Shown here: positions 1 to 64,000 of the stretch, in pieces
Position numbering within the stretch: the stretch's first letter is position 1
Layout: each line of letters opens with the position of its first letter
NCBI GenBank assembly: GCA_018241405.1
Contig: JAFEDY010000009.1
Location: forward strand, 1 to 64,000
Source: Pseudomonadota bacterium
GTDB taxonomy: Bacteria > Pseudomonadota > Gammaproteobacteria > Burkholderiales > Burkholderiaceae_C
Direction: 5' to 3'
DNA: 64,000 nucleotides
Program-made: the position numbers and the translations under genes
Notes under the pieces: model-generated
What the model was told of the DNA's origin: nothing
Databases searched by the model: none
The model's input: the letters and a program-made list of their open reading frames with translations, nothing else

Positions 1-236
1 GCGCACCTCCACATTGCTGCTACCCGGACCGCAATGGGCCCAGACGTCGGCTGGATCACTCGTCAAGCGGGACGTTTAATAGGTTTCGCTACTTGAGCCT
101 TTGTTTTTTTGCCGCGCTGTTTTCTGCACCGCCATCCCACCGCCTGTGCACCCCTTATCCACAGGGTTGTGCAATGACGCGCATCGCCGTGGCCGCTAGC
201 ATTCCACGCTTGCCCTCCATCGAAAGCCATTGACCC
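1..236. other. Left edge, no gene assigned
   Basis: The stretch before dnaB gives no protein I recognise. A plus-strand frame is open from the edge and stops near position 81, and a minus-strand frame is open from about 56 to the edge. Either could be the end of a gene cut by the window. The usual neighbour rplI is not recognisable here. The segment from about 82 to 236 is the presumed dnaB leader. I see no clear sigma70 promoter. Confidence 0.3.
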
Positions 237-1652
237 ATGTCCGCTGTGTTGACCGATCTCATTGAAGGCTTTGTCGCCGCACCGCCCGACCGCGAAGTCG
301 CCCAGCTGCGCGTGCCGCCGCATTCCATTGAGGCCGAGTCGAGCGTGCTGGGCGGCCTGCTGCTGGACAACATGGCCTGGGACCGCGTGGGCGACCTGCT
401 GGTGGACGGCGACTTCTACCGTCACGAGCACCAGCAGATCTATGCCGCCATTGGCGCACTGGTCAATGCCAGCAAGCCGGCCGACGTGATCACCGTCTAC
501 GAGCAGCTCCAGGGCCTGGGCAAGGCCGAGGAGACGGGCGGCCTGGCCTACCTCAATAGCCTGGCGCAGTATGTGCCCAGCGCCAGCAATATCCGCCGCT
601 ACGCCGAGATCGTGCGCGAGCGCGCCATCCTGCGCAAATTGGTCACGGCCAGCGACGAGATCGCCACCAACGCCTTCAACCCCCAGGGCAAGCCGGTCGA
701 GCGCATCCTGGACGAGGCCGAGCAGAAGATCTTCGCCATCGGCGAAGAGGGCTCGCGCATGAAGCAGGGCTTCCAGTCGCTCGACACCCTGGTCGTAGAC
801 CTGCTCGACCGCGTGCAGGAGATGGCCGACAACCCCATGGACGTGACCGGCGTGCCCTCGGGCTTTGTCGATCTGGACCGCATGACGAGCGGCCTGCAGG
901 CCGGCGACCTGGTGGTGCTGGCGGCGCGCCCGTCGATGGGCAAGACCTCGTTTGCGGTGAACATCGCCGAGCATGTGGCGCTCAACGAAGGCCTGCCCGT
1001 GGCCATCTTCTCGATGGAAATGGGCGCGGCCCAGCTCGCAGTGCGTATCGTGGGCTCGATAGGCCGCGTCAACCAGGGCAATCTGCGCACCGGCAAGCTC
1101 AGCGACGACGAATGGCCGCGTCTGACCGAGGCCATCGAACGCCTGCGCACCGTGAGCCTGCACATCGACGAGACACCCGGCCTCACGCCGTCCGAGCTGC
1201 GCGCCAACGCCCGGCGCCTGGCGCGCCAGTGCGGCAAGCTGGGGCTGATCGTGGTCGACTACCTGCAGCTCATGAGCGGTTCGGGCTCCAGCAGCTCCGA
1301 CAACCGTGCCACCGAGCTGGGCGAAATCTCGCGTGGCCTCAAGATGCTGGCCAAGGAGCTGCAGTGCCCGGTGATTGCGCTGTCGCAGCTCAACCGCTCG
1401 GTCGAGCAGCGCACCGACAAGCGCCCCATGATGAGCGACCTGCGCGAATCCGGCGCCATCGAGCAGGACGCGGACATCATCATGTTCATCTACCGCGACG
1501 ACTACTACAACAAGGACTCCAAGGAACCCAATATCGCCGAGGTCATCATCGGCAAGCAGCGTAACGGCCCCACGGGCACGGTGAAGCTGTTCTTCCAGAA
1601 GAACCAGACGCGCTTCGAGAACCTGGCCATGGGTTCGGGCGACGACTACTGA
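237..1652 (+). CDS. dnaB: Replicative DNA helicase DnaB
   Basis: Hexameric 5'-3' helicase that unwinds DNA at the replication fork and binds primase. The 471-residue product has the normal family length. The N-terminal domain begins around VPPHSIEAESSVLGGLLLD. The RecA-like C-terminal half has Walker A ARPSMGKTS at about residue 240 and the Walker B segment VVDYLQLM, followed by SQLNRSVEQR and DLRESGAIEQDAD. No intein or insertion is seen. The ATG at 237 gives a full N-terminal domain, so no other start is needed. It appears to be transcribed alone, because a hairpin repeat with a T-run follows the stop codon. The assignment is by family recognition and is very secure. Confidence 0.98.
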   Translation: MSAVLTDLIEGFVAAPPDREVAQLRVPPHSIEAESSVLGGLLLDNMAWDRVGDLLVDGDFYRHEHQQIYAAIGALVNASKPADVITVYEQLQGLGKAEETGGLAYLNSLAQYVPSASNIRRYAEIVRERAILRKLVTASDEIATNAFNPQGKPVERILDEAEQKIFAIGEEGSRMKQGFQSLDTLVVDLLDRVQEMADNPMDVTGVPSGFVDLDRMTSGLQAGDLVVLAARPSMGKTSFAVNIAEHVALNEGLPVAIFSMEMGAAQLAVRIVGSIGRVNQGNLRTGKLSDDEWPRLTEAIERLRTVSLHIDETPGLTPSELRANARRLARQCGKLGLIVVDYLQLMSGSGSSSSDNRATELGEISRGLKMLAKELQCPVIALSQLNRSVEQRTDKRPMMSDLRESGAIEQDADIIMFIYRDDYYNKDSKEPNIAEVIIGKQRNGPTGTVKLFFQKNQTRFENLAMGSGDDY

Positions 1653-1670
1653 TCCTGTTTGCTATAAATA

Positions 1671-1717
1671 ATATAGCTTTTAGCGCTTGATGTACGAGCG
1701 CTAAAGCCATTTTTTAC
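1671..1717 (+). repeat. Comamonadaceae-type hairpin repeat, likely dnaB terminator
   Basis: An inverted repeat TTAGCGCT/AGCGCTAA with a 9-nt loop is preceded by ATATAGCT and followed by AAGCC and a T-run. The same layout recurs near 29.3, 32.5, 49.6 and 54.2 kb. The hairpin plus T-run directly after dnaB suggests that this copy also terminates transcription. Confidence 0.65.
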
Positions 1718-1732
1718 CCAAAGAGACGCACC

Positions 1733-3265
1733 ATGACGGATTCCCGCACCCGACTGCAGCAGCTACTGCGCTCGCTGGCCCTGGACCTGCGCGCCCACGA
1801 GGGCGGCGACTGGACCCTGCGCGCGCCGCGCGACGGCGTGGTGCTGGCCGGCCTGGCCTCGCACGGCCCGGCGCAGGCGCAGGCCGCCATCGACGACGCC
1901 CATGGCGCCGGCCTGCAATGGCGCGGCGTGCCCGCGCCGGTGCGCGGCGAACTGGTGCGCCGCCTGGGCGAGCTGCTGCGGCTGCACAAGGCGGCGCTGG
2001 GCGCGCTGGTGTCGCTGGAGGCGGGCAAGATCTTGAGCGAGGGCCTGGGCGAGGTGCAGGAGATGATCGACATCTGCGACTTCGCCGTGGGCCTGTCGCG
2101 CCAGCTGCACGGACTGACCATCGCCAGCGAGCGCCCCGGCCACCGCATGATGGAGACCTGGCACCCAGTGGGCGTGGTGGGCATCATCTCGGCGTTCAAC
2201 TTCCCCGTGGCCGTCTGGTCCTGGAACGCGGCGCTGGCCCTGGTCTGCGGCAACGCCATCGTCTGGAAGCCGTCGGAGAAGACACCGCTGTCGGCGCTGG
2301 CCTGCCAGCAGCTGCTGCGCCAGGCCATGGCCGAGTGCAACCGCGACCGGCCGGGCAGCGTGCCCGAGGGCCTGAGCCAGCTGCTGATAGGCGGGCGCGA
2401 GCTGGGCGAGGCACTGGCCGCCAGCGCGCGCGTGGCCGTGCTCAGCGCCACCGGCTCCACGCGCATGGGCCGGCAGGTGGCGGTCAAGGTGGCCGAGCGC
2501 TTTGGCCGCGCCATCCTGGAGTTGGGCGGCAACAACGCCATGGTCGTCACGCCCACGGCCGACCTGGAGCTGGCCGCGCGCGCCATCACCTTTGCCGCCG
2601 TGGGCACGGCGGGCCAGCGCTGCACCACGCTGCGGCGCCTGATCGTGCATGCATCGGTGGCCGATGCGCTGCTGGCGCGGCTCGCACAGATCTACCAGAG
2701 CATTGCGATCGGCGACCCGCTGCAGGACGGCACGTTGGTCGGTCCGCTGATCGACCGCGCGGCCTTTGACGCCATGCAGGCCGCGCTGGAGCAGGCCCGC
2801 GCAGAGGGCGGCCAGGTGCTGGGCGGCGAGCGCGTGCGCGAGGACCTGGGGGCGGACGCCTGGTATGTGCGTCCGGCGCTGGTGCAGATGCCCGGGCAGT
2901 CGCCGGTGATGGAGCGGGAGACCTTCGCGCCCATCCTCTACGTGCTGCGCTACGAGGGCGATCTGGATCAGGCCATCGCGTTGCAGAACGCCGTGCCCCA
3001 GGGCCTGTCCTCGGCCATCTTCACGCAGAGCCTGCAGGAGGCCGAGCGCTTCATGTCGGCCGCGGGCAGCGACTGCGGCATCGCCAACGTCAACATAGGC
3101 ACCTCGGGCGCCGAGATCGGCGGGGCCTTCGGCGGCGAGAAGGAGACCGGCGGCGGCCGCGAGTCGGGCTCGGACGCCTGGAAGGGCTATATGCGCCGCG
3201 CCACCAACACCATCAACTACAGCGGCGCGCTGCCGCTGGCGCAGGGCGTGCGCTTTGATGTCTGA
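1733..3265 (+). CDS. ALDH7-type aldehyde dehydrogenase
   Basis: NAD(P)-dependent aldehyde dehydrogenase of 510 residues. The Rossmann-fold segment has the signature HPVGVVGIISAFNFPVAVW. The general base Glu lies in LELGGNNAMVV and the nucleophile Cys in GQRCTTLRR. The GQRCTT context and the overall sequence resemble the ALDH7/antiquitin branch, which includes alpha-aminoadipate semialdehyde (piperideine-6-carboxylate) dehydrogenases of lysine degradation. The substrate cannot be fixed from sequence, because no lysine or pipecolate gene lies beside it. The gene stands alone between two hairpins. The start at 1733 is supported by the upstream AAAGAGACGCACC. Confidence 0.9.
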   Translation: MTDSRTRLQQLLRSLALDLRAHEGGDWTLRAPRDGVVLAGLASHGPAQAQAAIDDAHGAGLQWRGVPAPVRGELVRRLGELLRLHKAALGALVSLEAGKILSEGLGEVQEMIDICDFAVGLSRQLHGLTIASERPGHRMMETWHPVGVVGIISAFNFPVAVWSWNAALALVCGNAIVWKPSEKTPLSALACQQLLRQAMAECNRDRPGSVPEGLSQLLIGGRELGEALAASARVAVLSATGSTRMGRQVAVKVAERFGRAILELGGNNAMVVTPTADLELAARAITFAAVGTAGQRCTTLRRLIVHASVADALLARLAQIYQSIAIGDPLQDGTLVGPLIDRAAFDAMQAALEQARAEGGQVLGGERVREDLGADAWYVRPALVQMPGQSPVMERETFAPILYVLRYEGDLDQAIALQNAVPQGLSSAIFTQSLQEAERFMSAAGSDCGIANVNIGTSGAEIGGAFGGEKETGGGRESGSDAWKGYMRRATNTINYSGALPLAQGVRFDV

Positions 3266-3279
3266 CGGCGCGCATGAAA

Positions 3280-3310
3280 AAGGCGGGTTTTGAAAGCCAA
3301 AACCCGCCTT
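3280..3310. terminator. Bidirectional terminator between ALDH and phoH genes
   Basis: A perfect 12-bp stem, AAGGCGGGTTTT with AAAACCCGCCTT, encloses a 7-nt loop in the gap between two convergent genes. The A/T ends of the stem supply a T-run on each strand. Confidence 0.85.
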
Positions 3311-3324
3311 GTCGTGCGTGAATG

Positions 3325-3357
3325 CTGCGCAAGCAGCTATATTTTTTATAGCATCGC
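3325..3357. repeat. Partial copy of the intergenic hairpin repeat
   Basis: Contains GCGCAAGCAGCTATATTTTTTATAG, read here in two parts: GCGCAAGCAGCTAT and the adjoining AT-rich inverted repeat CTATA/TATAG. On the minus strand it resembles the ATATAGCTGCTTGCGC half of the longer element, while the second half is missing. Confidence 0.4.
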
Positions 3358-3369
3358 GGGCCTGTAACC

Positions 3370-5127
3370 CTACAGCACCTCGCTGGCAAAGTCCGCCAGG
3401 CGCGAGCGCTCGCCGCGCGCCAGCAGGATGTGGCCGCTGTGCGGCCAGCCCTTGAAGCGGTCCACGGCGTAGGTCAGGCCGGAGCTGCCCTCGGTCAGGT
3501 AGGGTGTGTCGATCTGCGCCAGGTTGCCCATGCAGATGATCTTGGTGCCCGGGCCGGCGCGCGTGATCAGCGTCTTCATCTGCTTCGGTGTCAGATTCTG
3601 CGCCTCGTCGATGATGACGTACTTGTTCAGGAAGGTGCGGCCGCGCATGAAGTTCATGCTCTTGATCTTGATGCGGCTCCTGATCAGCTCGTTGGTCGCC
3701 GCGCGGCCCCATTCGCCGGCGTTGCCGCCGTCGCCCTTGGCCAAAAATTCCAGGTTGTCGTCCAGCGCACCCATCCAGGGGCCCATCTTCTCCTCCTCGG
3801 TGCCGGGCAGGAAGCCAATGTCCTCGCCCACGCTCACCGTGGCGCGGGTCATGATGATCTCGGTGTAGCGGCGCTCGTCCAGCACCTGGGTCAGGCCGGC
3901 GGCCAGCGCCATCAGCGTCTTGCCCGTGCCCGCCGTGCCGGTCAGCGTGACGAAGTCCACGTCCGGGTCCATCAGCAGGTTCATGGCGAAGTTCTGCTCG
4001 CGGTTGCGCGTGTTCACGCCCCAGACGGCGTTCTTGGCCGAGCCATAGTCCTTCAGGGTTTCCAGCACCGCGGTCTTGTCGCGGATCTCGGTCACGCGCG
4101 CGTGCAGGCTGGTCTCGCCCGGCGCCTCGAAGTACACGAACTGGTTGATCATGAGTTGCGACACCACCGGGCCGCCGATGCGGTAGTACATGTGGGCGCC
4201 GCTCTGCCAGCTCTCCACATTTCGGCCGGCCTTGGCCCAGAAGTCGGCTGGCAGGGCCAGGCTGCCGGCGTACAGCAGGTCGCCGTCCTCCAGGGCCTTG
4301 TCGTTCTGGTAGTCCTCGGCCGCAAGGCCCAGGGCGCGCGCCTTGACGCGCATATTGATGTCCTTGGACACCAGCACCACGTCGCGCGGCGCATGCAGCT
4401 TGCGCAGGGCCTCGACCACGCCGAGGATCTGGTTGTCCGCCTTGCCCTGGGGCAGGCTTACGGGCAGTTGGTAGGACAGCGGCGCCGTCTGGAAGAACAG
4501 GCTGCCGGTGGCGGCGCGCTGGCCCGTGGCATCCAGCCTCAAGCCATGGGCCATGTCGGCCGCGCCATGGGCCGCGGCCAGCGCGTCCAGCGAGCGGCTG
4601 GTCTGGCGGCCGTTGCGGGCCACTTCGGTCATGCCCTTCTTGTGGGCGTCGAGCTCCTCCAGCACGATCATCGGCAGGAAGATGTCATGCTCCTCGAAGC
4701 GGAACAGGCTGGTCGGGTCGTGCAGCAGCACATTGGTGTCGAGCACGAACATCTTCTTCGGGCCCGCCGCGCGGCGCTTGCGTGCGGCAGCGGCGCTTGC
4801 CGTGCGGATGGGGGTGACGTTGCTGGTTTCCTCGGGCGTCGCGTCGCGTGCAAGCTTGTCGGGCGCCGGTCGGCCGCGGGCCTGCGTCGCGGCCACGGGT
4901 TTGGCGGCCGGGCTGGCAACGATGGGCGCCCTGGCCGCAGTGCCTACGGGTGCAGTGCTTGTCGCGCCACTGCTGGTCTTGGCTTTGGTGGAAACGCGTT
5001 TGCGTGTTGCAGCGCGCGGCGACTCGGCCGGGGCCGACTCCTGTGCCTCCTCGTCAGGGGCCGTCTGGACATATGCCTCGGGTGTGAGCAGGGCGGCGCG
5101 CTTGGTCGGGGCGGGGGGCAGGGGCAT
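3370..5127 (-). CDS. PIN domain-PhoH ATPase (YlaK-like)
   Basis: Two-domain protein with an N-terminal PIN ribonuclease-like domain and a C-terminal PhoH ATPase domain, as in the PhoH2/YlaK family, which is proposed to act as an RNA-unwinding nuclease. The PIN domain starts at KKMFVLDTNVLLHD and keeps the acidic residues of a nuclease site. The ATPase has Walker A GTAGTGKT and Walker B VIIDEAQNL. About 120 Ala/Thr/Lys-rich residues of low complexity precede the PIN domain. A GTG at 5169 is in frame but abuts a terminator hairpin. I prefer the ATG at 5127, which has GAGG upstream and gives 585 residues. Cellular target unknown. Confidence 0.88.
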   Translation of the reverse strand: MPLPPAPTKRAALLTPEAYVQTAPDEEAQESAPAESPRAATRKRVSTKAKTSSGATSTAPVGTAARAPIVASPAAKPVAATQARGRPAPDKLARDATPEETSNVTPIRTASAAAARKRRAAGPKKMFVLDTNVLLHDPTSLFRFEEHDIFLPMIVLEELDAHKKGMTEVARNGRQTSRSLDALAAAHGAADMAHGLRLDATGQRAATGSLFFQTAPLSYQLPVSLPQGKADNQILGVVEALRKLHAPRDVVLVSKDINMRVKARALGLAAEDYQNDKALEDGDLLYAGSLALPADFWAKAGRNVESWQSGAHMYYRIGGPVVSQLMINQFVYFEAPGETSLHARVTEIRDKTAVLETLKDYGSAKNAVWGVNTRNREQNFAMNLLMDPDVDFVTLTGTAGTGKTLMALAAGLTQVLDERRYTEIIMTRATVSVGEDIGFLPGTEEEKMGPWMGALDDNLEFLAKGDGGNAGEWGRAATNELIRSRIKIKSMNFMRGRTFLNKYVIIDEAQNLTPKQMKTLITRAGPGTKIICMGNLAQIDTPYLTEGSSGLTYAVDRFKGWPHSGHILLARGERSRLADFASEVL

Positions 5128-5169
5128 GGTGGGCAAGGCCTCGCTGGAGAATGGACGATTCAAAAGCAC

Positions 5170-5197
5170 AAAGCCGCCTGGAGACCGAGGCGGCTTT
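5170..5197 (-). terminator. Terminator downstream of bcp
   Basis: A 10-bp stem AAAGCCGCCT/AGGCGGCTTT has an 8-nt loop and is followed on the minus strand by a T-rich tract. It separates bcp from the downstream phoH-like gene and argues against the upstream GTG start of that gene. Confidence 0.75.
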
Positions 5198-5285
5198 GGT
5201 TGGGGAAGGAGGTGTTGCGTATTTCAGCAGCATTGGCCCATTATGCATGCGCCATGTAATGGTCCCGGACTGGACCGTATCGGGT

Positions 5286-5774
5286 TTACGCGGCTTTTTT
5301 GACGGGAGCCTTGATGGCCTTGACGGCTTTGAGGACCTCGTCCACATGGCCCGGCACCTTCAGGCCGCGCCATTCCTGTACCAGAACGCCCTCGGGGCCG
5401 ACGAGGAAGGTGCTGCGCTCAATGCCCTTGACCTTCTTGCCGTACATGATCTTGTTCTTGACCACGCCGAACATATGGCACATCTTCTCTTCGGTGTCGG
5501 CGATGAGCTCGAAGGGCAGCTCCAGCTTTTCCTTGAAGTCGTCGTGAGACTTCATGTTGTCGCGCGACACGCCGAAGACCACGGCCCCGGCCTTTTCAAA
5601 ATCCTTGAACTTGTCGCGGAATTGCATGGCCTCGGTGGTACAACCCGGGGTGTTGTCCTTCGGGTAGAAGTACAGGATCAGAATCTGGCCCTGGTGAGAA
5701 ACGTTGGAGACCTTGATTCCTCCAGTCGCGTTGGCTTCAAATTCAGGAAGGGGCTTGTTGACAACGATCGCCAT
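5286..5774 (-). CDS. bcp: Thiol peroxidase Bcp/PrxQ
   Basis: Peroxiredoxin of the PrxQ/Bcp family, 162 residues, reducing hydroperoxides in the cytoplasm at the expense of thioredoxin. The peroxidatic Cys45 lies in NTPGCTTEAMQF. The resolving Cys found five residues later in the E. coli type is absent, since the sequence there is AMQF. Another cysteine, Cys99 in EEKMCHMFGV, is a plausible alternative resolving residue, as in the PrxQ subtypes that pair with a more distant Cys. The C-terminus is Lys/Ala-rich. It is a single gene with its own terminator. Confidence 0.93.
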   Translation of the reverse strand: MAIVVNKPLPEFEANATGGIKVSNVSHQGQILILYFYPKDNTPGCTTEAMQFRDKFKDFEKAGAVVFGVSRDNMKSHDDFKEKLELPFELIADTEEKMCHMFGVVKNKIMYGKKVKGIERSTFLVGPEGVLVQEWRGLKVPGHVDEVLKAVKAIKAPVKKAA

Positions 5775-5944
5775 GGCACTTCTATCTCTCAGGAATTAGT
5801 CGATGAAAAGCCGGGGGAGTAGGTGGGTGGACTCTTGGCTTGGTGCCCCCGACCGCAACAGACTATTTTACCCTGAATGCACCAGGACGTCGCCTTATGG
5901 CTATTACCCATGCGGCGGCCCTTGTCCCTGCCGGATGCGGTGGG

Positions 5945-6634
5945 CTACATGCCCAGGGATTTGAGCAATGCCTGGGTGTCGTCGTCTGCCGAGGTGGTTG
6001 CCGCCGTCGCGACCTGTGGGGCGGCCGCGACCTGGGCCATCAGGGCGTCGGGGTCGGGTGCTTCCTGAGGGTCGAAGTCGAAGAGCTTGATGAACTGCGT
6101 ACGGTCGATCGCCAACTCCAGATAGAAGATATTGTTGTTGGCGGTATAGAAGGAGACGCGGCGCGCCTCGGGCTGGTCCAGATTGGCGTTCACGCTCAGC
6201 ACCACCTGCTGGTTGATAACCAGCATCTTCGGCTGGTTTTGCGTGATGTGCGTCTGCAGCTCGCGTCGCACCTTGCCGGTGAAGTCGCCCACCACCTGGT
6301 TCATGAGCTCGCCCATGACGTTGCTGACCTCGTCTGCCGTGAACGAACTTGCCAGTTCGCCGGCCGACATGCCCATGCTCAACATGTAGCGCTCATAGAT
6401 CTCCATGGCCGCGGCGGCCGAGAAGTTGATGATCACCAGGCCCGAGAAACCGCCGTCGAACAGCACGAAGCAGCCTATGTCCGGTTTCAAACAGGTCTTG
6501 GAAATACGCTGCACCATGCCCGAGAAATGCACTTGCCCTTGCGTGGCTACCGACAGAACATGCGTCACGGAGTTGCACAGGGAGACCAGCACGTCTTCGG
6601 TGCCGTAGACGACGGGGGTGTTTGAGGGGGTCAT
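5945..6634 (-). CDS. DUF3334/CheX-like protein
   Basis: A 229-residue cytoplasmic protein that I place in the DUF3334 family. Residues 101-118, DEVSNVMGELMNQVVGDF, resemble the ExxN helices of the CheC/CheX/FliY phosphatases that dephosphorylate CheY. This suggests a role near chemotaxis or two-component signalling, but no che gene is nearby and the activity is unproved. The C-terminal 35 residues are Ala/Asp-rich and probably flexible. There is no signal peptide or membrane segment. It is transcribed alone, divergently from the cytochrome b561 gene. Confidence 0.7.
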   Translation of the reverse strand: MTPSNTPVVYGTEDVLVSLCNSVTHVLSVATQGQVHFSGMVQRISKTCLKPDIGCFVLFDGGFSGLVIINFSAAAAMEIYERYMLSMGMSAGELASSFTADEVSNVMGELMNQVVGDFTGKVRRELQTHITQNQPKMLVINQQVVLSVNANLDQPEARRVSFYTANNNIFYLELAIDRTQFIKLFDFDPQEAPDPDALMAQVAAAPQVATAATTSADDDTQALLKSLGM

Positions 6635-6871
6635 GAGGCTACTGAAAAAAGAGCGGTCAGGCTGTGCCGCGAATCAGTAATCATGACATGGCAGCTTACG
6701 GATGACGCTGGTCAAGTCAAACAAAATGAAATGTTGACGTCTGTTAATTCAAGAAAAATGAACATAAACGTCAATCATGTTGAAACCTTGTGCCGCCTGC
6801 GGACTCTAGACTGCAGCCATCGCAGTTTTGTCATGCCCTCGGCCCCGGCGCGTGGGCCTGGTTTCTTGTAC

Positions 6872-7447
6872 ATGCACTCCATGAGCTCCGCCATCCCGCC
6901 ACCTGCCGCTCGCTACGGCACAACCGCCATCGCCCTGCATTGGGTGCTGGGGTTGGCGATCCTTGCCCTGTTGGTCATGGGCTGGTACATGACGGACCTG
7001 CCGATTTCGCCGCAGCGCCTCAAGCTGTACAACTGGCACAAGTGGGCCGGCATGACTATCCTGGCCTTGTCGGTTCTGCGCCTGGCGGTACGCCTCGTCC
7101 ATCGGCCTCCGCCGCTGCCTGCCAAGGTGCTATCTACCATGCCGACCTGGCAGCAACTGGCGCACCATGGTACGCACCACCTGCTGTATGCCTTGTTTTT
7201 CATCGTGCCCTTGTTGGGCTGGGCCTACAGCTCGGCGGCAGGGTTTCCGATTGTCGTCTTTGGCCTTGTTCCTTTGCCGGATTTCGTACCAGTCAGCCCC
7301 GCACTGGCCGACATTCTCAAGCCATTGCATGGACTAACGGCCTACGCCTTGGTGGCCTTGGTGGTGCTGCATGTGGGGGCGGTACTCAAGCATCAATTTA
7401 TCGACCGTGACGGCCTCATGGCTCGCATGCTGTGGGGCCGGGGCTGA
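6872..7447 (+). CDS. Cytochrome b561 family protein
   Basis: Small integral membrane dihaem cytochrome b (about 190 residues, four predicted transmembrane helices) that passes electrons between the quinone pool and periplasmic partners. Visible features are YGTTAIALHWVLGLAILALL in helix 1, with a haem-ligand His, and LYNWHKWAGM, HHLLYALFFIVPLLGWAYS and LVALVVLHVGAVLKHQF in the later helices. The reading frame is open from 6683, but the family begins close to helix 1, so I choose the ATG at 6872; 6881 is equally possible. The downstream YceI pair is a common genomic partner of these cytochromes. Confidence 0.85.
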   Translation: MHSMSSAIPPPAARYGTTAIALHWVLGLAILALLVMGWYMTDLPISPQRLKLYNWHKWAGMTILALSVLRLAVRLVHRPPPLPAKVLSTMPTWQQLAHHGTHHLLYALFFIVPLLGWAYSSAAGFPIVVFGLVPLPDFVPVSPALADILKPLHGLTAYALVALVVLHVGAVLKHQFIDRDGLMARMLWGRG

Positions 7448-7502
7448 TGCCTGTACCGCGGCGCATCACTGGTTTTTTGGATCAACGGATGGAAGTTTCC
7501 CG

Positions 7503-8084
7503 ATGACTGCATTGACTTTGCCCCATCGCATTGGCCTCGTGCTGGCGGCCTCCACTGCCCTGGCTTCGGCCCCAGTCTGGGCGCAGCAAAAGCTGCTGCC
7601 CGAGCAGAGCGAAATCGCCTTTGTAAGCAAGCAGATGGGCGTGCCCGTGGAGGGGAAGTTCAAGAAGTTCGACGCGCAGGTGGCGTTCGACCCGGCCAAG
7701 CCGGCTGCGAGCAAGGTGGCATTCACGGTCGATACCGGCAGCGCCACGCTGGGCGCCAAGGAGACCGATGCCGAGCTGCCCAAGGCCGTGTGGTTCAATG
7801 TGGCCAAATTCCCGCAGGCCACGTTCCAGTCCAGCGTCATCAAGGCCGTGGGCGCAGGCAAGTACGAGGTGGCGGGCAAGCTCAGCGTCAAGGGCTCTTC
7901 GCAGGACGTCGTGGTGCCTGTCACACTCACGCAAAGCGGCGCTACCACCATGGCCGCCGGCAGTTTCGTCATCAAGCGCCTGGCCTTCAAGATCGGCGAG
8001 AACGAATGGGCCGATACGTCCATGGTTGCCGATGATGTGCAGGTCAGGTTCAAGCTGGCGCTGGCCGGCGTTCCCAAGCTCTGA
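7503..8084 (+). CDS. YceI family periplasmic protein (first copy)
   Basis: Lipocalin-like YceI domain protein of 193 residues. Members bind isoprenoid lipids such as quinone-like polyprenyls in the periplasm. A Sec signal peptide ends at PVWA before QQKLLPEQS. The domain runs from SEIAFVSKQMGVPVEGKFKKF to VRFKLALAGV. The start at 7503 is chosen because it places the signal peptide at the N-terminus, although the frame is open further upstream. It follows cytochrome b561 by 55 bp and precedes a second yceI by 49 bp, so the three are probably one operon. Confidence 0.88.
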   Translation: MTALTLPHRIGLVLAASTALASAPVWAQQKLLPEQSEIAFVSKQMGVPVEGKFKKFDAQVAFDPAKPAASKVAFTVDTGSATLGAKETDAELPKAVWFNVAKFPQATFQSSVIKAVGAGKYEVAGKLSVKGSSQDVVVPVTLTQSGATTMAAGSFVIKRLAFKIGENEWADTSMVADDVQVRFKLALAGVPKL

Positions 8085-8133
8085 TCACGGCCGTTTCATT
8101 TCCATCCACCTTTACACGGAGTACAGCAAGCCC

Positions 8134-8706
8134 ATGCGTTCCACCTTTCTGACCTTTGCCGCCGCCGCCTTGGCCGCGGGCGTCGCCCATGCCGAACCTG
8201 CCACCTATGCGGTGGATCCCACGCACACCTTTGCCACGTTCGAGATCGGCCACTTTGGCGCCAGCGTGAACCGCGGCCGCTTCGACAAAAAGGAGGGATC
8301 GGTGCAACTCGACAAGGCCGCCAAGACCGGCAGGGTAGAACTTACGCTGTACATGAACTCCATCTCCACAGGTACGCCGCCGTTTGAAAAGCATCTACAG
8401 AGCCCAGAAATCTTTGACGTCGCCCAATTTCCTACGGCACGCTTCGTTGGTGGCAAGTTCTCGTTTGACGGCGACAAGGTGACGGCTGTGTCCGGCAACC
8501 TGACCATCAAGGGCAAGACCCAGCCCGTGACCTTCAAGGCCAACCAGTTCGCCTGCTACGACAGCCCCATGCTCAAGCGCGAGGTCTGCGGCGGCGACTT
8601 CGAGACCACCATAGACCGCACGGCCTTCGGTGTGGACTATGGCGTGCAGTACGGCTTTCCCAAGAGCGTGCGCATCGTGGCGCAGATCGAGGCCATCAAA
8701 CAATAG
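8134..8706 (+). CDS. YceI family periplasmic protein (second copy)
   Basis: Second YceI-domain protein, 190 residues, with a signal peptide ending at VAHA before EPATYAVDPTHTF. DPTHTFATFEIGHFGAS and TPPFEKHLQSPEIFDVAQFPTARF are typical of the more canonical YceI branch, so it is a diverged relative of the preceding gene rather than a recent duplicate. The two cysteines near residues 147 and 159 could form a disulfide. A strong terminator follows the stop codon, which ends the cytochrome b561-yceI-yceI unit. Confidence 0.9.
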   Translation: MRSTFLTFAAAALAAGVAHAEPATYAVDPTHTFATFEIGHFGASVNRGRFDKKEGSVQLDKAAKTGRVELTLYMNSISTGTPPFEKHLQSPEIFDVAQFPTARFVGGKFSFDGDKVTAVSGNLTIKGKTQPVTFKANQFACYDSPMLKREVCGGDFETTIDRTAFGVDYGVQYGFPKSVRIVAQIEAIKQ

Positions 8707-8725
8707 CCGCCTGGCCCACAATGAA

Positions 8726-8758
8726 AAAGGGCCGGCGCCATCATGGCGCCGGCCCTTT
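8726..8758. terminator. Bidirectional terminator, yceI / maeB
   Basis: A perfect 16-bp stem AAAGGGCCGGCGCCAT / ATGGCGCCGGCCCTTT encloses a single-base loop in the written form and lies between convergent genes. Confidence 0.88.
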
Positions 8759-8784
8759 GCGCTTGTGCGTGAGCCGTCGTGCGC

Positions 8785-11094
8785 TTATCTGCGGCGCGTG
8801 GCGCTGCTCACAACGGCCAGGGCCGTCATGTTGAGCACGCGGCGCACGGTGGACGCGGGCGTGAGTATGTAGGCCGTGGCCGAGGTGCCCATGAGGATGG
8901 GGCCCACGGTCACGCCGCCGCTGGTCGTGGTCTTGAGCACGTTGTAGAGGATGTTGGCCGAGTCGATGTTCGGGCAGACCAGCAGGTTGGCAGCTCCGGT
9001 GAGCGTCGAGTCCTGCAGGTAGGTGCCGCGGATCTTGGGCTCCAGGGCGGCGTCGCCGTGCAGTTCGCCATCGCATTCGACGTCGGGGTGGCGCGCCACG
9101 AACAGGTCGCGCGCGGCGCGCATCTTGCGGGCCGAACTGCGTTTGGACGAGCCGAAGCTCGAATGCGACAGGAATGCCACCTTCGGCGGGATGCCGAAGC
9201 GCTGCACCTCCTGCACTGCGGCCCAGGCAATCTCGGCCAGCTCCTCGGCCGTAGGGTCCTCGTTGACGTAGGTGTCGGCGATGAACAGCGTGCCGTTGTT
9301 CGGTGTCATCACGGCGTTCAGGGCTGCGTATTGTTTAGAGTCGGCAGCGCGTCCCAGGATATGGTGGATGCGTTCCAGGTGCGTCTCGTAGTTGCCCACC
9401 AGTCCGCAGATCATGGCGTCGGCGTCGCCCAGCCGCACCATGAGGGCGGCGATGATGGTGTTGGATCGGCGCACCGCCGCCTTGGCCATCTCGGCCGTCG
9501 CACCATCGCGCTTCATGAGCTCGTGGTACGTCTCCCAATACTGGCGAAAGCGCGGGTCGTCCGATGGGTCGCAGATCTCCACGTCCTTGCCGGGCTGCAT
9601 GCGCAGGCCGGCCTTGGTGATGCGCGCCGCGATCACAGCGGGGCGGCCGATGAGGATGGGGCGCGCGATATGGTCATCGACGGCGAACTGTGCAGCGCGC
9701 AGCGCGCGCTCGTCCTCGCCGTCGGCATAGGCCACGCGCTTTTGCGTGTCGGGCAGGTTCTTGGCTGCATTGATGACGGGTCGCATCAGGATGCCGGTCT
9801 GGTAGACAAAGCGTGTCAGGCTGGACTTGTACGCGTCCAGATCAGTGATGGGGCGCGTGGCAACGCCCGACTCGGCGGCTGCCTGGGCCACGGCGGGCGC
9901 TATCTTGAGGATCAGGCGCGAGTCGAAGGGCGTGGGGATCAGGTAGTCGGGGCCGAAGGCCAGTTCCTTGCCGGCGTAGGCGGCGGCCACTTCCTCGCTG
10001 ATGTTCTCCTTGGCCAGCGCGGCGATCTGGCGCACGCAGGCGAGCTTCATGGCGTCGGTGATCTTGGACGCGCCGCAGTCGAGCGCGCCGCGGAAGATGT
10101 AGGGGAAGCACAGGACGTTGTTGACCTGGTTGGGGTAGTCTGAGCGGCCCGTGGCAATGATGCAGTCCGGGCGCACGGCCTTGGCCAGTTCGGGGCGGAT
10201 CTCGGGCTCGGGGTTGGCCAGCGCCAGGATGATGGGCTTGTCGGCCATGGTCTTGACCATCTCGGCCGTGAGCACGCCGGGCGCCGAGCAGCCCAGGAAC
10301 ACGTCGGCGCCGTGCACGACGTCGGCCAGGGTGCGTGCCTCTGTATTTTGTGCGTAGCGGGCCTTGGACGCGTCCATGCCGCCGGGGCGGCCTTCGTAGA
10401 TCACGCCCTTGGAGTCCACCATGTAGATGTTCTCGCGCTTTAGCCCCAAGCCCACCATCACGTCCACGCAGGCAATGGCCGCGGCGCCAGCGCCGGAAAC
10501 GGCAATCTTCACCTTGTCGATCTGCTTGCCCACGAGCTCCAGCCCGTTGAGCAGCGCGGCGCTGGAGATGATGGCCGTGCCATGCTGGTCGTCATGGAAC
10601 ACCGGGATGTTCATGCGCTTGGAAAGCTCTTGCTCGATGTAGAAGCATTCCGGCGCCTTGATGTCTTCAAGGTTGATGCCGCCCAGGGTAGGCTCCAGGC
10701 TGGCAACGATTTCGATGATCTTGTCGGGGTCGCGCGCGTCGAGTTCGATGTCGAATACATCCACACCAGCGAACTTCTTGAAAAGGCAGCCCTTGCCCTC
10801 CATCACCGGCTTGCCGGCCAGCGGGCCGATGTCGCCCAGGCCCAATACCGCGGTGCCGTTGGTGATCACGCCCACCAGGTTGCCGCGCGAGGTGTAGTCG
10901 AATGCCTTGCTCGGGTCGGCCTGGATGTCCAGGCAGGGGTAGGCCACGCCGGGCGAATAGGCCAGCGACAGGTCGCGTTGGTTGGACAGCGGCTTGGTCG
11001 GTGTGACCGATATCTTGCCTTTGGAGGGGCTGCGGTGGTATTCGAGAGCGGCTTCGCGCAGGGCTTGTTCGGTGGCAGACATTGGCGTGGTCAT
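8785..11094 (-). CDS. maeB: NADP-dependent malic enzyme with phosphotransacetylase domain
   Basis: Oxidative decarboxylation of malate to pyruvate with NADP. The 769-residue length and order match MaeB: malic enzyme domains in residues 1 to about 430 ([52 protein letters not shown]) and a phosphotransacetylase-like domain from about residue 440. In characterised homologues the PTA-like domain is regulatory, sensing acetyl-CoA, rather than catalytic. The start is [10 protein letters not shown]. It stands alone, flanked by terminators. Confidence 0.95.
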
Positions 11095-11164
11095 GGTGGG
11101 ATTCCAGAAAGAAGAAAATACAGACTTACCGATAACTGACGCTGAGCATCATAGTGGTGCTGCA

Positions 11165-11206
11165 ACGAAAAAAGGCCCAAACCTGCATCCGCGAGCAGGT
11201 TTGGGC
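11165..11206 (-). terminator. Terminator of the permease gene
   Basis: A perfect 12-bp stem GCCCAAACCTGC/GCAGGTTTGGGC with an 8-nt loop is followed on the minus strand by CCTTTTTTC. It sits 26 bp past the permease stop codon. Confidence 0.88.
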
Positions 11207-11231
11207 AAGAGGCTTGTTCAACTTCAGGGTG

Positions 11232-12719
11232 TCAATGCGCTTCCGCCTGGCGGGCGGCTTCCACTGCGGCCGAGGTGTCGCCGCTGGCGCCGTTGAAGAA
11301 CACGTTGAGCAGGACGGCGGCAATCGAGGACAGCAGGATGCCGGACTCGATCAGCGGGTGGATGGCGTGCGGCATCCACTGGCGGAACTGCGGGGCCACC
11401 AGCGGGATCATGCCCACGCCGATGGACACGGCGACGATCATGGCGTTGGAACGGTTGGTCTTGAAGTCCACCGCACTCAGGATGCGGATGCCGGTGGCGG
11501 CCACCATGCCGAACATCACCAGGCCGGCGCCGCCCAGCACCACAGTGGGCAGGGATTCGACCAGCGCGCCCATCTTGGGCAGTATGCCCAGCACGATCAG
11601 GATCACGCCGCCGGCCACGCAGACGAAGCGGCTCTTGACGCCGGTCACGGCCACCAGGCCCACGTTCTGCGAGAAGCTGGTGTAGGGGAAGGTGTTGAAA
11701 ATGCCGCCGATGAGCGTGCCCAGGCCGTCGGTACGCAGGCCGCGCTCAAGGTCCTTCTGGCTGATGTGCCGATCGGTCATCTCGCCGAGTGCGAGGAACA
11801 TGCCGGTGGACTCGATCATCACCACAATCATCACCAGCGTCATCGTCAGGATCAGGATGGGGTCGAAGATCGGCATGGCAATGGACAGCGGCAGCACGAT
11901 GTCGAGCCAGGGCGCCTTGCCCACCTTCTCGAAGGTCATCAGGCCCATGGCCGCGGCCACGACGGCGCCGATGATGATGCCCAGCAGCACCGAAATGTTG
12001 GCAATGAAGCCCTTGGCAAAGCGTGCGATCACGAGGATGGACACCAGCACCAGGCCGGAGATGCCCACGCCGGTGAGGTCGGCGTACTTGGGGTTGGGCA
12101 CGGTGGGCATGAGCTTCAGACCCTGGGGCAGGGGGGGCAGTGAGCTGCCGGGCGCGCCGGCCATGGCCTGGGCCTCGCTGAGCCATTTTGTGTATTCAGG
12201 GTTGACCACGTTGGGTGCCGTCGGCCCCACGGGATTGCCGAAGATCCAGTTGATACCCACGCGCATCAGGCTGATGCCGATCACGGCGATGATGGTGCCC
12301 GTGACCACTGGCGGGAAGAAGCGCAGCATGCGGCTGACCAGGGGGGCTATCAGGATCGAGACCACCCCTGCGCCTATCACCGCGCCGAAGATCAGCCCTG
12401 CCCCTGCCGTTCCGGAGGTGGCCTGGGCCATGGAAACCATGGGCGCGACGGCTGCAAAGGTCACGCCCATCATCACCGGCAGCTTGATGCCGAACCACTG
12501 CGTTGCGCCCCAGGCCTGGATCAACGTGACCAGGCCGCAGACGAACAGATCGGCCGAGATCAGCTGGCTGACCTGGTCGGGCGTGAGGTTGAGTGCGCGT
12601 CCAACGATCAGCGGCACTGCTACAGCGCCGGCATACATCACCAGCACATGTTGTAGGCCCAGGGCGGTGAGTCTGCCCAGGGGCAGCTTTTCATCGACAG
12701 GGTGGACTTGGGTGGTCAT
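11232..12719 (-). CDS. NCS2 urate/xanthine permease
   Basis: Nucleobase:cation symporter-2 family membrane transporter, 495 residues from the ATG at 12719. The upstream in-frame extension to 12911 is not hydrophobic and runs through the operator, so I reject it. Family features are the N-terminal LGLQHVLVMYAGAVAVPLIVG, the central MIESTGMFLALGEMT and the NTFPYTSFSQNVGLVAVTGVKSR motif, with 12 or more hydrophobic segments. The Q/E-bearing motif and the gene context (urate and allantoin catabolism) point to xanthine or urate rather than uracil. A TGTATACA palindrome about 90 bp upstream puts it in the putative GntR regulon. Confidence 0.9.
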   Translation of the reverse strand: MTTQVHPVDEKLPLGRLTALGLQHVLVMYAGAVAVPLIVGRALNLTPDQVSQLISADLFVCGLVTLIQAWGATQWFGIKLPVMMGVTFAAVAPMVSMAQATSGTAGAGLIFGAVIGAGVVSILIAPLVSRMLRFFPPVVTGTIIAVIGISLMRVGINWIFGNPVGPTAPNVVNPEYTKWLSEAQAMAGAPGSSLPPLPQGLKLMPTVPNPKYADLTGVGISGLVLVSILVIARFAKGFIANISVLLGIIIGAVVAAAMGLMTFEKVGKAPWLDIVLPLSIAMPIFDPILILTMTLVMIVVMIESTGMFLALGEMTDRHISQKDLERGLRTDGLGTLIGGIFNTFPYTSFSQNVGLVAVTGVKSRFVCVAGGVILIVLGILPKMGALVESLPTVVLGGAGLVMFGMVAATGIRILSAVDFKTNRSNAMIVAVSIGVGMIPLVAPQFRQWMPHAIHPLIESGILLSSIAAVLLNVFFNGASGDTSAAVEAARQAEAH

Positions 12720-12803
12720 GGGTTTTGTCTCCGGAATAATCGAGGGGCGATGGCTACGCGTATGCCAGGGTTGAAGCGTCGTCAAGACATCGCGTATGGA
12801 AAA

Positions 12804-12817
12804 AGTGTATACAAATT
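12804..12817. promoter_or_regulatory. Putative GntR operator upstream of the permease
   Basis: AGTGTATACAAATT matches the AAGTGTATACACTT consensus found at three other sites in this window. It lies about 90 bp before the permease start codon, in an AT-rich stretch. The match is seen directly; the role is inferred. Confidence 0.65.
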
Positions 12818-12971
12818 GGCTTATATCACCATGGTGAAAACCCACCCCCGTTGCTTGTGGTCTTGAAAAAAAGAAGCTGCCGACGCTTATTCCATAAGGC
12901 CTCCGACGCATATGTAGCTACGGGGCAAAACAGAACCTGCGTGGGCAGCTTGTGGCGCCGCTGCGTGGTGT

Positions 12972-14225
12972 TCAGGTCATAAGGTCGTGCAGCGTGCGTG
13001 CCACCACCTTGGTGGCACGGCGCAGGTCTTCGAGCACGATGCGTTCGTCAGCACGCTTGGCGTGCGATTCGAGCACGGTGCGCGGGCCCGCGCCGTAGAT
13101 CACGCCGGGAATGCCGCGCTCCACGTACAGGCGCACGTCGGTGTACAGCGGCGTGCCCACGGCCGGGGGGCGGCTGCCAAAAACCGCCTCACCATGCTGC
13201 TGGATGGCGTCCACCAGCGGCTTGTTGCCCGCCAACGGCGTCATGGCGTTGGCCAGCAGCAGGCGCTTGATGTCCACGCGCACGGCATCTTCACCCGCGT
13301 AGCCGCGCTGCTGGTTGAACTGCTGCACGGCCTGGGCGATCACGGTGCGGATGCGGGCCTCGACCTCGGCGGGGTTTTCCTCGGGGATCATGCGGCGGTC
13401 GAGCTTCAAGACCACCTTGCCGGGGATGACGTTGGTGTTGGTGCCGCCCTCGATGCGGCCGATGTTGAGATACGGGTGCTTGATGCCCGGCACCTTGGAC
13501 GTCACCTGCTGGTACTGGGTGTTCTCGGCGTACAGCGCGTTCATGATGGCGACGGCACCTTGCAGCGCATCGACGCCCGTGTGCGGCACGGCGGCGTGCG
13601 CCATCTTGCCGTGCACGGTGACCTCCATCTGCAGGCAGCCGTTGTGCGCCGTCACCACTTCATAGCTGAAACCGGCGGCAATCATCAGGTCCGGCTTGGT
13701 CAGGCCTTGTTCCAGCAGCCACCCGGGGCCGAGCAGGCCGCCGAATTCCTCGTCGTAGGTGAAGTGCAACTCGATGGCGCCCTTGGCAGGCCTGGCCACG
13801 GCTTCGAGTGCACGCACGGCGAAGGTGAAGGTGGAGAAATCGCTCTTGCTGACCGCGGTGGCGCGGCCGTACATGGCGCCGTCCACGATGGAGCCGCCGT
13901 AGGGGTCGTGCGTCCAACCCTCGCCGGGCGGCACCACGTCGCCATGCGCGTTCAAGGCCACGGTACGTCCGCCGCTGCCATAGGGGCGGCGCACGATCAG
14001 GTTGGTGATCGTCTCCATGCCGTAGGCCTTGACATCGGCCTCGGGCACGGCGTGCTTTTCGGCGTCGAAGCCCCAGTCCTTGATCAACGCTGCCGTGCGT
14101 TCCGCGTGCGGTGCGTTGTTGCCCGGCGGGGTGTCGGTGGGCACCTGCACCAGCGCTTGCAGGAAGCGCACCTGTTCGTCGAAGTGCTGGTCGATCCAAG
14201 CGTCCAGTTGTTGGTAAGTGCTCAT
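12972..14225 (-). CDS. M20 family amidohydrolase/peptidase, role in purine pathway uncertain
   Basis: Zinc-dependent M20 hydrolase of the ArgE/DapE type, 417 residues. Metal ligands are visible in NAHGDVVPPGEGW (His, Asp), YDEEFGG (Glu pair) and near the C-terminus in ESHAKRADE. The dimerisation domain contains VHGKMAHAAVPHTGVDA. The start overlaps the stop codon of the upstream UraD-allantoate amidohydrolase gene by 4 nt (ATGA), so the two are translationally coupled. That coupling suggests action on a C-N bond within allantoate catabolism, for example ureidoglycine or ureidoglycolate hydrolysis. An N-acyl amino acid deacylase is also possible. An extension of 80 residues upstream in the same frame lies inside the neighbouring gene and is rejected. 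Confidence 0.8.
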   Translation of the reverse strand: MSTYQQLDAWIDQHFDEQVRFLQALVQVPTDTPPGNNAPHAERTAALIKDWGFDAEKHAVPEADVKAYGMETITNLIVRRPYGSGGRTVALNAHGDVVPPGEGWTHDPYGGSIVDGAMYGRATAVSKSDFSTFTFAVRALEAVARPAKGAIELHFTYDEEFGGLLGPGWLLEQGLTKPDLMIAAGFSYEVVTAHNGCLQMEVTVHGKMAHAAVPHTGVDALQGAVAIMNALYAENTQYQQVTSKVPGIKHPYLNIGRIEGGTNTNVIPGKVVLKLDRRMIPEENPAEVEARIRTVIAQAVQQFNQQRGYAGEDAVRVDIKRLLLANAMTPLAGNKPLVDAIQQHGEAVFGSRPPAVGTPLYTDVRLYVERGIPGVIYGAGPRTVLESHAKRADERIVLEDLRRATKVVARTLHDLMT

Positions 14226-15997
14226 GCTGTCTCCTGCGCGAGTTGGTTCAAAACATGGGAAAAGGCGTCCACGGCCAGCTGCATGTCGTCGGCAGTGGTG
14301 GATTCGAGGGGGTTGTGGCTGATGCCGCTGTTGATGCCGCGCACGAACAGCATGGCCTGGGGCATGACCTCGTGCAGCTTCATGGCGTCGTGACCGGCGC
14401 CGCTGGGCATGCAGTGCACGGGCAGGCCCAGGGCACGCACAGCCTCTTCCCAGCGTTGTTGCCATGCGGGAGCGCTGGGGGCGGCGCTGGCCTGCATGCT
14501 CAGCTCGGTCTGCACGCGCAGTCCGCGCCGCTTTGCAATGGCCTGGAGCTCGGCCAGGATGTCCGACACCATGGCGTCGCGCTGTGCGTTGGTGGGTGCG
14601 CGCAGATCCAGCGAGAACTGGCAGCGCCCCGGCACCACGTTGACCGAGCCCGAAGGCACCAGCAGCTGCCCCATGGTGGCCACGCTGTCGCCGTCCTGCG
14701 CGGCGCGCTTTTCAATGTACAGGGCCAGCTCGGCCGTGCCCACGGCGGCGTCGCGGCGCCTGTCCATGGGGGTGGTGCCTGCATGGCTGGCCATGCCGAT
14801 GAATTCGCCCACGTAGCGCGCGCTGCCGTTGATGGAGGTGACCACGCCCAGCGGGATATCGAGCTCATTGAGCACCGGGCCTTGTTCGATGTGCACCTCG
14901 ATGAAGCCCAGGTACTGCGCCACGTCGCGCCGCAGTTTCGGGATATCGTCTATGCACAGGCCCGCGTGCTGCATGGCGGCGCGCAGCGTGATGCCGTCGG
15001 CATCCTTTTGCTCCAGCCACGCGTTGTTGAAGTCGCCCACCAACGCGCCCGATCCCAGGAAGGTGGCCTTGTAGCGCTGGCCTTCTTCTTCGGCAAAGGC
15101 CACGACCTCGATGCCAAATGGCAGGCGCTTGTGCTGGCGGTGCAGCTCGCGCACACAGGCCATGGGTACGAAGATGCCTAGGCGCCCGTCGTACTTGCCG
15201 CCGTTTCTCACGGTGTCGTAGTGGCTGCCGGTGATCAAATACTTGCTGCCGTCCTGTGCGGGCCTGTAGCGCCCCACCACGTTGCCCACGGCGTCGATTT
15301 CGACCTCGTCGAAGCCGCAGTCGCGCATCCAGTGGCTGATGCGCTGGGCGCAGGCGCGGTGTGCGTCGGTCAGGTAGGTGACGGTGAGCTGGCCCTTCTC
15401 GGCATAGCCCTCGTCGCTGTGCTGCGCCAATTTTTCATGCCAGTCCCACACGTCGTAGCCCAGCAGCGGCTCATAGCCGAACTTGTCGTTCAGGCGGATC
15501 TCGGCAATGCGGTGGATATTGCGCAGCGCCTCCGCCAGTTCGAAGTCCACCGGGTTGTCCAGGCGCCGGGCGAAGGTGTCGATGATTTCCTGCTTGGGCA
15601 GGCCCAGCCCGCGCGGGCCGCGCACGGCCAAGATAAAGGGGAAGCCAAAGCGTGCGTTGTAGTCGGTATTGAGCTGCTGGATGCGGGCAAATTCTTCGGG
15701 GGTGCAGTTGGTCAGCCCCGCCTTGCTCTGCTCATTGGTCGATTCGGCCGTGAGGGTCTTGCTCACCATGGCCTTGCCGGCCAGTTCCGGGTGGGCGCGC
15801 ACCAGCGCCAGCTGCGCCTCGCGCGGCGCCTGGGCGAGCTTGCGCACCATGGCGTACTTGAGCTGTGCCAGGGACGCAAACGGGCGCTCGGCCAGGGCGG
15901 CCTCGGCAATCCAGGGGGTGTGCTCGTACAGGCCGTCGAGCATCTGCGCGGCTTCGGCCAGCGGTGCAGCGTTGAGTTGTTCCAGGGTGAAGGCCAC
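14222..15997 (-). CDS. Fused OHCU decarboxylase (UraD) and allantoate amidohydrolase
   Basis: Two enzymes in one chain of 591 residues. Residues 1 to about 170 are 2-oxo-4-hydroxy-4-carboxy-5-ureidoimidazoline decarboxylase, with the catalytic pair His69 (RAHPELAG) and Glu89 (STNEQSKAGL), which converts OHCU to S-allantoin. Residues from about 180 to the end are an M20 allantoate amidohydrolase of the AllC/hydantoinase branch, with GSHYDTVRNGGKYDGRLG, AFAEEEGQRY, HIEQGPVLN, the dimerisation segment GMASHAGTTPMDRRRDA and PSGAGHDAM. The product of domain 1 must be opened by allantoinase PuuE, encoded just upstream, before domain 2 can act, so the fusion brackets the PuuE step. It follows puuE by 66 bp. 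Confidence 0.93.
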   Translation of the reverse strand: MAFTLEQLNAAPLAEAAQMLDGLYEHTPWIAEAALAERPFASLAQLKYAMVRKLAQAPREAQLALVRAHPELAGKAMVSKTLTAESTNEQSKAGLTNCTPEEFARIQQLNTDYNARFGFPFILAVRGPRGLGLPKQEIIDTFARRLDNPVDFELAEALRNIHRIAEIRLNDKFGYEPLLGYDVWDWHEKLAQHSDEGYAEKGQLTVTYLTDAHRACAQRISHWMRDCGFDEVEIDAVGNVVGRYRPAQDGSKYLITGSHYDTVRNGGKYDGRLGIFVPMACVRELHRQHKRLPFGIEVVAFAEEEGQRYKATFLGSGALVGDFNNAWLEQKDADGITLRAAMQHAGLCIDDIPKLRRDVAQYLGFIEVHIEQGPVLNELDIPLGVVTSINGSARYVGEFIGMASHAGTTPMDRRRDAAVGTAELALYIEKRAAQDGDSVATMGQLLVPSGSVNVVPGRCQFSLDLRAPTNAQRDAMVSDILAELQAIAKRRGLRVQTELSMQASAAPSAPAWQQRWEEAVRALGLPVHCMPSGAGHDAMKLHEVMPQAMLFVRGINSGISHNPLESTTADDMQLAVDAFSHVLNQLAQETA

Positions 15998-16063
15998 GGT
16001 GTCTCCTATAAAAATGTGAGCTGAAAACGCTGTAAAAATAAGCGTCTACAGTGGTTCTATGCT

Positions 16064-17023
16064 TTACAAGGCCGGGGCGGGAAAGCGTTCGCTCCAGTGC
16101 CGCGCCAGGTCGATGCGGCGGCACACCCAGACCTGGTCGTGGCGCTGGATATGGTCCAGAAAGCGCTGCAGCGCCGTGATGCGTCCGGGGCGGCCCAGCA
16201 GGCGGCAGTGCATGCCTATGCTCATCATCTTGGGCGCGTTCTCGCCTGCGGGGTCGCCCTCGGCGTAGAGCACGTCGAACGTGTCCTTCATGTACTGGAA
16301 GAACGGGTCGGCGTGCGAATAGCCCTGGGGCAGGGCAAAGCGCATGTCGTTGACGTCCAGGGTGTAGGGCACGACGAGCTGGTGCGCCGCACTGCCGTCC
16401 GTCTTGCCCACCTTCATCCAGAAGGGCAGATCGTCGCCGTAGTAGTCGCTGTCGTAGGCGAAGCGCCCGTCATCGGCCACCAGGCGATGGGTGTTGGGGC
16501 TGTCGCGGCCCGTGTACCAGCCCAGGCCGTGGTCGCCGCGGCCGCCGTACAGGTCGTCGAAGATCTCCAGCGCCTGGCGCATGTGGGCGCGCTCGATCTC
16601 CTCGGGAACGCCCTGGTAGTGGATCCATTTGAGGCCATGGCAGGCCACTTCGTGTCCCAGTTCGTGGAAGGCCTGGGCGAGCTCGCGGTGCTTCTGCAGG
16701 GCCGTGGCCACGCCGAATACCGTCAGCGGCAGGCCGCGGCGTTCAAACTCGCGCAGCAGGCGCCACACGCCGGCACGCGAGCCGTATTCGTAGATGCCCT
16801 CCATGCTCATGTGGCGCTCGGGGTAGGCCGCGGGGTTGAACATCTCGGACAGGAACTGCTCGCTGGCGGCGTCGCCGTGCAGCACGCAGTTCTCGCCGCC
16901 CTCTTCGTAATTGAGCACGAACTGCACGGCCACGCGTGCACCGCCCGGCCAGTGCGGGTGGGGCGTGCGGCGGCCGTAGCCGATGAGGTCGCGGGGGTAG
17001 GGAGCGCAGGCGTCGTAAGTCAT
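16064..17023 (-). CDS. puuE: Allantoinase PuuE (polysaccharide deacetylase fold)
   Basis: Metal-independent allantoinase of the NodB-like deacetylase superfamily, 319 residues, hydrolysing allantoin to allantoate. It is diagnosed by the N-terminus YPRDLIGYGRRTPHPHWPGGARVAVQFVLNYEEG, read here as YGRRTPHPHWPGG and FVLNYEEGGE, and by HELGHEVACHGLKW and SIGMHCRLLGRPGR further on. The family is distinct from the dinuclear-zinc amidohydrolase AllB. The start codon overlaps the stop codon of the upstream gntR gene by 4 nt (ATGA), so regulator and enzyme are co-translated. Confidence 0.94.
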   Translation of the reverse strand: MTYDACAPYPRDLIGYGRRTPHPHWPGGARVAVQFVLNYEEGGENCVLHGDAASEQFLSEMFNPAAYPERHMSMEGIYEYGSRAGVWRLLREFERRGLPLTVFGVATALQKHRELAQAFHELGHEVACHGLKWIHYQGVPEEIERAHMRQALEIFDDLYGGRGDHGLGWYTGRDSPNTHRLVADDGRFAYDSDYYGDDLPFWMKVGKTDGSAAHQLVVPYTLDVNDMRFALPQGYSHADPFFQYMKDTFDVLYAEGDPAGENAPKMMSIGMHCRLLGRPGRITALQRFLDHIQRHDQVWVCRRIDLARHWSERFPAPAL

Positions 17024-17697
17024 GGTGTGATGGAGGAAAGGGCCATGGAGAGGTCGTTGGTCGGCAGGTCGCGGTCAAAGGTCAGTCCCGCTTCCACGTT
17101 GTCCAGGTGCTGCAGCATGAGACGCACGGCGGCGGCCTCGTCGCTGCCGGCGAGCGCGGCCACGATGGCCTCGTGCTCGTCGTGCGAATGTGCTGCGGCT
17201 GTGGTGGACTGGTACATCAGCGTGATCAGTGCGCAGCGCGAGAGCAGCTCGCTCAGCAGCTGGGCCAGCACTTCGTTGCCCATGAGCTCGGCGATACGCA
17301 CGTGAAAGTCGGCCAGCAGCTCGGTGCGCTGGCCCACATCCTCGCGCTCCATGGCCCTCTGCTCGGCTGCGATGTGCTGGCGCAGTGCGCGGATCTTGGC
17401 CGTCGTCCTCTGCGCCATGAAGGCACGCACCATCTCCGCCTCCAGCATGCGGCGCACGGCAAATACCTGGCGCGCTTCTTCGACGGACGGCGTGGCGACG
17501 AAGGCGCCGCGCGCGGGCTCCAGGCGGATGAGCCGGTTTTGCGACAGCTGGAACAACGCCTGGCGCACCAGGGTGCGCGAGACGCCAAAGTGATCCGCCA
17601 GCTTTTGCTCGGCCAGCTTGGTGCCGGGCTGAAGGCGGTGCTCGACGATGGCGCGGGTCAGGCTCTCAACGATGATGTCGGTCGTAGATGCTTCCAT
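17020..17697 (-). CDS. GntR/FCD family regulator of purine catabolism
   Basis: A 225-residue regulator with an N-terminal winged helix (LQPGTKLAEQKLADHFGVSRTLVRQAL) and a C-terminal all-helical FCD ligand domain containing DFHVRIAELMGNEVL and SHDEHEAIVAAL, whose His and Asp residues usually bind a metal and a carboxylate effector. It heads the puuE/uraD-allC/M20 operon and is divergent from a glycerate kinase gene. A perfect TTGTATACAA palindrome lies 30 bp from its start, suggesting autoregulation, and similar sites precede other urate genes in the window. A likely effector is allantoin, allantoate or glyoxylate, but this is inferred. Confidence 0.88.
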   Translation of the reverse strand: MEASTTDIIVESLTRAIVEHRLQPGTKLAEQKLADHFGVSRTLVRQALFQLSQNRLIRLEPARGAFVATPSVEEARQVFAVRRMLEAEMVRAFMAQRTTAKIRALRQHIAAEQRAMEREDVGQRTELLADFHVRIAELMGNEVLAQLLSELLSRCALITLMYQSTTAAAHSHDEHEAIVAALAGSDEAAAVRLMLQHLDNVEAGLTFDRDLPTNDLSMALSSITP

Positions 17698-17723
17698 GCG
17701 ATCATCATAGCTCTAGAACACAA

Positions 17724-17737
17724 TTGTTGTATACAAT
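17724..17737. promoter_or_regulatory. Putative GntR operator, gntR / glycerate kinase divergent region
   Basis: TTGTTGTATACAAT contains the perfect palindrome TTGTATACAA at 17727-17736. Its core matches the sites upstream of the permease, hiuH and puuD. Its position between divergent genes allows control of both. Confidence 0.7.
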
Positions 17738-17874
17738 TTTTGTGGACTGAGGCTAATATCACAGGCGCATGAGCCAACCATGTCGCGGGCGAGGCCGTTT
17801 GGCCCGCCCACGGCTTTGGCGTGGCCGCTTGCCTTTTTTGCCTTTTCATAAGGTTCAGCCGGAGACAACACACC

Positions 17875-19197
17875 ATGACAGCAACACCCCAGGCGCCCAG
17901 CGTCGACCCCCAGGCCTTTTTACTCGACCTGTTCCGCGTGGCCGTGCAGAGCGCGCAGCCGTCGCACAGCATGGCGCCGCATCTTCCGCCGGTGCCAAAG
18001 GGCCGCACCCTGGTGCTGGGCGCGGGCAAGGCCGGTGGCTCCATGGCCCAGGCGCTCGAAGCCCTGTGGCCGCAGGATGCTCCGCTGTCGGGCCTGGTGG
18101 TCACGCGCTACCACCATATTCCGCCGCGTCCCGAGGGGCTGGCGCAGCGCATCGAGCTCGTCGAAGCGGCCCACCCCGTGCCCGATGCCGCCGGATTGGC
18201 CGCGGCCGAGCGCATTCTGGCGCTGACCCAGGGGCTGACCGAGGACGACCTGGTGCTGTGCCTGATCTCGGGCGGCGGATCGGCCCTGCTGACGTTGCCG
18301 GCTGATGGTATTGACCTGGCGGAGAAGCAGCGCATCAACAAGGCCCTGCTGGAGAGCGGCGCCGCCATTGCCGAGATGAACTGCGTGCGCAAGCACCTCT
18401 CGCGCATCAAGGGCGGCCGCCTGGCCGCGGCCTGCCACCCGGCCAAGGTGGTCACGCTGACCATCAGCGACGTGCCGGGCGACGACCCCTCCATCATCGC
18501 CAGCGGCCCCACGGTGCCCGATGCCAGCAGCTGCGCCGATGCGCTGGCTATCCTCGACCGCTACCAGATCGGCGTGCCCGATGCCGTGCGTGCGGCGCTT
18601 GCAACCGGGGCGCTGGAGACGCCCAAACCCGGCGATGCGCGCTTTGCAGGCCATGAGGTGCACCTGATCGCCACGCCCCAGCAGTCGCTGGAGACGGCAG
18701 CCGAGGCGGCGCGCGCCGCCGGCATCGCCGCCCATGTGCTGTCCGACGAGATCGAGGGCGAATCACGCGAGGTGGGCAAGGTGCATGCGGCGCTGGCGCG
18801 CGCCGTGGCCCAGCGCGGGGCGCCGTTTGCGCGCCCCTGTGTGATCCTGTCGGGCGGCGAGACCACGGTGACCATTCGCCCGCGCCAGCCGGGTGCTCCC
18901 AAGGGGCGCGGCGGGCGTGCCGGCGAGTTCTGCATGGGCCTGGCCCAGGCGTTGCAGGGCCAGGCGGGGGTCTGGGCGCTGGCGGCGGACACGGACGGCA
19001 TCGACGGGGTGGAGGACAACGCCGGTGCCCGCGTCGGCCCCGACTCGCTCGCGCGCGCCGCGCGCCAGGGGCTGCGCATCAGCGACCATCTGGACCGCAA
19101 CGATGCCTACGGATTCTTCGAGCCGCTGGGTGACCTGGTGTTCACCGGACCGACGAACACCAATGTCAACGATTTTCGGGCACTCCTTATTTTGTAG
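17875..19197 (+). CDS. gckA: Glycerate 2-kinase (MOFRL family)
   Basis: Phosphorylates D-glycerate to 2-phosphoglycerate with ATP, the last step of the glycerate pathway from glyoxylate. The 440-residue protein has the two-domain GckA/TtuD layout: LVLGAGKAGGSMAQ near the N-terminus, CLISGGGSALL, MNCVRKHLSRIKGGRLA and the C-terminal MOFRL-type segment GRGGRAGEF...ALAADTDGIDG. Older annotations call this family hydroxypyruvate reductase. Start 17875 has GGAGA upstream; an in-frame extension to 17821 adds 18 residues and is not needed. It supplies the kinase for the gcl-hyi-glxR genes about 1 kb downstream. Confidence 0.92.
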   Translation: MTATPQAPSVDPQAFLLDLFRVAVQSAQPSHSMAPHLPPVPKGRTLVLGAGKAGGSMAQALEALWPQDAPLSGLVVTRYHHIPPRPEGLAQRIELVEAAHPVPDAAGLAAAERILALTQGLTEDDLVLCLISGGGSALLTLPADGIDLAEKQRINKALLESGAAIAEMNCVRKHLSRIKGGRLAAACHPAKVVTLTISDVPGDDPSIIASGPTVPDASSCADALAILDRYQIGVPDAVRAALATGALETPKPGDARFAGHEVHLIATPQQSLETAAEAARAAGIAAHVLSDEIEGESREVGKVHAALARAVAQRGAPFARPCVILSGGETTVTIRPRQPGAPKGRGGRAGEFCMGLAQALQGQAGVWALAADTDGIDGVEDNAGARVGPDSLARAARQGLRISDHLDRNDAYGFFEPLGDLVFTGPTNTNVNDFRALLIL

Positions 19198-19250
19198 CTG
19201 CTATCGCTCATCGGGTGGCTTTCTTCTGCTTTGACGAGCCAGAACCCTTT
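19190..19250 (+). repeat. Degenerate copy of the intergenic hairpin repeat
   Basis: TTTGTAGCTGCTATCGCTCATC keeps the TAGCTGCTA part and the position just after a stop codon, shown here as GTAGCTGCTATCGCTCATC. The second stem arm is eroded. Confidence 0.35.
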
Positions 19251-19299
19251 GCATAGCAAGCGGGAAGTGCTCTTGTTTTGAAGGGTTTGCGGACGGGTG

Positions 19300-20217
19300 T
19301 CAGCCGCTGCGCGGCAGCTGCTCCCACCAGTCCTTGTCAAAGCGCCCCTGCAGGAAGGCAATGAAGGCCTGCACCTTCTGCGGCACCAGGCGCGGCGAGG
19401 GGAAGACGGCGTGGATTTCCTGCTCGGGCAGGCGGCAGGTCTTGAGCACCTCGACCACGCGCCCGTCCTTGAGCGAATCGTAGGCCACGTACCAGGGCAG
19501 CGATGCGATCCCCATGTGCGAGCGTGCGGCGGCCAGCAGCGCCGAGAGGTTGTTCGAGCGCAGGCGCCCCGTCACGGGCACCGACACCGCCTCGCCGCTG
19601 GCGTTGCGCAGCCGCCAGAGATCGTTGCCCTGCACGCTGCTGTAGATCAGCGTGGCATGCTCCTTGAGGTCCGGTGGTCTGCGCGGCATGCCATGCTTCT
19701 TCAGGTACTGGGGCGATGCCACCAGCACCCAGGGGTTGACGCCCAGGGTGCGTGCCCCCAGGGACGAGTCGGCCAGCTTCCCCAGGCGCAGCGCCACGTC
19801 GATGCCGTTGGCCACCAGGTCGGTGTAGCGGTCCTCGAAACTCAGGTCCACCTCGACCTGCGGGTTGTGCTGCATGAACTGCAGCGCCAGCGGAATCACC
19901 ACGCGCCGCCCGAATGCCACCGAGCTGCCGATGCGCAGCTGCCCGTGCACCTGGCTCTGGCGCACCTTGACCACGCTTTCGGCGTCGGCCACGTCGTTCA
20001 CGATGGCCTTGCATTTCTCGTAGTACAGCGTGCCCGGCTCGGTCAGGCTCACACCGCGCGTGTTGCGGTTCAAAAGGCGCACGTTCAAACGTGCCTCCAT
20101 GGCAGCGACCTGCTTGGTCACCGTAGGCTGCGTGGTGGCGAACTCGTGCGCCACCTTGGTGAAGCTGCCGGTCTCCACCACGCGTACAAACATCTGCATG
20201 GCATCGAGCCTGTCCAT
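19300..20217 (-). CDS. LysR family regulator, probable gcl operon regulator
   Basis: A 305-residue LysR-type regulator. The N-terminal winged helix is [20 protein letters not shown] followed by [23 protein letters not shown], seen here as [20 protein letters not shown]-terminal two-lobed periplasmic-binding-like effector domain follows. It is divergent from gcl, with 110 bp between start codons, and a T-N11-A palindrome lies in that gap. By position it most likely activates gcl-hyi-glxR in response to an intermediate such as glyoxylate or tartronate semialdehyde. The effector is not deducible from sequence. Confidence 0.88.
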
Positions 20218-20233
20218 CGTCGGTCTCCTCGTC

Positions 20234-20250
20234 TATTCCTGTGTGGAATA
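20234..20250. promoter_or_regulatory. Putative LysR operator upstream of gcl
   Basis: TATTCC-N5-GGAATA is a perfect dyad that contains the LysR T-N11-A signature. It lies 16 bp upstream of the lysR start codon and 78 bp upstream of gcl, the usual place for a LysR recognition site. Confidence 0.6.
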
Positions 20251-20327
20251 AATTTTATGGCCTGCAGCCGCCTTCCGCCACCGCCTGCGCGTGCCTACAG
20301 TTGACTCCACTTCAAGGAGATAGACCC

Positions 20328-22118
<1,791 letters not shown>

Positions 22119-22147
22119 CCGATTCATTTTTTGACTGGAGTTTTCCC

Positions 22148-22948
22148 ATGCCCCGTTTTGCCGCCAACCTCAGCATGCTGTTCACCGAGGTGCCGTTCCT
22201 TGACCGTTTCGAGCGCGCCGCCAACGCCGGCTTTGAAGCCGTGGAGTTCCTGTTCCCCTATGCCCATACCGTTGCCGAGATCAAGGAGCGCCTGGACTCC
22301 ACGGGCCTGAAGATCGTGCTGCACAACCTGCCGGCCGGCGACTGGGACGCCGGCGAGCGCGGCATCGCCTGCGACCCGGCGCGCGTCGATGAATTCCGCG
22401 CCGGCGTGTCCAAGGCCGTGGCCTATGCCACGGCGCTGGGCGTGCCGCAGCTCAACTGCCTGGCGGGCAAGGCCCCGGCCGGCGTCGATGCGGCCCAGTT
22501 GCGCAGCACCTTCGTCGCCAACCTGCGCTTTGCCGCGACCACGCTGAAGGCCGCCAACCTGCGCCTGCTCATCGAGCCCATCAACAACTACGACATCCCC
22601 GGTTTCTACTTGAGCCGCACGGACCAGGCGCTGTCCATCCTGGACGAGGTCGGCGCCGACAACGCCTTCGTGCAGTACGACATCTACCACGCCCAGCGCA
22701 CCGAGGGCGAGATCGCCAACACGCTGCAGAAGCACCTGGCGCGCATCGCCCATGTGCAGCTGGCCGACAACCCCGGGCGCAACGAGCCCGGCACCGGCGA
22801 GCTCAACTACCCCTTCCTGTTCGCGCACCTGGACCGCATCGGCTATGCCGGCTGGGTGGGCTGCGAATACAAGCCCGCCAGGGACACCGAGTCCGGCCTG
22901 GTGTGGCTGGAGAAGATTGCAGGAAAAAAGGCTGCGGCGCACGTCTGA
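22148..22948 (+). CDS. hyi: Hydroxypyruvate isomerase
   Basis: TIM-barrel isomerase of the xylose isomerase-like superfamily, 266 residues, interconverting hydroxypyruvate and tartronate semialdehyde. Metal-binding and catalytic segments are visible: EAVEFLFPYAH, LIEPINNYDIPGFYL (Glu ligand), QYDIYHAQRTEG and GWVGCEYKP. The ATG at 22148 has GGAG upstream; 11 extra in-frame residues before it are not part of the family. It follows gcl by 29 bp and precedes glxR by 52 bp. Confidence 0.94.
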   Translation: MPRFAANLSMLFTEVPFLDRFERAANAGFEAVEFLFPYAHTVAEIKERLDSTGLKIVLHNLPAGDWDAGERGIACDPARVDEFRAGVSKAVAYATALGVPQLNCLAGKAPAGVDAAQLRSTFVANLRFAATTLKAANLRLLIEPINNYDIPGFYLSRTDQALSILDEVGADNAFVQYDIYHAQRTEGEIANTLQKHLARIAHVQLADNPGRNEPGTGELNYPFLFAHLDRIGYAGWVGCEYKPARDTESGLVWLEKIAGKKAAAHV

Positions 22949-23000
22949 TGTGCGCTACAAGCTATCGATTTAATAGTAAATGAGACAAGGAGAAGACACC

Positions 23001-23915
23001 ATGAACGCATCCTCGCTGAAGCTGGGTTTCATCGGCCTGGGCATCATGGGCGCGCCCATGTGCTGCCACCTGATCGCGGCCGGACACCAGCTGTTCGTGC
23101 ACACGCGCGGCAAGGTGCCGGCGCAGATTGCCGAGGGCAGCGCCACCCAGTGCACCACGGCGCGCGGTGTGGCCGAGCGTGCCGACATCATCTTCCTGAT
23201 GTTGCCCGACACGCCCGATGTGGAGGCGGTGCTGTTCGGCGAGGACGGCGTGGCCGCCGGCCTCAAGGGCAGTAGCGGCAAGGTGGTGGTGGACATGTCC
23301 TCGATCTCGCCGGTGGCGACCAAGGACTTCGCCCGCCGCATCGAGGCCGCGGGCGCGCGCTACCTGGACGCGCCGGTCTCCGGCGGCGAGGTGGGCGCCA
23401 AGAACGCCACACTGTCCATCATGGTGGGTGGCCCCGACGATGTGTTCGCACGCATCAAGCCGCTGTTCGAGCGCATGGGCAAGAACATCACGCTGGTCGG
23501 TGGCAACGGCGACGGCCAGACCGCCAAGGTGGCGAACCAGATCATCGTGGCCTTGAACATCGAGGCCGCGGCCGAGGCGCTGCTGTTTGCATCGCGCGCC
23601 GGCGCCGACCCGGCCCGCGTGCGCGAGGCCCTGCTGGGCGGCTTCGCCTCCTCCAAGATTCTGGAGGTGCATGCCGAGCGCATGATCAAACGCACCTTCG
23701 ATCCGGGTTTCCGTATTGCGCTGCACCAAAAGGACCTGAATCTGGCGCTGTCGAGCGCACGCGAGCTCGGGGTGGCCCTGCCCAACACCGCCACGGCGCA
23801 GCAGCTGTTCAGCACCTGCGTGGCGCACGGCGGCGCGGGCTGGGACCATTCGGGCATGGTGCGCGCGCTGGAGAAGATGGCGAACTTCGAGGTGGGGCAG
23901 AAGGCGCCGGCCTGA
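23001..23915 (+). CDS. glxR: Tartronate semialdehyde reductase
   Basis: NAD(P)H-dependent 2-hydroxy-3-oxopropionate reductase, 304 residues, reducing tartronate semialdehyde to D-glycerate. Rossmann motif GFIGLGIMGAPM at the N-terminus, substrate-binding DAPVSGGEVGA, and the catalytic Lys in DGQTAKVANQIIVALNIEA, read as AKVANQIIVALN. The start at 23001 has AAGGAGA upstream. With gcl and the glycerate kinase it completes conversion of glyoxylate to 2-phosphoglycerate. A strong terminator follows. Confidence 0.96.
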   Translation: MNASSLKLGFIGLGIMGAPMCCHLIAAGHQLFVHTRGKVPAQIAEGSATQCTTARGVAERADIIFLMLPDTPDVEAVLFGEDGVAAGLKGSSGKVVVDMSSISPVATKDFARRIEAAGARYLDAPVSGGEVGAKNATLSIMVGGPDDVFARIKPLFERMGKNITLVGGNGDGQTAKVANQIIVALNIEAAAEALLFASRAGADPARVREALLGGFASSKILEVHAERMIKRTFDPGFRIALHQKDLNLALSSARELGVALPNTATAQQLFSTCVAHGGAGWDHSGMVRALEKMANFEVGQKAPA

Positions 23916-23961
23916 AACGCTTGGTGGGGAGGGCGGCGGTGGTGCACCGCCGTCCTGCAGT

Positions 23962-23994
23962 AAAAAGGCCGCGCCCGGTGGGCGCGGCCTTTTT
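23962..23994. terminator. Bidirectional terminator, glxR / ggt
   Basis: A perfect 15-bp stem AAAAAGGCCGCGCCC / GGGCGCGGCCTTTTT with a GGT loop lies between convergent genes. Confidence 0.93.
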
Positions 23995-24029
23995 ACGCTT
24001 CTGAGGGCGTGAACACGCTCTGAAGGGCG

Positions 24030-25820
24030 TCAGTAGCCCATGGCCTGGCCGTCGGGGTTGCGCGGGTCGGACGCGCCGTAGAGCATGCCGTCACGGATCT
24101 GTATGGTCTGCGTGCGGCCCATGCTGGGCTTGAGTGCCACGTTGTGCCCCCATTGCCTGAGCAGGGCCAGGGTATCGGCGCTGAAGCCCTTTTCTATGCG
24201 CAGCTCGTCGGGCGTCCACTGGTGGTGAAAGCGCGGCGTGGCGGCGGCCTCTGCCGGGTTCATGCCGAAGTCAATGGCGTTGACCACGGTCTGCAGCACC
24301 GTGGTGATGATGCGCGCGCCGCCGGGGCTGCCCGTGACCAGCCAGGGCTTGCCATCTTTCAGCACGATGGTCGGCGTCATCGACGACAGCGGGCGCTTGC
24401 CCGCGGCCACGGCGTTGGCCTCGCCGCCCACCAGGCCGTAGGCGTTGGCCACGCCGGGCTTGGCCGAGAAGTCGTCCATCTCGTTGTTGAGCATGATGCC
24501 CGTGCCTTGGGCGACGATGCCGCTGCCGAAGTTGGTGTTCAGCGTATAGGTCACGGCCACGGCGTTGCCGGCCTTGTCCACCACCGAGTAGTGCGTGGTT
24601 TGGTCGCTCTCGTAGGGCTGGGGCTTGCCGGGCTTGATGTCCTTGGCGGCGCGCGCCTGGGTGGGGTTGATGGTGGCGGCCAGCTCGTCGGCATAGCGCT
24701 TGGAGGTCAGGCCCTTGAGCGGCACCTTCACGAAATCGGGGTCACCCAGGTACTCGGCGCGGTCGGCGTAGGCCAGCTTCATGCTCTCGGCCATGTAGTG
24801 CATGCTCTTGGCGCTGTTCACGCCCCACTGGTTCATGGGCCAGCGCTCCATCATGTTCAGGATCTGGATCAGGTGCGCCCCGCCCGACGACGGCGGCGGC
24901 ATGGTCACGATCTGGTAGCCGCGGTAGCTGCCGCGCACGGGCTCGCGCTCTGCCACCTTGTAGTTCTTCAAATCCTGCAGCGAGATGGCGCCCGCGTGTG
25001 GCGCCATCTCGGCGGCTATTCTTTGCGCGATCGCGCCTTCGTAGAAGGCCTTGGCACCTTGTTCGCCGATCAGCCGCAGCGACTGCGCCAGGTCTTTCTG
25101 CACCAGGGTGTCGCCTTGCTGCAGCGGCTTGCCGTTCTTCCAGAAGATGGCCTGCGTGGCGGGCCAGCGGCCCATGTTCTTCTGTTCCTGCTGCAGGATC
25201 TTGGCCAGGGTCTCGCTGACGGGGTAGCCCTTGTCTGCCAGCGCGGCGGCGGGGGCGATCACCTTGGCGAGCGGCAGCGTGCCCCATTTCTTGAGCGCGT
25301 GCTCCATGCCGGCTACCGTGCCCGGCACGCCCACGGCGTAGTGGGTGTAGAGCGACTTGCCGTCGATGACCTTGCCTTGGGCGTCCAGGTACATGTCGCG
25401 CGTGGCCTTGGAGGGGGCCACCTCACGGAAGTCCAGCGCAATGTCGCGGCCGGTCTTGGCGTCATGCACCATCATGAAGCCGCCGCCGCCGATGTTGCCC
25501 GCATTCGGCAGGGCCACGGCCAGCGCAAAGCCCATGGCCACGGCTGCATCCACGGCGTTGCCGCCAGCCTTGAGCATGTCCAGGCCGATGCGCGATGCCA
25601 GTTCCTGCTCGCTGGCCACCATGCCGTTGGCAGCCGCCACGGGGTGGAAGATGTCCATGTCGAAGTCATAGGCCGCGGCCGCTGCCTGTGCGGCGCTGGG
25701 CTGTGCTGCGGCAGGTGGCGCGGCGAGCGGGGCGGAAATTGGTTGCGGGCTGCTGCACGCAAACAGGCTGGCCAGCGCCAGTGCCAGGCCGGCGGCCTGC
25801 AAGGTCGAACGAAACTGCAT
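24030..25820 (-). CDS. ggt: Gamma-glutamyltransferase, lipoprotein form
   Basis: Periplasmic Ntn-hydrolase that hydrolyses or transfers the gamma-glutamyl group of glutathione and related peptides. The 596-residue precursor starts with a lipoprotein signal peptide whose lipobox ends SLFAC, followed by an Ala/Pro-rich linker. The autocleavage and nucleophile Thr is in QTTHYSVVDKAGNAV, giving large and small subunits. GSPGGARIITTVLQ lies in the small subunit. Start 25820 is chosen for the signal peptide; the frame continues upstream to 25979 through the operator. It is divergent from hiuH, and the shared GTATAC site suggests joint control with urate genes. Confidence 0.93.
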   Translation of the reverse strand: MQFRSTLQAAGLALALASLFACSSPQPISAPLAAPPAAAQPSAAQAAAAAYDFDMDIFHPVAAANGMVASEQELASRIGLDMLKAGGNAVDAAVAMGFALAVALPNAGNIGGGGFMMVHDAKTGRDIALDFREVAPSKATRDMYLDAQGKVIDGKSLYTHYAVGVPGTVAGMEHALKKWGTLPLAKVIAPAAALADKGYPVSETLAKILQQEQKNMGRWPATQAIFWKNGKPLQQGDTLVQKDLAQSLRLIGEQGAKAFYEGAIAQRIAAEMAPHAGAISLQDLKNYKVAEREPVRGSYRGYQIVTMPPPSSGGAHLIQILNMMERWPMNQWGVNSAKSMHYMAESMKLAYADRAEYLGDPDFVKVPLKGLTSKRYADELAATINPTQARAAKDIKPGKPQPYESDQTTHYSVVDKAGNAVAVTYTLNTNFGSGIVAQGTGIMLNNEMDDFSAKPGVANAYGLVGGEANAVAAGKRPLSSMTPTIVLKDGKPWLVTGSPGGARIITTVLQTVVNAIDFGMNPAEAAATPRFHHQWTPDELRIEKGFSADTLALLRQWGHNVALKPSMGRTQTIQIRDGMLYGASDPRNPDGQAMGY

Positions 25821-25893
25821 CAATGTCTCCAGGTGGTTGTGAGGCAGACTGCAGGGTAAACGCCTGCACGAATCATGACAAGCGTGTACAAAA

Positions 25894-25907
25894 AATGTAT
25901 ACACTTT
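25894..25907. promoter_or_regulatory. Putative GntR operator, ggt / hiuH divergent region
   Basis: AATGTATACACTTT matches the AAGTGTATACACTT consensus. A second half-site GTGTACA lies 10 bp to its left. It is positioned 55 bp before hiuH and 75 bp before ggt. Confidence 0.7.
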
Positions 25908-25961
25908 GCTCTGCGCCAAATTCCATCTGGTCCGGCGCGGCCAACGATTCAGGAGATATCC

Positions 25962-26312
25962 ATGGGCCTCAGCACCCACGTTCTAGACACCATGCATGGC
26001 TGCCCAGCGGCGGGCATGGCGATTGCGCTGTATTCCACGCAGGGTGAGCAAGCTACGCTCATCAAGCGGCTGGTGCTCAACCATGACGGGCGTACCGATG
26101 CACCGCTTTTCGACAACAACAGCCTGCGTACCGGCACCTACCGTCTTACCTTCGATGTGGCCGCGTATTTCAAGGCCCGGGGCGTGGTGCTGCCTGAGCC
26201 CAACTTTCTCGATCGCGTGAGCCTGGATTTCGGCATTGCCCATGTCGACCAGCATTACCACGTGCCGCTCCTGGTCAGTCCCTGGAGCTACTCCACCTAT
26301 CGCGGATCGTGA
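25962..26312 (+). CDS. hiuH: 5-hydroxyisourate hydrolase
   Basis: Transthyretin-related protein of 116 residues that hydrolyses 5-hydroxyisourate, the PuuD product, to OHCU. The diagnostic features are all present: N-terminal LSTHVLDTMHGCPA with the catalytic His, a central Arg in GRTD, and the C-terminal tetrapeptide YRGS with HYHVPLLVSPWSYSTYRGS before it (HVPLLVSPWSYSTYRGS). There is no signal peptide, so it is cytoplasmic. The ATG at 25962 with AGGAG upstream is preferred over the frame extension to 25875, which crosses the operator. Confidence 0.96.
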   Translation: MGLSTHVLDTMHGCPAAGMAIALYSTQGEQATLIKRLVLNHDGRTDAPLFDNNSLRTGTYRLTFDVAAYFKARGVVLPEPNFLDRVSLDFGIAHVDQHYHVPLLVSPWSYSTYRGS

Positions 26313-26344
26313 GTTTTTAGGGACTGCGTGCGACGGTGAAGGCT

Positions 26345-26390
26345 CAGCGTTGAAGAGTGGGTGTTGCGTGTGGATACCCGCCCAACGCTG
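26345..26390. terminator. Possible terminator between hiuH and the TonB-like gene
   Basis: CAGCGTTG and CAACGCTG form an 8-bp stem with a long interior loop that can pair further (GGGTG with TACCC). There is no long T-run, so the call is weak. Confidence 0.35.
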
Positions 26391-26397
26391 AACGCTT

Positions 26398-26931
26398 TCA
26401 GAGCTGGCCTTCGGTGAGCGTGTCCAACTGAAAGCTCCCCGATTGGTCCCAGAGCCAAGTGTCTGTATAGGTCACGCGCTGCATGCGCGAGGGCACGGGG
26501 AAGGGCGCCGCGGCACGTACCGTGCGTTCGATCTCGGCCACTACCTCGGGCGCGTGGCGCGGTGGGCGCATCCAGCGCAGCGACGTCACGCGGCCGTTGC
26601 GGTCTATGTCCACCTCCAGGACGCCGATGGCGTACAGCAGCGGTGGCAGCTTGCCCTGGTAGATGCGCTGCGCGTTCAGGCTGTACAGATGGCGCGCCGC
26701 ATCCTGCCGGTAGGCGCGCGGCGTGGTTGCTGCAGAACTGCGCGGCGTGCCTGGCGGCGCCGCGCGCGCGTTGACGTCCGTCGGCCCGCTGTCCTGCGGA
26801 GGTGGTGCCTGCGGGCCGGATTTGCAGGCGGCCACGATGGCCGTCACGGCGGCCATCAGGCTGGCCGGTAGCCGAAAGCGGCGTCTTGCCGGTTCCTTGG
26901 GGGCGTGAGTGTCAGAGGGGGGCTGGGACAT
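26398..26931 (-). CDS. Putative lipoprotein with TonB-C-like domain
   Basis: A 177-residue protein. A basic N-terminus is followed by LPASLMAAVTAIVAACKSG, which looks like a lipoprotein signal with lipobox VAAC, then a Pro/Ala-rich linker. The C-terminal half (YAIGVLEVDIDRNGRVTSLRWMRPP and SFQLDTLTEGQL) has the strand pattern of energy-transducer TonB C-terminal domains, read as IGVLEVDIDRNGRVTSLRW. The function is unknown; it may bind an envelope partner. The frame is open far upstream to 27489 but that part overlaps xdhC, so I choose the ATG at 26931. Confidence 0.65.
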   Translation of the reverse strand: MSQPPSDTHAPKEPARRRFRLPASLMAAVTAIVAACKSGPQAPPPQDSGPTDVNARAAPPGTPRSSAATTPRAYRQDAARHLYSLNAQRIYQGKLPPLLYAIGVLEVDIDRNGRVTSLRWMRPPRHAPEVVAEIERTVRAAAPFPVPSRMQRVTYTDTWLWDQSGSFQLDTLTEGQL

Positions 26932-27001
26932 GGACGGGCTTGGTATGCTGAGCCGGTTGCGCCGCTCATCCGTGCTGCGGACGAACTGGAGGTAACTGCG
27001 A

Positions 27002-27835
27002 GTGGCGGTATTGGATTGTCTATTGCGGCGCATCGAGGCCGCACCCGCATGCCTGGTGACGGTGGAGTCTACCCAAGGCTCGGTGCCGCGTGAACCCGGT
27101 GCATGGATGGCCCTGTTCGATGGCGAGGACGAGCCGCTGGGCACCATAGGCGGGGGGCATCTGGAACTGCAGGCCATGCACGAGGCGCGCGAGCGCCTGA
27201 CCGACCACCTGGCCGGCCGGCCGGCACGGGCTGCCGTGGTGCGCCGGGCACTGGGCCCCAGCCTGGGGCAGTGCTGTGGCGGCGTGGTGCATCTGCGCTT
27301 TGAATGTGTGACCGCGGCCGACGTGCCGGCCCTGCGCCAGCGCCTGGCGCCCAGGCTGCGGCCGGTGGCGCTATTCGGCGGCGGCCATGTCGGGCACGCG
27401 TTGGCAAGGGCGCTGGCCCCGCTGCCGTTTGCGCTGCACTGGATAGACAGCCGCGAGGGCGTTTTCCCGCCGCAGGTCGATAGCGACATGGTCTGCGAAC
27501 ATTCGGACCCGGTGCAGGCCGCTGTGCCGGACCTGGCGCCTCAGTCCCGCGTGCTCATCATGAGCTTCAGCCATGCCGAGGACCTGGACATCGTGGCGGC
27601 CTGCCTGCTGCGCCAGCGCGAGCGCGCCGACCTGCCCTTCATCGGCCTGATTGGCAGTCGCACCAAATGGGCCACCTTCCAGCACCGCCTGTTGGCACGC
27701 GGCTTTTCGCAGGAGGAGCTAGCGCATGTGACCTGCCCGATCGGCGTGCCCGGCATCGCGGGCAAGGAGCCCGAGGTTATCGCCGTGGCCGTGGCCGCGC
27801 AGCTGTTGCAGCTCGCCGATGTGGGTTGTGCGTGA
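27002..27835 (+). CDS. xdhC: Xanthine dehydrogenase accessory protein XdhC
   Basis: A 277-residue protein that in homologues binds molybdenum cofactor, promotes its sulfuration and delivers it to xanthine dehydrogenase. Features are the N-terminal VTVESTQGSVPREPGAWM, the Cys pair in LGQCCGGVVHLRF, and a Rossmann-like C-terminal domain starting at VALFGGGHVGHALARAL and including FIGLIGSRTKW and CPIGVPGIAGKEPEVIAVAV. It starts with GTG at 27002, with GGAGGT eight bases upstream. No xdhA or xdhB is in the window, so the dehydrogenase it serves must be encoded elsewhere. The urate-pathway context fits xanthine oxidation feeding urate to PuuD. Confidence 0.92.
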   Translation: MAVLDCLLRRIEAAPACLVTVESTQGSVPREPGAWMALFDGEDEPLGTIGGGHLELQAMHEARERLTDHLAGRPARAAVVRRALGPSLGQCCGGVVHLRFECVTAADVPALRQRLAPRLRPVALFGGGHVGHALARALAPLPFALHWIDSREGVFPPQVDSDMVCEHSDPVQAAVPDLAPQSRVLIMSFSHAEDLDIVAACLLRQRERADLPFIGLIGSRTKWATFQHRLLARGFSQEELAHVTCPIGVPGIAGKEPEVIAVAVAAQLLQLADVGCA

Positions 27836-28097
27836 GCTTGCCTCGTTGCCGCAGGCGGGGTGAATACGCGACGATTACGTCTTGCAACAATAAGGGCTGG
27901 TGGGGCAGGGTAATCCCGTCCTATGGGCGATGGTTTTGGTGGCAAAAAGTGCATACACTTACTGTCCACAAAGTTGGTCGCAGCGGTGCCCTAGTAGCAA
28001 TATGCCAAGGTGCGCGGCCCATTGTTTTCTGCTCAGAGCGCCCGCAGTGGTGAGCAGCTTGCCGGTGGCCTTTGCATGCCACCAAGGTTGAAGCCCC
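27836..28097. other. Intergenic region upstream of puuD
   Basis: A 262-bp gap. It holds the AAGTGCATACACTT palindrome and otherwise no ORF with a recognisable product. The 137 bp between the palindrome and puuD form a long leader with no hairpin of obvious regulatory type. Confidence 0.5.
27947..27960. promoter_or_regulatory. Putative GntR operator upstream of puuD
   Basis: AAGTGCATACACTT is a near-perfect 14-bp palindrome and differs from the AAGTGTATACACTT consensus at one position. It is the best match in outer bases among the four copies. Confidence 0.72.
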
Positions 28098-29312
28098 ATG
28101 GAAAGCTACCTTCTGGACTGGTCCAATCTGCTGCTGCGCTGGCTGCATGTCATTACCGCCATCGCCTGGATCGGGTCGTCGTTCTACTTCGTATTTCTCG
28201 ACAGCAGCCTCACGCCGCCGGTGGACGAGCGCATGAAGCGCGACGGCGTCAGCGGCGAGCTCTGGGCCGTGCATGGCGGCGGGTTCTACCACCCGGTCAA
28301 ATTCAACGTCTCGCCCCCGAAGCTGCCCGATCACCTGCATTGGTTCTATTGGGAGAGCTACACCACCTGGCTTAGTGGTTTCGCCCTGCTCACCGTGTCC
28401 TACCTGTGGAATGCCGGCATCTACCTGGTGAGCCCGTCCAACCCGCTGATGTCGTCCTCCATGGCCATCGTGGCGGCGCTGGCCTTCCTGGTGGTCTTCT
28501 GGCTGCTTTATGACGCCATCTGCCGCATCTTCGGACAAAGAGAGAATGGTGACGCCATCGTGGGCGGCTTTGTGCTGGTGCTGGTGTGTATCGCAGCCTT
28601 CCTGGCCTGCCATATCTTTCCCGGCCAGGCGGCCTTCCTGCTGATGGGCGCCATGCTGGCCACCTCGATGAGCGCCAATGTGTTCTTCTGGATCATCCCC
28701 GGCCAGCGCAAGGTGGTGGCCGCCCTCAAGGCCGGCCAGCCGGTTGACCCCCTGCATGGCAAGCGCGCCAAGCAGCGCAGCGTGCACAACACCTACTTCA
28801 CGCTGCCCGTGCTGTTTGCCATGCTGTCCAATCACTATGGCTGGCTCTACAACCACCCGCAGAACTGGCTGGTGCTGATCCTCATGATGTTCGCCGGCGC
28901 CGCCATTCGCCAGTTCTTCGTGATGCGCCACGGCTTCAAGCTGGGCCGCAACGCCCACCCCTGGCCCTATGCGGCCGTTGGCGTGGTGGCGCTGCTCGGT
29001 GTGCTGGGCTGGCTCAAGCCCGCGCCCCAGGCTGCTGTTGCCCAGGCGGCCACGTCCCAGACGGCCGCAGGTTTTGAACAGGTACATGCCATCATGCAAA
29101 AGCAGTGCGTGGTCTGCCACAGTGCGAACACCGTGGCGCAGAAGAATGTGAAATTCGACACCCCGGAGGACGTCAAGAGCCATGCGCAGCAGATCTACCA
29201 GCAGGTCGTGCAGCTGCGCAAGATGCCCTTTGGCAACCCCGGCGCTCTGTCGGCCGCGGAGGTCGATACTTTCAAGCGCTGGTACGAAGGGGGCGCATCG
29301 GTCGCGCCTTGA
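28098..29312 (+). CDS. puuD: Membrane urate hydroxylase PuuD with C-terminal cytochrome c
   Basis: Oxidises urate to 5-hydroxyisourate at the cytoplasmic membrane and passes electrons to the respiratory chain, replacing the soluble oxygen-dependent uricase. It has 404 residues. The N-terminal part carries about eight transmembrane helices, beginning LRWLHVITAIAWIGSSFYFVFLD, seen as WLHVITAIAWIGSSFYF, and including HWFYWESYTTWLSGF and SVHNTYFTLPVLFAMLSNHY. After a short Ala/Gln linker a cytochrome c domain follows, with the haem motif CVVCH at residue 337 and a distal Met in RKMPFGN. It lies in the same regulon as hiuH, by operator and by pathway. Confidence 0.95.
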   Translation: MESYLLDWSNLLLRWLHVITAIAWIGSSFYFVFLDSSLTPPVDERMKRDGVSGELWAVHGGGFYHPVKFNVSPPKLPDHLHWFYWESYTTWLSGFALLTVSYLWNAGIYLVSPSNPLMSSSMAIVAALAFLVVFWLLYDAICRIFGQRENGDAIVGGFVLVLVCIAAFLACHIFPGQAAFLLMGAMLATSMSANVFFWIIPGQRKVVAALKAGQPVDPLHGKRAKQRSVHNTYFTLPVLFAMLSNHYGWLYNHPQNWLVLILMMFAGAAIRQFFVMRHGFKLGRNAHPWPYAAVGVVALLGVLGWLKPAPQAAVAQAATSQTAAGFEQVHAIMQKQCVVCHSANTVAQKNVKFDTPEDVKSHAQQIYQQVVQLRKMPFGNPGALSAAEVDTFKRWYEGGASVAP

Positions 29313-29327
29313 TGGGTGTTGTGCATT

Positions 29328-29376
29328 AAATAGGGCTGCAGCGCTTGTCAGGCAAGCGCAGTCAGCTCTTTTTTTG
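29328..29376 (-). repeat. Comamonadaceae-type hairpin repeat after puuD
   Basis: GCGCTTG-TCAGG-CAAGCGC hairpin with flanking GGCTGCA and AGTCAGCTC followed by a T-run. In minus orientation it reads AGCTGACTGCGCTTG, matching the 1.7-kb copy. Confidence 0.65.
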
Positions 29377-29428
29377 TGAGTATTGGCGATAAGCATCGTG
29401 GCAGAATGCGCGCCAGGAGTATTCACCC

Positions 29429-29995
29429 ATGAGCATCAAGAGCGACAAATGGATCCGGCGCATGGCCGAGCAGAACGGCATGATCGAGCCCTTCGAGCCC
29501 GGCCAGATCCGCGAGAGTGACGGCAAGAAGATCATCAGCTACGGCACCAGCAGCTATGGCTACGACATACGCTGTGCGCGCGAATTCAAGGTCTTCACGA
29601 ATATCCACAGCACCGTGGTGGACCCGAAGAATTTCGACGAAAAGAGCTTCGTCGATTTCGAGGGCGATTACTGCATCATTCCGCCCAACAGCTTTGCGCT
29701 GGCGCGCACCATGGAGTACTTCCGCATTCCACGCGATGTGCTCACCGTGTGCCTGGGCAAGAGCACCTACGCACGCTGCGGCATCATCGTCAACGTCACG
29801 CCCTTCGAGCCCGAGTGGGAAGGCTATGTGACGCTGGAGTTTTCCAACACCACGCCGCTGCCGGCCAAGATTTACGCGGGCGAGGGCTGCGCCCAGGTGC
29901 TGTTCTTCCAGGGTGACGAGGAGTGCGCCGTGAGCTACAAGGACCGCAAGGGCAAGTACCAGGGCCAGCATGGCGTGACCCTGCCCAAGGCGTGA
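29429..29995 (+). CDS. dcd: dCTP deaminase
   Basis: Trimeric enzyme of 188 residues converting dCTP to dUTP for thymidylate synthesis. Typical segments are [23 protein letters not shown] ([13 protein letters not shown]), [52 protein letters not shown] with the catalytic Glu in AGEGCAQ, and the C-terminal [12 protein letters not shown] that closes over the neighbouring active site. The ATG at 29429 is preceded by CAGGAG. Single gene. Confidence 0.97.
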
Positions 29996-30050
29996 TGGCC
30001 AGCCGGCGTAACATTGACCGCTGGCGCCCTGTGCGCATTGGAGACGCCCC

Positions 30051-30926
30051 ATGAAATGGGAAGGCAATCGCGAATCGGACAACGTGGAGGACCGGCGTGA
30101 CGGAGGCGGTGGTGGCGGCGGCTTTGGCGGCGGGCGCACCATAGGCATAGGCACCGTGGTGGTGGCGCTGATTGGCTGGGGGGTGTTCGGCATCAACCCG
30201 CTCACCACCATAGGCCTGCTGTCGGGCGGCGGCGCGCCCCAGGTGCAGCAGCAACAGGCGCCGGCGCACCGGCCACCGGGCAACGACCGCCAGGCGGCCT
30301 TCGTCTCGACGGTGCTGGCCTCGACCGAGGATGTCTGGGCGCAGATCTTCCAGCAGGGCGGGGCGCGCTACCAGGACCCCAAGCTGGTGCTTTACCGCGG
30401 CGCCACGCCCACGGCCTGCGGCACGGGGCAAAGCGCCATGGGGCCGTTCTATTGCCCGGGCGACCACAAGGTGTACCTGGACATGGACTTCTTCGACACC
30501 ATGAGCCGCCAGCTCGGCGCGCCCGGCGAATTCGCCCGCGCCTACGTCATCGCCCACGAGGTCGGCCACCACGTGCAGACCCTGCTGGGCACCACCGCCA
30601 AAGTGGACGGCATGCGCGGGCGCGTGAGCCAGCGCGAGCAGAACGCGCTGTCAGTGCGCCTCGAGCTGCAGGCCGACTGCTACGCCGGCATCTGGACGCA
30701 TTACTCGCAGCAGGCCAAGCATTGGCTGGACCAGGGCGACATCGAGTCGGCCATGAATGCCGCCGAGCAGATCGGCGACGACACGCTGCAGCGCCGCCAG
30801 ACCGGCACCGTGCGGCCCGACGCCTTCACCCATGGTTCCAGCGAACAGCGTGTGCGCTGGTTCACCCAGGGCATGAAGACCGGCAACGTGCAGGCCTGCG
30901 ACACCTTCAGCGTGCGTGCGTTGTAG
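30051..30926 (+). CDS. ypfJ: YpfJ-like neutral zinc metallopeptidase
   Basis: A 291-residue member of the YpfJ/KPN_00272 family. A short acidic N-terminus (RESDNVEDRRD) and a Gly-rich stretch lead into one transmembrane helix (GIGTVVVALIGWGVFGI), so the catalytic part probably faces the periplasm. The zincin motif is HEVGHHVQ, and the third ligand is likely Glu in RLELQADCYAG. Substrate not known. The start at 30051 is preceded by GGAGACGCCCC. Confidence 0.9.
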   Translation: MKWEGNRESDNVEDRRDGGGGGGGFGGGRTIGIGTVVVALIGWGVFGINPLTTIGLLSGGGAPQVQQQQAPAHRPPGNDRQAAFVSTVLASTEDVWAQIFQQGGARYQDPKLVLYRGATPTACGTGQSAMGPFYCPGDHKVYLDMDFFDTMSRQLGAPGEFARAYVIAHEVGHHVQTLLGTTAKVDGMRGRVSQREQNALSVRLELQADCYAGIWTHYSQQAKHWLDQGDIESAMNAAEQIGDDTLQRRQTGTVRPDAFTHGSSEQRVRWFTQGMKTGNVQACDTFSVRAL

Positions 30927-31004
30927 TGTTTTCGTCCCTTTGCGGACTGGTATGCGGGGCGGTCTATGGCCCATGTTGCGCTGCAATGCGACAATAGGGA
31001 CTTG

Positions 31005-32453
31005 ATGACACAACCGTACTCCACCTTAGCGCTTGCCGAACCGCTCAAGCGCGCCGTAGCCGACATGGGCTACGAGAACATGACGCCGATCCAGGCCCAG
31101 GCGATCCCTGTGGTGCTGACCGGCAAGGACGTGATGGGCGCGGCGCAGACCGGCACCGGCAAGACGGCGGCGTTCTCGCTGCCGCTGCTGCAGCGCCTGC
31201 TCAAGCACGAGAACAGCTCCGCCTCGCCCGCGCGCCACCCGGTGCGCGCCCTGGTGCTGCTGCCCACGCGCGAGCTGGCCGACCAGGTGGCGCAGCAGGT
31301 CGCGCTGTATGCCAAGTACACCAAGCTGCGCAGCACCGTGGTCTTTGGCGGCATGGACATGAAGCCGCAGACGCTGGAGCTCAAAAAAGGCGTCGAGGTG
31401 CTGGTGGCCACGCCCGGGCGCCTGCTGGACCATATCGAGGCCAAGAACGCGGTGCTGAACCAGGTCGAGTACGTGGTGCTCGACGAGGCCGACCGCATGC
31501 TGGACATCGGCTTCCTGCCGGACCTGCAGCGCATCCTGTCCTACCTGCCCAAGAGCCGCACCACGCTGCTGTTCTCGGCCACCTTCTCGCCCGAGATCAA
31601 GCGCCTGGCCGGCAGCTACCTGCAGGACCCGGTCACCATCGAGGTGGCGCGCCCCAACGAGACCGCGTCCACCGTCGAACAGCGCTTTTTGAGCGCCAAC
31701 GACGACGACAAGCGCCGCGCCATCCGCCAGGTGATCAAGCAGCGCGAGTTGAAGCAGGCATTCATCTTCGTCAACAGCAAGCTCGGCTGCGCGCGCCTGG
31801 CGCGCGCCCTGGAGCGCGACGGCCTGCGCGCCACCGCGCTGCATGGCGACAAGAGCCAGGATGAACGCCTGAAGGCGCTGGAGGCGTTCAAGAGCGCCGA
31901 GGTCGATCTGCTGGTATGCACCGACGTGGCGGCGCGTGGCCTGGACATCAAGGACGTGCCCGCGGTGTTCAACTATGACGTGCCGTTCAACGCCGAGGAC
32001 TATGTGCACCGCATCGGTCGCACGGGCCGCGCGGGCGCGTCGGGCTTGGCCGTGACACTGGTCGCGGGCAGCGATACGCGCTTGGTGGCCGACATTGAGA
32101 AGCTGATCAAGAAGAAAATCGAGATCGAGGCCATCGAATTCGAGGACGAGCGTCCGCGCGGGCGCTTCAACGACGGTCGGCGCGCCTGGCGCGAGGAGGG
32201 CGAGGGCGGCGGCGCAGCCCCACGCCCCGGCCGCGAGCGCGGCGGCTACCGGCACGCACCGGTCGTGGCGCGCGATGCCTTCTTCGACAAGCCCTACGAG
32301 GCCAGCGGTGGCAGTAGCGGTACCGCGAGCTGGGAGGTGGCCCCCAAGGCGGCCGTGGCGCGCGGCAGCATTTCGGCCAACATCAAGCCTAAGCGCAAGC
32401 TGGCGGCGCTGTTCAAGGCGCCGCAGCCGCTGGTCGAGCCTCAGCCGCAATAG
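31005..32453 (+). CDS. rhlE: DEAD-box RNA helicase RhlE
   Basis: ATP-dependent RNA helicase of 482 residues, involved in ribosome maturation and RNA turnover. All motifs are visible in order: Q motif with MTPIQAQAIP, motif I AQTGTGKT, Ia PTRELADQ, motif II DEAD in VVLDEADRMLD, motif III SAT, motif V DVAARGLDI and motif VI HRIGRTGRAG. A basic, Gly/Arg-rich and Pro/Ala-rich tail of about 110 residues follows the core and probably binds RNA. Start 31005 (MTQPYSTLALAE) is preferred over 30966. Confidence 0.96.
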   Translation: MTQPYSTLALAEPLKRAVADMGYENMTPIQAQAIPVVLTGKDVMGAAQTGTGKTAAFSLPLLQRLLKHENSSASPARHPVRALVLLPTRELADQVAQQVALYAKYTKLRSTVVFGGMDMKPQTLELKKGVEVLVATPGRLLDHIEAKNAVLNQVEYVVLDEADRMLDIGFLPDLQRILSYLPKSRTTLLFSATFSPEIKRLAGSYLQDPVTIEVARPNETASTVEQRFLSANDDDKRRAIRQVIKQRELKQAFIFVNSKLGCARLARALERDGLRATALHGDKSQDERLKALEAFKSAEVDLLVCTDVAARGLDIKDVPAVFNYDVPFNAEDYVHRIGRTGRAGASGLAVTLVAGSDTRLVADIEKLIKKKIEIEAIEFEDERPRGRFNDGRRAWREEGEGGGAAPRPGRERGGYRHAPVVARDAFFDKPYEASGGSSGTASWEVAPKAAVARGSISANIKPKRKLAALFKAPQPLVEPQPQ

Positions 32454-32489
32454 GCGTCTGAAAGCCCGGCGGGGTTACCGTTGATGTCG

Positions 32490-32534
32490 AAAAAAGTGGC
32501 TCAAGCGCTTGTTCAGCAAGCGTAGAATGCTATT
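32490..32534 (-). repeat. Comamonadaceae-type hairpin repeat, likely nos operon terminator
   Basis: On the minus strand it reads ATAGCATTCTACGCTTG, then CTGAA and CAAGCGCTTGAGCC, and ends in a T-run. It begins 15 bp past the last nos gene in the sense direction, so it probably ends that transcript. Confidence 0.68.
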
Positions 32535-32548
32535 GTTTCAAGAGTGTG

Positions 32549-33223
32549 TCAGTGATGGCCATGGCCGCCGCTTCCGGCCAGTTGCGCGACCAGCGCCGCG
32601 TCGATGGCACCGAAGGCCAGCACCGTGCCGCCGCGCCGCGCGGCGAAGGCCTGGGCCGCCTCGCGCGAGGCAAAGGCGGGCAGGTTGCCTGCACGCATGG
32701 GGCCCTTGGCCGATGAGCCATGCACGTAGTAGGCGCCCAGGGCGTCGATCCAGCGCGTCTGACCGCCTGCCATGGGCGTCGTGGCATCGGTGACGTAGTG
32801 CGCCACGATGCTCCCTGCGCTGCGACCGGGGCTGTAGCGCGCCACGTCCCGCAGGTACATGAATAGCGACAGCGGCGAGTCGAAGAACTGCGCATCGCCG
32901 TTCTTGAAGATGACCTGCGCCGCCCATTCGGGCGCGCGCGCCGGGAACATGCCGCAGACGGGGCAACGCGCGTCGGACGGCACGGCACGCGCTGCCGTGG
33001 GCGCCAGGCCGGATGCCGGGTCGTAGCGTGTGGGCGGGGCGACGATGCAGACATCGGGTTCGGGTACTGCTGCTGGCGTGGCCTGGGGAGCAAGTGTGCT
33101 GCGCATGGCCGGCAGACTCCACGGCGCGCTGGCCCCCAGCGCCGCCAGGCCCGTGAGCAGTCCCAGGGCCAGCAGGCGCCTGCGGCGCTGCGGGGCCATC
33201 ATGGAGTCGTCAGGCATGTGCAT
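32549..33223 (-). CDS. Second NosL-like copper protein
   Basis: A 224-residue NosL-family protein with an N-terminal membrane or signal segment (LLALGLLTGLAALGASAPWSL). The metal motif is CPVCGMFPA, with Cys, Cys and Met suited to Cu(I), and the chain ends GSGGHGHH, a short His tail. It continues with AQVIFKNGDAQFFDSPLSLFMYL, here AQFFDSPLSLFMYL, as in NosL domains. It is the last gene of the nos operon, 15 bp after nosL. It probably delivers copper for NosZ assembly, perhaps with a division of labour against the first NosL. Confidence 0.82.
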   Translation of the reverse strand: MHMPDDSMMAPQRRRRLLALGLLTGLAALGASAPWSLPAMRSTLAPQATPAAVPEPDVCIVAPPTRYDPASGLAPTAARAVPSDARCPVCGMFPARAPEWAAQVIFKNGDAQFFDSPLSLFMYLRDVARYSPGRSAGSIVAHYVTDATTPMAGGQTRWIDALGAYYVHGSSAKGPMRAGNLPAFASREAAQAFAARRGGTVLAFGAIDAALVAQLAGSGGHGHH

Positions 33224-33238
33224 GGCGTGAGGCAGGGC

Positions 33239-33787
33239 TTACATGCGCGTGTCGTGCAGCGCGCCGCCGCTCAGATCCACCATGTCCAGCTTGATGTCGC
33301 CAAAGCGCAGCACCTTGCCGCCATATTCGCCGGCGAACTTGGTCGCGTCCTGCTCCTGGGCAAAGCTGGCAATCGTCGGGCCCATGGAGCCCTTGCGCTT
33401 GCTGCCCAGCACGTAGACGGCGGTCTTGGCGTCGATCCAGTGGCCCTTGGGCTCGTCCCAGTTGGCCTGGCCCATGTCTTGCACGTAGACGGCGCGCACG
33501 GCGCGCACCTGCTCGCTTGCGAGCAGGGTGTGGAACAGCTCCACCGTGTCGCAGAAGAAGGCCGGCTTGTCCTGGCCTGCGTAGAAGATCTGCGCCTTGG
33601 GGCCGGGATAGTCGGCGAGCAGCATGCCGTCGAGCTCGCAACTCGTGCTGCGGTCTATCTCCACGGGGGCGAGCGATTGCTTTTCGGCGGCCTTGTCGCC
33701 GCAGCCCGCCAGCAGGCCGCCGGCGGACAACGCCGCGAGGGCGGCCAGGCCCAGGGCGCGGCGGCGGGTGATGCAGGAACAGGTCAT
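33239..33787 (-). CDS. nosL: NosL copper chaperone lipoprotein
   Basis: Outer-membrane-type lipoprotein of 182 residues with lipobox LLAGC. The NosL copper-site segment is STSCELDGMLLADYPGPKAQ (Cys and Met), followed by FFCDTVELFHTLL. In studied bacteria NosL supplies Cu(I) to apo-NosZ via NosDFY. Its start overlaps the nosY stop by 4 nt (ATGA). Confidence 0.9.
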   Translation of the reverse strand: MTCSCITRRRALGLAALAALSAGGLLAGCGDKAAEKQSLAPVEIDRSTSCELDGMLLADYPGPKAQIFYAGQDKPAFFCDTVELFHTLLASEQVRAVRAVYVQDMGQANWDEPKGHWIDAKTAVYVLGSKRKGSMGPTIASFAQEQDATKFAGEYGGKVLRFGDIKLDMVDLSGGALHDTRM

Positions 33788-34599
33788 GGCTTGAATCTCC
33801 AGTTGGCAAGGGCGAGTGGCACCACAATCCAGGCAGCCATCACGCCGCCCATAGTCGCGGGGTTGCCCAGCGACGCAGGAACGACGCTGGCCAGGCCGTA
33901 GAGCGTGCGCACGTCGTCGAGCGAGAACACGTTGAGGATGCGGAACACGTCCGCGGGGTTGAGCAGCAGCAGCCAGGCGAAGGCGTCGCCCGCGAACTGC
34001 CCGCCGGTGGTCACTAACAGGCCCAGCAGCAGCAGGTCGAACACCAGCACGAAGAAGAACCAGGCGGCAATGGCCAGGCCCGAGGCGCGCGTGCGCTCGC
34101 GCGCCAGCACCGAGATCAGCACCGCCAGGCTCAGGAAGGCCAGGCCCAGCAGCACCGAGCTGAGCATGAAGCCGCCGTAGTGGAACAGGGCGTTGGCGCT
34201 CATGTGCTTGTAGAGCAGCACGGCCACCAGGCCGAATCCGACCACGGTGGACAGCGTCAGCGCCAGCGCCAGGCCCAGGTATTTGCCCAGCAGCAATTCC
34301 AGCCGCGTGATCGGCAGGGCCAGCAGCAAGTCCAGAGAGCCGCGCTCGCGCTCGCCGACGATGGCGTCGAAGCCCAAGAGCAGCGCGATCAGCGGGATCA
34401 GGTAGATGACCAGGCTGACCAGGCTGGCGATGGTGAACTCGATGGAGCGAAAGCCCACCTGGCCCTGCTGCGCGCCGCCGAAGTAGGCGATGACCAGCGA
34501 GAAGATGGTAAAGACAAGCGCCACCGCCAGCACCCAGCGGTTGCGCATGCGGTCGCGGAACTCCTTGGCCGCGACGGTGAGGATAGGGGTCAGTTCCAT
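33784..34599 (-). CDS. nosY: NosY ABC transporter permease
   Basis: Membrane subunit (271 residues, six predicted helices) of the NosDFY complex needed to assemble the Cu-S centre of N2O reductase. It starts MELTPILTVAAKEFRDRMRNRW, abbreviated AAKEFRDRMRNRW, the amphipathic helix typical of NosY, and includes GERERGSLDLLLALPITR, the coupling helix contacting NosF. The start at 34599 lies 8 bp after the nosF stop; an extension to 34728 overlaps nosF and is rejected. Confidence 0.94.
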   Translation of the reverse strand: MELTPILTVAAKEFRDRMRNRWVLAVALVFTIFSLVIAYFGGAQQGQVGFRSIEFTIASLVSLVIYLIPLIALLLGFDAIVGERERGSLDLLLALPITRLELLLGKYLGLALALTLSTVVGFGLVAVLLYKHMSANALFHYGGFMLSSVLLGLAFLSLAVLISVLARERTRASGLAIAAWFFFVLVFDLLLLGLLVTTGGQFAGDAFAWLLLLNPADVFRILNVFSLDDVRTLYGLASVVPASLGNPATMGGVMAAWIVVPLALANWRFKP

Positions 34600-34607
34600 G
34601 GCAGGCT

Positions 34608-35543
34608 TTATGCGGAAAGCCCGAAGAACATGTCTTCGAGCGAGGGCTCCTGCAGGCGCAGGTCGCGCACGCGTGCGCCCAGGGGGGCCAGAGCGGCGAG
34701 CACGGCCATCTTCTGGTCGCGCGCGCATTGCAGGTGCAGGCCGGTGGGCGTCTGCGCCGGCTTGGCGCCGGTGGCGCCGCGCAGGGCGTGCAGGGCCTCG
34801 TGGCAGTCGCCCGGGGCCATGTCCACCTCCACGATCAGCGGCAGGCCGGTGCGCTCGCGCAGCTCCTGCACGCTGCCCACGGCCTGCACCTGGCCCGAGG
34901 ACAGGATGGCCAGGCGATCGACGCGTTCCTGCAGCTCGGCCAGGATGTGCGAGGTGATGATGATGGTCACGCCCTGCTCCTGCAGGCCGCGCAGCGTGGC
35001 GTAGAAGTCGCGTATCGCCTGGGGGTCCAGGCCGTTCGTGGGTTCGTCGAGGAACAGCACGCGTGGCTTGCCCAGCAGGGCCTGGGCAAAACCCAGGCGC
35101 TGGCGCATGCCCTTGGAATATTCACGCACCGGGCGCTTGCCGGCATGGGCCAGGCCCACCTTGTCCAGCATGGCCGGGCACTCACCCAGCGGCGCGCCCT
35201 TGAGGCGCGCGAAGAAATGCAGCGTCTCCAGGCCGTCGAGGTTGTCGTAGAGCACCACGTTCTCGGGCAGGTAGCCGAGCTGCCTGCGCGCCGCGCGAAA
35301 ATGCCGCCCGCCGACGGGTGTGCCGGCCACCAGGATTTGGCCGGAAGTGGGCGCCAGCAGGCCCAGCATCATCTTGAACAGCGTGCTCTTGCCCGCGCCG
35401 TTGTGGCCTATCAGGCCGAAGATCTCGCCCGGGGGAATGTCCAGATCAACACCATCGACGGCGTGCAGCGCGCCGAAGTGCTTGTGCACGCCGCGCAGGG
35501 AGATGGCCAGTTGTTCTTTACTGGCCGGGGAAATGCTTGCCAC
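34608..35543 (-). CDS. nosF: NosF ABC transporter ATPase
   Basis: ATP-binding subunit of NosDFY. Walker A GHNGAGKST, signature YSKGMRQRLGFAQ, Walker B RVLFLDEPTNGLDP and switch His in ITSHILAEL are all intact. The C-terminal domain after about residue 220 is the NosF extension. The frame is open to 35594. I choose the GTG at 35543 (311 residues, MASISPASKEQ), because GGAG stands nine bases upstream, and this start overlaps nosD by 26 bp, a common arrangement in this operon. Confidence 0.93.
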   Translation of the reverse strand: MASISPASKEQLAISLRGVHKHFGALHAVDGVDLDIPPGEIFGLIGHNGAGKSTLFKMMLGLLAPTSGQILVAGTPVGGRHFRAARRQLGYLPENVVLYDNLDGLETLHFFARLKGAPLGECPAMLDKVGLAHAGKRPVREYSKGMRQRLGFAQALLGKPRVLFLDEPTNGLDPQAIRDFYATLRGLQEQGVTIIITSHILAELQERVDRLAILSSGQVQAVGSVQELRERTGLPLIVEVDMAPGDCHEALHALRGATGAKPAQTPTGLHLQCARDQKMAVLAALAPLGARVRDLRLQEPSLEDMFFGLSA

Positions 35544-36786
35544 GCCATTGACTCCAATCTTGGTGGTAGGGGCGCATGCGTGGGTGGGGATCAACCACCG
35601 AGGGCACGCGCAACACGGGGAACTGCTGGCCCACCAGGCGCAGGGCCTGCACGGCAGGACTGGCCAGCAGCAGCTTGATGGCGGGGTGGCGCCAGGTCAG
35701 GCGGTCCACCATGTCGTTGGCCTCGTACTGCACATCGCCCACGCCGTCGCCGTTGCGGTCCCAGCCGAGGTAGTTGCTCCAGTAGTTGCCACGTTTCTGG
35801 CCCCAGACTTCGTCGCGCGCGCCCACGTAGCGCACCTGTTCGCGGTTGCCGATGAAGTCGTTGCCATCGACCTCGTTGCGCGTGGAGCCGGCCGACAGGT
35901 GCACGCCGACGGTGTTGTCCACGACCAGGTTGTTGTTGAGTTGGATGTACTCCACGTCGTAGATGAAGAAGCCGCGGTTGTTGCCGGCCACCACGTTGCC
36001 CTCGATCACCGAGTCCTGCAGCGTGCGCAGCATGATGCCGTGGTCCGAGTTGCCCCAGGCGCGGTTGTTGCGCACCTCCTGGTTGCGCACCTCCATCAAC
36101 GCCAGGCCGCCACGGTTGTAGAACGTGTCGTTGTCCTCCCACAGGTTGTAGTAGGAGTTCATGTAGTGCGTTCCGTAGCGGCTATGGTGCAGCTTGTTGC
36201 CCTTGAATAGCGCGTGGTGCGACACGTCCACGTACAGCGCATCACGCACGAAGCTGATGTTGTTGTGGAGGATCTTCGCGCCCTTGGTGTTGTACAGCTG
36301 CACGCCGTTGCCGCGCTGGGACGATGCGTATTCGCGCTTGCCGGTGATGGTGTTGTGCTCGATGAGCACGTCGTTGGCCTTCTCTATCCACAGGCCGAAC
36401 AGGTTGTAGGTCAGGTCGCAGCGGCGCACGATGGCGCGGTGCGCGCCGGGGTAGAGGTAGATGCCGGCGTTCTGGTTCTTGAGGTCGTCGCCCGAGTCGC
36501 TGACGATCAGGCCCTCGATGACCACGTCGGGTGCCGTGACGCGGATGGTGTCGCCCTGCTCGCCGCCGCTGATGGTGGGGCGGTCCAGGCCGCGCAGGGT
36601 CAGGGGCTTGTCGATCACGAGGTTGGCGCGGTAGCGGCCGCGCGCCACCTCGACCACGTCGCCCGGCCGGGCCTTGGCCACGGCGGCGGCCAGGTCGTCG
36701 CCGGGGTGCACGCTGAGCGTGGCTGCCTGGCAGGCCCCGGCGATGCATAGCGCCAGGGCCGCACTTAAGTGGGGCAGGGCGCTCAT
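35518..36786 (-). CDS. nosD: NosD periplasmic copper-processing protein
   Basis: A 422-residue periplasmic right-handed beta-helix protein with CASH/PbH1 repeats that binds NosF-NosY and hands Cu to NosZ. A Sec signal peptide ends at GACQA before ATLSVHPGDDLAAAV. Repeats such as NNISFVRDALYVDVSHHALFKGNKL (DALYVDVSHHALFKGNKLHH) and NRGGLALMEVRNQEVRNNRA follow. SHHALFKGNKLHHSRYGTHYM is rich in His and Met and may face the copper path. The start codon overlaps the nosR stop by 4 nt (ATGA). Confidence 0.94.
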   Translation of the reverse strand: MSALPHLSAALALCIAGACQAATLSVHPGDDLAAAVAKARPGDVVEVARGRYRANLVIDKPLTLRGLDRPTISGGEQGDTIRVTAPDVVIEGLIVSDSGDDLKNQNAGIYLYPGAHRAIVRRCDLTYNLFGLWIEKANDVLIEHNTITGKREYASSQRGNGVQLYNTKGAKILHNNISFVRDALYVDVSHHALFKGNKLHHSRYGTHYMNSYYNLWEDNDTFYNRGGLALMEVRNQEVRNNRAWGNSDHGIMLRTLQDSVIEGNVVAGNNRGFFIYDVEYIQLNNNLVVDNTVGVHLSAGSTRNEVDGNDFIGNREQVRYVGARDEVWGQKRGNYWSNYLGWDRNGDGVGDVQYEANDMVDRLTWRHPAIKLLLASPAVQALRLVGQQFPVLRVPSVVDPHPRMRPYHQDWSQWRGKHFPGQ

Positions 36787-39407
36787 GCGATGAGCCAGCC
36801 CAGGGTCTTGAGCACCAGGAACAGTGCAGCCCCGATCATCAGGTTCTTGAATCCCACGTAACTCATCATGTCCATCACGCCGGCGACGCGGTACTGGTCG
36901 CGCCACCACGGGCCATCCTTCACATAACGGCGACCGGACAGGCGGATCATCACTTCGTACACGCTCCAGCCAAACCACCAGCCGATGATGGCGCCCGACG
37001 ACAGGTGCCCCAGGGCGGCTTGCACCCAGGCGATGCTGGCGGCCACGGCCAGCGCCAGGCCGGCGATCTGCAGCGCGCGCTGGCTGTGCCAGCCCTCGCG
37101 GCTCCAGGGCCAGAGGTGGTCACGCAGCTCCAGCCACAGCCATTCGAGCAGGCCCACATCCTCCTTGTGCGCGGGCAGGGTGCGGTCGGTGGGCATGCGC
37201 GGATCGACGCCGTCCTTGGCCCGCGGCGCAATCTGGTCTTCCACCTTGGCCGGGTGGATGGGGATGAAGTAGCCGTTCTTGCCTATGGGCGTGATCTCCA
37301 GGCCGTCCTTCTCGCGGCGCTTGCGCTCCTTGGCCAGGGGCGGGCAGCCCTTGGTGTCGGTGTACAAAATCATGCAATCCAGGCAGTGCAGGCATTCGCG
37401 GTGGTCGATGCGCCCATCGGCGTCGATGGCCTGCGAGCCGCAGCCCACGGCGCAGGCCTTGCAGCTGTTGCAGTCCTGCTTGCGCTTCAGGCCAAACCAG
37501 CGGAAGGTGCTGGGCATGGCCAGCGACGCGCCCAGCGGGCAGATGTACTTGCAGTAGGGCCGCTCGATGAAGATGGACACGCCCAGGATGGCGGCCACGA
37601 ACAGGCCGTAGGGCCAGGCGCGGTTCATCACGCCCACCAGGAAGGTGGTCTTGAAGGGCTCGACCTCGGCCAGCTTTTCCGCCAGGCCCATGGAGAACAT
37701 GGACACCGCCAGCAGCCCGAAGAACACCGCGTACTTGACCCACTTCAGCCGGTCATGCCATTTCTGCGGCAGCGCGGTCTGGAAGCGCTTGAGGCCTATC
37801 GCCTCGGCGATCTTGAAGATGCCTTCCTGCAGCGAGCCGAACGGGCACATCCAGCCGCAGAACAGGCCGCGGCCGAACAGGAACACCGTGACGATGATGA
37901 AGATCCAGAAGAGGAAGATGAACGGGTCGGACAGGAACAACGACCAGGTCCACTGGAACAGCAGCGAATGGAACCAGGTCAGCACCTGGGTGATGGAGGG
38001 CTGGGCCATGTAGCCGAAGCCCACCCAGAAGATGCTGATGGCCCAGAACGTGTATTTGAAGCCGTTGACCGGCCACTTGTTCTTGTGCGTGGACAGGCGC
38101 GTGAGCTTCTCGCGCAAGGCGTAGACCACGGCCACGGCCGTCAGCAGCAGACCGAACAGGCCGATCGGCAGGGCCTGCGACTTCCAGATGCGCACCCAGG
38201 GGGCGGCAGGTTCCTCGACATGGGGGCGGCCGCCTTCCAGACTGCTGGCGGGCAGCCAGTACTTGGTCTCGAACACGGCAAAGCTGCGATGGCCCGTGGC
38301 ACGATCGACGCGGTTGCCGAGGAAGGCCAGCTTCCAGGGGTAGGCGGCAGAGAACGAGGACGAGCGGATGATGAAAATTGCCGACTCGGTGTAGCTCGGC
38401 GCGCCGGCCGCTTCCAGGCCGTAGAGGTTCATCGAATCCAGGTCGCGGAAGGTGAAGGAGTCTGCGCCCTGCTTGACCTGCACGCGGTCGAAAATGCCGC
38501 CGCGCACGAAGCCCGAGCCCTTGAACGATTCCTGGCCCGCGGTCTTGACGACGAACAGCGCGTTCTCGCCGTCCTTCAGGCGCGAGCGCAGGCTGTCGAA
38601 GGCGTTGTTGCCCAGCAGGCTGCGGCCCAGGTCGGGCTGGTTCAGGTCGCCGAACCACAGCTCGATGAAAGGTTCGGGGCCGCGCGGCAGGCCGACCTGC
38701 TCGGGCCTGACGAGCAACTGCTGTACCGCGCCCATTTTCACGAGCTGGGCCCAGTCGTACTTCTGGCCCGTGCTGACGAACTTGGCCGGCGCGCGCACCG
38801 TGGGCGCGATGATGCCGGTCTGGCGCGCCACGGCGGCGCCCGAGGTCATGACCACCTGGTTCTGCGCGACGACGGTGACGGTGGCGCCGGAGATGGCATC
38901 GACGCCGGTGATGTTCTCATCGGGGCGCGAGGGGCCGACCTCGATGGTGTCGGTCACCGACTTGCCGATGTACTGGTTGTTGAAGTTGATCAGGGCCGAC
39001 TCGGGAATACCCAAGAGCAGGATGGGCTCGGAATGCTTGAGCACCTTCATGCCGACGAAATGGCCCGCCTTGTCCATGCCGATGAGCGTGACCACCGGCT
39101 TGCCCGAGTAGGCCGGCGTGTCGGTGATGTCGGTGGACAGCATGACGTAGCCCAGCAGCTTCTTCTGCGCCGAGTCGTTGTCGTAGGCCTCGACATAGGG
39201 GGGCTGGCCCTTGCGCTCGGAGAAATGGGTGGCGCCGGGAAACACCTCGGTGCAGGGCAGCAGCGAGCACATGTCGGGCGTGCTCGTCAGGTTGGCCGGC
39301 AGTTCGGCCTCGTAGGCACCTGCATGGGCCGCAGGCGGCGCCAGCAGTGCCAGCGCCACGAACAACACGGAAAGAATGGCGAGAAGCCGTTGACCCAGGG
39401 GAATCAT
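36783..39407 (-). CDS. nosR: NosR flavo-iron-sulfur membrane protein
   Basis: Supplies electrons to and supports expression and activity of N2O reductase. A signal peptide (APPAAHA) is followed by a periplasmic FMN-binding domain with the flavinylation motif SGATVT at residues 173-178, the likely ApbE target. Several transmembrane helices with polyferredoxin-like Cys motifs follow (FCGWMCPFG, CKYICPLG), then two 4Fe-4S motifs (CNSCKACAVGC, CLHCLDC). After these an additional segment of about 190 residues carries at least two more hydrophobic helices. The total of 874 residues is longer than the 700-750 I recall for NosR. Start 39407 or a few codons upstream. Confidence 0.95.
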   Translation of the reverse strand: MIPLGQRLLAILSVLFVALALLAPPAAHAGAYEAELPANLTSTPDMCSLLPCTEVFPGATHFSERKGQPPYVEAYDNDSAQKKLLGYVMLSTDITDTPAYSGKPVVTLIGMDKAGHFVGMKVLKHSEPILLLGIPESALINFNNQYIGKSVTDTIEVGPSRPDENITGVDAISGATVTVVAQNQVVMTSGAAVARQTGIIAPTVRAPAKFVSTGQKYDWAQLVKMGAVQQLLVRPEQVGLPRGPEPFIELWFGDLNQPDLGRSLLGNNAFDSLRSRLKDGENALFVVKTAGQESFKGSGFVRGGIFDRVQVKQGADSFTFRDLDSMNLYGLEAAGAPSYTESAIFIIRSSSFSAAYPWKLAFLGNRVDRATGHRSFAVFETKYWLPASSLEGGRPHVEEPAAPWVRIWKSQALPIGLFGLLLTAVAVVYALREKLTRLSTHKNKWPVNGFKYTFWAISIFWVGFGYMAQPSITQVLTWFHSLLFQWTWSLFLSDPFIFLFWIFIIVTVFLFGRGLFCGWMCPFGSLQEGIFKIAEAIGLKRFQTALPQKWHDRLKWVKYAVFFGLLAVSMFSMGLAEKLAEVEPFKTTFLVGVMNRAWPYGLFVAAILGVSIFIERPYCKYICPLGASLAMPSTFRWFGLKRKQDCNSCKACAVGCGSQAIDADGRIDHRECLHCLDCMILYTDTKGCPPLAKERKRREKDGLEITPIGKNGYFIPIHPAKVEDQIAPRAKDGVDPRMPTDRTLPAHKEDVGLLEWLWLELRDHLWPWSREGWHSQRALQIAGLALAVAASIAWVQAALGHLSSGAIIGWWFGWSVYEVMIRLSGRRYVKDGPWWRDQYRVAGVMDMMSYVGFKNLMIGAALFLVLKTLGWLIA

Positions 39408-39466
39408 CACACTATCCAATGAATGGCAGGCGCCGTGCGCGGGCACAGCGCCTGCTGCAGGGGCCG

Positions 39467-41404
39467 TCAGGCCTCGACGATCATGCGCGTGCGCATCTCA
39501 AGGTGCAGCGCGTGGCAGAACGTGGAGCAGTAGGCCCAGAACACGCCCGGCTTGTCGGCGATGAAGGTCACCGACTTGGTCTCCAGCGGATTGATCACGA
39601 ACTGGACGTTGTACTTGGGTAGCGCAAATCCGTGCGTCAGGTCTTCGATCTTGTCCAGGTTGGTCAGGATCAGCGTGACCTCGTCGCCCTTCTTCACCGT
39701 GAACTCGCGCATGCTGAAGGCTGGCGCCTGCGACGTGAGCTTGACGGTGACCTTCTTGCCGTTGCGGAACACGCCCGATTCCTTGGCGTCCTTGATGGCG
39801 ATGGGCGACTCGTCCAGCTCATAGACCTGCTTGGGCTTGATGATGTCGCGCTTGAAGATGATGAAGTCGTGCGGCTCGCCGCGCACCGGGTGGTCGGCCA
39901 GCAGCACCATCTTCTCGCCCGAGATGTCGATCAACTGCTCGTTCTCGGGATGCAGCGGTCCCACGGGCAGGAAGCGGTCCTTGGAGAACTTGCAACCCAC
40001 GGCCAGGATCTTGCCGTCGGCCGCCTTGGTCTCGGATTGCGAGGCGTTGATGTGGCCGGGCTGGTAGTGCACGTCGATGCGGTCCACCACGTACTTGGCG
40101 TTCTTGTCGCCCTTGTGGAAGGCAATGGCCTTGTCCACGTTCCACTTGACGATCTGGCTGTCCAGGAACAGCGTGGTGTAGGCGTTGCCGCGGCCGTCGA
40201 AGGCCGTGTGCAGCGGACCCAGGCCCACCTCGACCTCGGCGACGATGGCGTCGTCGAGCTTTTCCATCTTGCCGTCGAACCAGTCGAGCACCTTGGCCAG
40301 CTCGATGGTGGTGGTGGTGGGCGAGAGCTTGCCGGCGCAGATGAAATACTTGCCATCGGGCGAGGCGTTCACGCCGTGCGGGTTCTTTGGCACCGAGACG
40401 TAAGCGACCAATGCGGTCTTGGCGTCCTTGTTGGCCTCGTGCGTGCCGTCCACCACGGGGACCTTGTTGCCATAGGTCTTGAACTTGCCGGCCTTGACGG
40501 CCTCTTCAATGCGCGCCACGTTGAAGAACAGGCAGGCGTCACGCTCGGCGGACATCATGTCCTCGTAGTGCACGCCGTTCTCGGTGTTGTACTGGTTGGT
40601 GGCGGCCAGCTTGCCGTCGTACGAGGTGGCCACCAGGTCGCAGTTGCCGTCGATCAGCACTTGCCAGCGCACGTCCATGGTCTCGGCATCGACGCAGGTG
40701 AACAGCGAACGGTATTTCTCGGGGTTGTTGACGTCCTTGCCCTCGTTGGGCAGGGGAATGCCGAACTCGCCACCGCAGAACACGCGCGTGGTGTAGTTGA
40801 TCGCCGGATCCACCGGGTCGGCCTTGTCGGGGAAGATGCCGTGGAAGCCCTGCACGTTGGGCAGGTCGGTGATCTTGTCGCAGATGAAGTAGTCCAGGCG
40901 GATGCGTGCGATGCGGGCATTGATCTTGTCGTTCACCCAGGCGTAGCGGCCGTCGTAGTTGCCATCCTTGTACGAGGCGTGCAGGTGGTGCGTGTCGGCC
41001 ACCGTGTAGCGCAGGTGGCCGTCGGGCTTGGTGCCCATGACAGCCTTGGATTCGTTGGTGATGCCCCAGCCCACGAGCGCGTCGGGCACGAAGCAGGGAA
41101 TGCGGTGGATCTCACGGCCAGACGGCAGGCCCAGCACGCGCACATCGCCGTTGTGACCGCCGCTCCACAGGCCGTAGTAGGTGTCGAGCTCGCCGGGCTT
41201 GAGGTGTACGTTGATGCTGCCGGCGGCTGCCGCCGCTGCGGATGCCGGTGCGGCTGCCGGGGCGTTCGATGCCGCCGGGGCCGCGGCGGGCTTGTCGTTG
41301 CACGCGGCAACGCCCACCGTCAGGCCCGCCAGCGCGGCGGTGTTGATGAAACGGCGCCGGCCCATGCCGACGGTTTCGTTGCCCAGGTCTTGTTTCTTGC
41401 TCAT
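39467..41404 (-). CDS. nosZ: Nitrous-oxide reductase (clade I, Tat-exported)
   Basis: Reduces N2O to N2 in the periplasm using a Cu-S CuZ site and a CuA site. The 645-residue precursor has a Tat signal (GMGRRRFINTAALAGLTVG), which places it in clade I, followed by an Ala-rich linker. CuZ ligands include DTHHLHAS and later His residues in the seven-bladed propeller. The CuA site is in the C-terminal cupredoxin domain, CSTFCHALHLEM, preceded by FWAY. RBS AGAGGA is six bases upstream. It follows the DUF2946 gene by 21 bp and precedes nosR by 59 bp. Confidence 0.98.
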   Translation of the reverse strand: MSKKQDLGNETVGMGRRRFINTAALAGLTVGVAACNDKPAAAPAASNAPAAAPASAAAAAAGSINVHLKPGELDTYYGLWSGGHNGDVRVLGLPSGREIHRIPCFVPDALVGWGITNESKAVMGTKPDGHLRYTVADTHHLHASYKDGNYDGRYAWVNDKINARIARIRLDYFICDKITDLPNVQGFHGIFPDKADPVDPAINYTTRVFCGGEFGIPLPNEGKDVNNPEKYRSLFTCVDAETMDVRWQVLIDGNCDLVATSYDGKLAATNQYNTENGVHYEDMMSAERDACLFFNVARIEEAVKAGKFKTYGNKVPVVDGTHEANKDAKTALVAYVSVPKNPHGVNASPDGKYFICAGKLSPTTTTIELAKVLDWFDGKMEKLDDAIVAEVEVGLGPLHTAFDGRGNAYTTLFLDSQIVKWNVDKAIAFHKGDKNAKYVVDRIDVHYQPGHINASQSETKAADGKILAVGCKFSKDRFLPVGPLHPENEQLIDISGEKMVLLADHPVRGEPHDFIIFKRDIIKPKQVYELDESPIAIKDAKESGVFRNGKKVTVKLTSQAPAFSMREFTVKKGDEVTLILTNLDKIEDLTHGFALPKYNVQFVINPLETKSVTFIADKPGVFWAYCSTFCHALHLEMRTRMIVEA

Positions 41405-41425
41405 GAGATCCTCTTTCAGGGTGTG

Positions 41426-41812
41426 TTAAACGGAAAACGAAGGTGGGCCGCGCGCCGGAGGTGGCGTGGCCATGGGCGCCATCGCGAACACCAGCGGCGG
41501 CGCAACAGGCGCCACGTGAACGTGCGGCAGGGTCGATGGGGTGTTGGCAGTGCGCTGTGGCGGGGCGCTGCCCAGCAGGCACAGCGGGCAGTCCATGCCC
41601 AGGGTGTCGAGTACGGCGTTACCGGTATCGGCATGCACCACCAGGGCGGCGCCGTGGATTGCCGAGCACACCAACTCCACGCCGCGTGGCTGCACTACGG
41701 GGGTGGCCAGCGTGGCTCCCAGGCTGAAGATGAACCACGCAACGATCCACCAGCGCAGGCGGTCCGGGGAGCGCAGGCTGTCCATGAAGGCAGTACGGGT
41801 TCTGGTGTTCAT
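41426..41812 (-). CDS. DUF2946 family membrane protein heading the nos operon
   Basis: A 128-residue protein with one transmembrane or signal segment (LRWWIVAWFIFSLGATLATPVV, here WWIVAWFIFSLGATLA). A GMDCPLC motif and scattered His residues (HGAALVVHADTG, LPHVHVAPVAPP) follow, then a Pro/Ala-rich tail. DUF2946 proteins are often found near copper genes, and the Cys/Met/His set could bind Cu. It lies between a perfect FNR box and nosZ, so it would be the first gene of the nos transcript. ATG 41812 is chosen over the longer frame to 41893, which runs through the FNR box. Confidence 0.8.
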   Translation of the reverse strand: MNTRTRTAFMDSLRSPDRLRWWIVAWFIFSLGATLATPVVQPRGVELVCSAIHGAALVVHADTGNAVLDTLGMDCPLCLLGSAPPQRTANTPSTLPHVHVAPVAPPLVFAMAPMATPPPARGPPSFSV

Positions 41813-41875
41813 TGCATGTGCGTCGCCCCTGTGGCGATGGCAGGCAAATGTTCCCTTCAAATGATTCTTTGGATG

Positions 41876-41889
41876 TTGATTTGCATCAA
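41876..41889. promoter_or_regulatory. FNR/Dnr box in the nos divergent region
   Basis: TTGATTTGCATCAA is an exact match to the TTGAT-N4-ATCAA consensus of FNR, Anr and Dnr. It lies 64 bp before the DUF2946-nosZ arm and 120 bp before the cytochrome-ApbE arm. Both can be served by one site at about -41.5 of each promoter. This predicts anaerobic or NO-dependent induction. Confidence 0.85.
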
Positions 41890-42008
41890 TCAATCAATTC
41901 TGGAAACTACCAAACTGGCGGCCATGCCAGAGGGCAGGCGCGTCGCATGGTGCGCACGCCGCGATGCCTCCTGACGGTGTACGTCCGAGCACACGAAAGG
42001 CTTCTTCG

Positions 42009-42416
42009 ATGAACAAGACATCTCTCACGCTGGCCCTGGCCGCGGCAACCCTGGCCCTTGCCGCCTGCGGCAAGAACGAGGCCCCGGCGTCTGCGCCAGC
42101 CCCCGCGCCCGCGCCTGCCGCGCAGGCCCCGGCCCCCGCGCCCGCCGCACCGGCTGCGGAAAACACCGTCGGCAAGGGCGTCTACGGCAAGACCTGCGCC
42201 ATGTGCCACGCCGCCGGCGTGGCCGGCGCGCCCAAGCCCGGCGACAAAGCCGACTGGGGCCCGCGCATCGCCCAGGGCAAGGACACGCTGTACAAGCACG
42301 CCATCGAGGGTTTCACCGGCGCCAAGGGCCAGATGCCGGCGCGCGGCGGCGCTGCCTCGCTCAGCGATGACGAGGTCAAGGCCGCCGTGGACTTCATGGC
42401 CGACCAGTCGATGTAA
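42009..42416 (+). CDS. Cytochrome c5-like lipoprotein
   Basis: Monohaem cytochrome c of 135 residues with a lipoprotein signal (lipobox LALAAC), a 40-residue Ala/Pro linker, haem motif CAMCH in YGKTCAMCHAAG, and a distal Met in KGQMPARGG. This is the cytochrome c5/CytC class common in Comamonadaceae. Divergent from the nos operon and behind the FNR box, it is a candidate electron donor to NosZ. The stop overlaps an upstream in-frame ATG of the next gene by 1 nt. Confidence 0.9.
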   Translation: MNKTSLTLALAAATLALAACGKNEAPASAPAPAPAPAAQAPAPAPAAPAAENTVGKGVYGKTCAMCHAAGVAGAPKPGDKADWGPRIAQGKDTLYKHAIEGFTGAKGQMPARGGAASLSDDEVKAAVDFMADQSM

Positions 42417-42433
42417 TGCATGAGGAGCCGGCC

Positions 42434-43474
42434 ATGAACAACGGATGGCAAGGCGGCCGCCTGTCGCGGCGGCGCCTGGCACTGGCGCTGCCCCTGCTGG
42501 GCGCCGTGGCCTGGGGCCTGCCGGGCATGGCGCGGGCCGCGGGGCCGCAGCGCGCAAGCCGCAACCTCATGGGCACGCGCGTGGACATCGTGGCCGACGG
42601 CGGCGATGCCCGCCAGCTGCAGGCCGCGATCGGCCTGGCCTTCGAGGAAATGCAGCGCCTGGAAGGCCTGCTGAGCCGCTACCGCGAGGACAGCGCGGTG
42701 CGGCGCATAGGCCAGGCGGCAGGGCGCCATCCGGTGGCCGTGGCGCCTGAGGTCATGGCCGTGCTGGTCAGCGCCCAACGCGTCTGGCAGGGCAGCGCGG
42801 GCGCCTTCGACCCCACGGTGGGGGCGCTGTCGGGCTGGCATTTCGAGCCCGGTCGGCAGGCCATGCCCGCGCCGGCCGAGATTGCCGCGGCGCTGCGCCA
42901 TGTGGGCGCGCGCCAGCTGCGGCTGGACGAGCGCGCGGGCACGGCCTACCTGGCCGAGCCCGGCATGGCGCTCGACCTGGGCGGCATCGCCAAGCTGCCC
43001 ATCCTGGCGGCGGGCCTGCGGGTGCTCGAACGCGAGGGCGTCACCAACGCCCTCATCAACGGCGGCGGCGATGTGCTCGCCAGCGGTCGCCTACAGGGCC
43101 GGCCCTGGCGCGTGGGCGTGCGCGACCCGCGTGCGCCCGACAGGCTGTTGGGCGCCATCGAGGTCGAGGGCCATGGCGTGGTCGCCTCCTCGGGCGACTA
43201 CGAGCGCGGCTTTGTGCACCAGGGCCGGCGCCTGCACCATGTGCTGGACCCGCACAACGGCTGGCCCACCACCGGCGTGCATGGCGTGGCCCTGCTGGCG
43301 CGCGACGTGCAGGCCGTCAACGGCTGGGGCACGGCACTCATGGTGCAGGGCATGGCGGCCGTGCCGGCATGGAGCGCACGCCATCCCGGCGTCGCCGTAT
43401 TGGCTGCGGGCGCCGATGGCGTGCTGTGGCAGTCGCGCGGCATGACGCAGGCGCTGAAACCGATAGACGTCTAA
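42434..43474 (+). CDS. nosX: FAD:protein FMN transferase (NosX/ApbE)
   Basis: ApbE-family enzyme of 346 residues that attaches FMN covalently to Thr in [ST]GA[ST]xT motifs. It has a Tat-like signal (SRRRLALALPLLGAVAWG), so it is periplasmic, in keeping with the periplasmic flavin domain of NosR. Features are NLMGTRVDI, LSRYREDS, ALDLGGIAKL, ALINGGGDVLA and ASSGDYERG. The ATG at 42434 has GAGGAG upstream and is preferred over 42416. Two genes from the FNR box, it very likely flavinylates NosR. Confidence 0.93.
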   Translation: MNNGWQGGRLSRRRLALALPLLGAVAWGLPGMARAAGPQRASRNLMGTRVDIVADGGDARQLQAAIGLAFEEMQRLEGLLSRYREDSAVRRIGQAAGRHPVAVAPEVMAVLVSAQRVWQGSAGAFDPTVGALSGWHFEPGRQAMPAPAEIAAALRHVGARQLRLDERAGTAYLAEPGMALDLGGIAKLPILAAGLRVLEREGVTNALINGGGDVLASGRLQGRPWRVGVRDPRAPDRLLGAIEVEGHGVVASSGDYERGFVHQGRRLHHVLDPHNGWPTTGVHGVALLARDVQAVNGWGTALMVQGMAAVPAWSARHPGVAVLAAGADGVLWQSRGMTQALKPIDV

Positions 43475-43477
43475 AAC

Positions 43478-43523
43478 CATAGCTGCTTGCGCATGCTGTT
43501 GACTGGTTTCACGGGTTTTTTTA
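43478..43523 (+). repeat. Degenerate intergenic hairpin repeat after nosX
   Basis: ATAGCTGCTTGCGCATGCTG with a later T-run. It keeps the ATAGCTGCT start of the family, but the second arm is diverged. Confidence 0.4.
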
Positions 43524-43573
43524 TCTAAAACTACCGTCTTTACAGCGCAAGAAGCTTGCGTTGATATAGCGCG

Positions 43574-44419
43574 TCACCCACCGGGCCGTTGCTCCTGCGT
43601 GCATTGCACCATGCACTGCTCGCGCTCGGCCAGCGTGGCGCCAAAGCGCACGGCGCTCAAACAACCGCCCCAGACGCAGCCCGTGTCCAGGCCCAGCACG
43701 TCGGGTCGGCTGAACCAGCCCAGCGTGGACCAGTGACCGAAGGCGATCAGCGTGCCCCGCGTGCGCCTGTCGGGGGCATCGAACCAGGGCAGCAGCCCGG
43801 CGGGCGGCTGCGCGGCGCTCTCGGTGCTGTCGAATTCCATGCGCCCCTCGGGCGTGCAAAAGCGCAGCCGCGTCAGTGCGTTGACAATGATGCGCAAGCG
43901 ATCCATTCCCTGCAGATCCGCGCCCCAGAGGTCCGGGCTGTTGCCATACATCTGGCGCAGAAAGCCGGGCAGCCGCGGGCCGCGCAGCTCGGCCTCGACC
44001 TCGGCCGCAAGCGTCAGCACATCGTCGGCCGTCCATTGCGGCAGCACGCCGGCATGCACCAGCAGCAGATCCTCGCCGCCATGGCGCAGGCGCCGCGCCA
44101 GCGGCTGCCGGCGCAGCCAGTCGAGCATGGCCTCGCGGTCGCTCGCCTGCAGGATGCCCTGCAGCGTGTCGCGGCGTGAGGGCGGGCGCACGCCATGGGC
44201 GGCGGCCAGCAGGTGCAGGTCATGGTTGCCCAGCAGCGCGCGCACGCTATCGCCCAGCTGCATGCAGCGGCGCAGCACCGCGGCCGAGCCGGGGCCGCGG
44301 TTGACCAGATCGCCCAGCAGATACACCGTGTCGCGGCTGGCCGAGAAACCGATCTCGCAAAGCAGCCGCTCAAAGGCCGCGTCGCAACCCTGTATGTCGC
44401 CCACGCAATAAAGTGCCAT
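43574..44419 (-). CDS. apaH: Symmetrical diadenosine tetraphosphatase ApaH
   Basis: Hydrolyses Ap4A to two ADP, and also removes Np4 caps from RNA in E. coli. The 281-residue protein carries the metallophosphoesterase motifs GDIQG, GDLVNRGP, GNHD and HAG (LVHAGVLPQW). Start 44419 (MALYCVGDIQG) matches the family; 20 extra residues upstream in frame are rejected. Single gene. Confidence 0.96.
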   Translation of the reverse strand: MALYCVGDIQGCDAAFERLLCEIGFSASRDTVYLLGDLVNRGPGSAAVLRRCMQLGDSVRALLGNHDLHLLAAAHGVRPPSRRDTLQGILQASDREAMLDWLRRQPLARRLRHGGEDLLLVHAGVLPQWTADDVLTLAAEVEAELRGPRLPGFLRQMYGNSPDLWGADLQGMDRLRIIVNALTRLRFCTPEGRMEFDSTESAAQPPAGLLPWFDAPDRRTRGTLIAFGHWSTLGWFSRPDVLGLDTGCVWGGCLSAVRFGATLAEREQCMVQCTQEQRPGG

Positions 44420-44758
44420 GTCGTTTTCGTTTGATGCCAATGTGGACGCCGATTGTCGCGCGGGTTTCATTGCCCGCATGTCTTGCAGGCACAGGGCCGG
44501 GTCTGGAAAAGATAGTCCTGCATGGGTTAGTAACTGCGTGAATCAAATCGGCAGGTGATGAACGCCACATACCGGCCGGTGCTTTTAAGCATGGTGCGGT
44601 CGGAGGTGGCTTCATGCATGGGTCTGGTGCATGACAAGGCCGAATGGCCTTTGGGTTTTCGATCCATTTACATAAAACAGCAGAAGGTCGTAACAGGTCT
44701 ACGAATGTTTCCCTATAATCGACACCGGTTATTAATTCTCAACCCTCCATATACTGCT
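44420..44758. other. Intergenic region upstream of the H-NS-like gene
   Basis: A 339-bp gap between divergent genes, visibly AT-richer than its surroundings. No ORF of a known type is seen. A TATAAT at 44714-44719 lies 40 bp before the H-NS-like start codon and is a reasonable -10 element, with a poor -35 (TAACAG) at 17-bp spacing. AT-richness fits possible autoregulation by the H-NS-like product. Confidence 0.5.
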
Positions 44759-45055
44759 ATGACTGCAAGCTACCAAGACCTCTTGAAGCAGCGCGAAGCC
44801 CTTGAGCAACAAATCACCGAGGCTAGGCGCCGCGAAATGGCCCAGGCCGTCGCCCAGGTGCGTGAACTGATTGCCGCGTTTGATTTGACGCAGCAGGATG
44901 TGTTTCCCGTGGGCCGCGCCGCGCGAACCGGCGCAGCCACCGGCGTCAAGGTGGCGCCAAAATACCGCGACCCCGCAACCGGCCAGACCTGGACGGGCCG
45001 TGGCAAGCCGCCGAAATGGATTCAAAACCAGAACCGCCAGGACTTTGCCATTTAA
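44759..45055 (+). CDS. H-NS family nucleoid protein
   Basis: A 98-residue H-NS-like DNA-binding protein. An N-terminal coiled-coil region (YQDLLKQREALEQQITEARRREMAQ, read as LLKQREALEQQITEARRRE) would dimerise. The C-terminal core KYRDPATGQTWTGRGKPPKW contains the Q/RGR-type loop TGRGKPPKW that inserts in AT-rich minor grooves. It belongs to the short Burkholderiales type and silences AT-rich DNA. The frame is open upstream to 44555, but homologues begin near the chosen ATG. It ends before a strong terminator. Confidence 0.92.
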   Translation: MTASYQDLLKQREALEQQITEARRREMAQAVAQVRELIAAFDLTQQDVFPVGRAARTGAATGVKVAPKYRDPATGQTWTGRGKPPKWIQNQNRQDFAI

Positions 45056-45130
45056 ACCTGGCATGCATGGCCCGCGCCGCGGGCCAAGCACAATGGGGTG
45101 AGTCAACCTGCATGGTTTGCGCTCACTAAC

Positions 45131-45155
45131 AACCCGCCTCCGGCGGGTTTTTTAT
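45131..45155 (+). terminator. Terminator after the H-NS-like gene
   Basis: An 8-bp stem AACCCGCC/GGCGGGTT with a TCC loop is followed directly by a T-run (TTTTATT). Confidence 0.92.
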
Positions 45156-45370
45156 TGGGGCGGGTCGCGCAATATACGGGCGTGGGTGGCGCATTCTTCC
45201 CGGTACCTGCCGGCATATCATCGGCCGGCAATGTCGGCCGCCTCGTCAATAGCGGGTTTGCACCCGGGTTGCACCCCGGTGCTGGCGCCGTGGTTATTGC
45301 GCTGGCGCATAGGCGTTGGGGCCTGCAACTGCCAGAATGGGACGTTCTTGCCTTCCATCGGAGTTACTGT
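45156..45370. other. Leader region of acnA
   Basis: No gene is seen. Several GC-rich dyads occur (for example GCCGGC repeats near 45208-45240 and CACCCGGG/CCCCGGTG near 45260-45280) that could form leader structures. The acnA frame is open here, but the translation has no aconitase similarity. Confidence 0.4.
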
Positions 45371-48256
45371 ATGGCTGCATCCACCACCCCAGTTCACGCC
45401 TTTGCCTCCACGCTCAAGACCTTCACCACGGCCTCGGGCAGCAAGGGCAAGTTCTTCTCGCTGCCTGCGCTGGCACACAAGTATCCGGGCGTGAACCGGC
45501 TGCCGGTGTCGATACGCATCGTGCTCGAGTCCGTGCTGCGCAACTGCGATGGGCGCAAGGTCACGGCCGAGCATGTGGCGCAGCTGGCCAGTTGGGGCGC
45601 CAAGGCGCCGCGCAAGGAAGAAATTCCGTTCGTGGTCTCGCGCGTCGTGCTGCAGGACTTCACGGGCGTGCCGCTGTTGGTGGACCTGGCCGCCATGCGC
45701 AGCGTGACCGGGCGCCTGGGCCGCGACCCGAAGAAGGTTGAACCCCTGGTGCCCGTGGACCTGGTGGTGGACCACTCCATCATGGTGGACCATTACGGCA
45801 GCAGGCAGGCGCTGGGCCTGAACATGAAGCTCGAATTCCAGCGCAACCGCGAGCGTTACGAATTCATGAAATGGGGCATGCAGGCCTTTGACACCTTTGG
45901 CGTCGTGCCCCCGGGCTTTGGCATCGTGCACCAGGTGAACCTGGAATACCTGGCGCGCGGCGTGCACCGGGGTGAGGGCGGCGTCTACTACCCCGACAGC
46001 CTGGTGGGCACCGACAGCCACACGACCATGATCAACGGCATTGGCGTGGTGGGCTGGGGCGTGGGCGGCATCGAGGCCGAGGCGGCGATGCTGGGCCAGC
46101 CCGTGTACTTCCTCACGCCCGACGTGGTGGGCATGGAGCTCACGGGCCGGCTGCGTGAGGGCGTGACGGCCACCGACCTGGTGCTTACCGTGACCGAGCT
46201 GCTGCGCAAGTCCAAGGTGGTGGGCAAGTTCGTGGAGTTCTTCGGCGAGGGCACGCGCACGCTGTCGGTGCCCGACCGCGCGACGATCGGCAACATGTCG
46301 CCCGAGTACGGCGCCACCATGGGCTTCTTCACGGTCGATGAAAAAACCATGGATTACCTGCGCGGCACGGGCCGCAGCGAGGCCGAGATCGAGACCCTGG
46401 AGGCCTACTTCAAGGCCCAGGGCCTGTTTGGCATCCCGCGCGCGGGCGACATCGACTATTCGCAGGTCGTGCACCTGGATCTGGGCGATGTCACGCCCAG
46501 CCTGGCCGGCCCCAAGCGCCCGCAGGACCGCATCGACCTGGGCCAGGTCAAGCAGCAGTTCACCAGCCTGTTCTCCAAGCCGGTGGCCGAAGCGGGCTTC
46601 AACCTGCCGCCCGGGCACCTGCATGAACGCTACCCAGTGCCGCAGCACCATGCCGCCGCCCCGGCCGTGCCCGACGAGCGCCAGGCCGTCGAAGGCGCGC
46701 CGCGCTCCGAGGCCGAGATGGTGCACAACAAGCCGCGCCTGGAGGTCCAGCACATCGACGCGCCCATGCACCATGCGCCCAGGGGCTCCCACCCCACGGT
46801 GGGCAGCGGCGACGTGCTGATCGCGGCCATCACCAGTTGCACCAACACCTCCAACCCCAGTGTGCTGCTGGCCGCGGGCCTGCTCGCCAAGAAGGCGGTG
46901 GAGGCGGGCCTCAAGGTACAGCCGCACATCAAGACCTCGCTGGCGCCGGGCTCGCGGATCGTCACCGAGTACCTGACCGAGACCGGCCTGCTGCCCTATC
47001 TGGAGAAGCTCGGCTTTGCCGTCGCCGGCTATGGCTGCACCACCTGCATAGGCAACGCGGGCGACCTGACGGCCGAGCTCAACGAGGCCATCACCCAGAA
47101 CAACCTGGTGTGCGCGGCCGTGCTCTCGGGCAACCGCAACTTCGAGGCGCGCATCCACCCCAACCTCAAGGCCAACTTCCTGGCCAGCCCGCCGCTGGTC
47201 GTGGCCTATGCCATCGCCGGAACCATGCTCAAGGATTTGATGACCGAGCCCGTGGGCCAGGGCACGCATGGGCGTGACGTGTTCCTGGGTGACATCTGGC
47301 CCAGCAGCGAGGAGGTGCACGCCCTCATGCAATACGCCATGAACGGCAAGGCCTTCCGCGAGAACTACGCCAAGGTCAAGACCGAGCCCGGCGCGCTGTG
47401 GGACCAGATCCATGGCGTGAGCGGCGATGTCTACGCCTGGCCCGACAGCACCTACATCGCCGAGCCGCCGTTCTTTGCCGACTTTGCCCTCGAATCCGGG
47501 GCCGGGCAGGGCGATGGTGCGGCCGTGCGCGGCGCGCGCATCATGGCGCTGTTTGGCGACTCCATCACCACCGACCATATCTCGCCCGCCGGCTCCATCA
47601 AGGAGAGCTCGCCCGCCGGCCGGTGGCTGCTGCAGCATGGCGTGGCCAAGCCCGACTTCAACAGCTACGGTGCGCGCCGTGGCAACCATGAGGTCATGAT
47701 GCGCGGCACCTTTGCCAACGTGCGCATCAAGAACCTGATGATCCCGCCGCTCGCCGACGGCTCGCGCGAGGAGGGCGGCATGACGCTGTACCAGGGCGAG
47801 GGCGTGCAGCGCGGCAGCAAGATGTCCATCTTCGATGCCGCCATGCAGTACATCGCAGGCAAGACGCCGACGGTGGTCTTTGCCGGCGAGGAATACGGCA
47901 CCGGCTCCAGCCGCGACTGGGCGGCCAAGGGCACGCAGCTCCTGGGCATCAAGGCCGTCATCGCCAAGAGCTTCGAGCGCATCCACCGCTCCAACCTGGT
48001 CGGCATGGGTGTGCTGCCGCTGCAGCTGCGCGCTGGCGACTCGTGGGAGAGCCTGGGCCTCAAGGGCGACGAGGTCATCGACGTGCTGCCCGACGCCGCG
48101 CTCACGCCGCAGAGCGAGGCGCGCGTGGTCATTCACCGCGCCGATGGTTCGCGCCAGGAAGTGGCGGTGACGCTGCGCATCGACACGCCCATCGAGGTGG
48201 ACTACTACCGCGCCGGCGGCATCCTGCCCTATGTGCTGCGGCAAATTTTGGGGTAA
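45371..48256 (+). CDS. acnA: Aconitate hydratase A
   Basis: Citrate-isocitrate isomerase of the TCA cycle, 961 residues. The 4Fe-4S cluster cysteines are in SCTNTSNPS and [10 protein letters not shown]. Other typical segments are [41 protein letters not shown] ([12 protein letters not shown]) and, in the swivelling domain, [15 protein letters not shown] and [16 protein letters not shown]. An insert of about 80 residues rich in His and Pro lies near residue 420. Start 45371 ([11 protein letters not shown]) is chosen over the open frame to 45098. Confidence 0.95.
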
Positions 48257-48330
48257 CCCCCTGTGGCGCTTCGCGCCTTCCCCCTGAAAGGGGGACGCCG
48301 CCTGCGCGGCGGGGCGGCCCTTGCGTAGGC
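48257..48330. repeat. GC-rich intergenic dyads after acnA
   Basis: Contains GGCGCTTCGCGCC and CCCCCTGAAAGGGGG, two hairpins in tandem, then GCCGCCTGCGCGGCGGGGCGG. This set is a familiar intergenic element of Comamonadaceae genomes and differs from the TAGCGCTTG family. It may act as a terminator. Confidence 0.5.
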
Positions 48331-48343
48331 CGACAATCGCGGC

Positions 48344-49558
48344 ATGCAGAAACAAGTCTTGATTGCCGGCGGCGGCATAGGCGGCCTGGCCGCGGCGCTG
48401 GGCAGTGCGCGTGCGGGTTGGGAGGTGCGGCTGTTCGAGCGCGCCGCCGCGTTTTCCGAGGTGGGCGCGGGCGTGCAGATCGGCCCCAACGTGGTGCGCC
48501 GCCTGCAGGCCTGGGGCCTGCAGCGCGCGCTGCAGGAAGTGGCGGCCTTTCCCGAGCGGCTGCAGGTGCGTAGCGCCCTCACGGGCGCCGAGCTGGGCGC
48601 GCTGCGCCTGGGCAGCCGGGCCATAGAGCGCTACGGCGCAGCCTACGCCACCATCCATCGGGCCGACCTGCACGGCCTGCTGCTGGCCGCGGTGCGCGAC
48701 CTGCCCCTGGTGCACCTGAACCTGGGGCAGACGGTGCAGGCGCACGCGGAGCAGGGCGGGGCGGTTCTGGCGCGCGTGGACTGCGGCGATGGCCGGAGCC
48801 TGGAGGTGGAGGGCGACGCCCTCATAGGCGCCGACGGCCTGCGCAGCCGCACGCGCGCGTGCCTGCTGGGCGAGGCGCCCACGCGCGTCTCGGGCCACCT
48901 GGCCTACCGTGCCGTGCTGTGCCAGGACCGGCTGCCCCAGGCGTTGCGGTCCAGCGCCGTCACGGTCTGGCTGGGCCCGCGCCTGCATGTGGTGCAGTAC
49001 CCGCTGCGCCGCGGCGAACTGCTCAACGTGGTGGCCATACGCCACGGCCGACCGCCGACCGATCTCGACGCCTGGGACCATGGCGCCAACGCTGCCGACC
49101 TGGAGGCCGCCCTGGCCCCTACCTGCACGCCGCTACAGGACCTGGTCCGCGCCGTGCCCCAGCTGGGCGATGGTTGGCGCCTGTGGCCGCTGCTTGACCG
49201 CCCGCCCGTCGCCGGCCCGCAGGAGATGGCGCGCGGCCTGGTGGCCCTGCTGGGCGATGCCGCCCACCCCATGCGCCCCTATCTGGCCCAGGGCGCGGGC
49301 ATGGCCATAGAGGACGCGGCCGAGCTGCAGCGCGCCCTGGCCATGCACGACCTGGAGGTAGGCCTGCGCCTGGCCCGCTACGCGCTCAACCGCTGGCAGC
49401 GCAACGCGCGCGTGCAGGAGCGCTCGCGCGCGAACGGCCGCATCTTCCACGCCACCGGTCCCATGCGCTGGGGGCGCGATCTGGCGATGCGCCTGCTGGG
49501 AGAGCGCCTGCTGGACTTGCCCTGGCTCTACCGTGGCGATGGTGCCAGCGCGCTGTGA
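48344..49558 (+). CDS. FAD-dependent aromatic monooxygenase
   Basis: Class A flavoprotein hydroxylase of 404 residues. The FAD GxGxxG motif is IAGGGIGGLAAALGSARAG, the DG motif is GADGLRSRTR, and the GD motif is LLGDAAHPMRPYLAQGAGMAIEDA. It resembles 3-hydroxybenzoate 6-hydroxylase and salicylate 1-hydroxylase types. The substrate cannot be assigned, because no aromatic ring-cleavage gene is adjacent. ATG 48344 gives the FAD motif at residue 5, normal for the class. Confidence 0.88.
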   Translation: MQKQVLIAGGGIGGLAAALGSARAGWEVRLFERAAAFSEVGAGVQIGPNVVRRLQAWGLQRALQEVAAFPERLQVRSALTGAELGALRLGSRAIERYGAAYATIHRADLHGLLLAAVRDLPLVHLNLGQTVQAHAEQGGAVLARVDCGDGRSLEVEGDALIGADGLRSRTRACLLGEAPTRVSGHLAYRAVLCQDRLPQALRSSAVTVWLGPRLHVVQYPLRRGELLNVVAIRHGRPPTDLDAWDHGANAADLEAALAPTCTPLQDLVRAVPQLGDGWRLWPLLDRPPVAGPQEMARGLVALLGDAAHPMRPYLAQGAGMAIEDAAELQRALAMHDLEVGLRLARYALNRWQRNARVQERSRANGRIFHATGPMRWGRDLAMRLLGERLLDLPWLYRGDGASAL

Positions 49559-49585
49559 CGGGCGCGGCTTGAATACTATAATTGT

Positions 49586-49632
49586 TATAGCTTGTAGCGC
49601 TTGATGGGCAATCGCTACGGGCATTTTTCACC
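49586..49632 (+). repeat. Comamonadaceae-type hairpin repeat
   Basis: TATAGCTTGTAGCGCTTGAT then GGGCAATCGCTACGGGCA and a T-run. The order of parts is the same as at 1671-1717. It sits between convergent genes. Confidence 0.65.
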
Positions 49633-50889
49633 TCAAGAATCGGCCTGCGGTGGACTCGGCAGCAGCCGGAACGCCGCCGCCCCCAGCACCAACAGCGCCG
49701 CGATGCATCCCATCACTGCCACGAATGGGTCCAGGCCCAGCCCCGGAGCCAGTGACGCCACCAGCCCCGTGAGCCACTGCATGGCGGCCACGCCCAGGAA
49801 CATGGCCATGGTGAACACCGCCATGGCCCGGCCCGTCAGCGCCGCCGGGTAGGCCGCGCGCACGTCGGCGTACTGCAGCACGATGAAGCCCGACAGCAGG
49901 CCCACGAGCAGCATGCAGCTCACGTCCAGCCAGGCCGAATGCAGCCAGGCCATGGCGGCAAAGAGCAGCGCCAGCAGCAGCGTGCAGGCCACGATCCAGC
50001 GTCGCCTGTTGGCCTGGCCCGGGTCCAGGCGGCCGAACAGCATGGGGCCGAGCAGCGCCACCACTGACAGCGCCAGCGCCACGTTGCCGCTTTGCACCAG
50101 CGAGAAGCCGTGGCGCGCGATCAGCATGGGCCCCAGCCACAGCCCGCGCAGCGAAATCAGGGCCGCATAGCTCACGGCGCCCAGCGCCACGATGCCCCAG
50201 GTGTGGGGCAGCAGAAACAGGGCGGCAAAACGTGCCACCGCCTCGCGCACCGATTCGCGCGGCGCGTCATGCTCCGGGGCACGCCCGGGCTCGCGCACGG
50301 CGCGCCACATCCACAGCCAGGCCAGAGCGGCCAGCAGCCCCAGCACCCAGAAGCCCGCGCGCCACGACCACAGCTGCACCATCCAGGCCAGCGGCGTGCC
50401 CGTGAACAGCATGCCCAGCGTGCCCAGCGCCATGGCCATGCCCGACATGGCGGCGAAACGCTGCGGCGCGAAATGCCGCGCAATGAACACCGTGCACACC
50501 AGGAAGGCCGGCGCGCAGCCTACGCCGATCAGCGCCTGCCCCAGCACCAGCAGGCCATAGCCCGGCGCCAGCGCTGACAGCAGTGCGCCCGCGATGCACA
50601 GCGGAAACGCCGCGAGGATGGTGCGGCGCACGCCGTACAGGTCTATGCCAATGCCCATGAACAGCTGCATGGCGCCAAAGCTGAAATGAAAGGTGGCGGC
50701 AAACAGCCCCAGCGCCTGCGGCGAGAGCCCAAAGTCGGCCTGCAGCGGCGCGGCCAGGATGGCAGCCACGGTGCGAAAGGCCGAGCTGAGTGCAAAGCCC
50801 GAGGTCAGCGCCACCAGCATCATCAGGGCCGCGTGCGGCGGCATGGGGGCTGGCTGCATGGCGGCGGGAGAGCTGCGGGCATCGGGCAT
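49633..50889 (-). CDS. MFS transporter
   Basis: A 418-residue major facilitator superfamily protein with 12 predicted helices. The helix 2-3 loop has GIGIDLYGVRRTILAAFP, close to the MFS motif A. It has MALGTLGMLFTGTPLAW in helix 5 and a central basic/acidic loop (REPGRAPEHDAPRESVR). Substrate unknown. The N-terminal MPDARSSPAAMQPAPM segment may include a later start. Confidence 0.85.
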   Translation of the reverse strand: MPDARSSPAAMQPAPMPPHAALMMLVALTSGFALSSAFRTVAAILAAPLQADFGLSPQALGLFAATFHFSFGAMQLFMGIGIDLYGVRRTILAAFPLCIAGALLSALAPGYGLLVLGQALIGVGCAPAFLVCTVFIARHFAPQRFAAMSGMAMALGTLGMLFTGTPLAWMVQLWSWRAGFWVLGLLAALAWLWMWRAVREPGRAPEHDAPRESVREAVARFAALFLLPHTWGIVALGAVSYAALISLRGLWLGPMLIARHGFSLVQSGNVALALSVVALLGPMLFGRLDPGQANRRRWIVACTLLLALLFAAMAWLHSAWLDVSCMLLVGLLSGFIVLQYADVRAAYPAALTGRAMAVFTMAMFLGVAAMQWLTGLVASLAPGLGLDPFVAVMGCIAALLVLGAAAFRLLPSPPQADS

Positions 50890-50999
50890 GGCCGCAAGGC
50901 TACACCGGCAGCGGGCGCCATGTGGATTGACGGTAGGTCGGGACTGGGCGCGCAGGCGCCGATAATCCGCGTTTTGCTTTTTTCCGTCAGGACGCTTGC

Positions 51000-51824
51000 G
51001 TGGACACTCTCTTGCTGCTCAAGGCCGCCATCATGGGCGTGGTCGAAGGGCTGACCGAATTCCTTCCCATCTCGTCGACCGGCCATCTGATCCTGGCGGG
51101 CTCGCTGCTGGGCTTTGATGACGCCAAGGCCAAGGTCTTCGACATCGCCATCCAGACCGGCGCCATCTTTGCCGTCATCCTGGTGTACTGGCAGCGCATT
51201 TGGGGCACCCTGGTGGCGTTGCCCACCCAGCGCCAGGCGCGGCGCTTTGCGCTCAACGTGCTGATCGGCTTCCTGCCGGCCGTGGTGCTGGGCCTGCTCT
51301 TGGGCAAGGCCATCAAGGCGCATTTGTTCACGCCCACCGTGGTGGCGTCCACCTTCATCATCGGCGGCTTCATCATCCTGTGGGCCGAGCGGCGCCAGCA
51401 GGCGGCGGTGCGCATTGCATCGGTGGACGACATGGGGCCATGGGATGCCTTGAAAGTGGGCCTGGTGCAATGCCTGGCCATGATTCCGGGCACCAGCAGG
51501 AGCGGCGCCACCATCATCGGCGGCATGCTGCTGGGCCTGTCGCGCAAGGCGGCGACCGACTATTCGTTCTTCCTGGCCATTCCCACGCTGATCGGCGCGG
51601 GGGTCTACAGCCTGTACAAGGAGCGCGCGCTGCTCTCCATGGCCGATGTGCCGCTGTTCGCCGTGGGCCTGGTGTTCTCGTTCATCAGCGCCTGGCTGTG
51701 CGTGCGCTGGCTGCTGCGCTACATCAGCACGCACAGCTTTGTGCCGTTTGCCTACTACCGCATTGCGTTTGGCCTGCTGGTGCTGGCCACGGCCTGGACG
51801 GGCGTGGTGACCTGGGCGGATTGA
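51000..51824 (+). CDS. uppP: Undecaprenyl-diphosphatase UppP
   Basis: Integral membrane phosphatase (BacA type, 274 residues) that dephosphorylates undecaprenyl diphosphate to recycle the cell-wall lipid carrier. Active-site motifs are [14 protein letters not shown] near the N-terminus and [10 protein letters not shown] in the middle. It starts with GTG at 51000, with AGGA upstream. Overexpression of homologues gives bacitracin resistance. Single gene, followed by a convergent hydrolase. Confidence 0.96.
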
Positions 51825-51831
51825 GGGGGCT

Positions 51832-52644
51832 TCAGTTTGTCAGCCGCCCCAGGTTGAGCAGCGTCGCCTCGATGGCCGCCGCCGTGGCCAGAGGCTGCTC
51901 CATGGGGAATAGGTGGCTGCCGTCGAGCATCATCACGCGCCCCTCGGTGATGCGCTGCGTCAGCGCCATGCCCATCTGGCGCATCTCCACCGAGTCGCGC
52001 CCGCCGATGAAGGCGGCAGGGCACTGCAGCGGGTGTGCCTTCAATAACCGCCCCAGGTTGTGCGGCATTGTGTTGTAGATCTGGGTCTCGATGGCACGGT
52101 CAAAGCCCAGCACGCGCTTGCCGTCCTGGTCTTGCAGGCCGTAGTCCACATAGTCCTGCAGCACGCGCGGGTCCCAGCGGGCAAAAGCCTTCTTGCGGCG
52201 AAAGTGCTCCAGCGCCTCCTTGGTGCTGGCCCAGCTGTTTCTGCGTGCACGGCTGATACGGCCGGGCGTTACCGCACCCACCACCTGTACCTGCTTGGCC
52301 ACGCCCAGTGCGCTGGCGCGCCAGCCGCCGATCAGGGGGGAGTCGATCAGCACCACGCCGCGCGCCAGCTCCGGGTGGCGCGCGGCCGCCATGACGCTCA
52401 GGAAGCCGCCCAGCGAGTGCCCCACGAGGAAGGCCGGCTCGCCCGTGCGCTGCTGCTGCTCGGCGGCAAAGTCGGCCAGCTGCTGCACCAGGTGCGGCCA
52501 GTTGTTGGTCACGGGGTAGCGCGCGTCGTGGCCGTAGCGCTCCACGGCACTGACATGGAAGCCGCGCTGGCGCAGCGCGCCGAACAGAACGCGGTAGGTG
52601 CCGGCGGGAAAACTGTTGGCGTGAGAGAAGACGATGGTGGCCAT
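51832..52644 (-). CDS. Alpha/beta hydrolase
   Basis: A 270-residue serine hydrolase fold protein. The nucleophile elbow is GHSLGG in FLVGHSLGGFLSVMAA, the oxyanion segment is FSHANSFPAGTY at the N-terminus, and the catalytic His is likely that in LDGSHLFPMEQP. Substrate unknown; no pathway context. ATG 52644 gives the typical N-terminus MATIVFSHANSF. Confidence 0.85.
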   Translation of the reverse strand: MATIVFSHANSFPAGTYRVLFGALRQRGFHVSAVERYGHDARYPVTNNWPHLVQQLADFAAEQQQRTGEPAFLVGHSLGGFLSVMAAARHPELARGVVLIDSPLIGGWRASALGVAKQVQVVGAVTPGRISRARRNSWASTKEALEHFRRKKAFARWDPRVLQDYVDYGLQDQDGKRVLGFDRAIETQIYNTMPHNLGRLLKAHPLQCPAAFIGGRDSVEMRQMGMALTQRITEGRVMMLDGSHLFPMEQPLATAAAIEATLLNLGRLTN

Positions 52645-52830
52645 GGTGTAGGGGGGAGCATGTTTCGCAAGTTCGGCCCGCGCCGCGCCTTGGGGGCTTT
52701 TGCATTGCGCGCAGGGCGGGCTGCGAACCGCCTGCTCCAAAAGGTGGCAGGGCGTTGAGGCGTGAAGTGATATGGAAATGATAGCCCGCAGCGCCTGTCA
52801 GCTGGGCGCTGGCGGCCGATTCCATCAGTG

Positions 52831-55446
52831 TCAGGGCGGGGCCAGCCGCTTGAGCTGGTAGAGCGCATCCAGCGCCTCGCGCGGGCTCAAGGCGTCGGGG
52901 TTGATCTGTGCCAGGGCCGATTCCACGGGGCTCGCTGCCTGGATCTCGGGCGCGGGCGGCGGGGCGAACAGGTCTACCTGCAGATCGTCCGCGCCGGCAC
53001 GCTCCTCCAGCGCCGCCAGCGTGTGGCGCGCGTGGTTCAGCACGGCGGCGGGCACGCCCGCCAGTTTTGCGACCTGGATGCCGTAGCTGCGGCTGGCCGG
53101 GCCGGGCTGTATCTCGTGCAGGAAGACGATGTCGTGGCCCGACTCGGTGGCGCCCACATGCACGTTCACGGCATGCGGGTGGCGCGCGGCCAGCTCGGTG
53201 AGCTCGAAGTAATGCGTGGCGAACAGCGTGAAGGCGCGGGTTTTGTCGTGCAGGTGCGTGGCGATGCCGCTGGCTAGCGCCAGGCCGTCGAAGGTGCTGG
53301 TGCCGCGGCCGATCTCGTCCATCAGCACCAGGCTGTGCGGCGTGGCGCCGTGCAGGATCTGCGCGGCCTCGGTCATCTCCAGCATGAAGGTGGACTGGGC
53401 GTTGGCCAGGTCGTCGGCCGCGCCTATGCGCGTGTGGATGGCGTCGATGGGGCCCAGGCGGCAGGCGGCGGCCGGCACATGGCTGCCCATGCTGGCGAGC
53501 AAAACGATCAAGGCCACCTGGCGCATATAGGTCGATTTACCGCCCATGTTGGGGCCGGTGATGATCTGCAGGCGCGTGTTGGCATTCAGGCGCGTGTGGT
53601 TGGGGATGAAGGCGCCGCTCGACGTCTCGGCCAACCGGTTCTCCACCACCGGGTGGCGGCCGGCCTCTATGTCTATGCAGGGTTGATCGACGAACTGGGG
53701 CGCGCACCAGTCGAGCGTGAGCGATCTTTCGGCCAGGCAACAGAGTACGTCCAGCTGGGCCAGCGCCTGCGCCAGCCTTGTGAGCTGCGGCACATGGGGC
53801 TGCAGCCGGTCGAGCACCTGTTCGTACAGCCATTTCTCGCGTGAGAGGCCCCGCTCCTGGGCCGACAGGGCCTTGTCCTCGAAGCTTTTCAGCTCGGGCG
53901 TGATGAAGCGCTCGGCGTTCTTCAGCGTCTGGCGCCGGCGGTAGTCATCGGGCACCTTGTCTACATGGCTGGCGGTGACCTCGATGTAGAAGCCGTGCAC
54001 CTTGTTGAACTGCACGCGCAGGTTGGGGATGGCGGTGCGCGCCTTCTCGCGGCCTTCGAGCTCCAGCAGGAAGTCGTCGCAGTTGTTCTGTATGGCGCGC
54101 AGCTCGTCGAGCTCGGCGTCGAAGCCCGGGGCGATCACGCCGCCGTCGCGCACCAGGGCGGCGGGCTCCTCCAGGATGGCGGCGCGCAGCAGCTCGGTGG
54201 CTGCCTGGGGCGGCTGCAGCTGGCCGAAGATTTGCGCCAAAAACGGCTCTGGCGCTTGACTGTTAAGCGCTAGCAGCTCTGCCTTTTGTAGCGTCTTGCA
54301 CAGCGCCACCAGCTCGCGCGGGCGCACCTGACGCAGCGCGATGCGCGCCGTGATGCGCTCCACGTCGCTCACGCCCTTGAGCTCGCCGCGCAGCAGCTGC
54401 CACGGGCCCTGGCCACTGCCCGCGCCGCGCAGCGCCTGCGTGGCGCCCAGGCGCTGGCGCGCGGCGCTGCGATCGCGTGCGGGCTCCAGCAGCCAGGTCT
54501 TGAGCAGGCGGCTGCCCATGCCGGTCATGCAGGTGTCGAGCAGCGAGAACAGCGTGGGCCCATCCTCGCCGCGCAGGGTCTTGACCAGTTCCAGGTTGCG
54601 CCGCGTGGCCAGCGGCAGGTGGATCAGCGCGTCGCTCTGCTGCACGCGCACGCCGTGCACATGGGTCAGGGCCCGGCCCTGCGTGTGCTCGGCGTATTGC
54701 AGCAGGGCGGCGGCGGCAGCGTGGGCGTCGTGCAGGCCCTCGGCATTCCAGGCCTGCAGGCCGGCCGCGCCCAGGTGTTCCAGCAGCTTGCGCTCGCCCA
54801 GGGCGCCGTCGAACTGCCAGTCGGGCCGCAGGCTCATGGGGCAGGTGAAGGCGCCGCCCTGGCGCAGCTGGTTCAGCTGCTCCTCAAAGCGCTGCGTGAT
54901 GCCGGCGCTGTAGATCAGCTCGCTGGGCGCGATGCGCGCCAGCCAGGCGCCCAGCTCGGCCTGCTGGCATTCGGCCAGCTGTACCACGCCCTGCGTCACC
55001 GACAGCCACGCCAGGCCGCAGCGCGCGCGCGCGCCCTGGTGCACGGCCAGCAGCAGCGATTCGCTCTTGTCGGACAGCAGCTCACTGTCCGTGAGCGTGC
55101 CGGGCGTGACCACGCGCACCACCTTGCGCTCGACCGGCCCCTTGGCCGCGCCCACCTCGCCCACCTGCTCGGCAATGGCGACGGATTCGCCCATCTTGAT
55201 CAGGCGGCCCAGGTAGTTCTCCAGTGCATGAAAGGGCACGCCTGCCATGGTCACGGGCTGGCCGGCCGACTGGCCGCGCTGGGTGAGCGTGATGTCCAAC
55301 AGGCGCGCCGCCTTCTCGGCGTCGGCGTAGAACAGCTCGTAGAAGTCGCCCATGCGGTACAGCAGCAGCGTGTCCGGGTGCTGGGCCTTGAGGGCCAGGT
55401 ACTGGGCCATCATGGGGGTGTGCCCGGAGATATCGAATTTGTCCAT
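52831..55446 (-). CDS. mutS: DNA mismatch repair protein MutS
   Basis: Mismatch recognition ATPase of 871 residues. The mismatch-binding N-terminal domain has the Phe-X-Glu motif in [18 protein letters not shown] (DFYELFY). Walker [14 protein letters not shown], Walker [17 protein letters not shown] and the helix-turn-helix [13 protein letters not shown] are all intact. An in-frame copy of the intergenic hairpin repeat encodes about 14 residues, around [11 protein letters not shown], in the core domain. The frame is not broken, so the gene should be functional. Confidence 0.96.
54239..54281 (-). repeat. Hairpin repeat embedded in mutS
   Basis: Read on the minus strand (the mutS sense strand) it is AGAGCTGCTAGCGCTTAACA, then GTCAAGCGCCAGAGCCG and six T. 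All parts of the intergenic family are kept: AGCTGCTAGCGCTT, a short loop, AAGCGC, AGAGCC and the T-run. It is in frame within mutS. Confidence 0.75.
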
Positions 55447-55819
55447 GAAAATCAGTGGCTTGCGTTTCTTCCCGGATCGCGTAGGGACAAATCAGGGCAT
55501 CGTCGATGTATTTTGCCAGTGCTGCCGGGCAGGATCAGGCGCTGCCGAGGTGCAGCAAGTGATGGCGTGTGCGACCGTGCGCTGGCCTGGGTGAGTGCTG
55601 TGTCCTTGCACATGAGCCCGTGCAAAAAAAGGGGGGCGGCTCCTGGAGAACCAAACAGGCCCCTCGCGGACCGCTCGCAATGAGCGCCGCGAAGCGCGCT
55701 TCGCGAATCGACACGGTTCCTGCGTCCAAAACGAAACGCGCTTCGCGCCCCAGCGGCAAATATCGCGCGCCGTGAAGGCGCTGCGATGCTGGCACGGCAA
55801 ATGCAAATAGCGGATCACC
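55447..55819. other. Divergent region mutS / acidic-repeat cassette
   Basis: A 373-bp gap between mutS and the first cassette gene. It contains an 18-bp perfect palindrome at 55688-55705 and a second copy of its right half at 55737-55747. No ORF of a known family is seen. Promoters for both directions must lie here, but I see no convincing -10/-35 pair. Confidence 0.5.
55688..55705. promoter_or_regulatory. 18-bp palindrome upstream of the cassette
   Basis: CGCGAAGCGCGCTTCGCG is a perfect dyad 115 bp upstream of the first gene. Its right part CGCGCTTCGCG occurs again at 55737-55747, exactly 42 bp away, about four helical turns. It could be an operator pair or a stem-loop. Confidence 0.4.
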
Positions 55820-56407
55820 ATGAACCGCTTACTGCTTGGCTACGACCCAGACTTCGATTTGTTCGCTGATGCGCGGCTGCGTGCAGCGACGTCACGCGGG
55901 CGCGAGCCTTTGGCGCTTGCGAACGACCGAACCGAGGCTGCCACCGAGCTGCTTGAAGCAGTCGGGTGCCCGATGCTGCCGACCGCGCTCCGCCGTCTGC
56001 TGCGCAGCGCGGCGCGTGCCGCTGGCGGAAGCATCGACGGCCCGCTCGAAGTCGAACTGATCAGGCTGCTGCAGCACGCCGCGTGCATCGCACTGCCGGC
56101 GCCGCGCACGCTCGCGGCACGCAATGTTGCGGCACGCGCGGGGCGCTTCTTCGGCATCGAGCTCGAAGGCCTCAGTCCCGAAGACCAGGAGTTCGAGAGC
56201 GCGCGCCATTTCATTGAGCTCGTGCGTGCCACCGCGGCGCATGCGGTGCACGCGCCCTCCCATGTGCAACCGGCAGCCGCGGCGCGGCTGGCCGCCTCGC
56301 GCGCAGCCAAGCGCTTCGCTCCGGGGTGGTCGGCCGTGCTGTTGCGGCCAATCGTCACCGCCGGGCGTTCACGCCCTCATCTCGTCCAAGGAGCCCACCA
56401 TGCATGA
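55820..56407 (+). CDS. Cassette protein A: paralogue of the glycine-zipper protein, no acidic tract
   Basis: A 195-residue protein I cannot assign to a family. It shares a layout with the next gene product: a helical segment TEAATELLEAVGCPMLPTALRRLLRSAARA (EAATELLEAV and LRSAARAAGG) against EAELAAELLEV and LLSRAARAVGK there, and PEDQEFESARHFIELVR against QEDREFEGAKQFVRLG. The Gly-rich middle and the N-terminal acidic tract of its neighbour are missing. No signal peptide. Its stop overlaps the start of gene B by 8 bp, so they are probably translated together. Function unknown. Confidence 0.75.
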   Translation: MNRLLLGYDPDFDLFADARLRAATSRGREPLALANDRTEAATELLEAVGCPMLPTALRRLLRSAARAAGGSIDGPLEVELIRLLQHAACIALPAPRTLAARNVAARAGRFFGIELEGLSPEDQEFESARHFIELVRATAAHAVHAPSHVQPAAAARLAASRAAKRFAPGWSAVLLRPIVTAGRSRPHLVQGAHHA

Positions 56408-57116
56408 CATCGATCGCACCCAGATGGAATACAGCCCCGAAATGTCGGGCTACGAGGCCGAGAACCTCGAATTCAACGAGCAGGAATGGTCGGGCGAGGG
56501 CGAAGGAGAGGGTGAGTACGGAGAGTACGAAGGCGAAAGCTGGGAGACCTACGGCGAGACCGTGCTCGGCGAAGCCGAGGAAGCCGAGCTTGCCGCCGAG
56601 CTGCTTGAAGTCACCAACGAGGCCGAGCTTGACCGCTTCATCGGCAAGCTGCTCAGCCGCGCCGCGCGCGCCGTCGGCAAGGCGGTGCGCTCGCCGCTCG
56701 GCAGGGCCGTGGGCGGCGTGCTCAAGGGCGTGGCCAAGAAGGCGCTGCCGCTGGCCGGCACCGCCCTGGGCGGTGCCATCGGCGGCCCGCTGGGCGCCAA
56801 GATCGGCAGCGGCCTCGCGTCGGCCGCGGGCAGTGCGCTGGGCCTTGAAGGCGAGATGCTGGAACAGGAAGACCGTGAATTCGAAGGGGCCAAGCAGTTT
56901 GTGCGCCTGGGCGCCGACACGGTCAGGCAGGCCGCGGTCGCGCCACCGGCGGCCGACCCGCGCAGCACGGCGCAGAACGCGGCCATCGCCGCCGCCGGCA
57001 GGCACGCGCCGGGGTTGATTGGCGGCGCCGCTGCGGCGCGCCCGGCACCAGGATCGCGCGGGCGCATGGGCCGCTGGGTGCGGCGCGGCAACCGCATCGT
57101 GCTGTACGGCGCGTGA
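56400..57116 (+). CDS. Cassette protein B: acidic tract plus glycine-zipper protein
   Basis: A 238-residue protein. Residues 10-65 are Glu/Gly/Tyr-rich (GEGEGEGEYGEYEGESWETYGE in pieces such as GEGEYGEYEGE). Residues 80-135 are a basic and Gly-rich hydrophobic stretch (SPLGRAVGGVLKGVAKKALPLAG, GTALGGAIGGPLGAKIGSGL) with GxxxG repeats typical of glycine zippers. A conserved-looking QEDREFEGAKQFVRL helix follows, then a basic C-terminus GRMGRWVRRGNRIVLYGA. The zipper could insert in or associate with membranes, as in some bacteriocins and pore formers; this is only a resemblance. No signal peptide. Unrecognised family with many hypothetical relatives, as I recall. Confidence 0.8.
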   Translation: MHDIDRTQMEYSPEMSGYEAENLEFNEQEWSGEGEGEGEYGEYEGESWETYGETVLGEAEEAELAAELLEVTNEAELDRFIGKLLSRAARAVGKAVRSPLGRAVGGVLKGVAKKALPLAGTALGGAIGGPLGAKIGSGLASAAGSALGLEGEMLEQEDREFEGAKQFVRLGADTVRQAAVAPPAADPRSTAQNAAIAAAGRHAPGLIGGAAAARPAPGSRGRMGRWVRRGNRIVLYGA

Positions 57117-57159
57117 CGACCGCGTGCAGCTGACGCCAGCCAACGCAAGAGGCCCCACC

Positions 57160-58458
57160 ATGGTCATCAGCCCGTTTGCCGCATGGATGCTCGCGCAGGA
57201 AGCGCGCGCGCTGCTGACGCGCCTGGCGCACGTCAAGCCGTTCGCGCTGATCGAGCCCATGCTGCCGGCCGCTGCTCTGCAGCCCGACGCGCAGGTGGCG
57301 ACCGAGCGCTACCTGCTGGCTGGCCGGCGCGCGCTGCGTGCGCTGGTGCTCGACTTTCTTGCCTGGCTGCAGGGCGCGCGCGCGGGCCACGCCACGGCCG
57401 CCGAGGCGCAGCGCCGCTTTACCCTGCTGCGCCTCCGCTTCAACGCGGTGTTGACGCAATTCGATCTGTTCAACGACGTGATCTCGCAGCGCAGCGAGCG
57501 CGACATCGGCGTCTGGCTGTGCGGACTCGACGTGGTCGCCGCCGACGCGCTGCGCCTGCCCGGCGTCTATCAGTCGCCGCCGTTGATGTGCTACCTCGAC
57601 CGCGGCATCGGCGCGGCGATCCGCCGTGCCCGCACGCGGCTGCCCGGCGGCGGCGAGAGCCCGGTGGCGATCATCCGTGTGCCGCGCGAGCGCATGGTCG
57701 GCAGCGGCATCGCATCGTCGCTGATCCACGAGGTGGGCCACCAAGCCTCGGCCCTGCTCGACCTGACGACTTCGCTGCGTCCGCTGCTGCAGGGCATGCA
57801 GCGCGGCGGCGGCAACGCCTGGAAACTGTTCGAGCGCTGGATAGGCGAGATTTTGAGCGACTTCTGGTCGTGCGCGCGGCTGGGCATATCGGCCACTCTG
57901 GGACTGATGAGCGTGGTCGGCCTGCCGCGGCCCTTCGTGTTCCGCCTGAGCCTGGACGACCCGCACCCGGTGCCCTGGCTGCGCGTGCGCCTGTCGTGCG
58001 CGATGGGCATGGCGATGTTCCCGCACCCACAGTGGCGGCGCCTTGAGGAGCTGTGGAGCGCGTATTACCCGCTGGACGGACTCGACGCTGCACATCGGCA
58101 GTTGTTTGCCGAGGTGCTGGCAGCGACGCCGGGCTTCGTCGGGCTGCTCGCCAACCACCGCCCGCCGGCGCTGCGCGGCCGCTCGCTGCAGGAAGCGCTG
58201 GGCGTCGCGCAGCGCCAGCCGGCGCGGCTCGATGCACTGTTCGGCCAGTGGCAGCGCGCGCCGTCGGCGATGTACCGCGCAGCGCCGTCACTGGTGTTCG
58301 CGGTGCTGGGACAGGCACGCGCCAACGCACGCCTGACACCCGAAGAAGAGAGCCACTTGTTTGGCCGGCTGCTGACGCATTGGGCGCTGCGCAGTGCGCT
58401 GAACGACACCACCCCTGCTGTGCGCCCACGGCAGGAACCCGGACTCACGGTCCACTAA
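57160..58458 (+). CDS. Cassette protein C: HExxH (gluzincin-like) putative metallopeptidase
   Basis: A 432-residue protein with the zincin motif HEVGH at residues 190-194, preceded by SGIASSLI. A second motif, GEILSDFWS, begins at residue 229. In thermolysin-like gluzincins the third zinc ligand is a Glu in an ExxxD motif, and GEILSD fits that pattern (Glu230, Asp234). I therefore call it a probable metallopeptidase. The rest is helical and matches nothing I know. No signal peptide and no acidic tract. The ATG at 57160 is chosen because the preceding 47 codons of open frame overlap gene B. The substrate may be another cassette product or an envelope target. Confidence 0.72.
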   Translation: MVISPFAAWMLAQEARALLTRLAHVKPFALIEPMLPAAALQPDAQVATERYLLAGRRALRALVLDFLAWLQGARAGHATAAEAQRRFTLLRLRFNAVLTQFDLFNDVISQRSERDIGVWLCGLDVVAADALRLPGVYQSPPLMCYLDRGIGAAIRRARTRLPGGGESPVAIIRVPRERMVGSGIASSLIHEVGHQASALLDLTTSLRPLLQGMQRGGGNAWKLFERWIGEILSDFWSCARLGISATLGLMSVVGLPRPFVFRLSLDDPHPVPWLRVRLSCAMGMAMFPHPQWRRLEELWSAYYPLDGLDAAHRQLFAEVLAATPGFVGLLANHRPPALRGRSLQEALGVAQRQPARLDALFGQWQRAPSAMYRAAPSLVFAVLGQARANARLTPEEESHLFGRLLTHWALRSALNDTTPAVRPRQEPGLTVH

Positions 58459-58468
58459 GGAGAGCGAT

Positions 58469-60592
58469 ATGCCTGCCACTTCCCATCCTTCCGCCGAGGT
58501 TCGCCTGGGTGGTGTGCACTTCAGCGTGCACGACGACGGCCGCCCCGTGGCCGGTGCCACCTGCAGCCTGTACCGAGTGCTCGCCGCGGCGCCGGCAAAG
58601 CATGCCGCTGGGTCAAGCGCTGGCGGCGGTGCCATGCGCTACGAATATGTGGCCAGCGCCACCACCGGCCCGGACGGCCACGGTGAGTTCGCGCCGCAGC
58701 CCGCAGGGCAATACAAGGTGCAATGCCACCACGAGCCGCGGCCGGCAGACCAGGACGTAGAAGTCAAGGCCGGCTGCGCGCACGAGGCCTGCTTCGAACT
58801 CGGCCTGCATGTCAGCGCCAGCTTCGCGCTGCAGCGCGACTGTGCGCCCATCGAATGCGCACAGGCCTGCAGCGGCGACCAGGCCGAGCTGCATGTGGAC
58901 TGGTCCAACAGCGACCAGCTCAAGCTGGTGGTACGCCACCCCGGAAGCGCGCGCGTCGATGCCAACGACCCGCGATCGTCGCGCGTGGTGCTGGCGGCCG
59001 GCAGGCAGCAGTACCGGTTCACCGTGCTGACGCCCTACGTCGCCGGTGCCCCGGGTGCGCCGGCGCAGGCCGCGCCAGCGCATGTTCCCACGGCGCTGTC
59101 GATCGATGTGGGCGAGCGCACGCCGCAGCCGATCTCGGGCAACATAGGCGTGGCGATGTCGCGCACCGCCACCGCGCCTACCGCCGATGTGTCGTTCTGG
59201 CAGGGCATCCTGAACAGCACCGAGCAGATGTCGTTCAACAACTATCTGCGCTTCATGAACCTGCTGTTCTGCGGCGAAAGCGACCTGAGCGATGTGCCCG
59301 GGTTCGAGCGGCAGCGCTTTGAGCAAAAGCGCGCACTGCACGACCGGCTGCGCTCGCGCCGCCTGCTGCCCTTCACCGACTCCGACGCCTATCGCGTGAT
59401 CAAGGCCGCGACCGAGGCCTTCGTGATGGTCAACTGCGGCGTGCTCGCGTCGCCACGGCCGTTCGACGACGTGCGCGACGCCGACTACCTGCGCCGGCGT
59501 GACCTGCCCGTGCCCGCAGGGCGCCTTGAGGACGTGTTCACCGAGGACTACCTGGTGCAGGTGCTGGGCGGTGCGCCGGACGACAAGACCTTGCCCTACC
59601 TGGCGGTGATCCGCGCCAAGCTGCCCGACATCTCGATCAAGTTCAACCCGATCGACGACGTTGACAGCCAGCGCGTCGGCCAGTGCACCGGCATCCTGCA
59701 GGAGAAGCTCACAAACCCCTGCCTGCTGGAGCTGATCTGGTCGTACTGGCACGAGGAAGGAATGCTGGCGCAGACCATGAACGCGATCACGCGCCGGTTC
59801 CAGAACGTGCGCACCAGCGCGCGCGATCCGCTGGCCAACCTGGAGATCGACCCGCTGCGCCCGCTCAACAACGTGCTGTGGGGCTTCGTGCAGGACGAGC
59901 AGCACCGCCTGTCGGTAGTGCGACGCAACTACGAGTACGACCACCACTACGGCCTGCGGCTGGAAGGCCGCGCGGTGCAGAACATGCGGCCGGCCGACAG
60001 CCGCTCGCGCTTCATCGAGGCCTTTCACAACCTGCTGCGGCTGGCCGTTGTGTTCTTCAAGCAGGACGACGACACCACGGTCAAGGCCGATGCCTTCCCG
60101 GTGCTCAACGCGCTCAAGGAGGTGCACCTGATCCTGTCGCAGGGCGCGCACAACCAGTTTGGCGACCTGCCATCGACCGCGCGCATCGAGATGCTGATGG
60201 AGCAGTGGCTGTTGGCGCGCCCCGAGTTCCGCGAGTTCCTGCCCACGCGCATCATGACCGCCTACCCCGAGCCGTGGATGGACCGGGTCGATGCGATGAA
60301 GAAACTGCAGGGCTGGAGCGATGCCAGCGTGCTGCACTTTCGCAACCTGGCGATCTTCGGCGAGCAGGTGCTGCTGTCGATCCGCTGGGGCCATTGGAGC
60401 GACGTGCAAGAGCCGCTGCAGGCCTTCAACTGGCTGCGTTTCTTCCGCCCGCAGATCCAGGGCTATGCGCATGCCTACCGCGCGGTCACTGGCGTGGATC
60501 TGACTGTTGACACCGCCGACAAGCGTGTCGATTCGACCCTGCCATCGGTGCTGCTGCAGCGCCGGCTGGGGCTGCAGCAACGCACGGCATAA
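58469..60592 (+). CDS. Cassette protein D: large protein with Ig-like N-terminus
   Basis: A 707-residue protein of a family I do not recognise by name. Residues 10-100 look like a carboxypeptidase-regulatory/Cna-B-like beta-sandwich (VHFSVHDDGRPVAGATCSLYRV then TTGPDGHGEFAPQPAGQYKVQC, split as GRPVAGATCSLYRV and GHGEFAPQPAGQYKV). The remaining 500 residues are mainly helical, with strongly polar, well-patterned blocks (DPLANLEIDPLRPLNN, VQDEQHRLSVVRRNYEYDHHYG, LILSQGAHNQFGDLPSTARIE). I see no known catalytic motif. RBS AAGGAGA is eight bases upstream. It lies 10 bp after gene C. It may be the scaffold or carrier of the set. Confidence 0.75.
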   Translation: MPATSHPSAEVRLGGVHFSVHDDGRPVAGATCSLYRVLAAAPAKHAAGSSAGGGAMRYEYVASATTGPDGHGEFAPQPAGQYKVQCHHEPRPADQDVEVKAGCAHEACFELGLHVSASFALQRDCAPIECAQACSGDQAELHVDWSNSDQLKLVVRHPGSARVDANDPRSSRVVLAAGRQQYRFTVLTPYVAGAPGAPAQAAPAHVPTALSIDVGERTPQPISGNIGVAMSRTATAPTADVSFWQGILNSTEQMSFNNYLRFMNLLFCGESDLSDVPGFERQRFEQKRALHDRLRSRRLLPFTDSDAYRVIKAATEAFVMVNCGVLASPRPFDDVRDADYLRRRDLPVPAGRLEDVFTEDYLVQVLGGAPDDKTLPYLAVIRAKLPDISIKFNPIDDVDSQRVGQCTGILQEKLTNPCLLELIWSYWHEEGMLAQTMNAITRRFQNVRTSARDPLANLEIDPLRPLNNVLWGFVQDEQHRLSVVRRNYEYDHHYGLRLEGRAVQNMRPADSRSRFIEAFHNLLRLAVVFFKQDDDTTVKADAFPVLNALKEVHLILSQGAHNQFGDLPSTARIEMLMEQWLLARPEFREFLPTRIMTAYPEPWMDRVDAMKKLQGWSDASVLHFRNLAIFGEQVLLSIRWGHWSDVQEPLQAFNWLRFFRPQIQGYAHAYRAVTGVDLTVDTADKRVDSTLPSVLLQRRLGLQQRTA

Positions 60593-60608
60593 ACCACAGG
60601 AGACTGCC

Positions 60609-61430
60609 ATGAGCTTCGAGATCATGTCGTTCGAGACGCCGGCCCAGGCCGGCGAATACGAATACGAGTACGAGTACGAGGACGAATTCGAAGGTGAGTT
60701 TGAAGGCGAGTTCGAAGGTGAGCATGAGGGTCCGAACGAGGCACCCGGGCGCGCGCCGGCGCGACGCTTCGTCAAGGATTTCTCGGGCCCGCCGGCCGAG
60801 TGCGCGGCCGCGCTGCGGCGCGCGCGCAAGACCCGGGCGCAGGCGCTGGCGATCATCGACCTGCAGATTGCCACTGCCATCAAGCTGCTGCGCAAGGCCG
60901 CGGCGGACCTCAAGCGCGGCAGCCGCAGCACGGCCACCAGCGACCTGTTCCTGAAGATCTTCCGTGTGCGGCCGGGCTTCGTGCCGACCTGGCTGAAGAC
61001 CACGGCCAACATCCGCGACCGCGGCGACGTGGTGCGTGTGCGCTGCGAACGTGTGGCCGACCTGCTGGCGTCGGGCCGCATCAAGTTCTTCTGCCGCGTC
61101 ACCGCGGCCAACTGCCCCGACTGCGGCGACGACAACAGCCCCTTCGCCTGCTCCAGTTTCGGCAAGCACCGCGTGATCTGTTTGGGCCAGCCGTTCTGGG
61201 ATGACATGCGCGCCGGCCGCATGACGTCGATGCTGTCGACGCTGATGCACGAGCCGTTCCACATATTTTTCGGCCGCGAGGTGACTGAGCACCGGGCCAA
61301 CGCCGGCAAGTTCGGTGGCATCAACTGCATCGTGCAGTTCGCGTTCGAGGCCAACCGCCGCAGGCCGCCGGCGCGCGTGACGCAGCGCTGCACCGACATG
61401 GCGGTGCGCAAGGAACTCGAGTTCGCATGA
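60609..61430 (+). CDS. Cassette protein E: acidic tract plus HEPFH putative metalloendopeptidase
   Basis: A 273-residue protein. Residues 15-40 are an EYEYEYEDEFEGEFEGEFEG-type tract, followed by a basic linker. The body has HEPFH at residues 214-218 (LMHEPFHIFFGRE) and a C-terminal INCIVQFAFEAN block, reminiscent of the aspzincin M35/peptidyl-Lys endopeptidase layout, although the usual GTxDxxYG motif is not present. Several Cys (CPDCGDDNSPFAC) could form a small metal or disulfide site. A role as a secreted peptidase is inferred. No signal peptide. It follows D by 16 bp. Confidence 0.75.
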   Translation: MSFEIMSFETPAQAGEYEYEYEYEDEFEGEFEGEFEGEHEGPNEAPGRAPARRFVKDFSGPPAECAAALRRARKTRAQALAIIDLQIATAIKLLRKAAADLKRGSRSTATSDLFLKIFRVRPGFVPTWLKTTANIRDRGDVVRVRCERVADLLASGRIKFFCRVTAANCPDCGDDNSPFACSSFGKHRVICLGQPFWDDMRAGRMTSMLSTLMHEPFHIFFGREVTEHRANAGKFGGINCIVQFAFEANRRRPPARVTQRCTDMAVRKELEFA

Positions 61431-61449
61431 GCGCCGCTGGAGCATCGCC

Positions 61450-62517
61450 ATGGCCGACTTCACCGATGCCCGCTACCTCGGGCTGCGCCATGCCAGCCTT
61501 GATCTGCCCGGCTGGCCGCAGCTGACGCTGGGCCGCCCGGCCGTGCTGGCCGAACCGCCCGGCGCGCTGGACGCGGCCGCAGCGCTGGCGTGCCTCTCGG
61601 GCGCTGCGGCAGCCACGCTGCTGCCCTCCACGCTGCACCTTTTTTGGGATCTGCTGCGTCAGCTTGCCAAAAGCGCGCGCTCGGCACTGCTGCTGGATGC
61701 CGGCGCCTACCCCATCCTGCAGTGGGCTGCCGATGGCGCGGTCGCTGCCGGGGCGCGCGTGCAGCGCTTCGCGCACCACGACGCCGCGGCGCTGGCGGAG
61801 CGTGCCCGCCAGGCCGTGCGCTCCGGGCTGCGGCCGGTGATCGTCTGCGACGGCTTTTGCACGGGCTGCAACCGCGCCGCGCCGCTGGCCGACTATGCGC
61901 GCATCGCGTCGGCCAGCGGCGGCCTGCTGGTGTTCGACGACACGCAGGCGCTCGGCGTGCTCGGCCGCGCGCCAGACTCATCCTGTCCCTACGGCCACGG
62001 CGGCGGCGGCTCGCTGCGCTGGCACGGCCTGGGCGGCGATCACATCGCCATGGGCGCGTCGCTGGCCAAGGCTTTCGGTGCGCCGCTGGCGGTGCTGGCC
62101 GGCGGCTGCGAGCTGGTCGGGCGCTTCGTGCAGGACAGCGGCACGCGCATGCATTGCAGTCCGCCGCCGGTGGCCGTGGTGCAGGCGGCACGCGCCGCGC
62201 TTGCGCGCAACGCGAGCAAGGGCGAGCTGTGGCGCGTGCGCCTGCTGCGCCTGGTGCAGCGCCTGCGCACGGCACTGGTGCATGCTGGGCTTGATGCGGT
62301 GGGCGCGCTGCCGTTTCCGGCGCAGTCGTTCCTCCCGCGCAGTGCGCCGGCTGCGGCGACGCTGTGGCAGTTGGCGCAGCGCCTGCGTGACGCCGGCGTG
62401 CAGGCGCTGCTGACGCGCGGCTGCCGCGGCCCGGCGCCGCGCCTGAGCTTTCTCGTCACCGCGCGCCACTGCGCGGCCGACATCGATCCCATTGCCGCGC
62501 TGGTGGCGCGTGGCTGA
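61450..62517 (+). CDS. Cassette protein F: 8-amino-7-oxononanoate synthase-like PLP enzyme
   Basis: A 355-residue fold-type I PLP protein related to AONS/KBL. Schiff-base Lys207 in GASLAKAFGAP, and the cofactor-binding Asp region VFDDTQALGVLG at residues 161-172. AONS and KBL usually have a His after the Asp (D-x-x-H or DDSHA), and here it is Gln (DDTQA). This may alter the acyl substrate or chemistry. It is shorter at the N-terminus than typical AONS (about 390). The genes around it are not biotin genes, so the enzyme is probably recruited to make or modify a small molecule or peptide. It follows E by 19 bp. Confidence 0.78.
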   Translation: MADFTDARYLGLRHASLDLPGWPQLTLGRPAVLAEPPGALDAAAALACLSGAAAATLLPSTLHLFWDLLRQLAKSARSALLLDAGAYPILQWAADGAVAAGARVQRFAHHDAAALAERARQAVRSGLRPVIVCDGFCTGCNRAAPLADYARIASASGGLLVFDDTQALGVLGRAPDSSCPYGHGGGGSLRWHGLGGDHIAMGASLAKAFGAPLAVLAGGCELVGRFVQDSGTRMHCSPPPVAVVQAARAALARNASKGELWRVRLLRLVQRLRTALVHAGLDAVGALPFPAQSFLPRSAPAAATLWQLAQRLRDAGVQALLTRGCRGPAPRLSFLVTARHCAADIDPIAALVARG

Positions 62518-62526
62518 GGAACCGCC

Positions 62527-64000
62527 ATGAACGAATTCGAAATCCTTGCGGCGCTGCCCGCGCAGCCGTACGAAGACGAGACCGGCATTGAGCAGGAACG
62601 CGGCCGTACCGGCGGCGCCCGCACACGGGCGCCCGTGCGTCGGGCAGCAGCACCGCGCGCACCTGCGCGCCGTACCCCGCCGCGTGCGCGCCCACCGCTG
62701 CAGCCCAAGCCCCGCGTGCGCCCACGGCTGCGGCCGTTGCCGCTGCCTCCGTCGTGGCCGCCGTACGGCGCCAGCTACGTCTGGCCGGCGGTGATCGAGC
62801 GCAGTGACGGCACGACGCCCGCGCCTCTGGGCGGGACATCGGGCGGCTCGGCCAGCCCGGACGACGAGCGCTGGCGCTGCGTGCAGGCCTGCTTCAACCG
62901 CCAGGCTGGCCTCGCGCCGCAAGGCGCGGCAGCGCCTGATGCGCCGACACCGGAGCCCGATGCTGCAGCGCCCGACGGCGATGCCGCGGCGCAGGCCGCC
63001 GGCGGCGAACCGGGCGAGTTCGAAACCGGGGGGCGCTACGATGATGAATATGAGGACGAGTACGAGTACGAGTCTGGCGTCGCGCCCGACTGCAAGATCA
63101 TCGACCTCACCGCGCAGGCCGAGCGCAGCCATCGCAAGGCCACGCGCGACCCGAAGAGCGTGTACGCATTGGTGCTGCACCAAATGGCGTGCTGCTTTCG
63201 CCGCCGCGACCCGCTGCGCAGCTACCTGGGCATCAAGGCGCACTTCGCCATCTTGCCCGAGGGCCAGATCCTGCAGCTGCATCCGGTGTCGGCGCTGCTA
63301 TGGGCTTCGCACGGCTTCAACAGCAAGAGCGTGGCGGTCGAATTTGCGGGCAATTTTCCCAATGTCAAAGGTGGTTGGTGGAAGGGCGAGACCTACGGTC
63401 GCAACCGGCCGACGGCGGCGCAGCTCGAAGCCGGGCGTTGCCTGATCCGCCATCTGGTGCGCACCATGGGGCTGCGTGTCGTGCTGGCGCACCGACAGTC
63501 GAGCAATATGCGCGAGAACGACCCCGGGCCCGAGGTCTGGTACCACGTCGGCCAGTGGGCGGTGGATACGCTGGGCCTGTCCGACGGTGGCCCGGGCTTC
63601 AAGATCGGCAGCGGCAAGCCCATCCTCGATGCATGGCGTACCTGGGGCCGCGCCGCCAGCAGCCCGGAGCTCGGGGGCGAATACGAGGGTGAATACGAAG
63701 GTGAATTTGAGAGCGAGGGTGAGGGAGAGTTCGAGACTCCCTCGGCCGGCCTGATGACGCTGCCGGCGGCAATCGCTGACCCGCGCGCCGCCTCGCCTGG
63801 GGTCTACACGCTGTTCAAGGACGGGCAGCGCGTCTACGTAGGCCGCGCCACCGAGTTGCGCCAGCGCCTGCAGCAACACCTGCTTTGCCTGACGCACCTG
63901 AAACTGGGAACCGGGCGTTTCCGCGTCAAGCTGACGCCGCTGGCCGGGGCTTCTCCGGTGCACCTGGGTCGCGTCGAGTCGGCCGTTATCGGCCGCTTTG
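62527..64000 (+). CDS. Cassette protein G: N-acetylmuramoyl-L-alanine amidase with GIY-YIG domain, partial
   Basis: The ORF starts at 62527 and stays open to the window edge, so at least 491 residues are visible. After an Arg/Pro-rich region (residues 25-85) comes an acidic tract EYEDEYEYE near residue 175. Residues 190-360 resemble an Amidase_2 zinc amidase: LHQMACCF with His218, FAILPEGQILQLHP, SKSVAVEFAGNFP, and AHRQSSNMRENDPGPEVW with His322. A second tract GEYEGEYEGEFESEGEGEFE (residues 384-403) leads to a GIY-YIG-like domain: GVYTLFKDGQRVYVGRATELRQRL (GVY at 427, YVG at 437) and a Glu at 484 in RVESAVIGRF. No signal peptide. Confidence 0.8.
   Translation, partial: MNEFEILAALPAQPYEDETGIEQERGRTGGARTRAPVRRAAAPRAPARRTPPRARPPLQPKPRVRPRLRPLPLPPSWPPYGASYVWPAVIERSDGTTPAPLGGTSGGSASPDDERWRCVQACFNRQAGLAPQGAAAPDAPTPEPDAAAPDGDAAAQAAGGEPGEFETGGRYDDEYEDEYEYESGVAPDCKIIDLTAQAERSHRKATRDPKSVYALVLHQMACCFRRRDPLRSYLGIKAHFAILPEGQILQLHPVSALLWASHGFNSKSVAVEFAGNFPNVKGGWWKGETYGRNRPTAAQLEAGRCLIRHLVRTMGLRVVLAHRQSSNMRENDPGPEVWYHVGQWAVDTLGLSDGGPGFKIGSGKPILDAWRTWGRAASSPELGGEYEGEYEGEFESEGEGEFETPSAGLMTLPAAIADPRAASPGVYTLFKDGQRVYVGRATELRQRLQQHLLCLTHLKLGTGRFRVKLTPLAGASPVHLGRVESAVIGRF

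What the first reader, a model, noticed from the sequence alone, without database searches (positions are those of the whole stretch)
55820..64000. Seven-gene cassette whose products share E-[YF]-E-G acidic tracts
Seven plus-strand genes lie end to end with gaps of 8 to 44 bp or overlaps. Three products (56400, 60609, 62527) carry tracts of E-Y-E-G or E-F-E-G units, in different positions and joined to unrelated domains: a glycine zipper, an HExxH protein, and an amidase-GIY-YIG chain. A tag that recurs on unrelated catalytic domains suggests a common sorting, metal-binding or assembly signal. The set also has a second HExxH protein, a 707-residue protein and a PLP enzyme. The domains are those expected for breaking down envelopes or DNA, yet no protein has a Sec signal. 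I think it is a delivered-effector or bacteriocin-like system, but no secretion apparatus is visible here. I do not recognise it as a described system.
Basis: partly seen in the sequence, partly recalled or inferred. Interest (0 to 1): 0.85.

Follow-up and report, generated by a model that had tools for sequence, protein, structure and literature searches.

The report
Self-regulated cassette of tagged wall-breaking enzymes
A ten-gene bacterial cassette, whose core genes are found close together in ten phyla, encodes glycine-zipper proteins and proteins with wall-, protein- or DNA-cutting domains, many of which share an acidic, aromatic tag; it is likely switched on by sigma-54 and is predicted to attack the envelopes of other cells, but how its products would leave the cell is unknown.

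Summary
Acidic-aromatic tracts occur in five products; the two-unit repeat occurs nowhere else in the 3.7-Mb genome. A core (glycine-zipper protein, HExxH protein, ~700-aa protein, usually PLP enzyme, amidohydrolase, sigma-54 activator) recurs in ten phyla, mostly in one order, and on megaplasmids. Of 398 genomes sampled in the phylum, the same four (window's own included) carry zipper, HExxH and ~700-aa protein. Between PLP enzyme and amidohydrolase lies a variable slot: peptidoglycan-binding proteins joined to amidase, muramidase, M74, VanY, DUF2272, glucosaminidase, trypsin-like, phospholipase-D or GIY-YIG domains. An N-terminal F-[ED..]-x-x-P-[FL] motif marks 19 of 36 slot proteins, 0 of 425 controls. 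A -24/-12 motif precedes the first gene in 20 of 33 loci (2 of 224 flank controls). In four genomes, two of them actinobacterial, the only sigma-54 found lies in or beside the cassette. I read it as a mobile antagonism module with an unknown exit route; no T6SS sheath gene was found in this genome. Delivery is unproven, no immunity gene is seen, and three core families match no curated model.

The parts
55790..55804 (+). sigma-54-type -24/-12 motif TGGCACGGCAAATGC, 30 bp before the predicted start of g1
   Evidence: score 13.7 of 14.7, one mismatch in the -12 element; 200 mononucleotide shuffles p 0.005; cross-locus control. A start about 12 bp downstream would leave only a few bases before the ATG at 55820, so g1 may start later
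55820..56407 (+). g1, 195 aa, degenerate zipper-family protein
   Evidence: BLASTP to g2 6e-9; zipper profile 2.4e-7
56400..57116 (+). g2, 238 aa, glycine-zipper protein, start MHDIDRTQ, acidic tract, C-terminal GRWVRRGNRIVLYGA
   Evidence: 2.8e-72
56496..56537 (+). acidic EGEGEGEYGEYEGE tract of g2
57160..58458 (+). g3 (HEX), 432 aa, HEVGHQ ... E230-x-x-x-D234, conserved core metalloprotein
58469..60592 (+). g4, 707 aa, N-terminal beta domains, helical C-terminal part, conserved core protein
60609..61430 (+). g5, 273 aa, N-terminal tract then HEPFH domain without Pfam match
60654..60731 (+). E-[YF]-E tract of g5
61450..62517 (+). g6, 355 aa, BioF-like PLP enzyme, invariant lysine K207 in SLAKAFG
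62527..64000 (+). g7, 508 aa (ends at 64053), Arg/Pro-rich linker, Amidase_2, weak GIY-YIG, two tracts
63016..63075 (+). first tract of g7
63679..63735 (+). second tract of g7

Best explanation
This is the left part of a ten-gene cassette whose core recurs in ten phyla and which likely works as a sigma-54-switched antagonism module: glycine-zipper proteins, predicted to act on membranes, and tag-bearing enzymes, predicted to cut peptidoglycan, protein or DNA, would be made together and turned against other cells' envelopes. Shown here: the linked core (zipper, HExxH protein HEX, ~700-aa protein g4, usually PLP enzyme, amidohydrolase and divergent sigma-54 activator), the variable cargo slot, a shared acidic-aromatic mark, a sigma-54-type promoter motif, and carriage on megaplasmids. 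Inferred: the F-E-x-x-P-F motif and the tracts are docking or sorting marks read by the core; HEX matures the zipper proteins usually encoded just before it; the PLP enzyme and amidohydrolase modify a component or make a small molecule; the zipper domain, in places on the same chain as an amidase or a GIY-YIG-like domain, helps cargo cross or open a membrane. The exit route is unknown.
For: Core recurs in 40 loci found with the zipper and on plasmids. In 398 sampled genomes zipper, HEX and g4 occur in the same four, near each other. Slot proteins carry lytic domains: PG_binding_1 in 19 of 34 scanned, with DUF2272, M74, Muramidase, Amidase_2, VanY, Glucosaminidase, Trypsin, PLDc or GIY-YIG. N-terminal motif in 19 of 36 cargo, 0 of 160 core, 0 of 265 flanking proteins. 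Slot differs while core is kept in seven Oxalobacteraceae loci. Zipper plus Amidase_2 on one chain in L017. Sigma-54 motif 20 of 33 against 2 of 224 flanking and 0 of 89 inner genes; RpoN in 33 of 33 cassette genomes. Precedent: a GxxxG segment is needed for Tde1 to enter target cells (PMC10240207, abstract).
Against: No exporter and no immunity gene seen in the cassette. TssC match absent from 16 of 33 cassette genomes, this one included, so no known injector serves all. The PLP enzyme and amidohydrolase have no obvious place in a toxin system. PLP enzyme, amidohydrolase or activator were not found in some loci. The strict N-terminal motif is missing from 17 of 36 cargo, g7 and g9 among them. 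No activity was tested.
Confidence: 0.42

Rival explanations
1. A protein- or peptide-modification system, RiPP-like: zipper proteins (constant start MHDIDRT in many, variable acidic part, constant helical part) are the substrates; HEX is an alpha-ketoglutarate-type HExxH hydroxylase or a protease, and the PLP enzyme and amidohydrolase tailor the product; the lytic proteins are partners or further substrates.
For: HEX is a conserved HExxH protein encoded next to the zipper in most loci; a 27-column stretch around HExxH aligns with nine mod_HExxH sequences (hhalign E 0.0029 but probability only 10.7); HExxH enzymes that hydroxylate RiPP precursors and cleave backbones are known (PMC12636437, passages); two metabolic-type enzymes are in the core.
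Against: NCBIfam TIGR04267 is not matched by any of 33 HEX proteins; no transporter; global profile alignment gives nothing; does not explain lytic cargo.
Confidence: 0.2
2. A programmed self-lysis or release module: zipper proteins open the cell's own membrane, cargo breaks its wall and DNA, and the sigma-54 switch decides when.
For: No Sec signals, no exporter and no immunity genes seen; zipper plus wall hydrolases resembles a holin-endolysin pair (analogy, recalled).
Against: Cargo variety (proteases, phospholipase D, esterase-like parts) and transfer on plasmids fit antagonism better; nothing explains HEX, g4 or the metabolic enzymes.
Confidence: 0.15
3. An intracellular assembly: acidic-aromatic tags gather enzymes onto a zipper scaffold inside the cell, with no delivery.
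For: A short N-terminal mark on diverse enzymes, tracts in zippers and cargo, no exporter seen.
Against: Many cargo proteins have peptidoglycan-binding domains, of little use in the cytosol.
Confidence: 0.1
4. A T6SS effector cluster.
For: Cargo domains are of kinds known among T6SS effectors (recalled); VipB/TssC match in 17 of 33 cassette genomes.
Against: No match in this 99.58% complete genome, nor in the searched Nitrospira, Nitrosomonas, Thiothrix, Nocardiopsis and Chloroflexota cassette genomes, some of them bins.
Confidence: 0.05

Closest known systems
Cdz glycine-zipper bacteriocins of Caulobacter (PMC5380434, abstract)
   Same: Cassette with glycine-zipper proteins; killing is the proposed role
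   [quoted passage not shown] neither was seen here. Cassette here has a metalloprotein, g4, PLP enzyme, amidohydrolase, sigma-54 activator and lytic cargo
Tde1 T6SS DNase effector with N-terminal glycine zipper (PMC10240207, abstract)
   Same: Glycine-zipper segment with a nuclease; here a zipper domain and a GIY-YIG-like domain share a chain in some loci (GIY-YIG there by eye, not by Pfam)
   Different: No T6SS sheath gene in this genome and in 15 other cassette genomes; different zipper family
MIX-type T6SS polymorphic effectors (PMC4549250, search listing only, otherwise recalled)
   Same: A recurring N-terminal mark joined to exchangeable toxic domains
   Different: The mark here is a short F-E-x-x-P-F motif with acidic tracts; cargo sits in a fixed slot of a conserved cassette; no T6SS requirement
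Alpha-ketoglutarate HExxH peptide hydroxylases (IPR026337 / TIGR04267; PMC12636437, passages)
   Same: Helical HExxH protein next to a small conserved protein; similar HExxH-x(4,5)-ALLDL stretch
   Different: No family-model match, different conserved residues after the motif
M48 peptidases (BepA)
   Different: No Pfam or NCBIfam M48 match; that Z may be chance for helical models

Membership tests
T6SS effector cluster | T6SS apparatus in the genome | tested here: not met
   VipB/TssC 0 in the window's genome; 17 of 33 cassette genomes have it
Extracellular contractile injection system cargo | sheath gene near the cargo genes | tested here: not met
   Phage_sheath_1 in 17 of 33 cassette genomes; this genome has one, on contig C18, the cassette is on C71
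Cdz-like bacteriocin | glycine-zipper protein | tested here: met
   conserved glycine-rich segment in 24 aligned proteins
Cdz-like bacteriocin | type I secretion genes and immunity protein in the cluster | tested here: not met
   none recognised among g1-g10 or in the gaps of 9-43 bp; not tested by profiles elsewhere in the genome
Polymorphic toxin system | conserved N-terminal mark with exchangeable catalytic domains | tested here: met
   strict mark in 19 of 36, not in the window's g7
Polymorphic toxin system | immunity gene beside each toxin gene | tested here: not met
   no separate gene fits in the window's gaps; not examined systematically in the other loci
Alpha-KG HExxH peptide hydroxylase (TIGR04267) | match to the family model | tested here: not met
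   0 of 33 HEX proteins at E <= 1
Alpha-KG HExxH peptide hydroxylase (TIGR04267) | profile-profile similarity | tested here: inconclusive
   27 columns, probability 10.7, E 0.0029 in a single comparison with nine sequences
M48 peptidase | HExxH then ExxAD | tested here: met
   invariant in 33 rows; kept in distant relatives L051 and L105
M48 peptidase | match to an M48 family model | tested here: not met
   no Pfam or NCBIfam match for g3; NCBIfam none for the 33 rows
M48 peptidase | shared fold | tested here: inconclusive
Sigma-54-controlled operon | -24/-12 motif and dedicated AAA+ activator | tested here: met
   Sigma54_activat 5.2e-56; transcription itself not tested

The most novel reading that the evidence does not exclude
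A previously undescribed, horizontally moving protein-delivery or assembly machine of bacteria, built on a glycine-zipper protein, an HExxH metalloprotein and g4, that recognises cargo by an N-terminal F-E-x-x-P-F motif and acidic-aromatic tracts, arms itself with exchangeable wall-, membrane-, protein- and DNA-degrading enzymes, and carries its own sigma-54 into phyla that lack one.
Probability: 0.4. Interest if true: 0.93.

Novelty: categorically new. Interest (0 to 1): 0.82.

Why it matters
A multi-gene module kept together across ten phyla, with three core families that no curated library names, its own regulatory circuit and a cargo-marking motif, implies a biological machine that has not been described in the literature I could search. 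If it delivers or assembles enzymes, it adds a secretion or antagonism route whose presence follows neither T6SS nor contractile-sheath genes. The actinobacterial copies bring a sigma-54 factor into a family in which 79 of 80 sampled genomes had none above the curated cut-off, which suggests that the cassette depends on that switch. The motif gives a direct handle: it can be mutated, fused to reporters and used to find more cargo.

Tried and rejected
T6SS and contractile-injection dependence: rejected as a general route. Chance or low-complexity origin of the tracts: rejected for g5 and g7 by shuffles, for the two-unit repeat by the genome search, and across loci by flank controls. Part of the tract DNA is a 12-bp tandem repeat, so its length may change by slippage. 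Phage origin: no HEX match in 50,697 phage records. Defence system: PADLOC gave only weak matches, the GIY-YIG part of g7 to candidate family PDC-S14 (2.3e-5) and g2 to PDC-S29 (0.0073). Folds: for HEX no Foldseek match at E <= 0.001; its first rows are receptors and transporters at rmsd 17 or more, which I treat as noise. For g4 only the N-terminal beta part matches; barely tests residues after 114, so I do not say that the helical part has a new fold. No solved relative by sequence for HEX or g4. Paper searches without a description of the system: all in one open-access library.

Results and weaknesses against the reading. HEX-like proteins exist without the rest: distant partial matches in G099 and G462, shown with short context. 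The order of genes deviates in Nocardiopsis (HEX, sigma-54, zipper, g4) and in the Myxococcota bin L037. L039 shows only the c0 cluster and L046 (Paenibacillus) is a false hit. PLP genes of L013 and L015 were missed by my ORF choice and seen only, so 27 is a lower bound. The HEX tree needs at least three changes of the label Pseudomonadota on well-supported branches, but the tool warns that this is no proof of transfer. The motif was noted by eye and first written as a pattern; its spacing was fixed at two residues and Q was allowed. Of the 19 matches 15 lie at residue 5 to 10; two lie at 19 and 21 of ORFs with an upstream start, one at 27 and one (L021) at 45. Matches from L009/L010, L007 and L008/L012 are not independent. 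The list of 36 cargo was made by hand from domain hits or slot position; L017's cargo was left out because its start is cut off. The cut-off of 13.7 for the promoter score was chosen; other cut-offs are given in the full report. In one search five of the eight 'flank' hits are cassette proteins of the truncated loci L043 and L044 and one is an antisense ORF, so that control errs against me; some 'other c0' proteins are zippers. GIY-YIG in L008-L010, L011, L015, L021 and L024:8872 was read by eye; Pfam supports only L068 above its cut-off, g7 and L024:11206 below it.
Full report
WHAT IS THERE. The window is the first 64 kb of a 94,758-base contig of a 3.72-Mb genome. I read on to the contig end. 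The cassette has ten plus-strand genes. g8 (64082-64849, 255 aa) is a second glycine-zipper protein with a C-terminal EYEGE tract. g9 (64884-65855, 323 aa) has two PG_binding_1 stretches (5.1e-13). g10 (65868-66776, 302 aa) is an Amidohydro_2 protein (2.1e-18). A sigma-54 activator follows on the minus strand (66724-68124; Sigma54_activat 5.2e-56). To the left lies mutS on the minus strand (52831-55446, name recalled); to the right come a PhoD-like phosphatase and genes that I recognise as housekeeping (recalled). g1, g2 and g8 are one family: g1 to g2 6e-9, g2 to g8 9e-20; a profile search of the genome finds these three and no other. The cassette has 69.2% G+C against 66-67% on either side.

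TRACTS. E-[YF]-E units: g7 9, g5 7, g8 3, g2 2, g10 2, g1 1. In 2,000 shuffles each, g5 and g7 were never reached, g8 7 times, g2 17 times. Over the whole genome the two-unit DNA pattern occurs five times, all in the cassette, its reversed control never. Across the related loci, 30-residue windows with at least four acidic-aromatic pairs occur in 37 of 45 zipper proteins, 14 of 38 other cluster-c0 proteins, 1 of 15 other genes inside cassettes, 1 of 30 amidohydrolases (the window's own), 0 of 35 HEX, 0 of 35 g4, 0 of 27 PLP, 0 of 33 activators, 0 of 6 M20 peptidases and 8 of 336 'flank' proteins; five of those eight belong to the cassettes of L043 and L044, which are cut off on one side. In L044, the closest locus, the g7 orthologue keeps its Amidase_2 (4.8e-13) and 6 E-[YF]-E units at the places of the window's two tracts, with other letters.

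A CONSERVED CASSETTE. An alignment of the zipper protein (A1, 24 rows) found 40 loci in named genomes. Clustering their ORFs together with the window locus (41 loci) gave: zipper-containing cluster c0 in 40 loci, g4 family 35, HEX 34, sigma-54 activator 32, amidohydrolase 30, PLP at least 27. The usual order is zipper gene(s), HEX, g4, PLP, variable slot, amidohydrolase, activator on the other strand. Some loci are cut by contig ends. Nocardiopsis and one Myxococcota bin deviate in order. The 33 HEX rows, less the window's own, fall in ten phyla: Pseudomonadota, Nitrospirota, Planctomycetota, Verrucomicrobiota, Acidobacteriota, Chloroflexota, Bacteroidota, Actinomycetota, Myxococcota and Candidatus Schekmaniibacteriota; several are metagenome bins. 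In 398 genomes sampled from the window's phylum, HEX has 5 matches at E <= 1e-10, four strong and one distant partial, g4 4, zipper 4 at E <= 1e-6. The four genomes, one of them the window's own, are the same, and the three genes lie within a few kb on one contig. So the cassette is rare but tightly linked. HEX also occurs on plasmids of Rhizobium (two records), Ensifer and Paraburkholderia (4 of 72,556 records); I opened three: HEX, g4 and activator are in 3 of 3, zippers, PLP and amidohydrolase each in 2 of 3. Protein-database searches gave 1,238 zipper relatives of 7,992 candidates scored and 5,670 HEX relatives of 7,998 scored; both reached the scoring limit, so these are lower bounds.

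THE VARIABLE SLOT. Between PLP enzyme and amidohydrolase lie different proteins in different genomes. Of 34 slot or fusion proteins scanned with Pfam, 19 have PG_binding_1. Further domains: DUF2272 (L007, L069), Peptidase_M74 (L007, L025), Muramidase plus Amidase_2 (L012), VanY (L034), Amidase_2 (g7, L017, L035, L042), trypsin-like (L009, L022), OmpA with a weak M10 match (L023), OmpA with phospholipase D (L041), glucosaminidase (L069), GIY-YIG (L068; below cut-off in g7 and L024). In L017 a zipper domain and Amidase_2 share one chain; in L009, L010, L015 and L021 a zipper domain shares a chain with a part that looks GIY-YIG-like by eye. In seven Oxalobacteraceae loci the core is similar (mean pairwise identity HEX 76%, amidohydrolase 77%, activator 68%, g4 63%, PLP 55% in the five loci where it was called) while the slot differs in number, fusion and content of genes.

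AN N-TERMINAL MARK. Many slot proteins start with F-[EDKRNQ]-x-x-P-[FLY], followed by an acidic stretch and an Arg/Pro/Gly-rich linker: MKQELGFETIPFEI, MNNPFAFEAEPFEV, MKDLFTFEVEPFPI, MNEEFETLPFAA. I first wrote it as a pattern and tested it: 19 of 36 cargo proteins against 0 of 160 core and 0 of 265 flanking proteins; a looser form gave 22 of 36, 5 of 160 and 5 of 265. Six cargo genes first read in frame after (L068, L069; L011, L014, L024:8872, L030) gave 5 matches. The window's own cargo matches only loosely (g7 MNEFEILAALP, g5 MSFEIMSFETP, g10 LEVAPF); by the strict test g7 and g9 fail. Of 25 amidohydrolases whose start was shown (one in part), only the window's has a tract-bearing extension.

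SIGMA-54 CONTROL. A -24/-12 motif (consensus recalled; region 350 bp before to 80 bp after the ORF start) scoring at least 13.7 of 14.7 is found at the first cassette gene in 20 of 33 loci, at 2 of 224 flanking genes and 0 of 89 inner cassette genes; at 13.0 the counts are 23, 3 and 5, at 14.7 they are 9, 0 and 0. Against shuffles of the same stretch, 23 of 34 loci reach p <= 0.05. In the window it is TGGCACGGCAAATGC at 55790. A sigma-54 factor is found in 33 of 33 cassette genomes, and in 4 of 14 control genomes. In two Nocardiopsis genomes, one Chloroflexota bin and Palleronia the single match has the coordinates of a sigma-54 gene in or beside the cassette. Among 80 genomes of the family of Nocardiopsis terrae only that genome has a match above the cut-off; two others have weak matches below it. 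HEX in 80 genomes of the same family: that genome, and one distant relative in a genome without a sigma-54 match.

HOW IT MOST LIKELY WORKS. Shown: linkage, usual order, exchangeable lytic cargo, shared mark, sigma-54-type motif, plasmid carriage. Inferred: on a signal read by the activator the operon is made; the mark gathers cargo with zipper proteins, HEX and g4; zipper segments act on a membrane; cargo reaches peptidoglycan and other targets of neighbouring cells. That a GxxxG segment is needed for a nuclease effector to enter target cells has been reported for Tde1 (PMC10240207, abstract), and zipper proteins kill neighbours in Caulobacter (PMC5380434, abstract). Weak points: no exporter, no immunity gene, no place yet for the PLP enzyme and amidohydrolase. 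That is why I give 0.42 and keep modification, self-lysis and internal assembly as rivals.

WHAT IT IS NOT. It does not need a T6SS: no TssC match here or in 15 other of 33 cassette genomes. Sheath genes are missing from 16 of 33. HEX is in none of 50,697 phage records. Only weak scores against defence families. No description of it in the papers listed. I call it categorically new because the core trio, the mark and the circuit match no named system here; the payload enzymes are of known kinds.

Noticed in passing
L031:8402-9715 and L042:8447-9769: A sigma-54 (RpoN) factor in two Nocardiopsis genomes, within the cassette; the rest of the family sampled has none above the cut-off (1 of 80).
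   Followed up: partly
L007, L008, L012, L045 (cluster c16): An M20-like metallopeptidase gene (family named by eye) is inserted between cargo and amidohydrolase in Nitrospira, gammaproteobacterial and acidobacterial cassettes.
   Followed up: no
L051:233-2244: A divergent HEX protein (HEVAH ... ESYADF) follows a 218-aa very acidic protein; perhaps a second system built on the HEX family.
   Followed up: no
L105:18-1130: Another divergent HEX relative in an actinobacterial genome that has no sigma-54 match.
   Followed up: no
L069:13411-16215: A 934-aa Rhizobium plasmid protein joins the F-x-x-x-P-F mark, PG_binding_1, DUF2272, an unassigned middle part and Glucosaminidase.
   Followed up: partly
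G246:C1:977226-978491 (L050): The HEX match of this relative is reported with one TGA inside: decayed copy, frameshift or artefact. Not mended.
   Followed up: no
window 64082-64849 on the contig (g8) and A1 rows: The slot-side zipper proteins begin with a Cys-rich motif MHxxxCxCxxC, possibly a metal site or lipid/thiol attachment point; the HEX-side zippers begin MHDIDRT instead.
   Followed up: no
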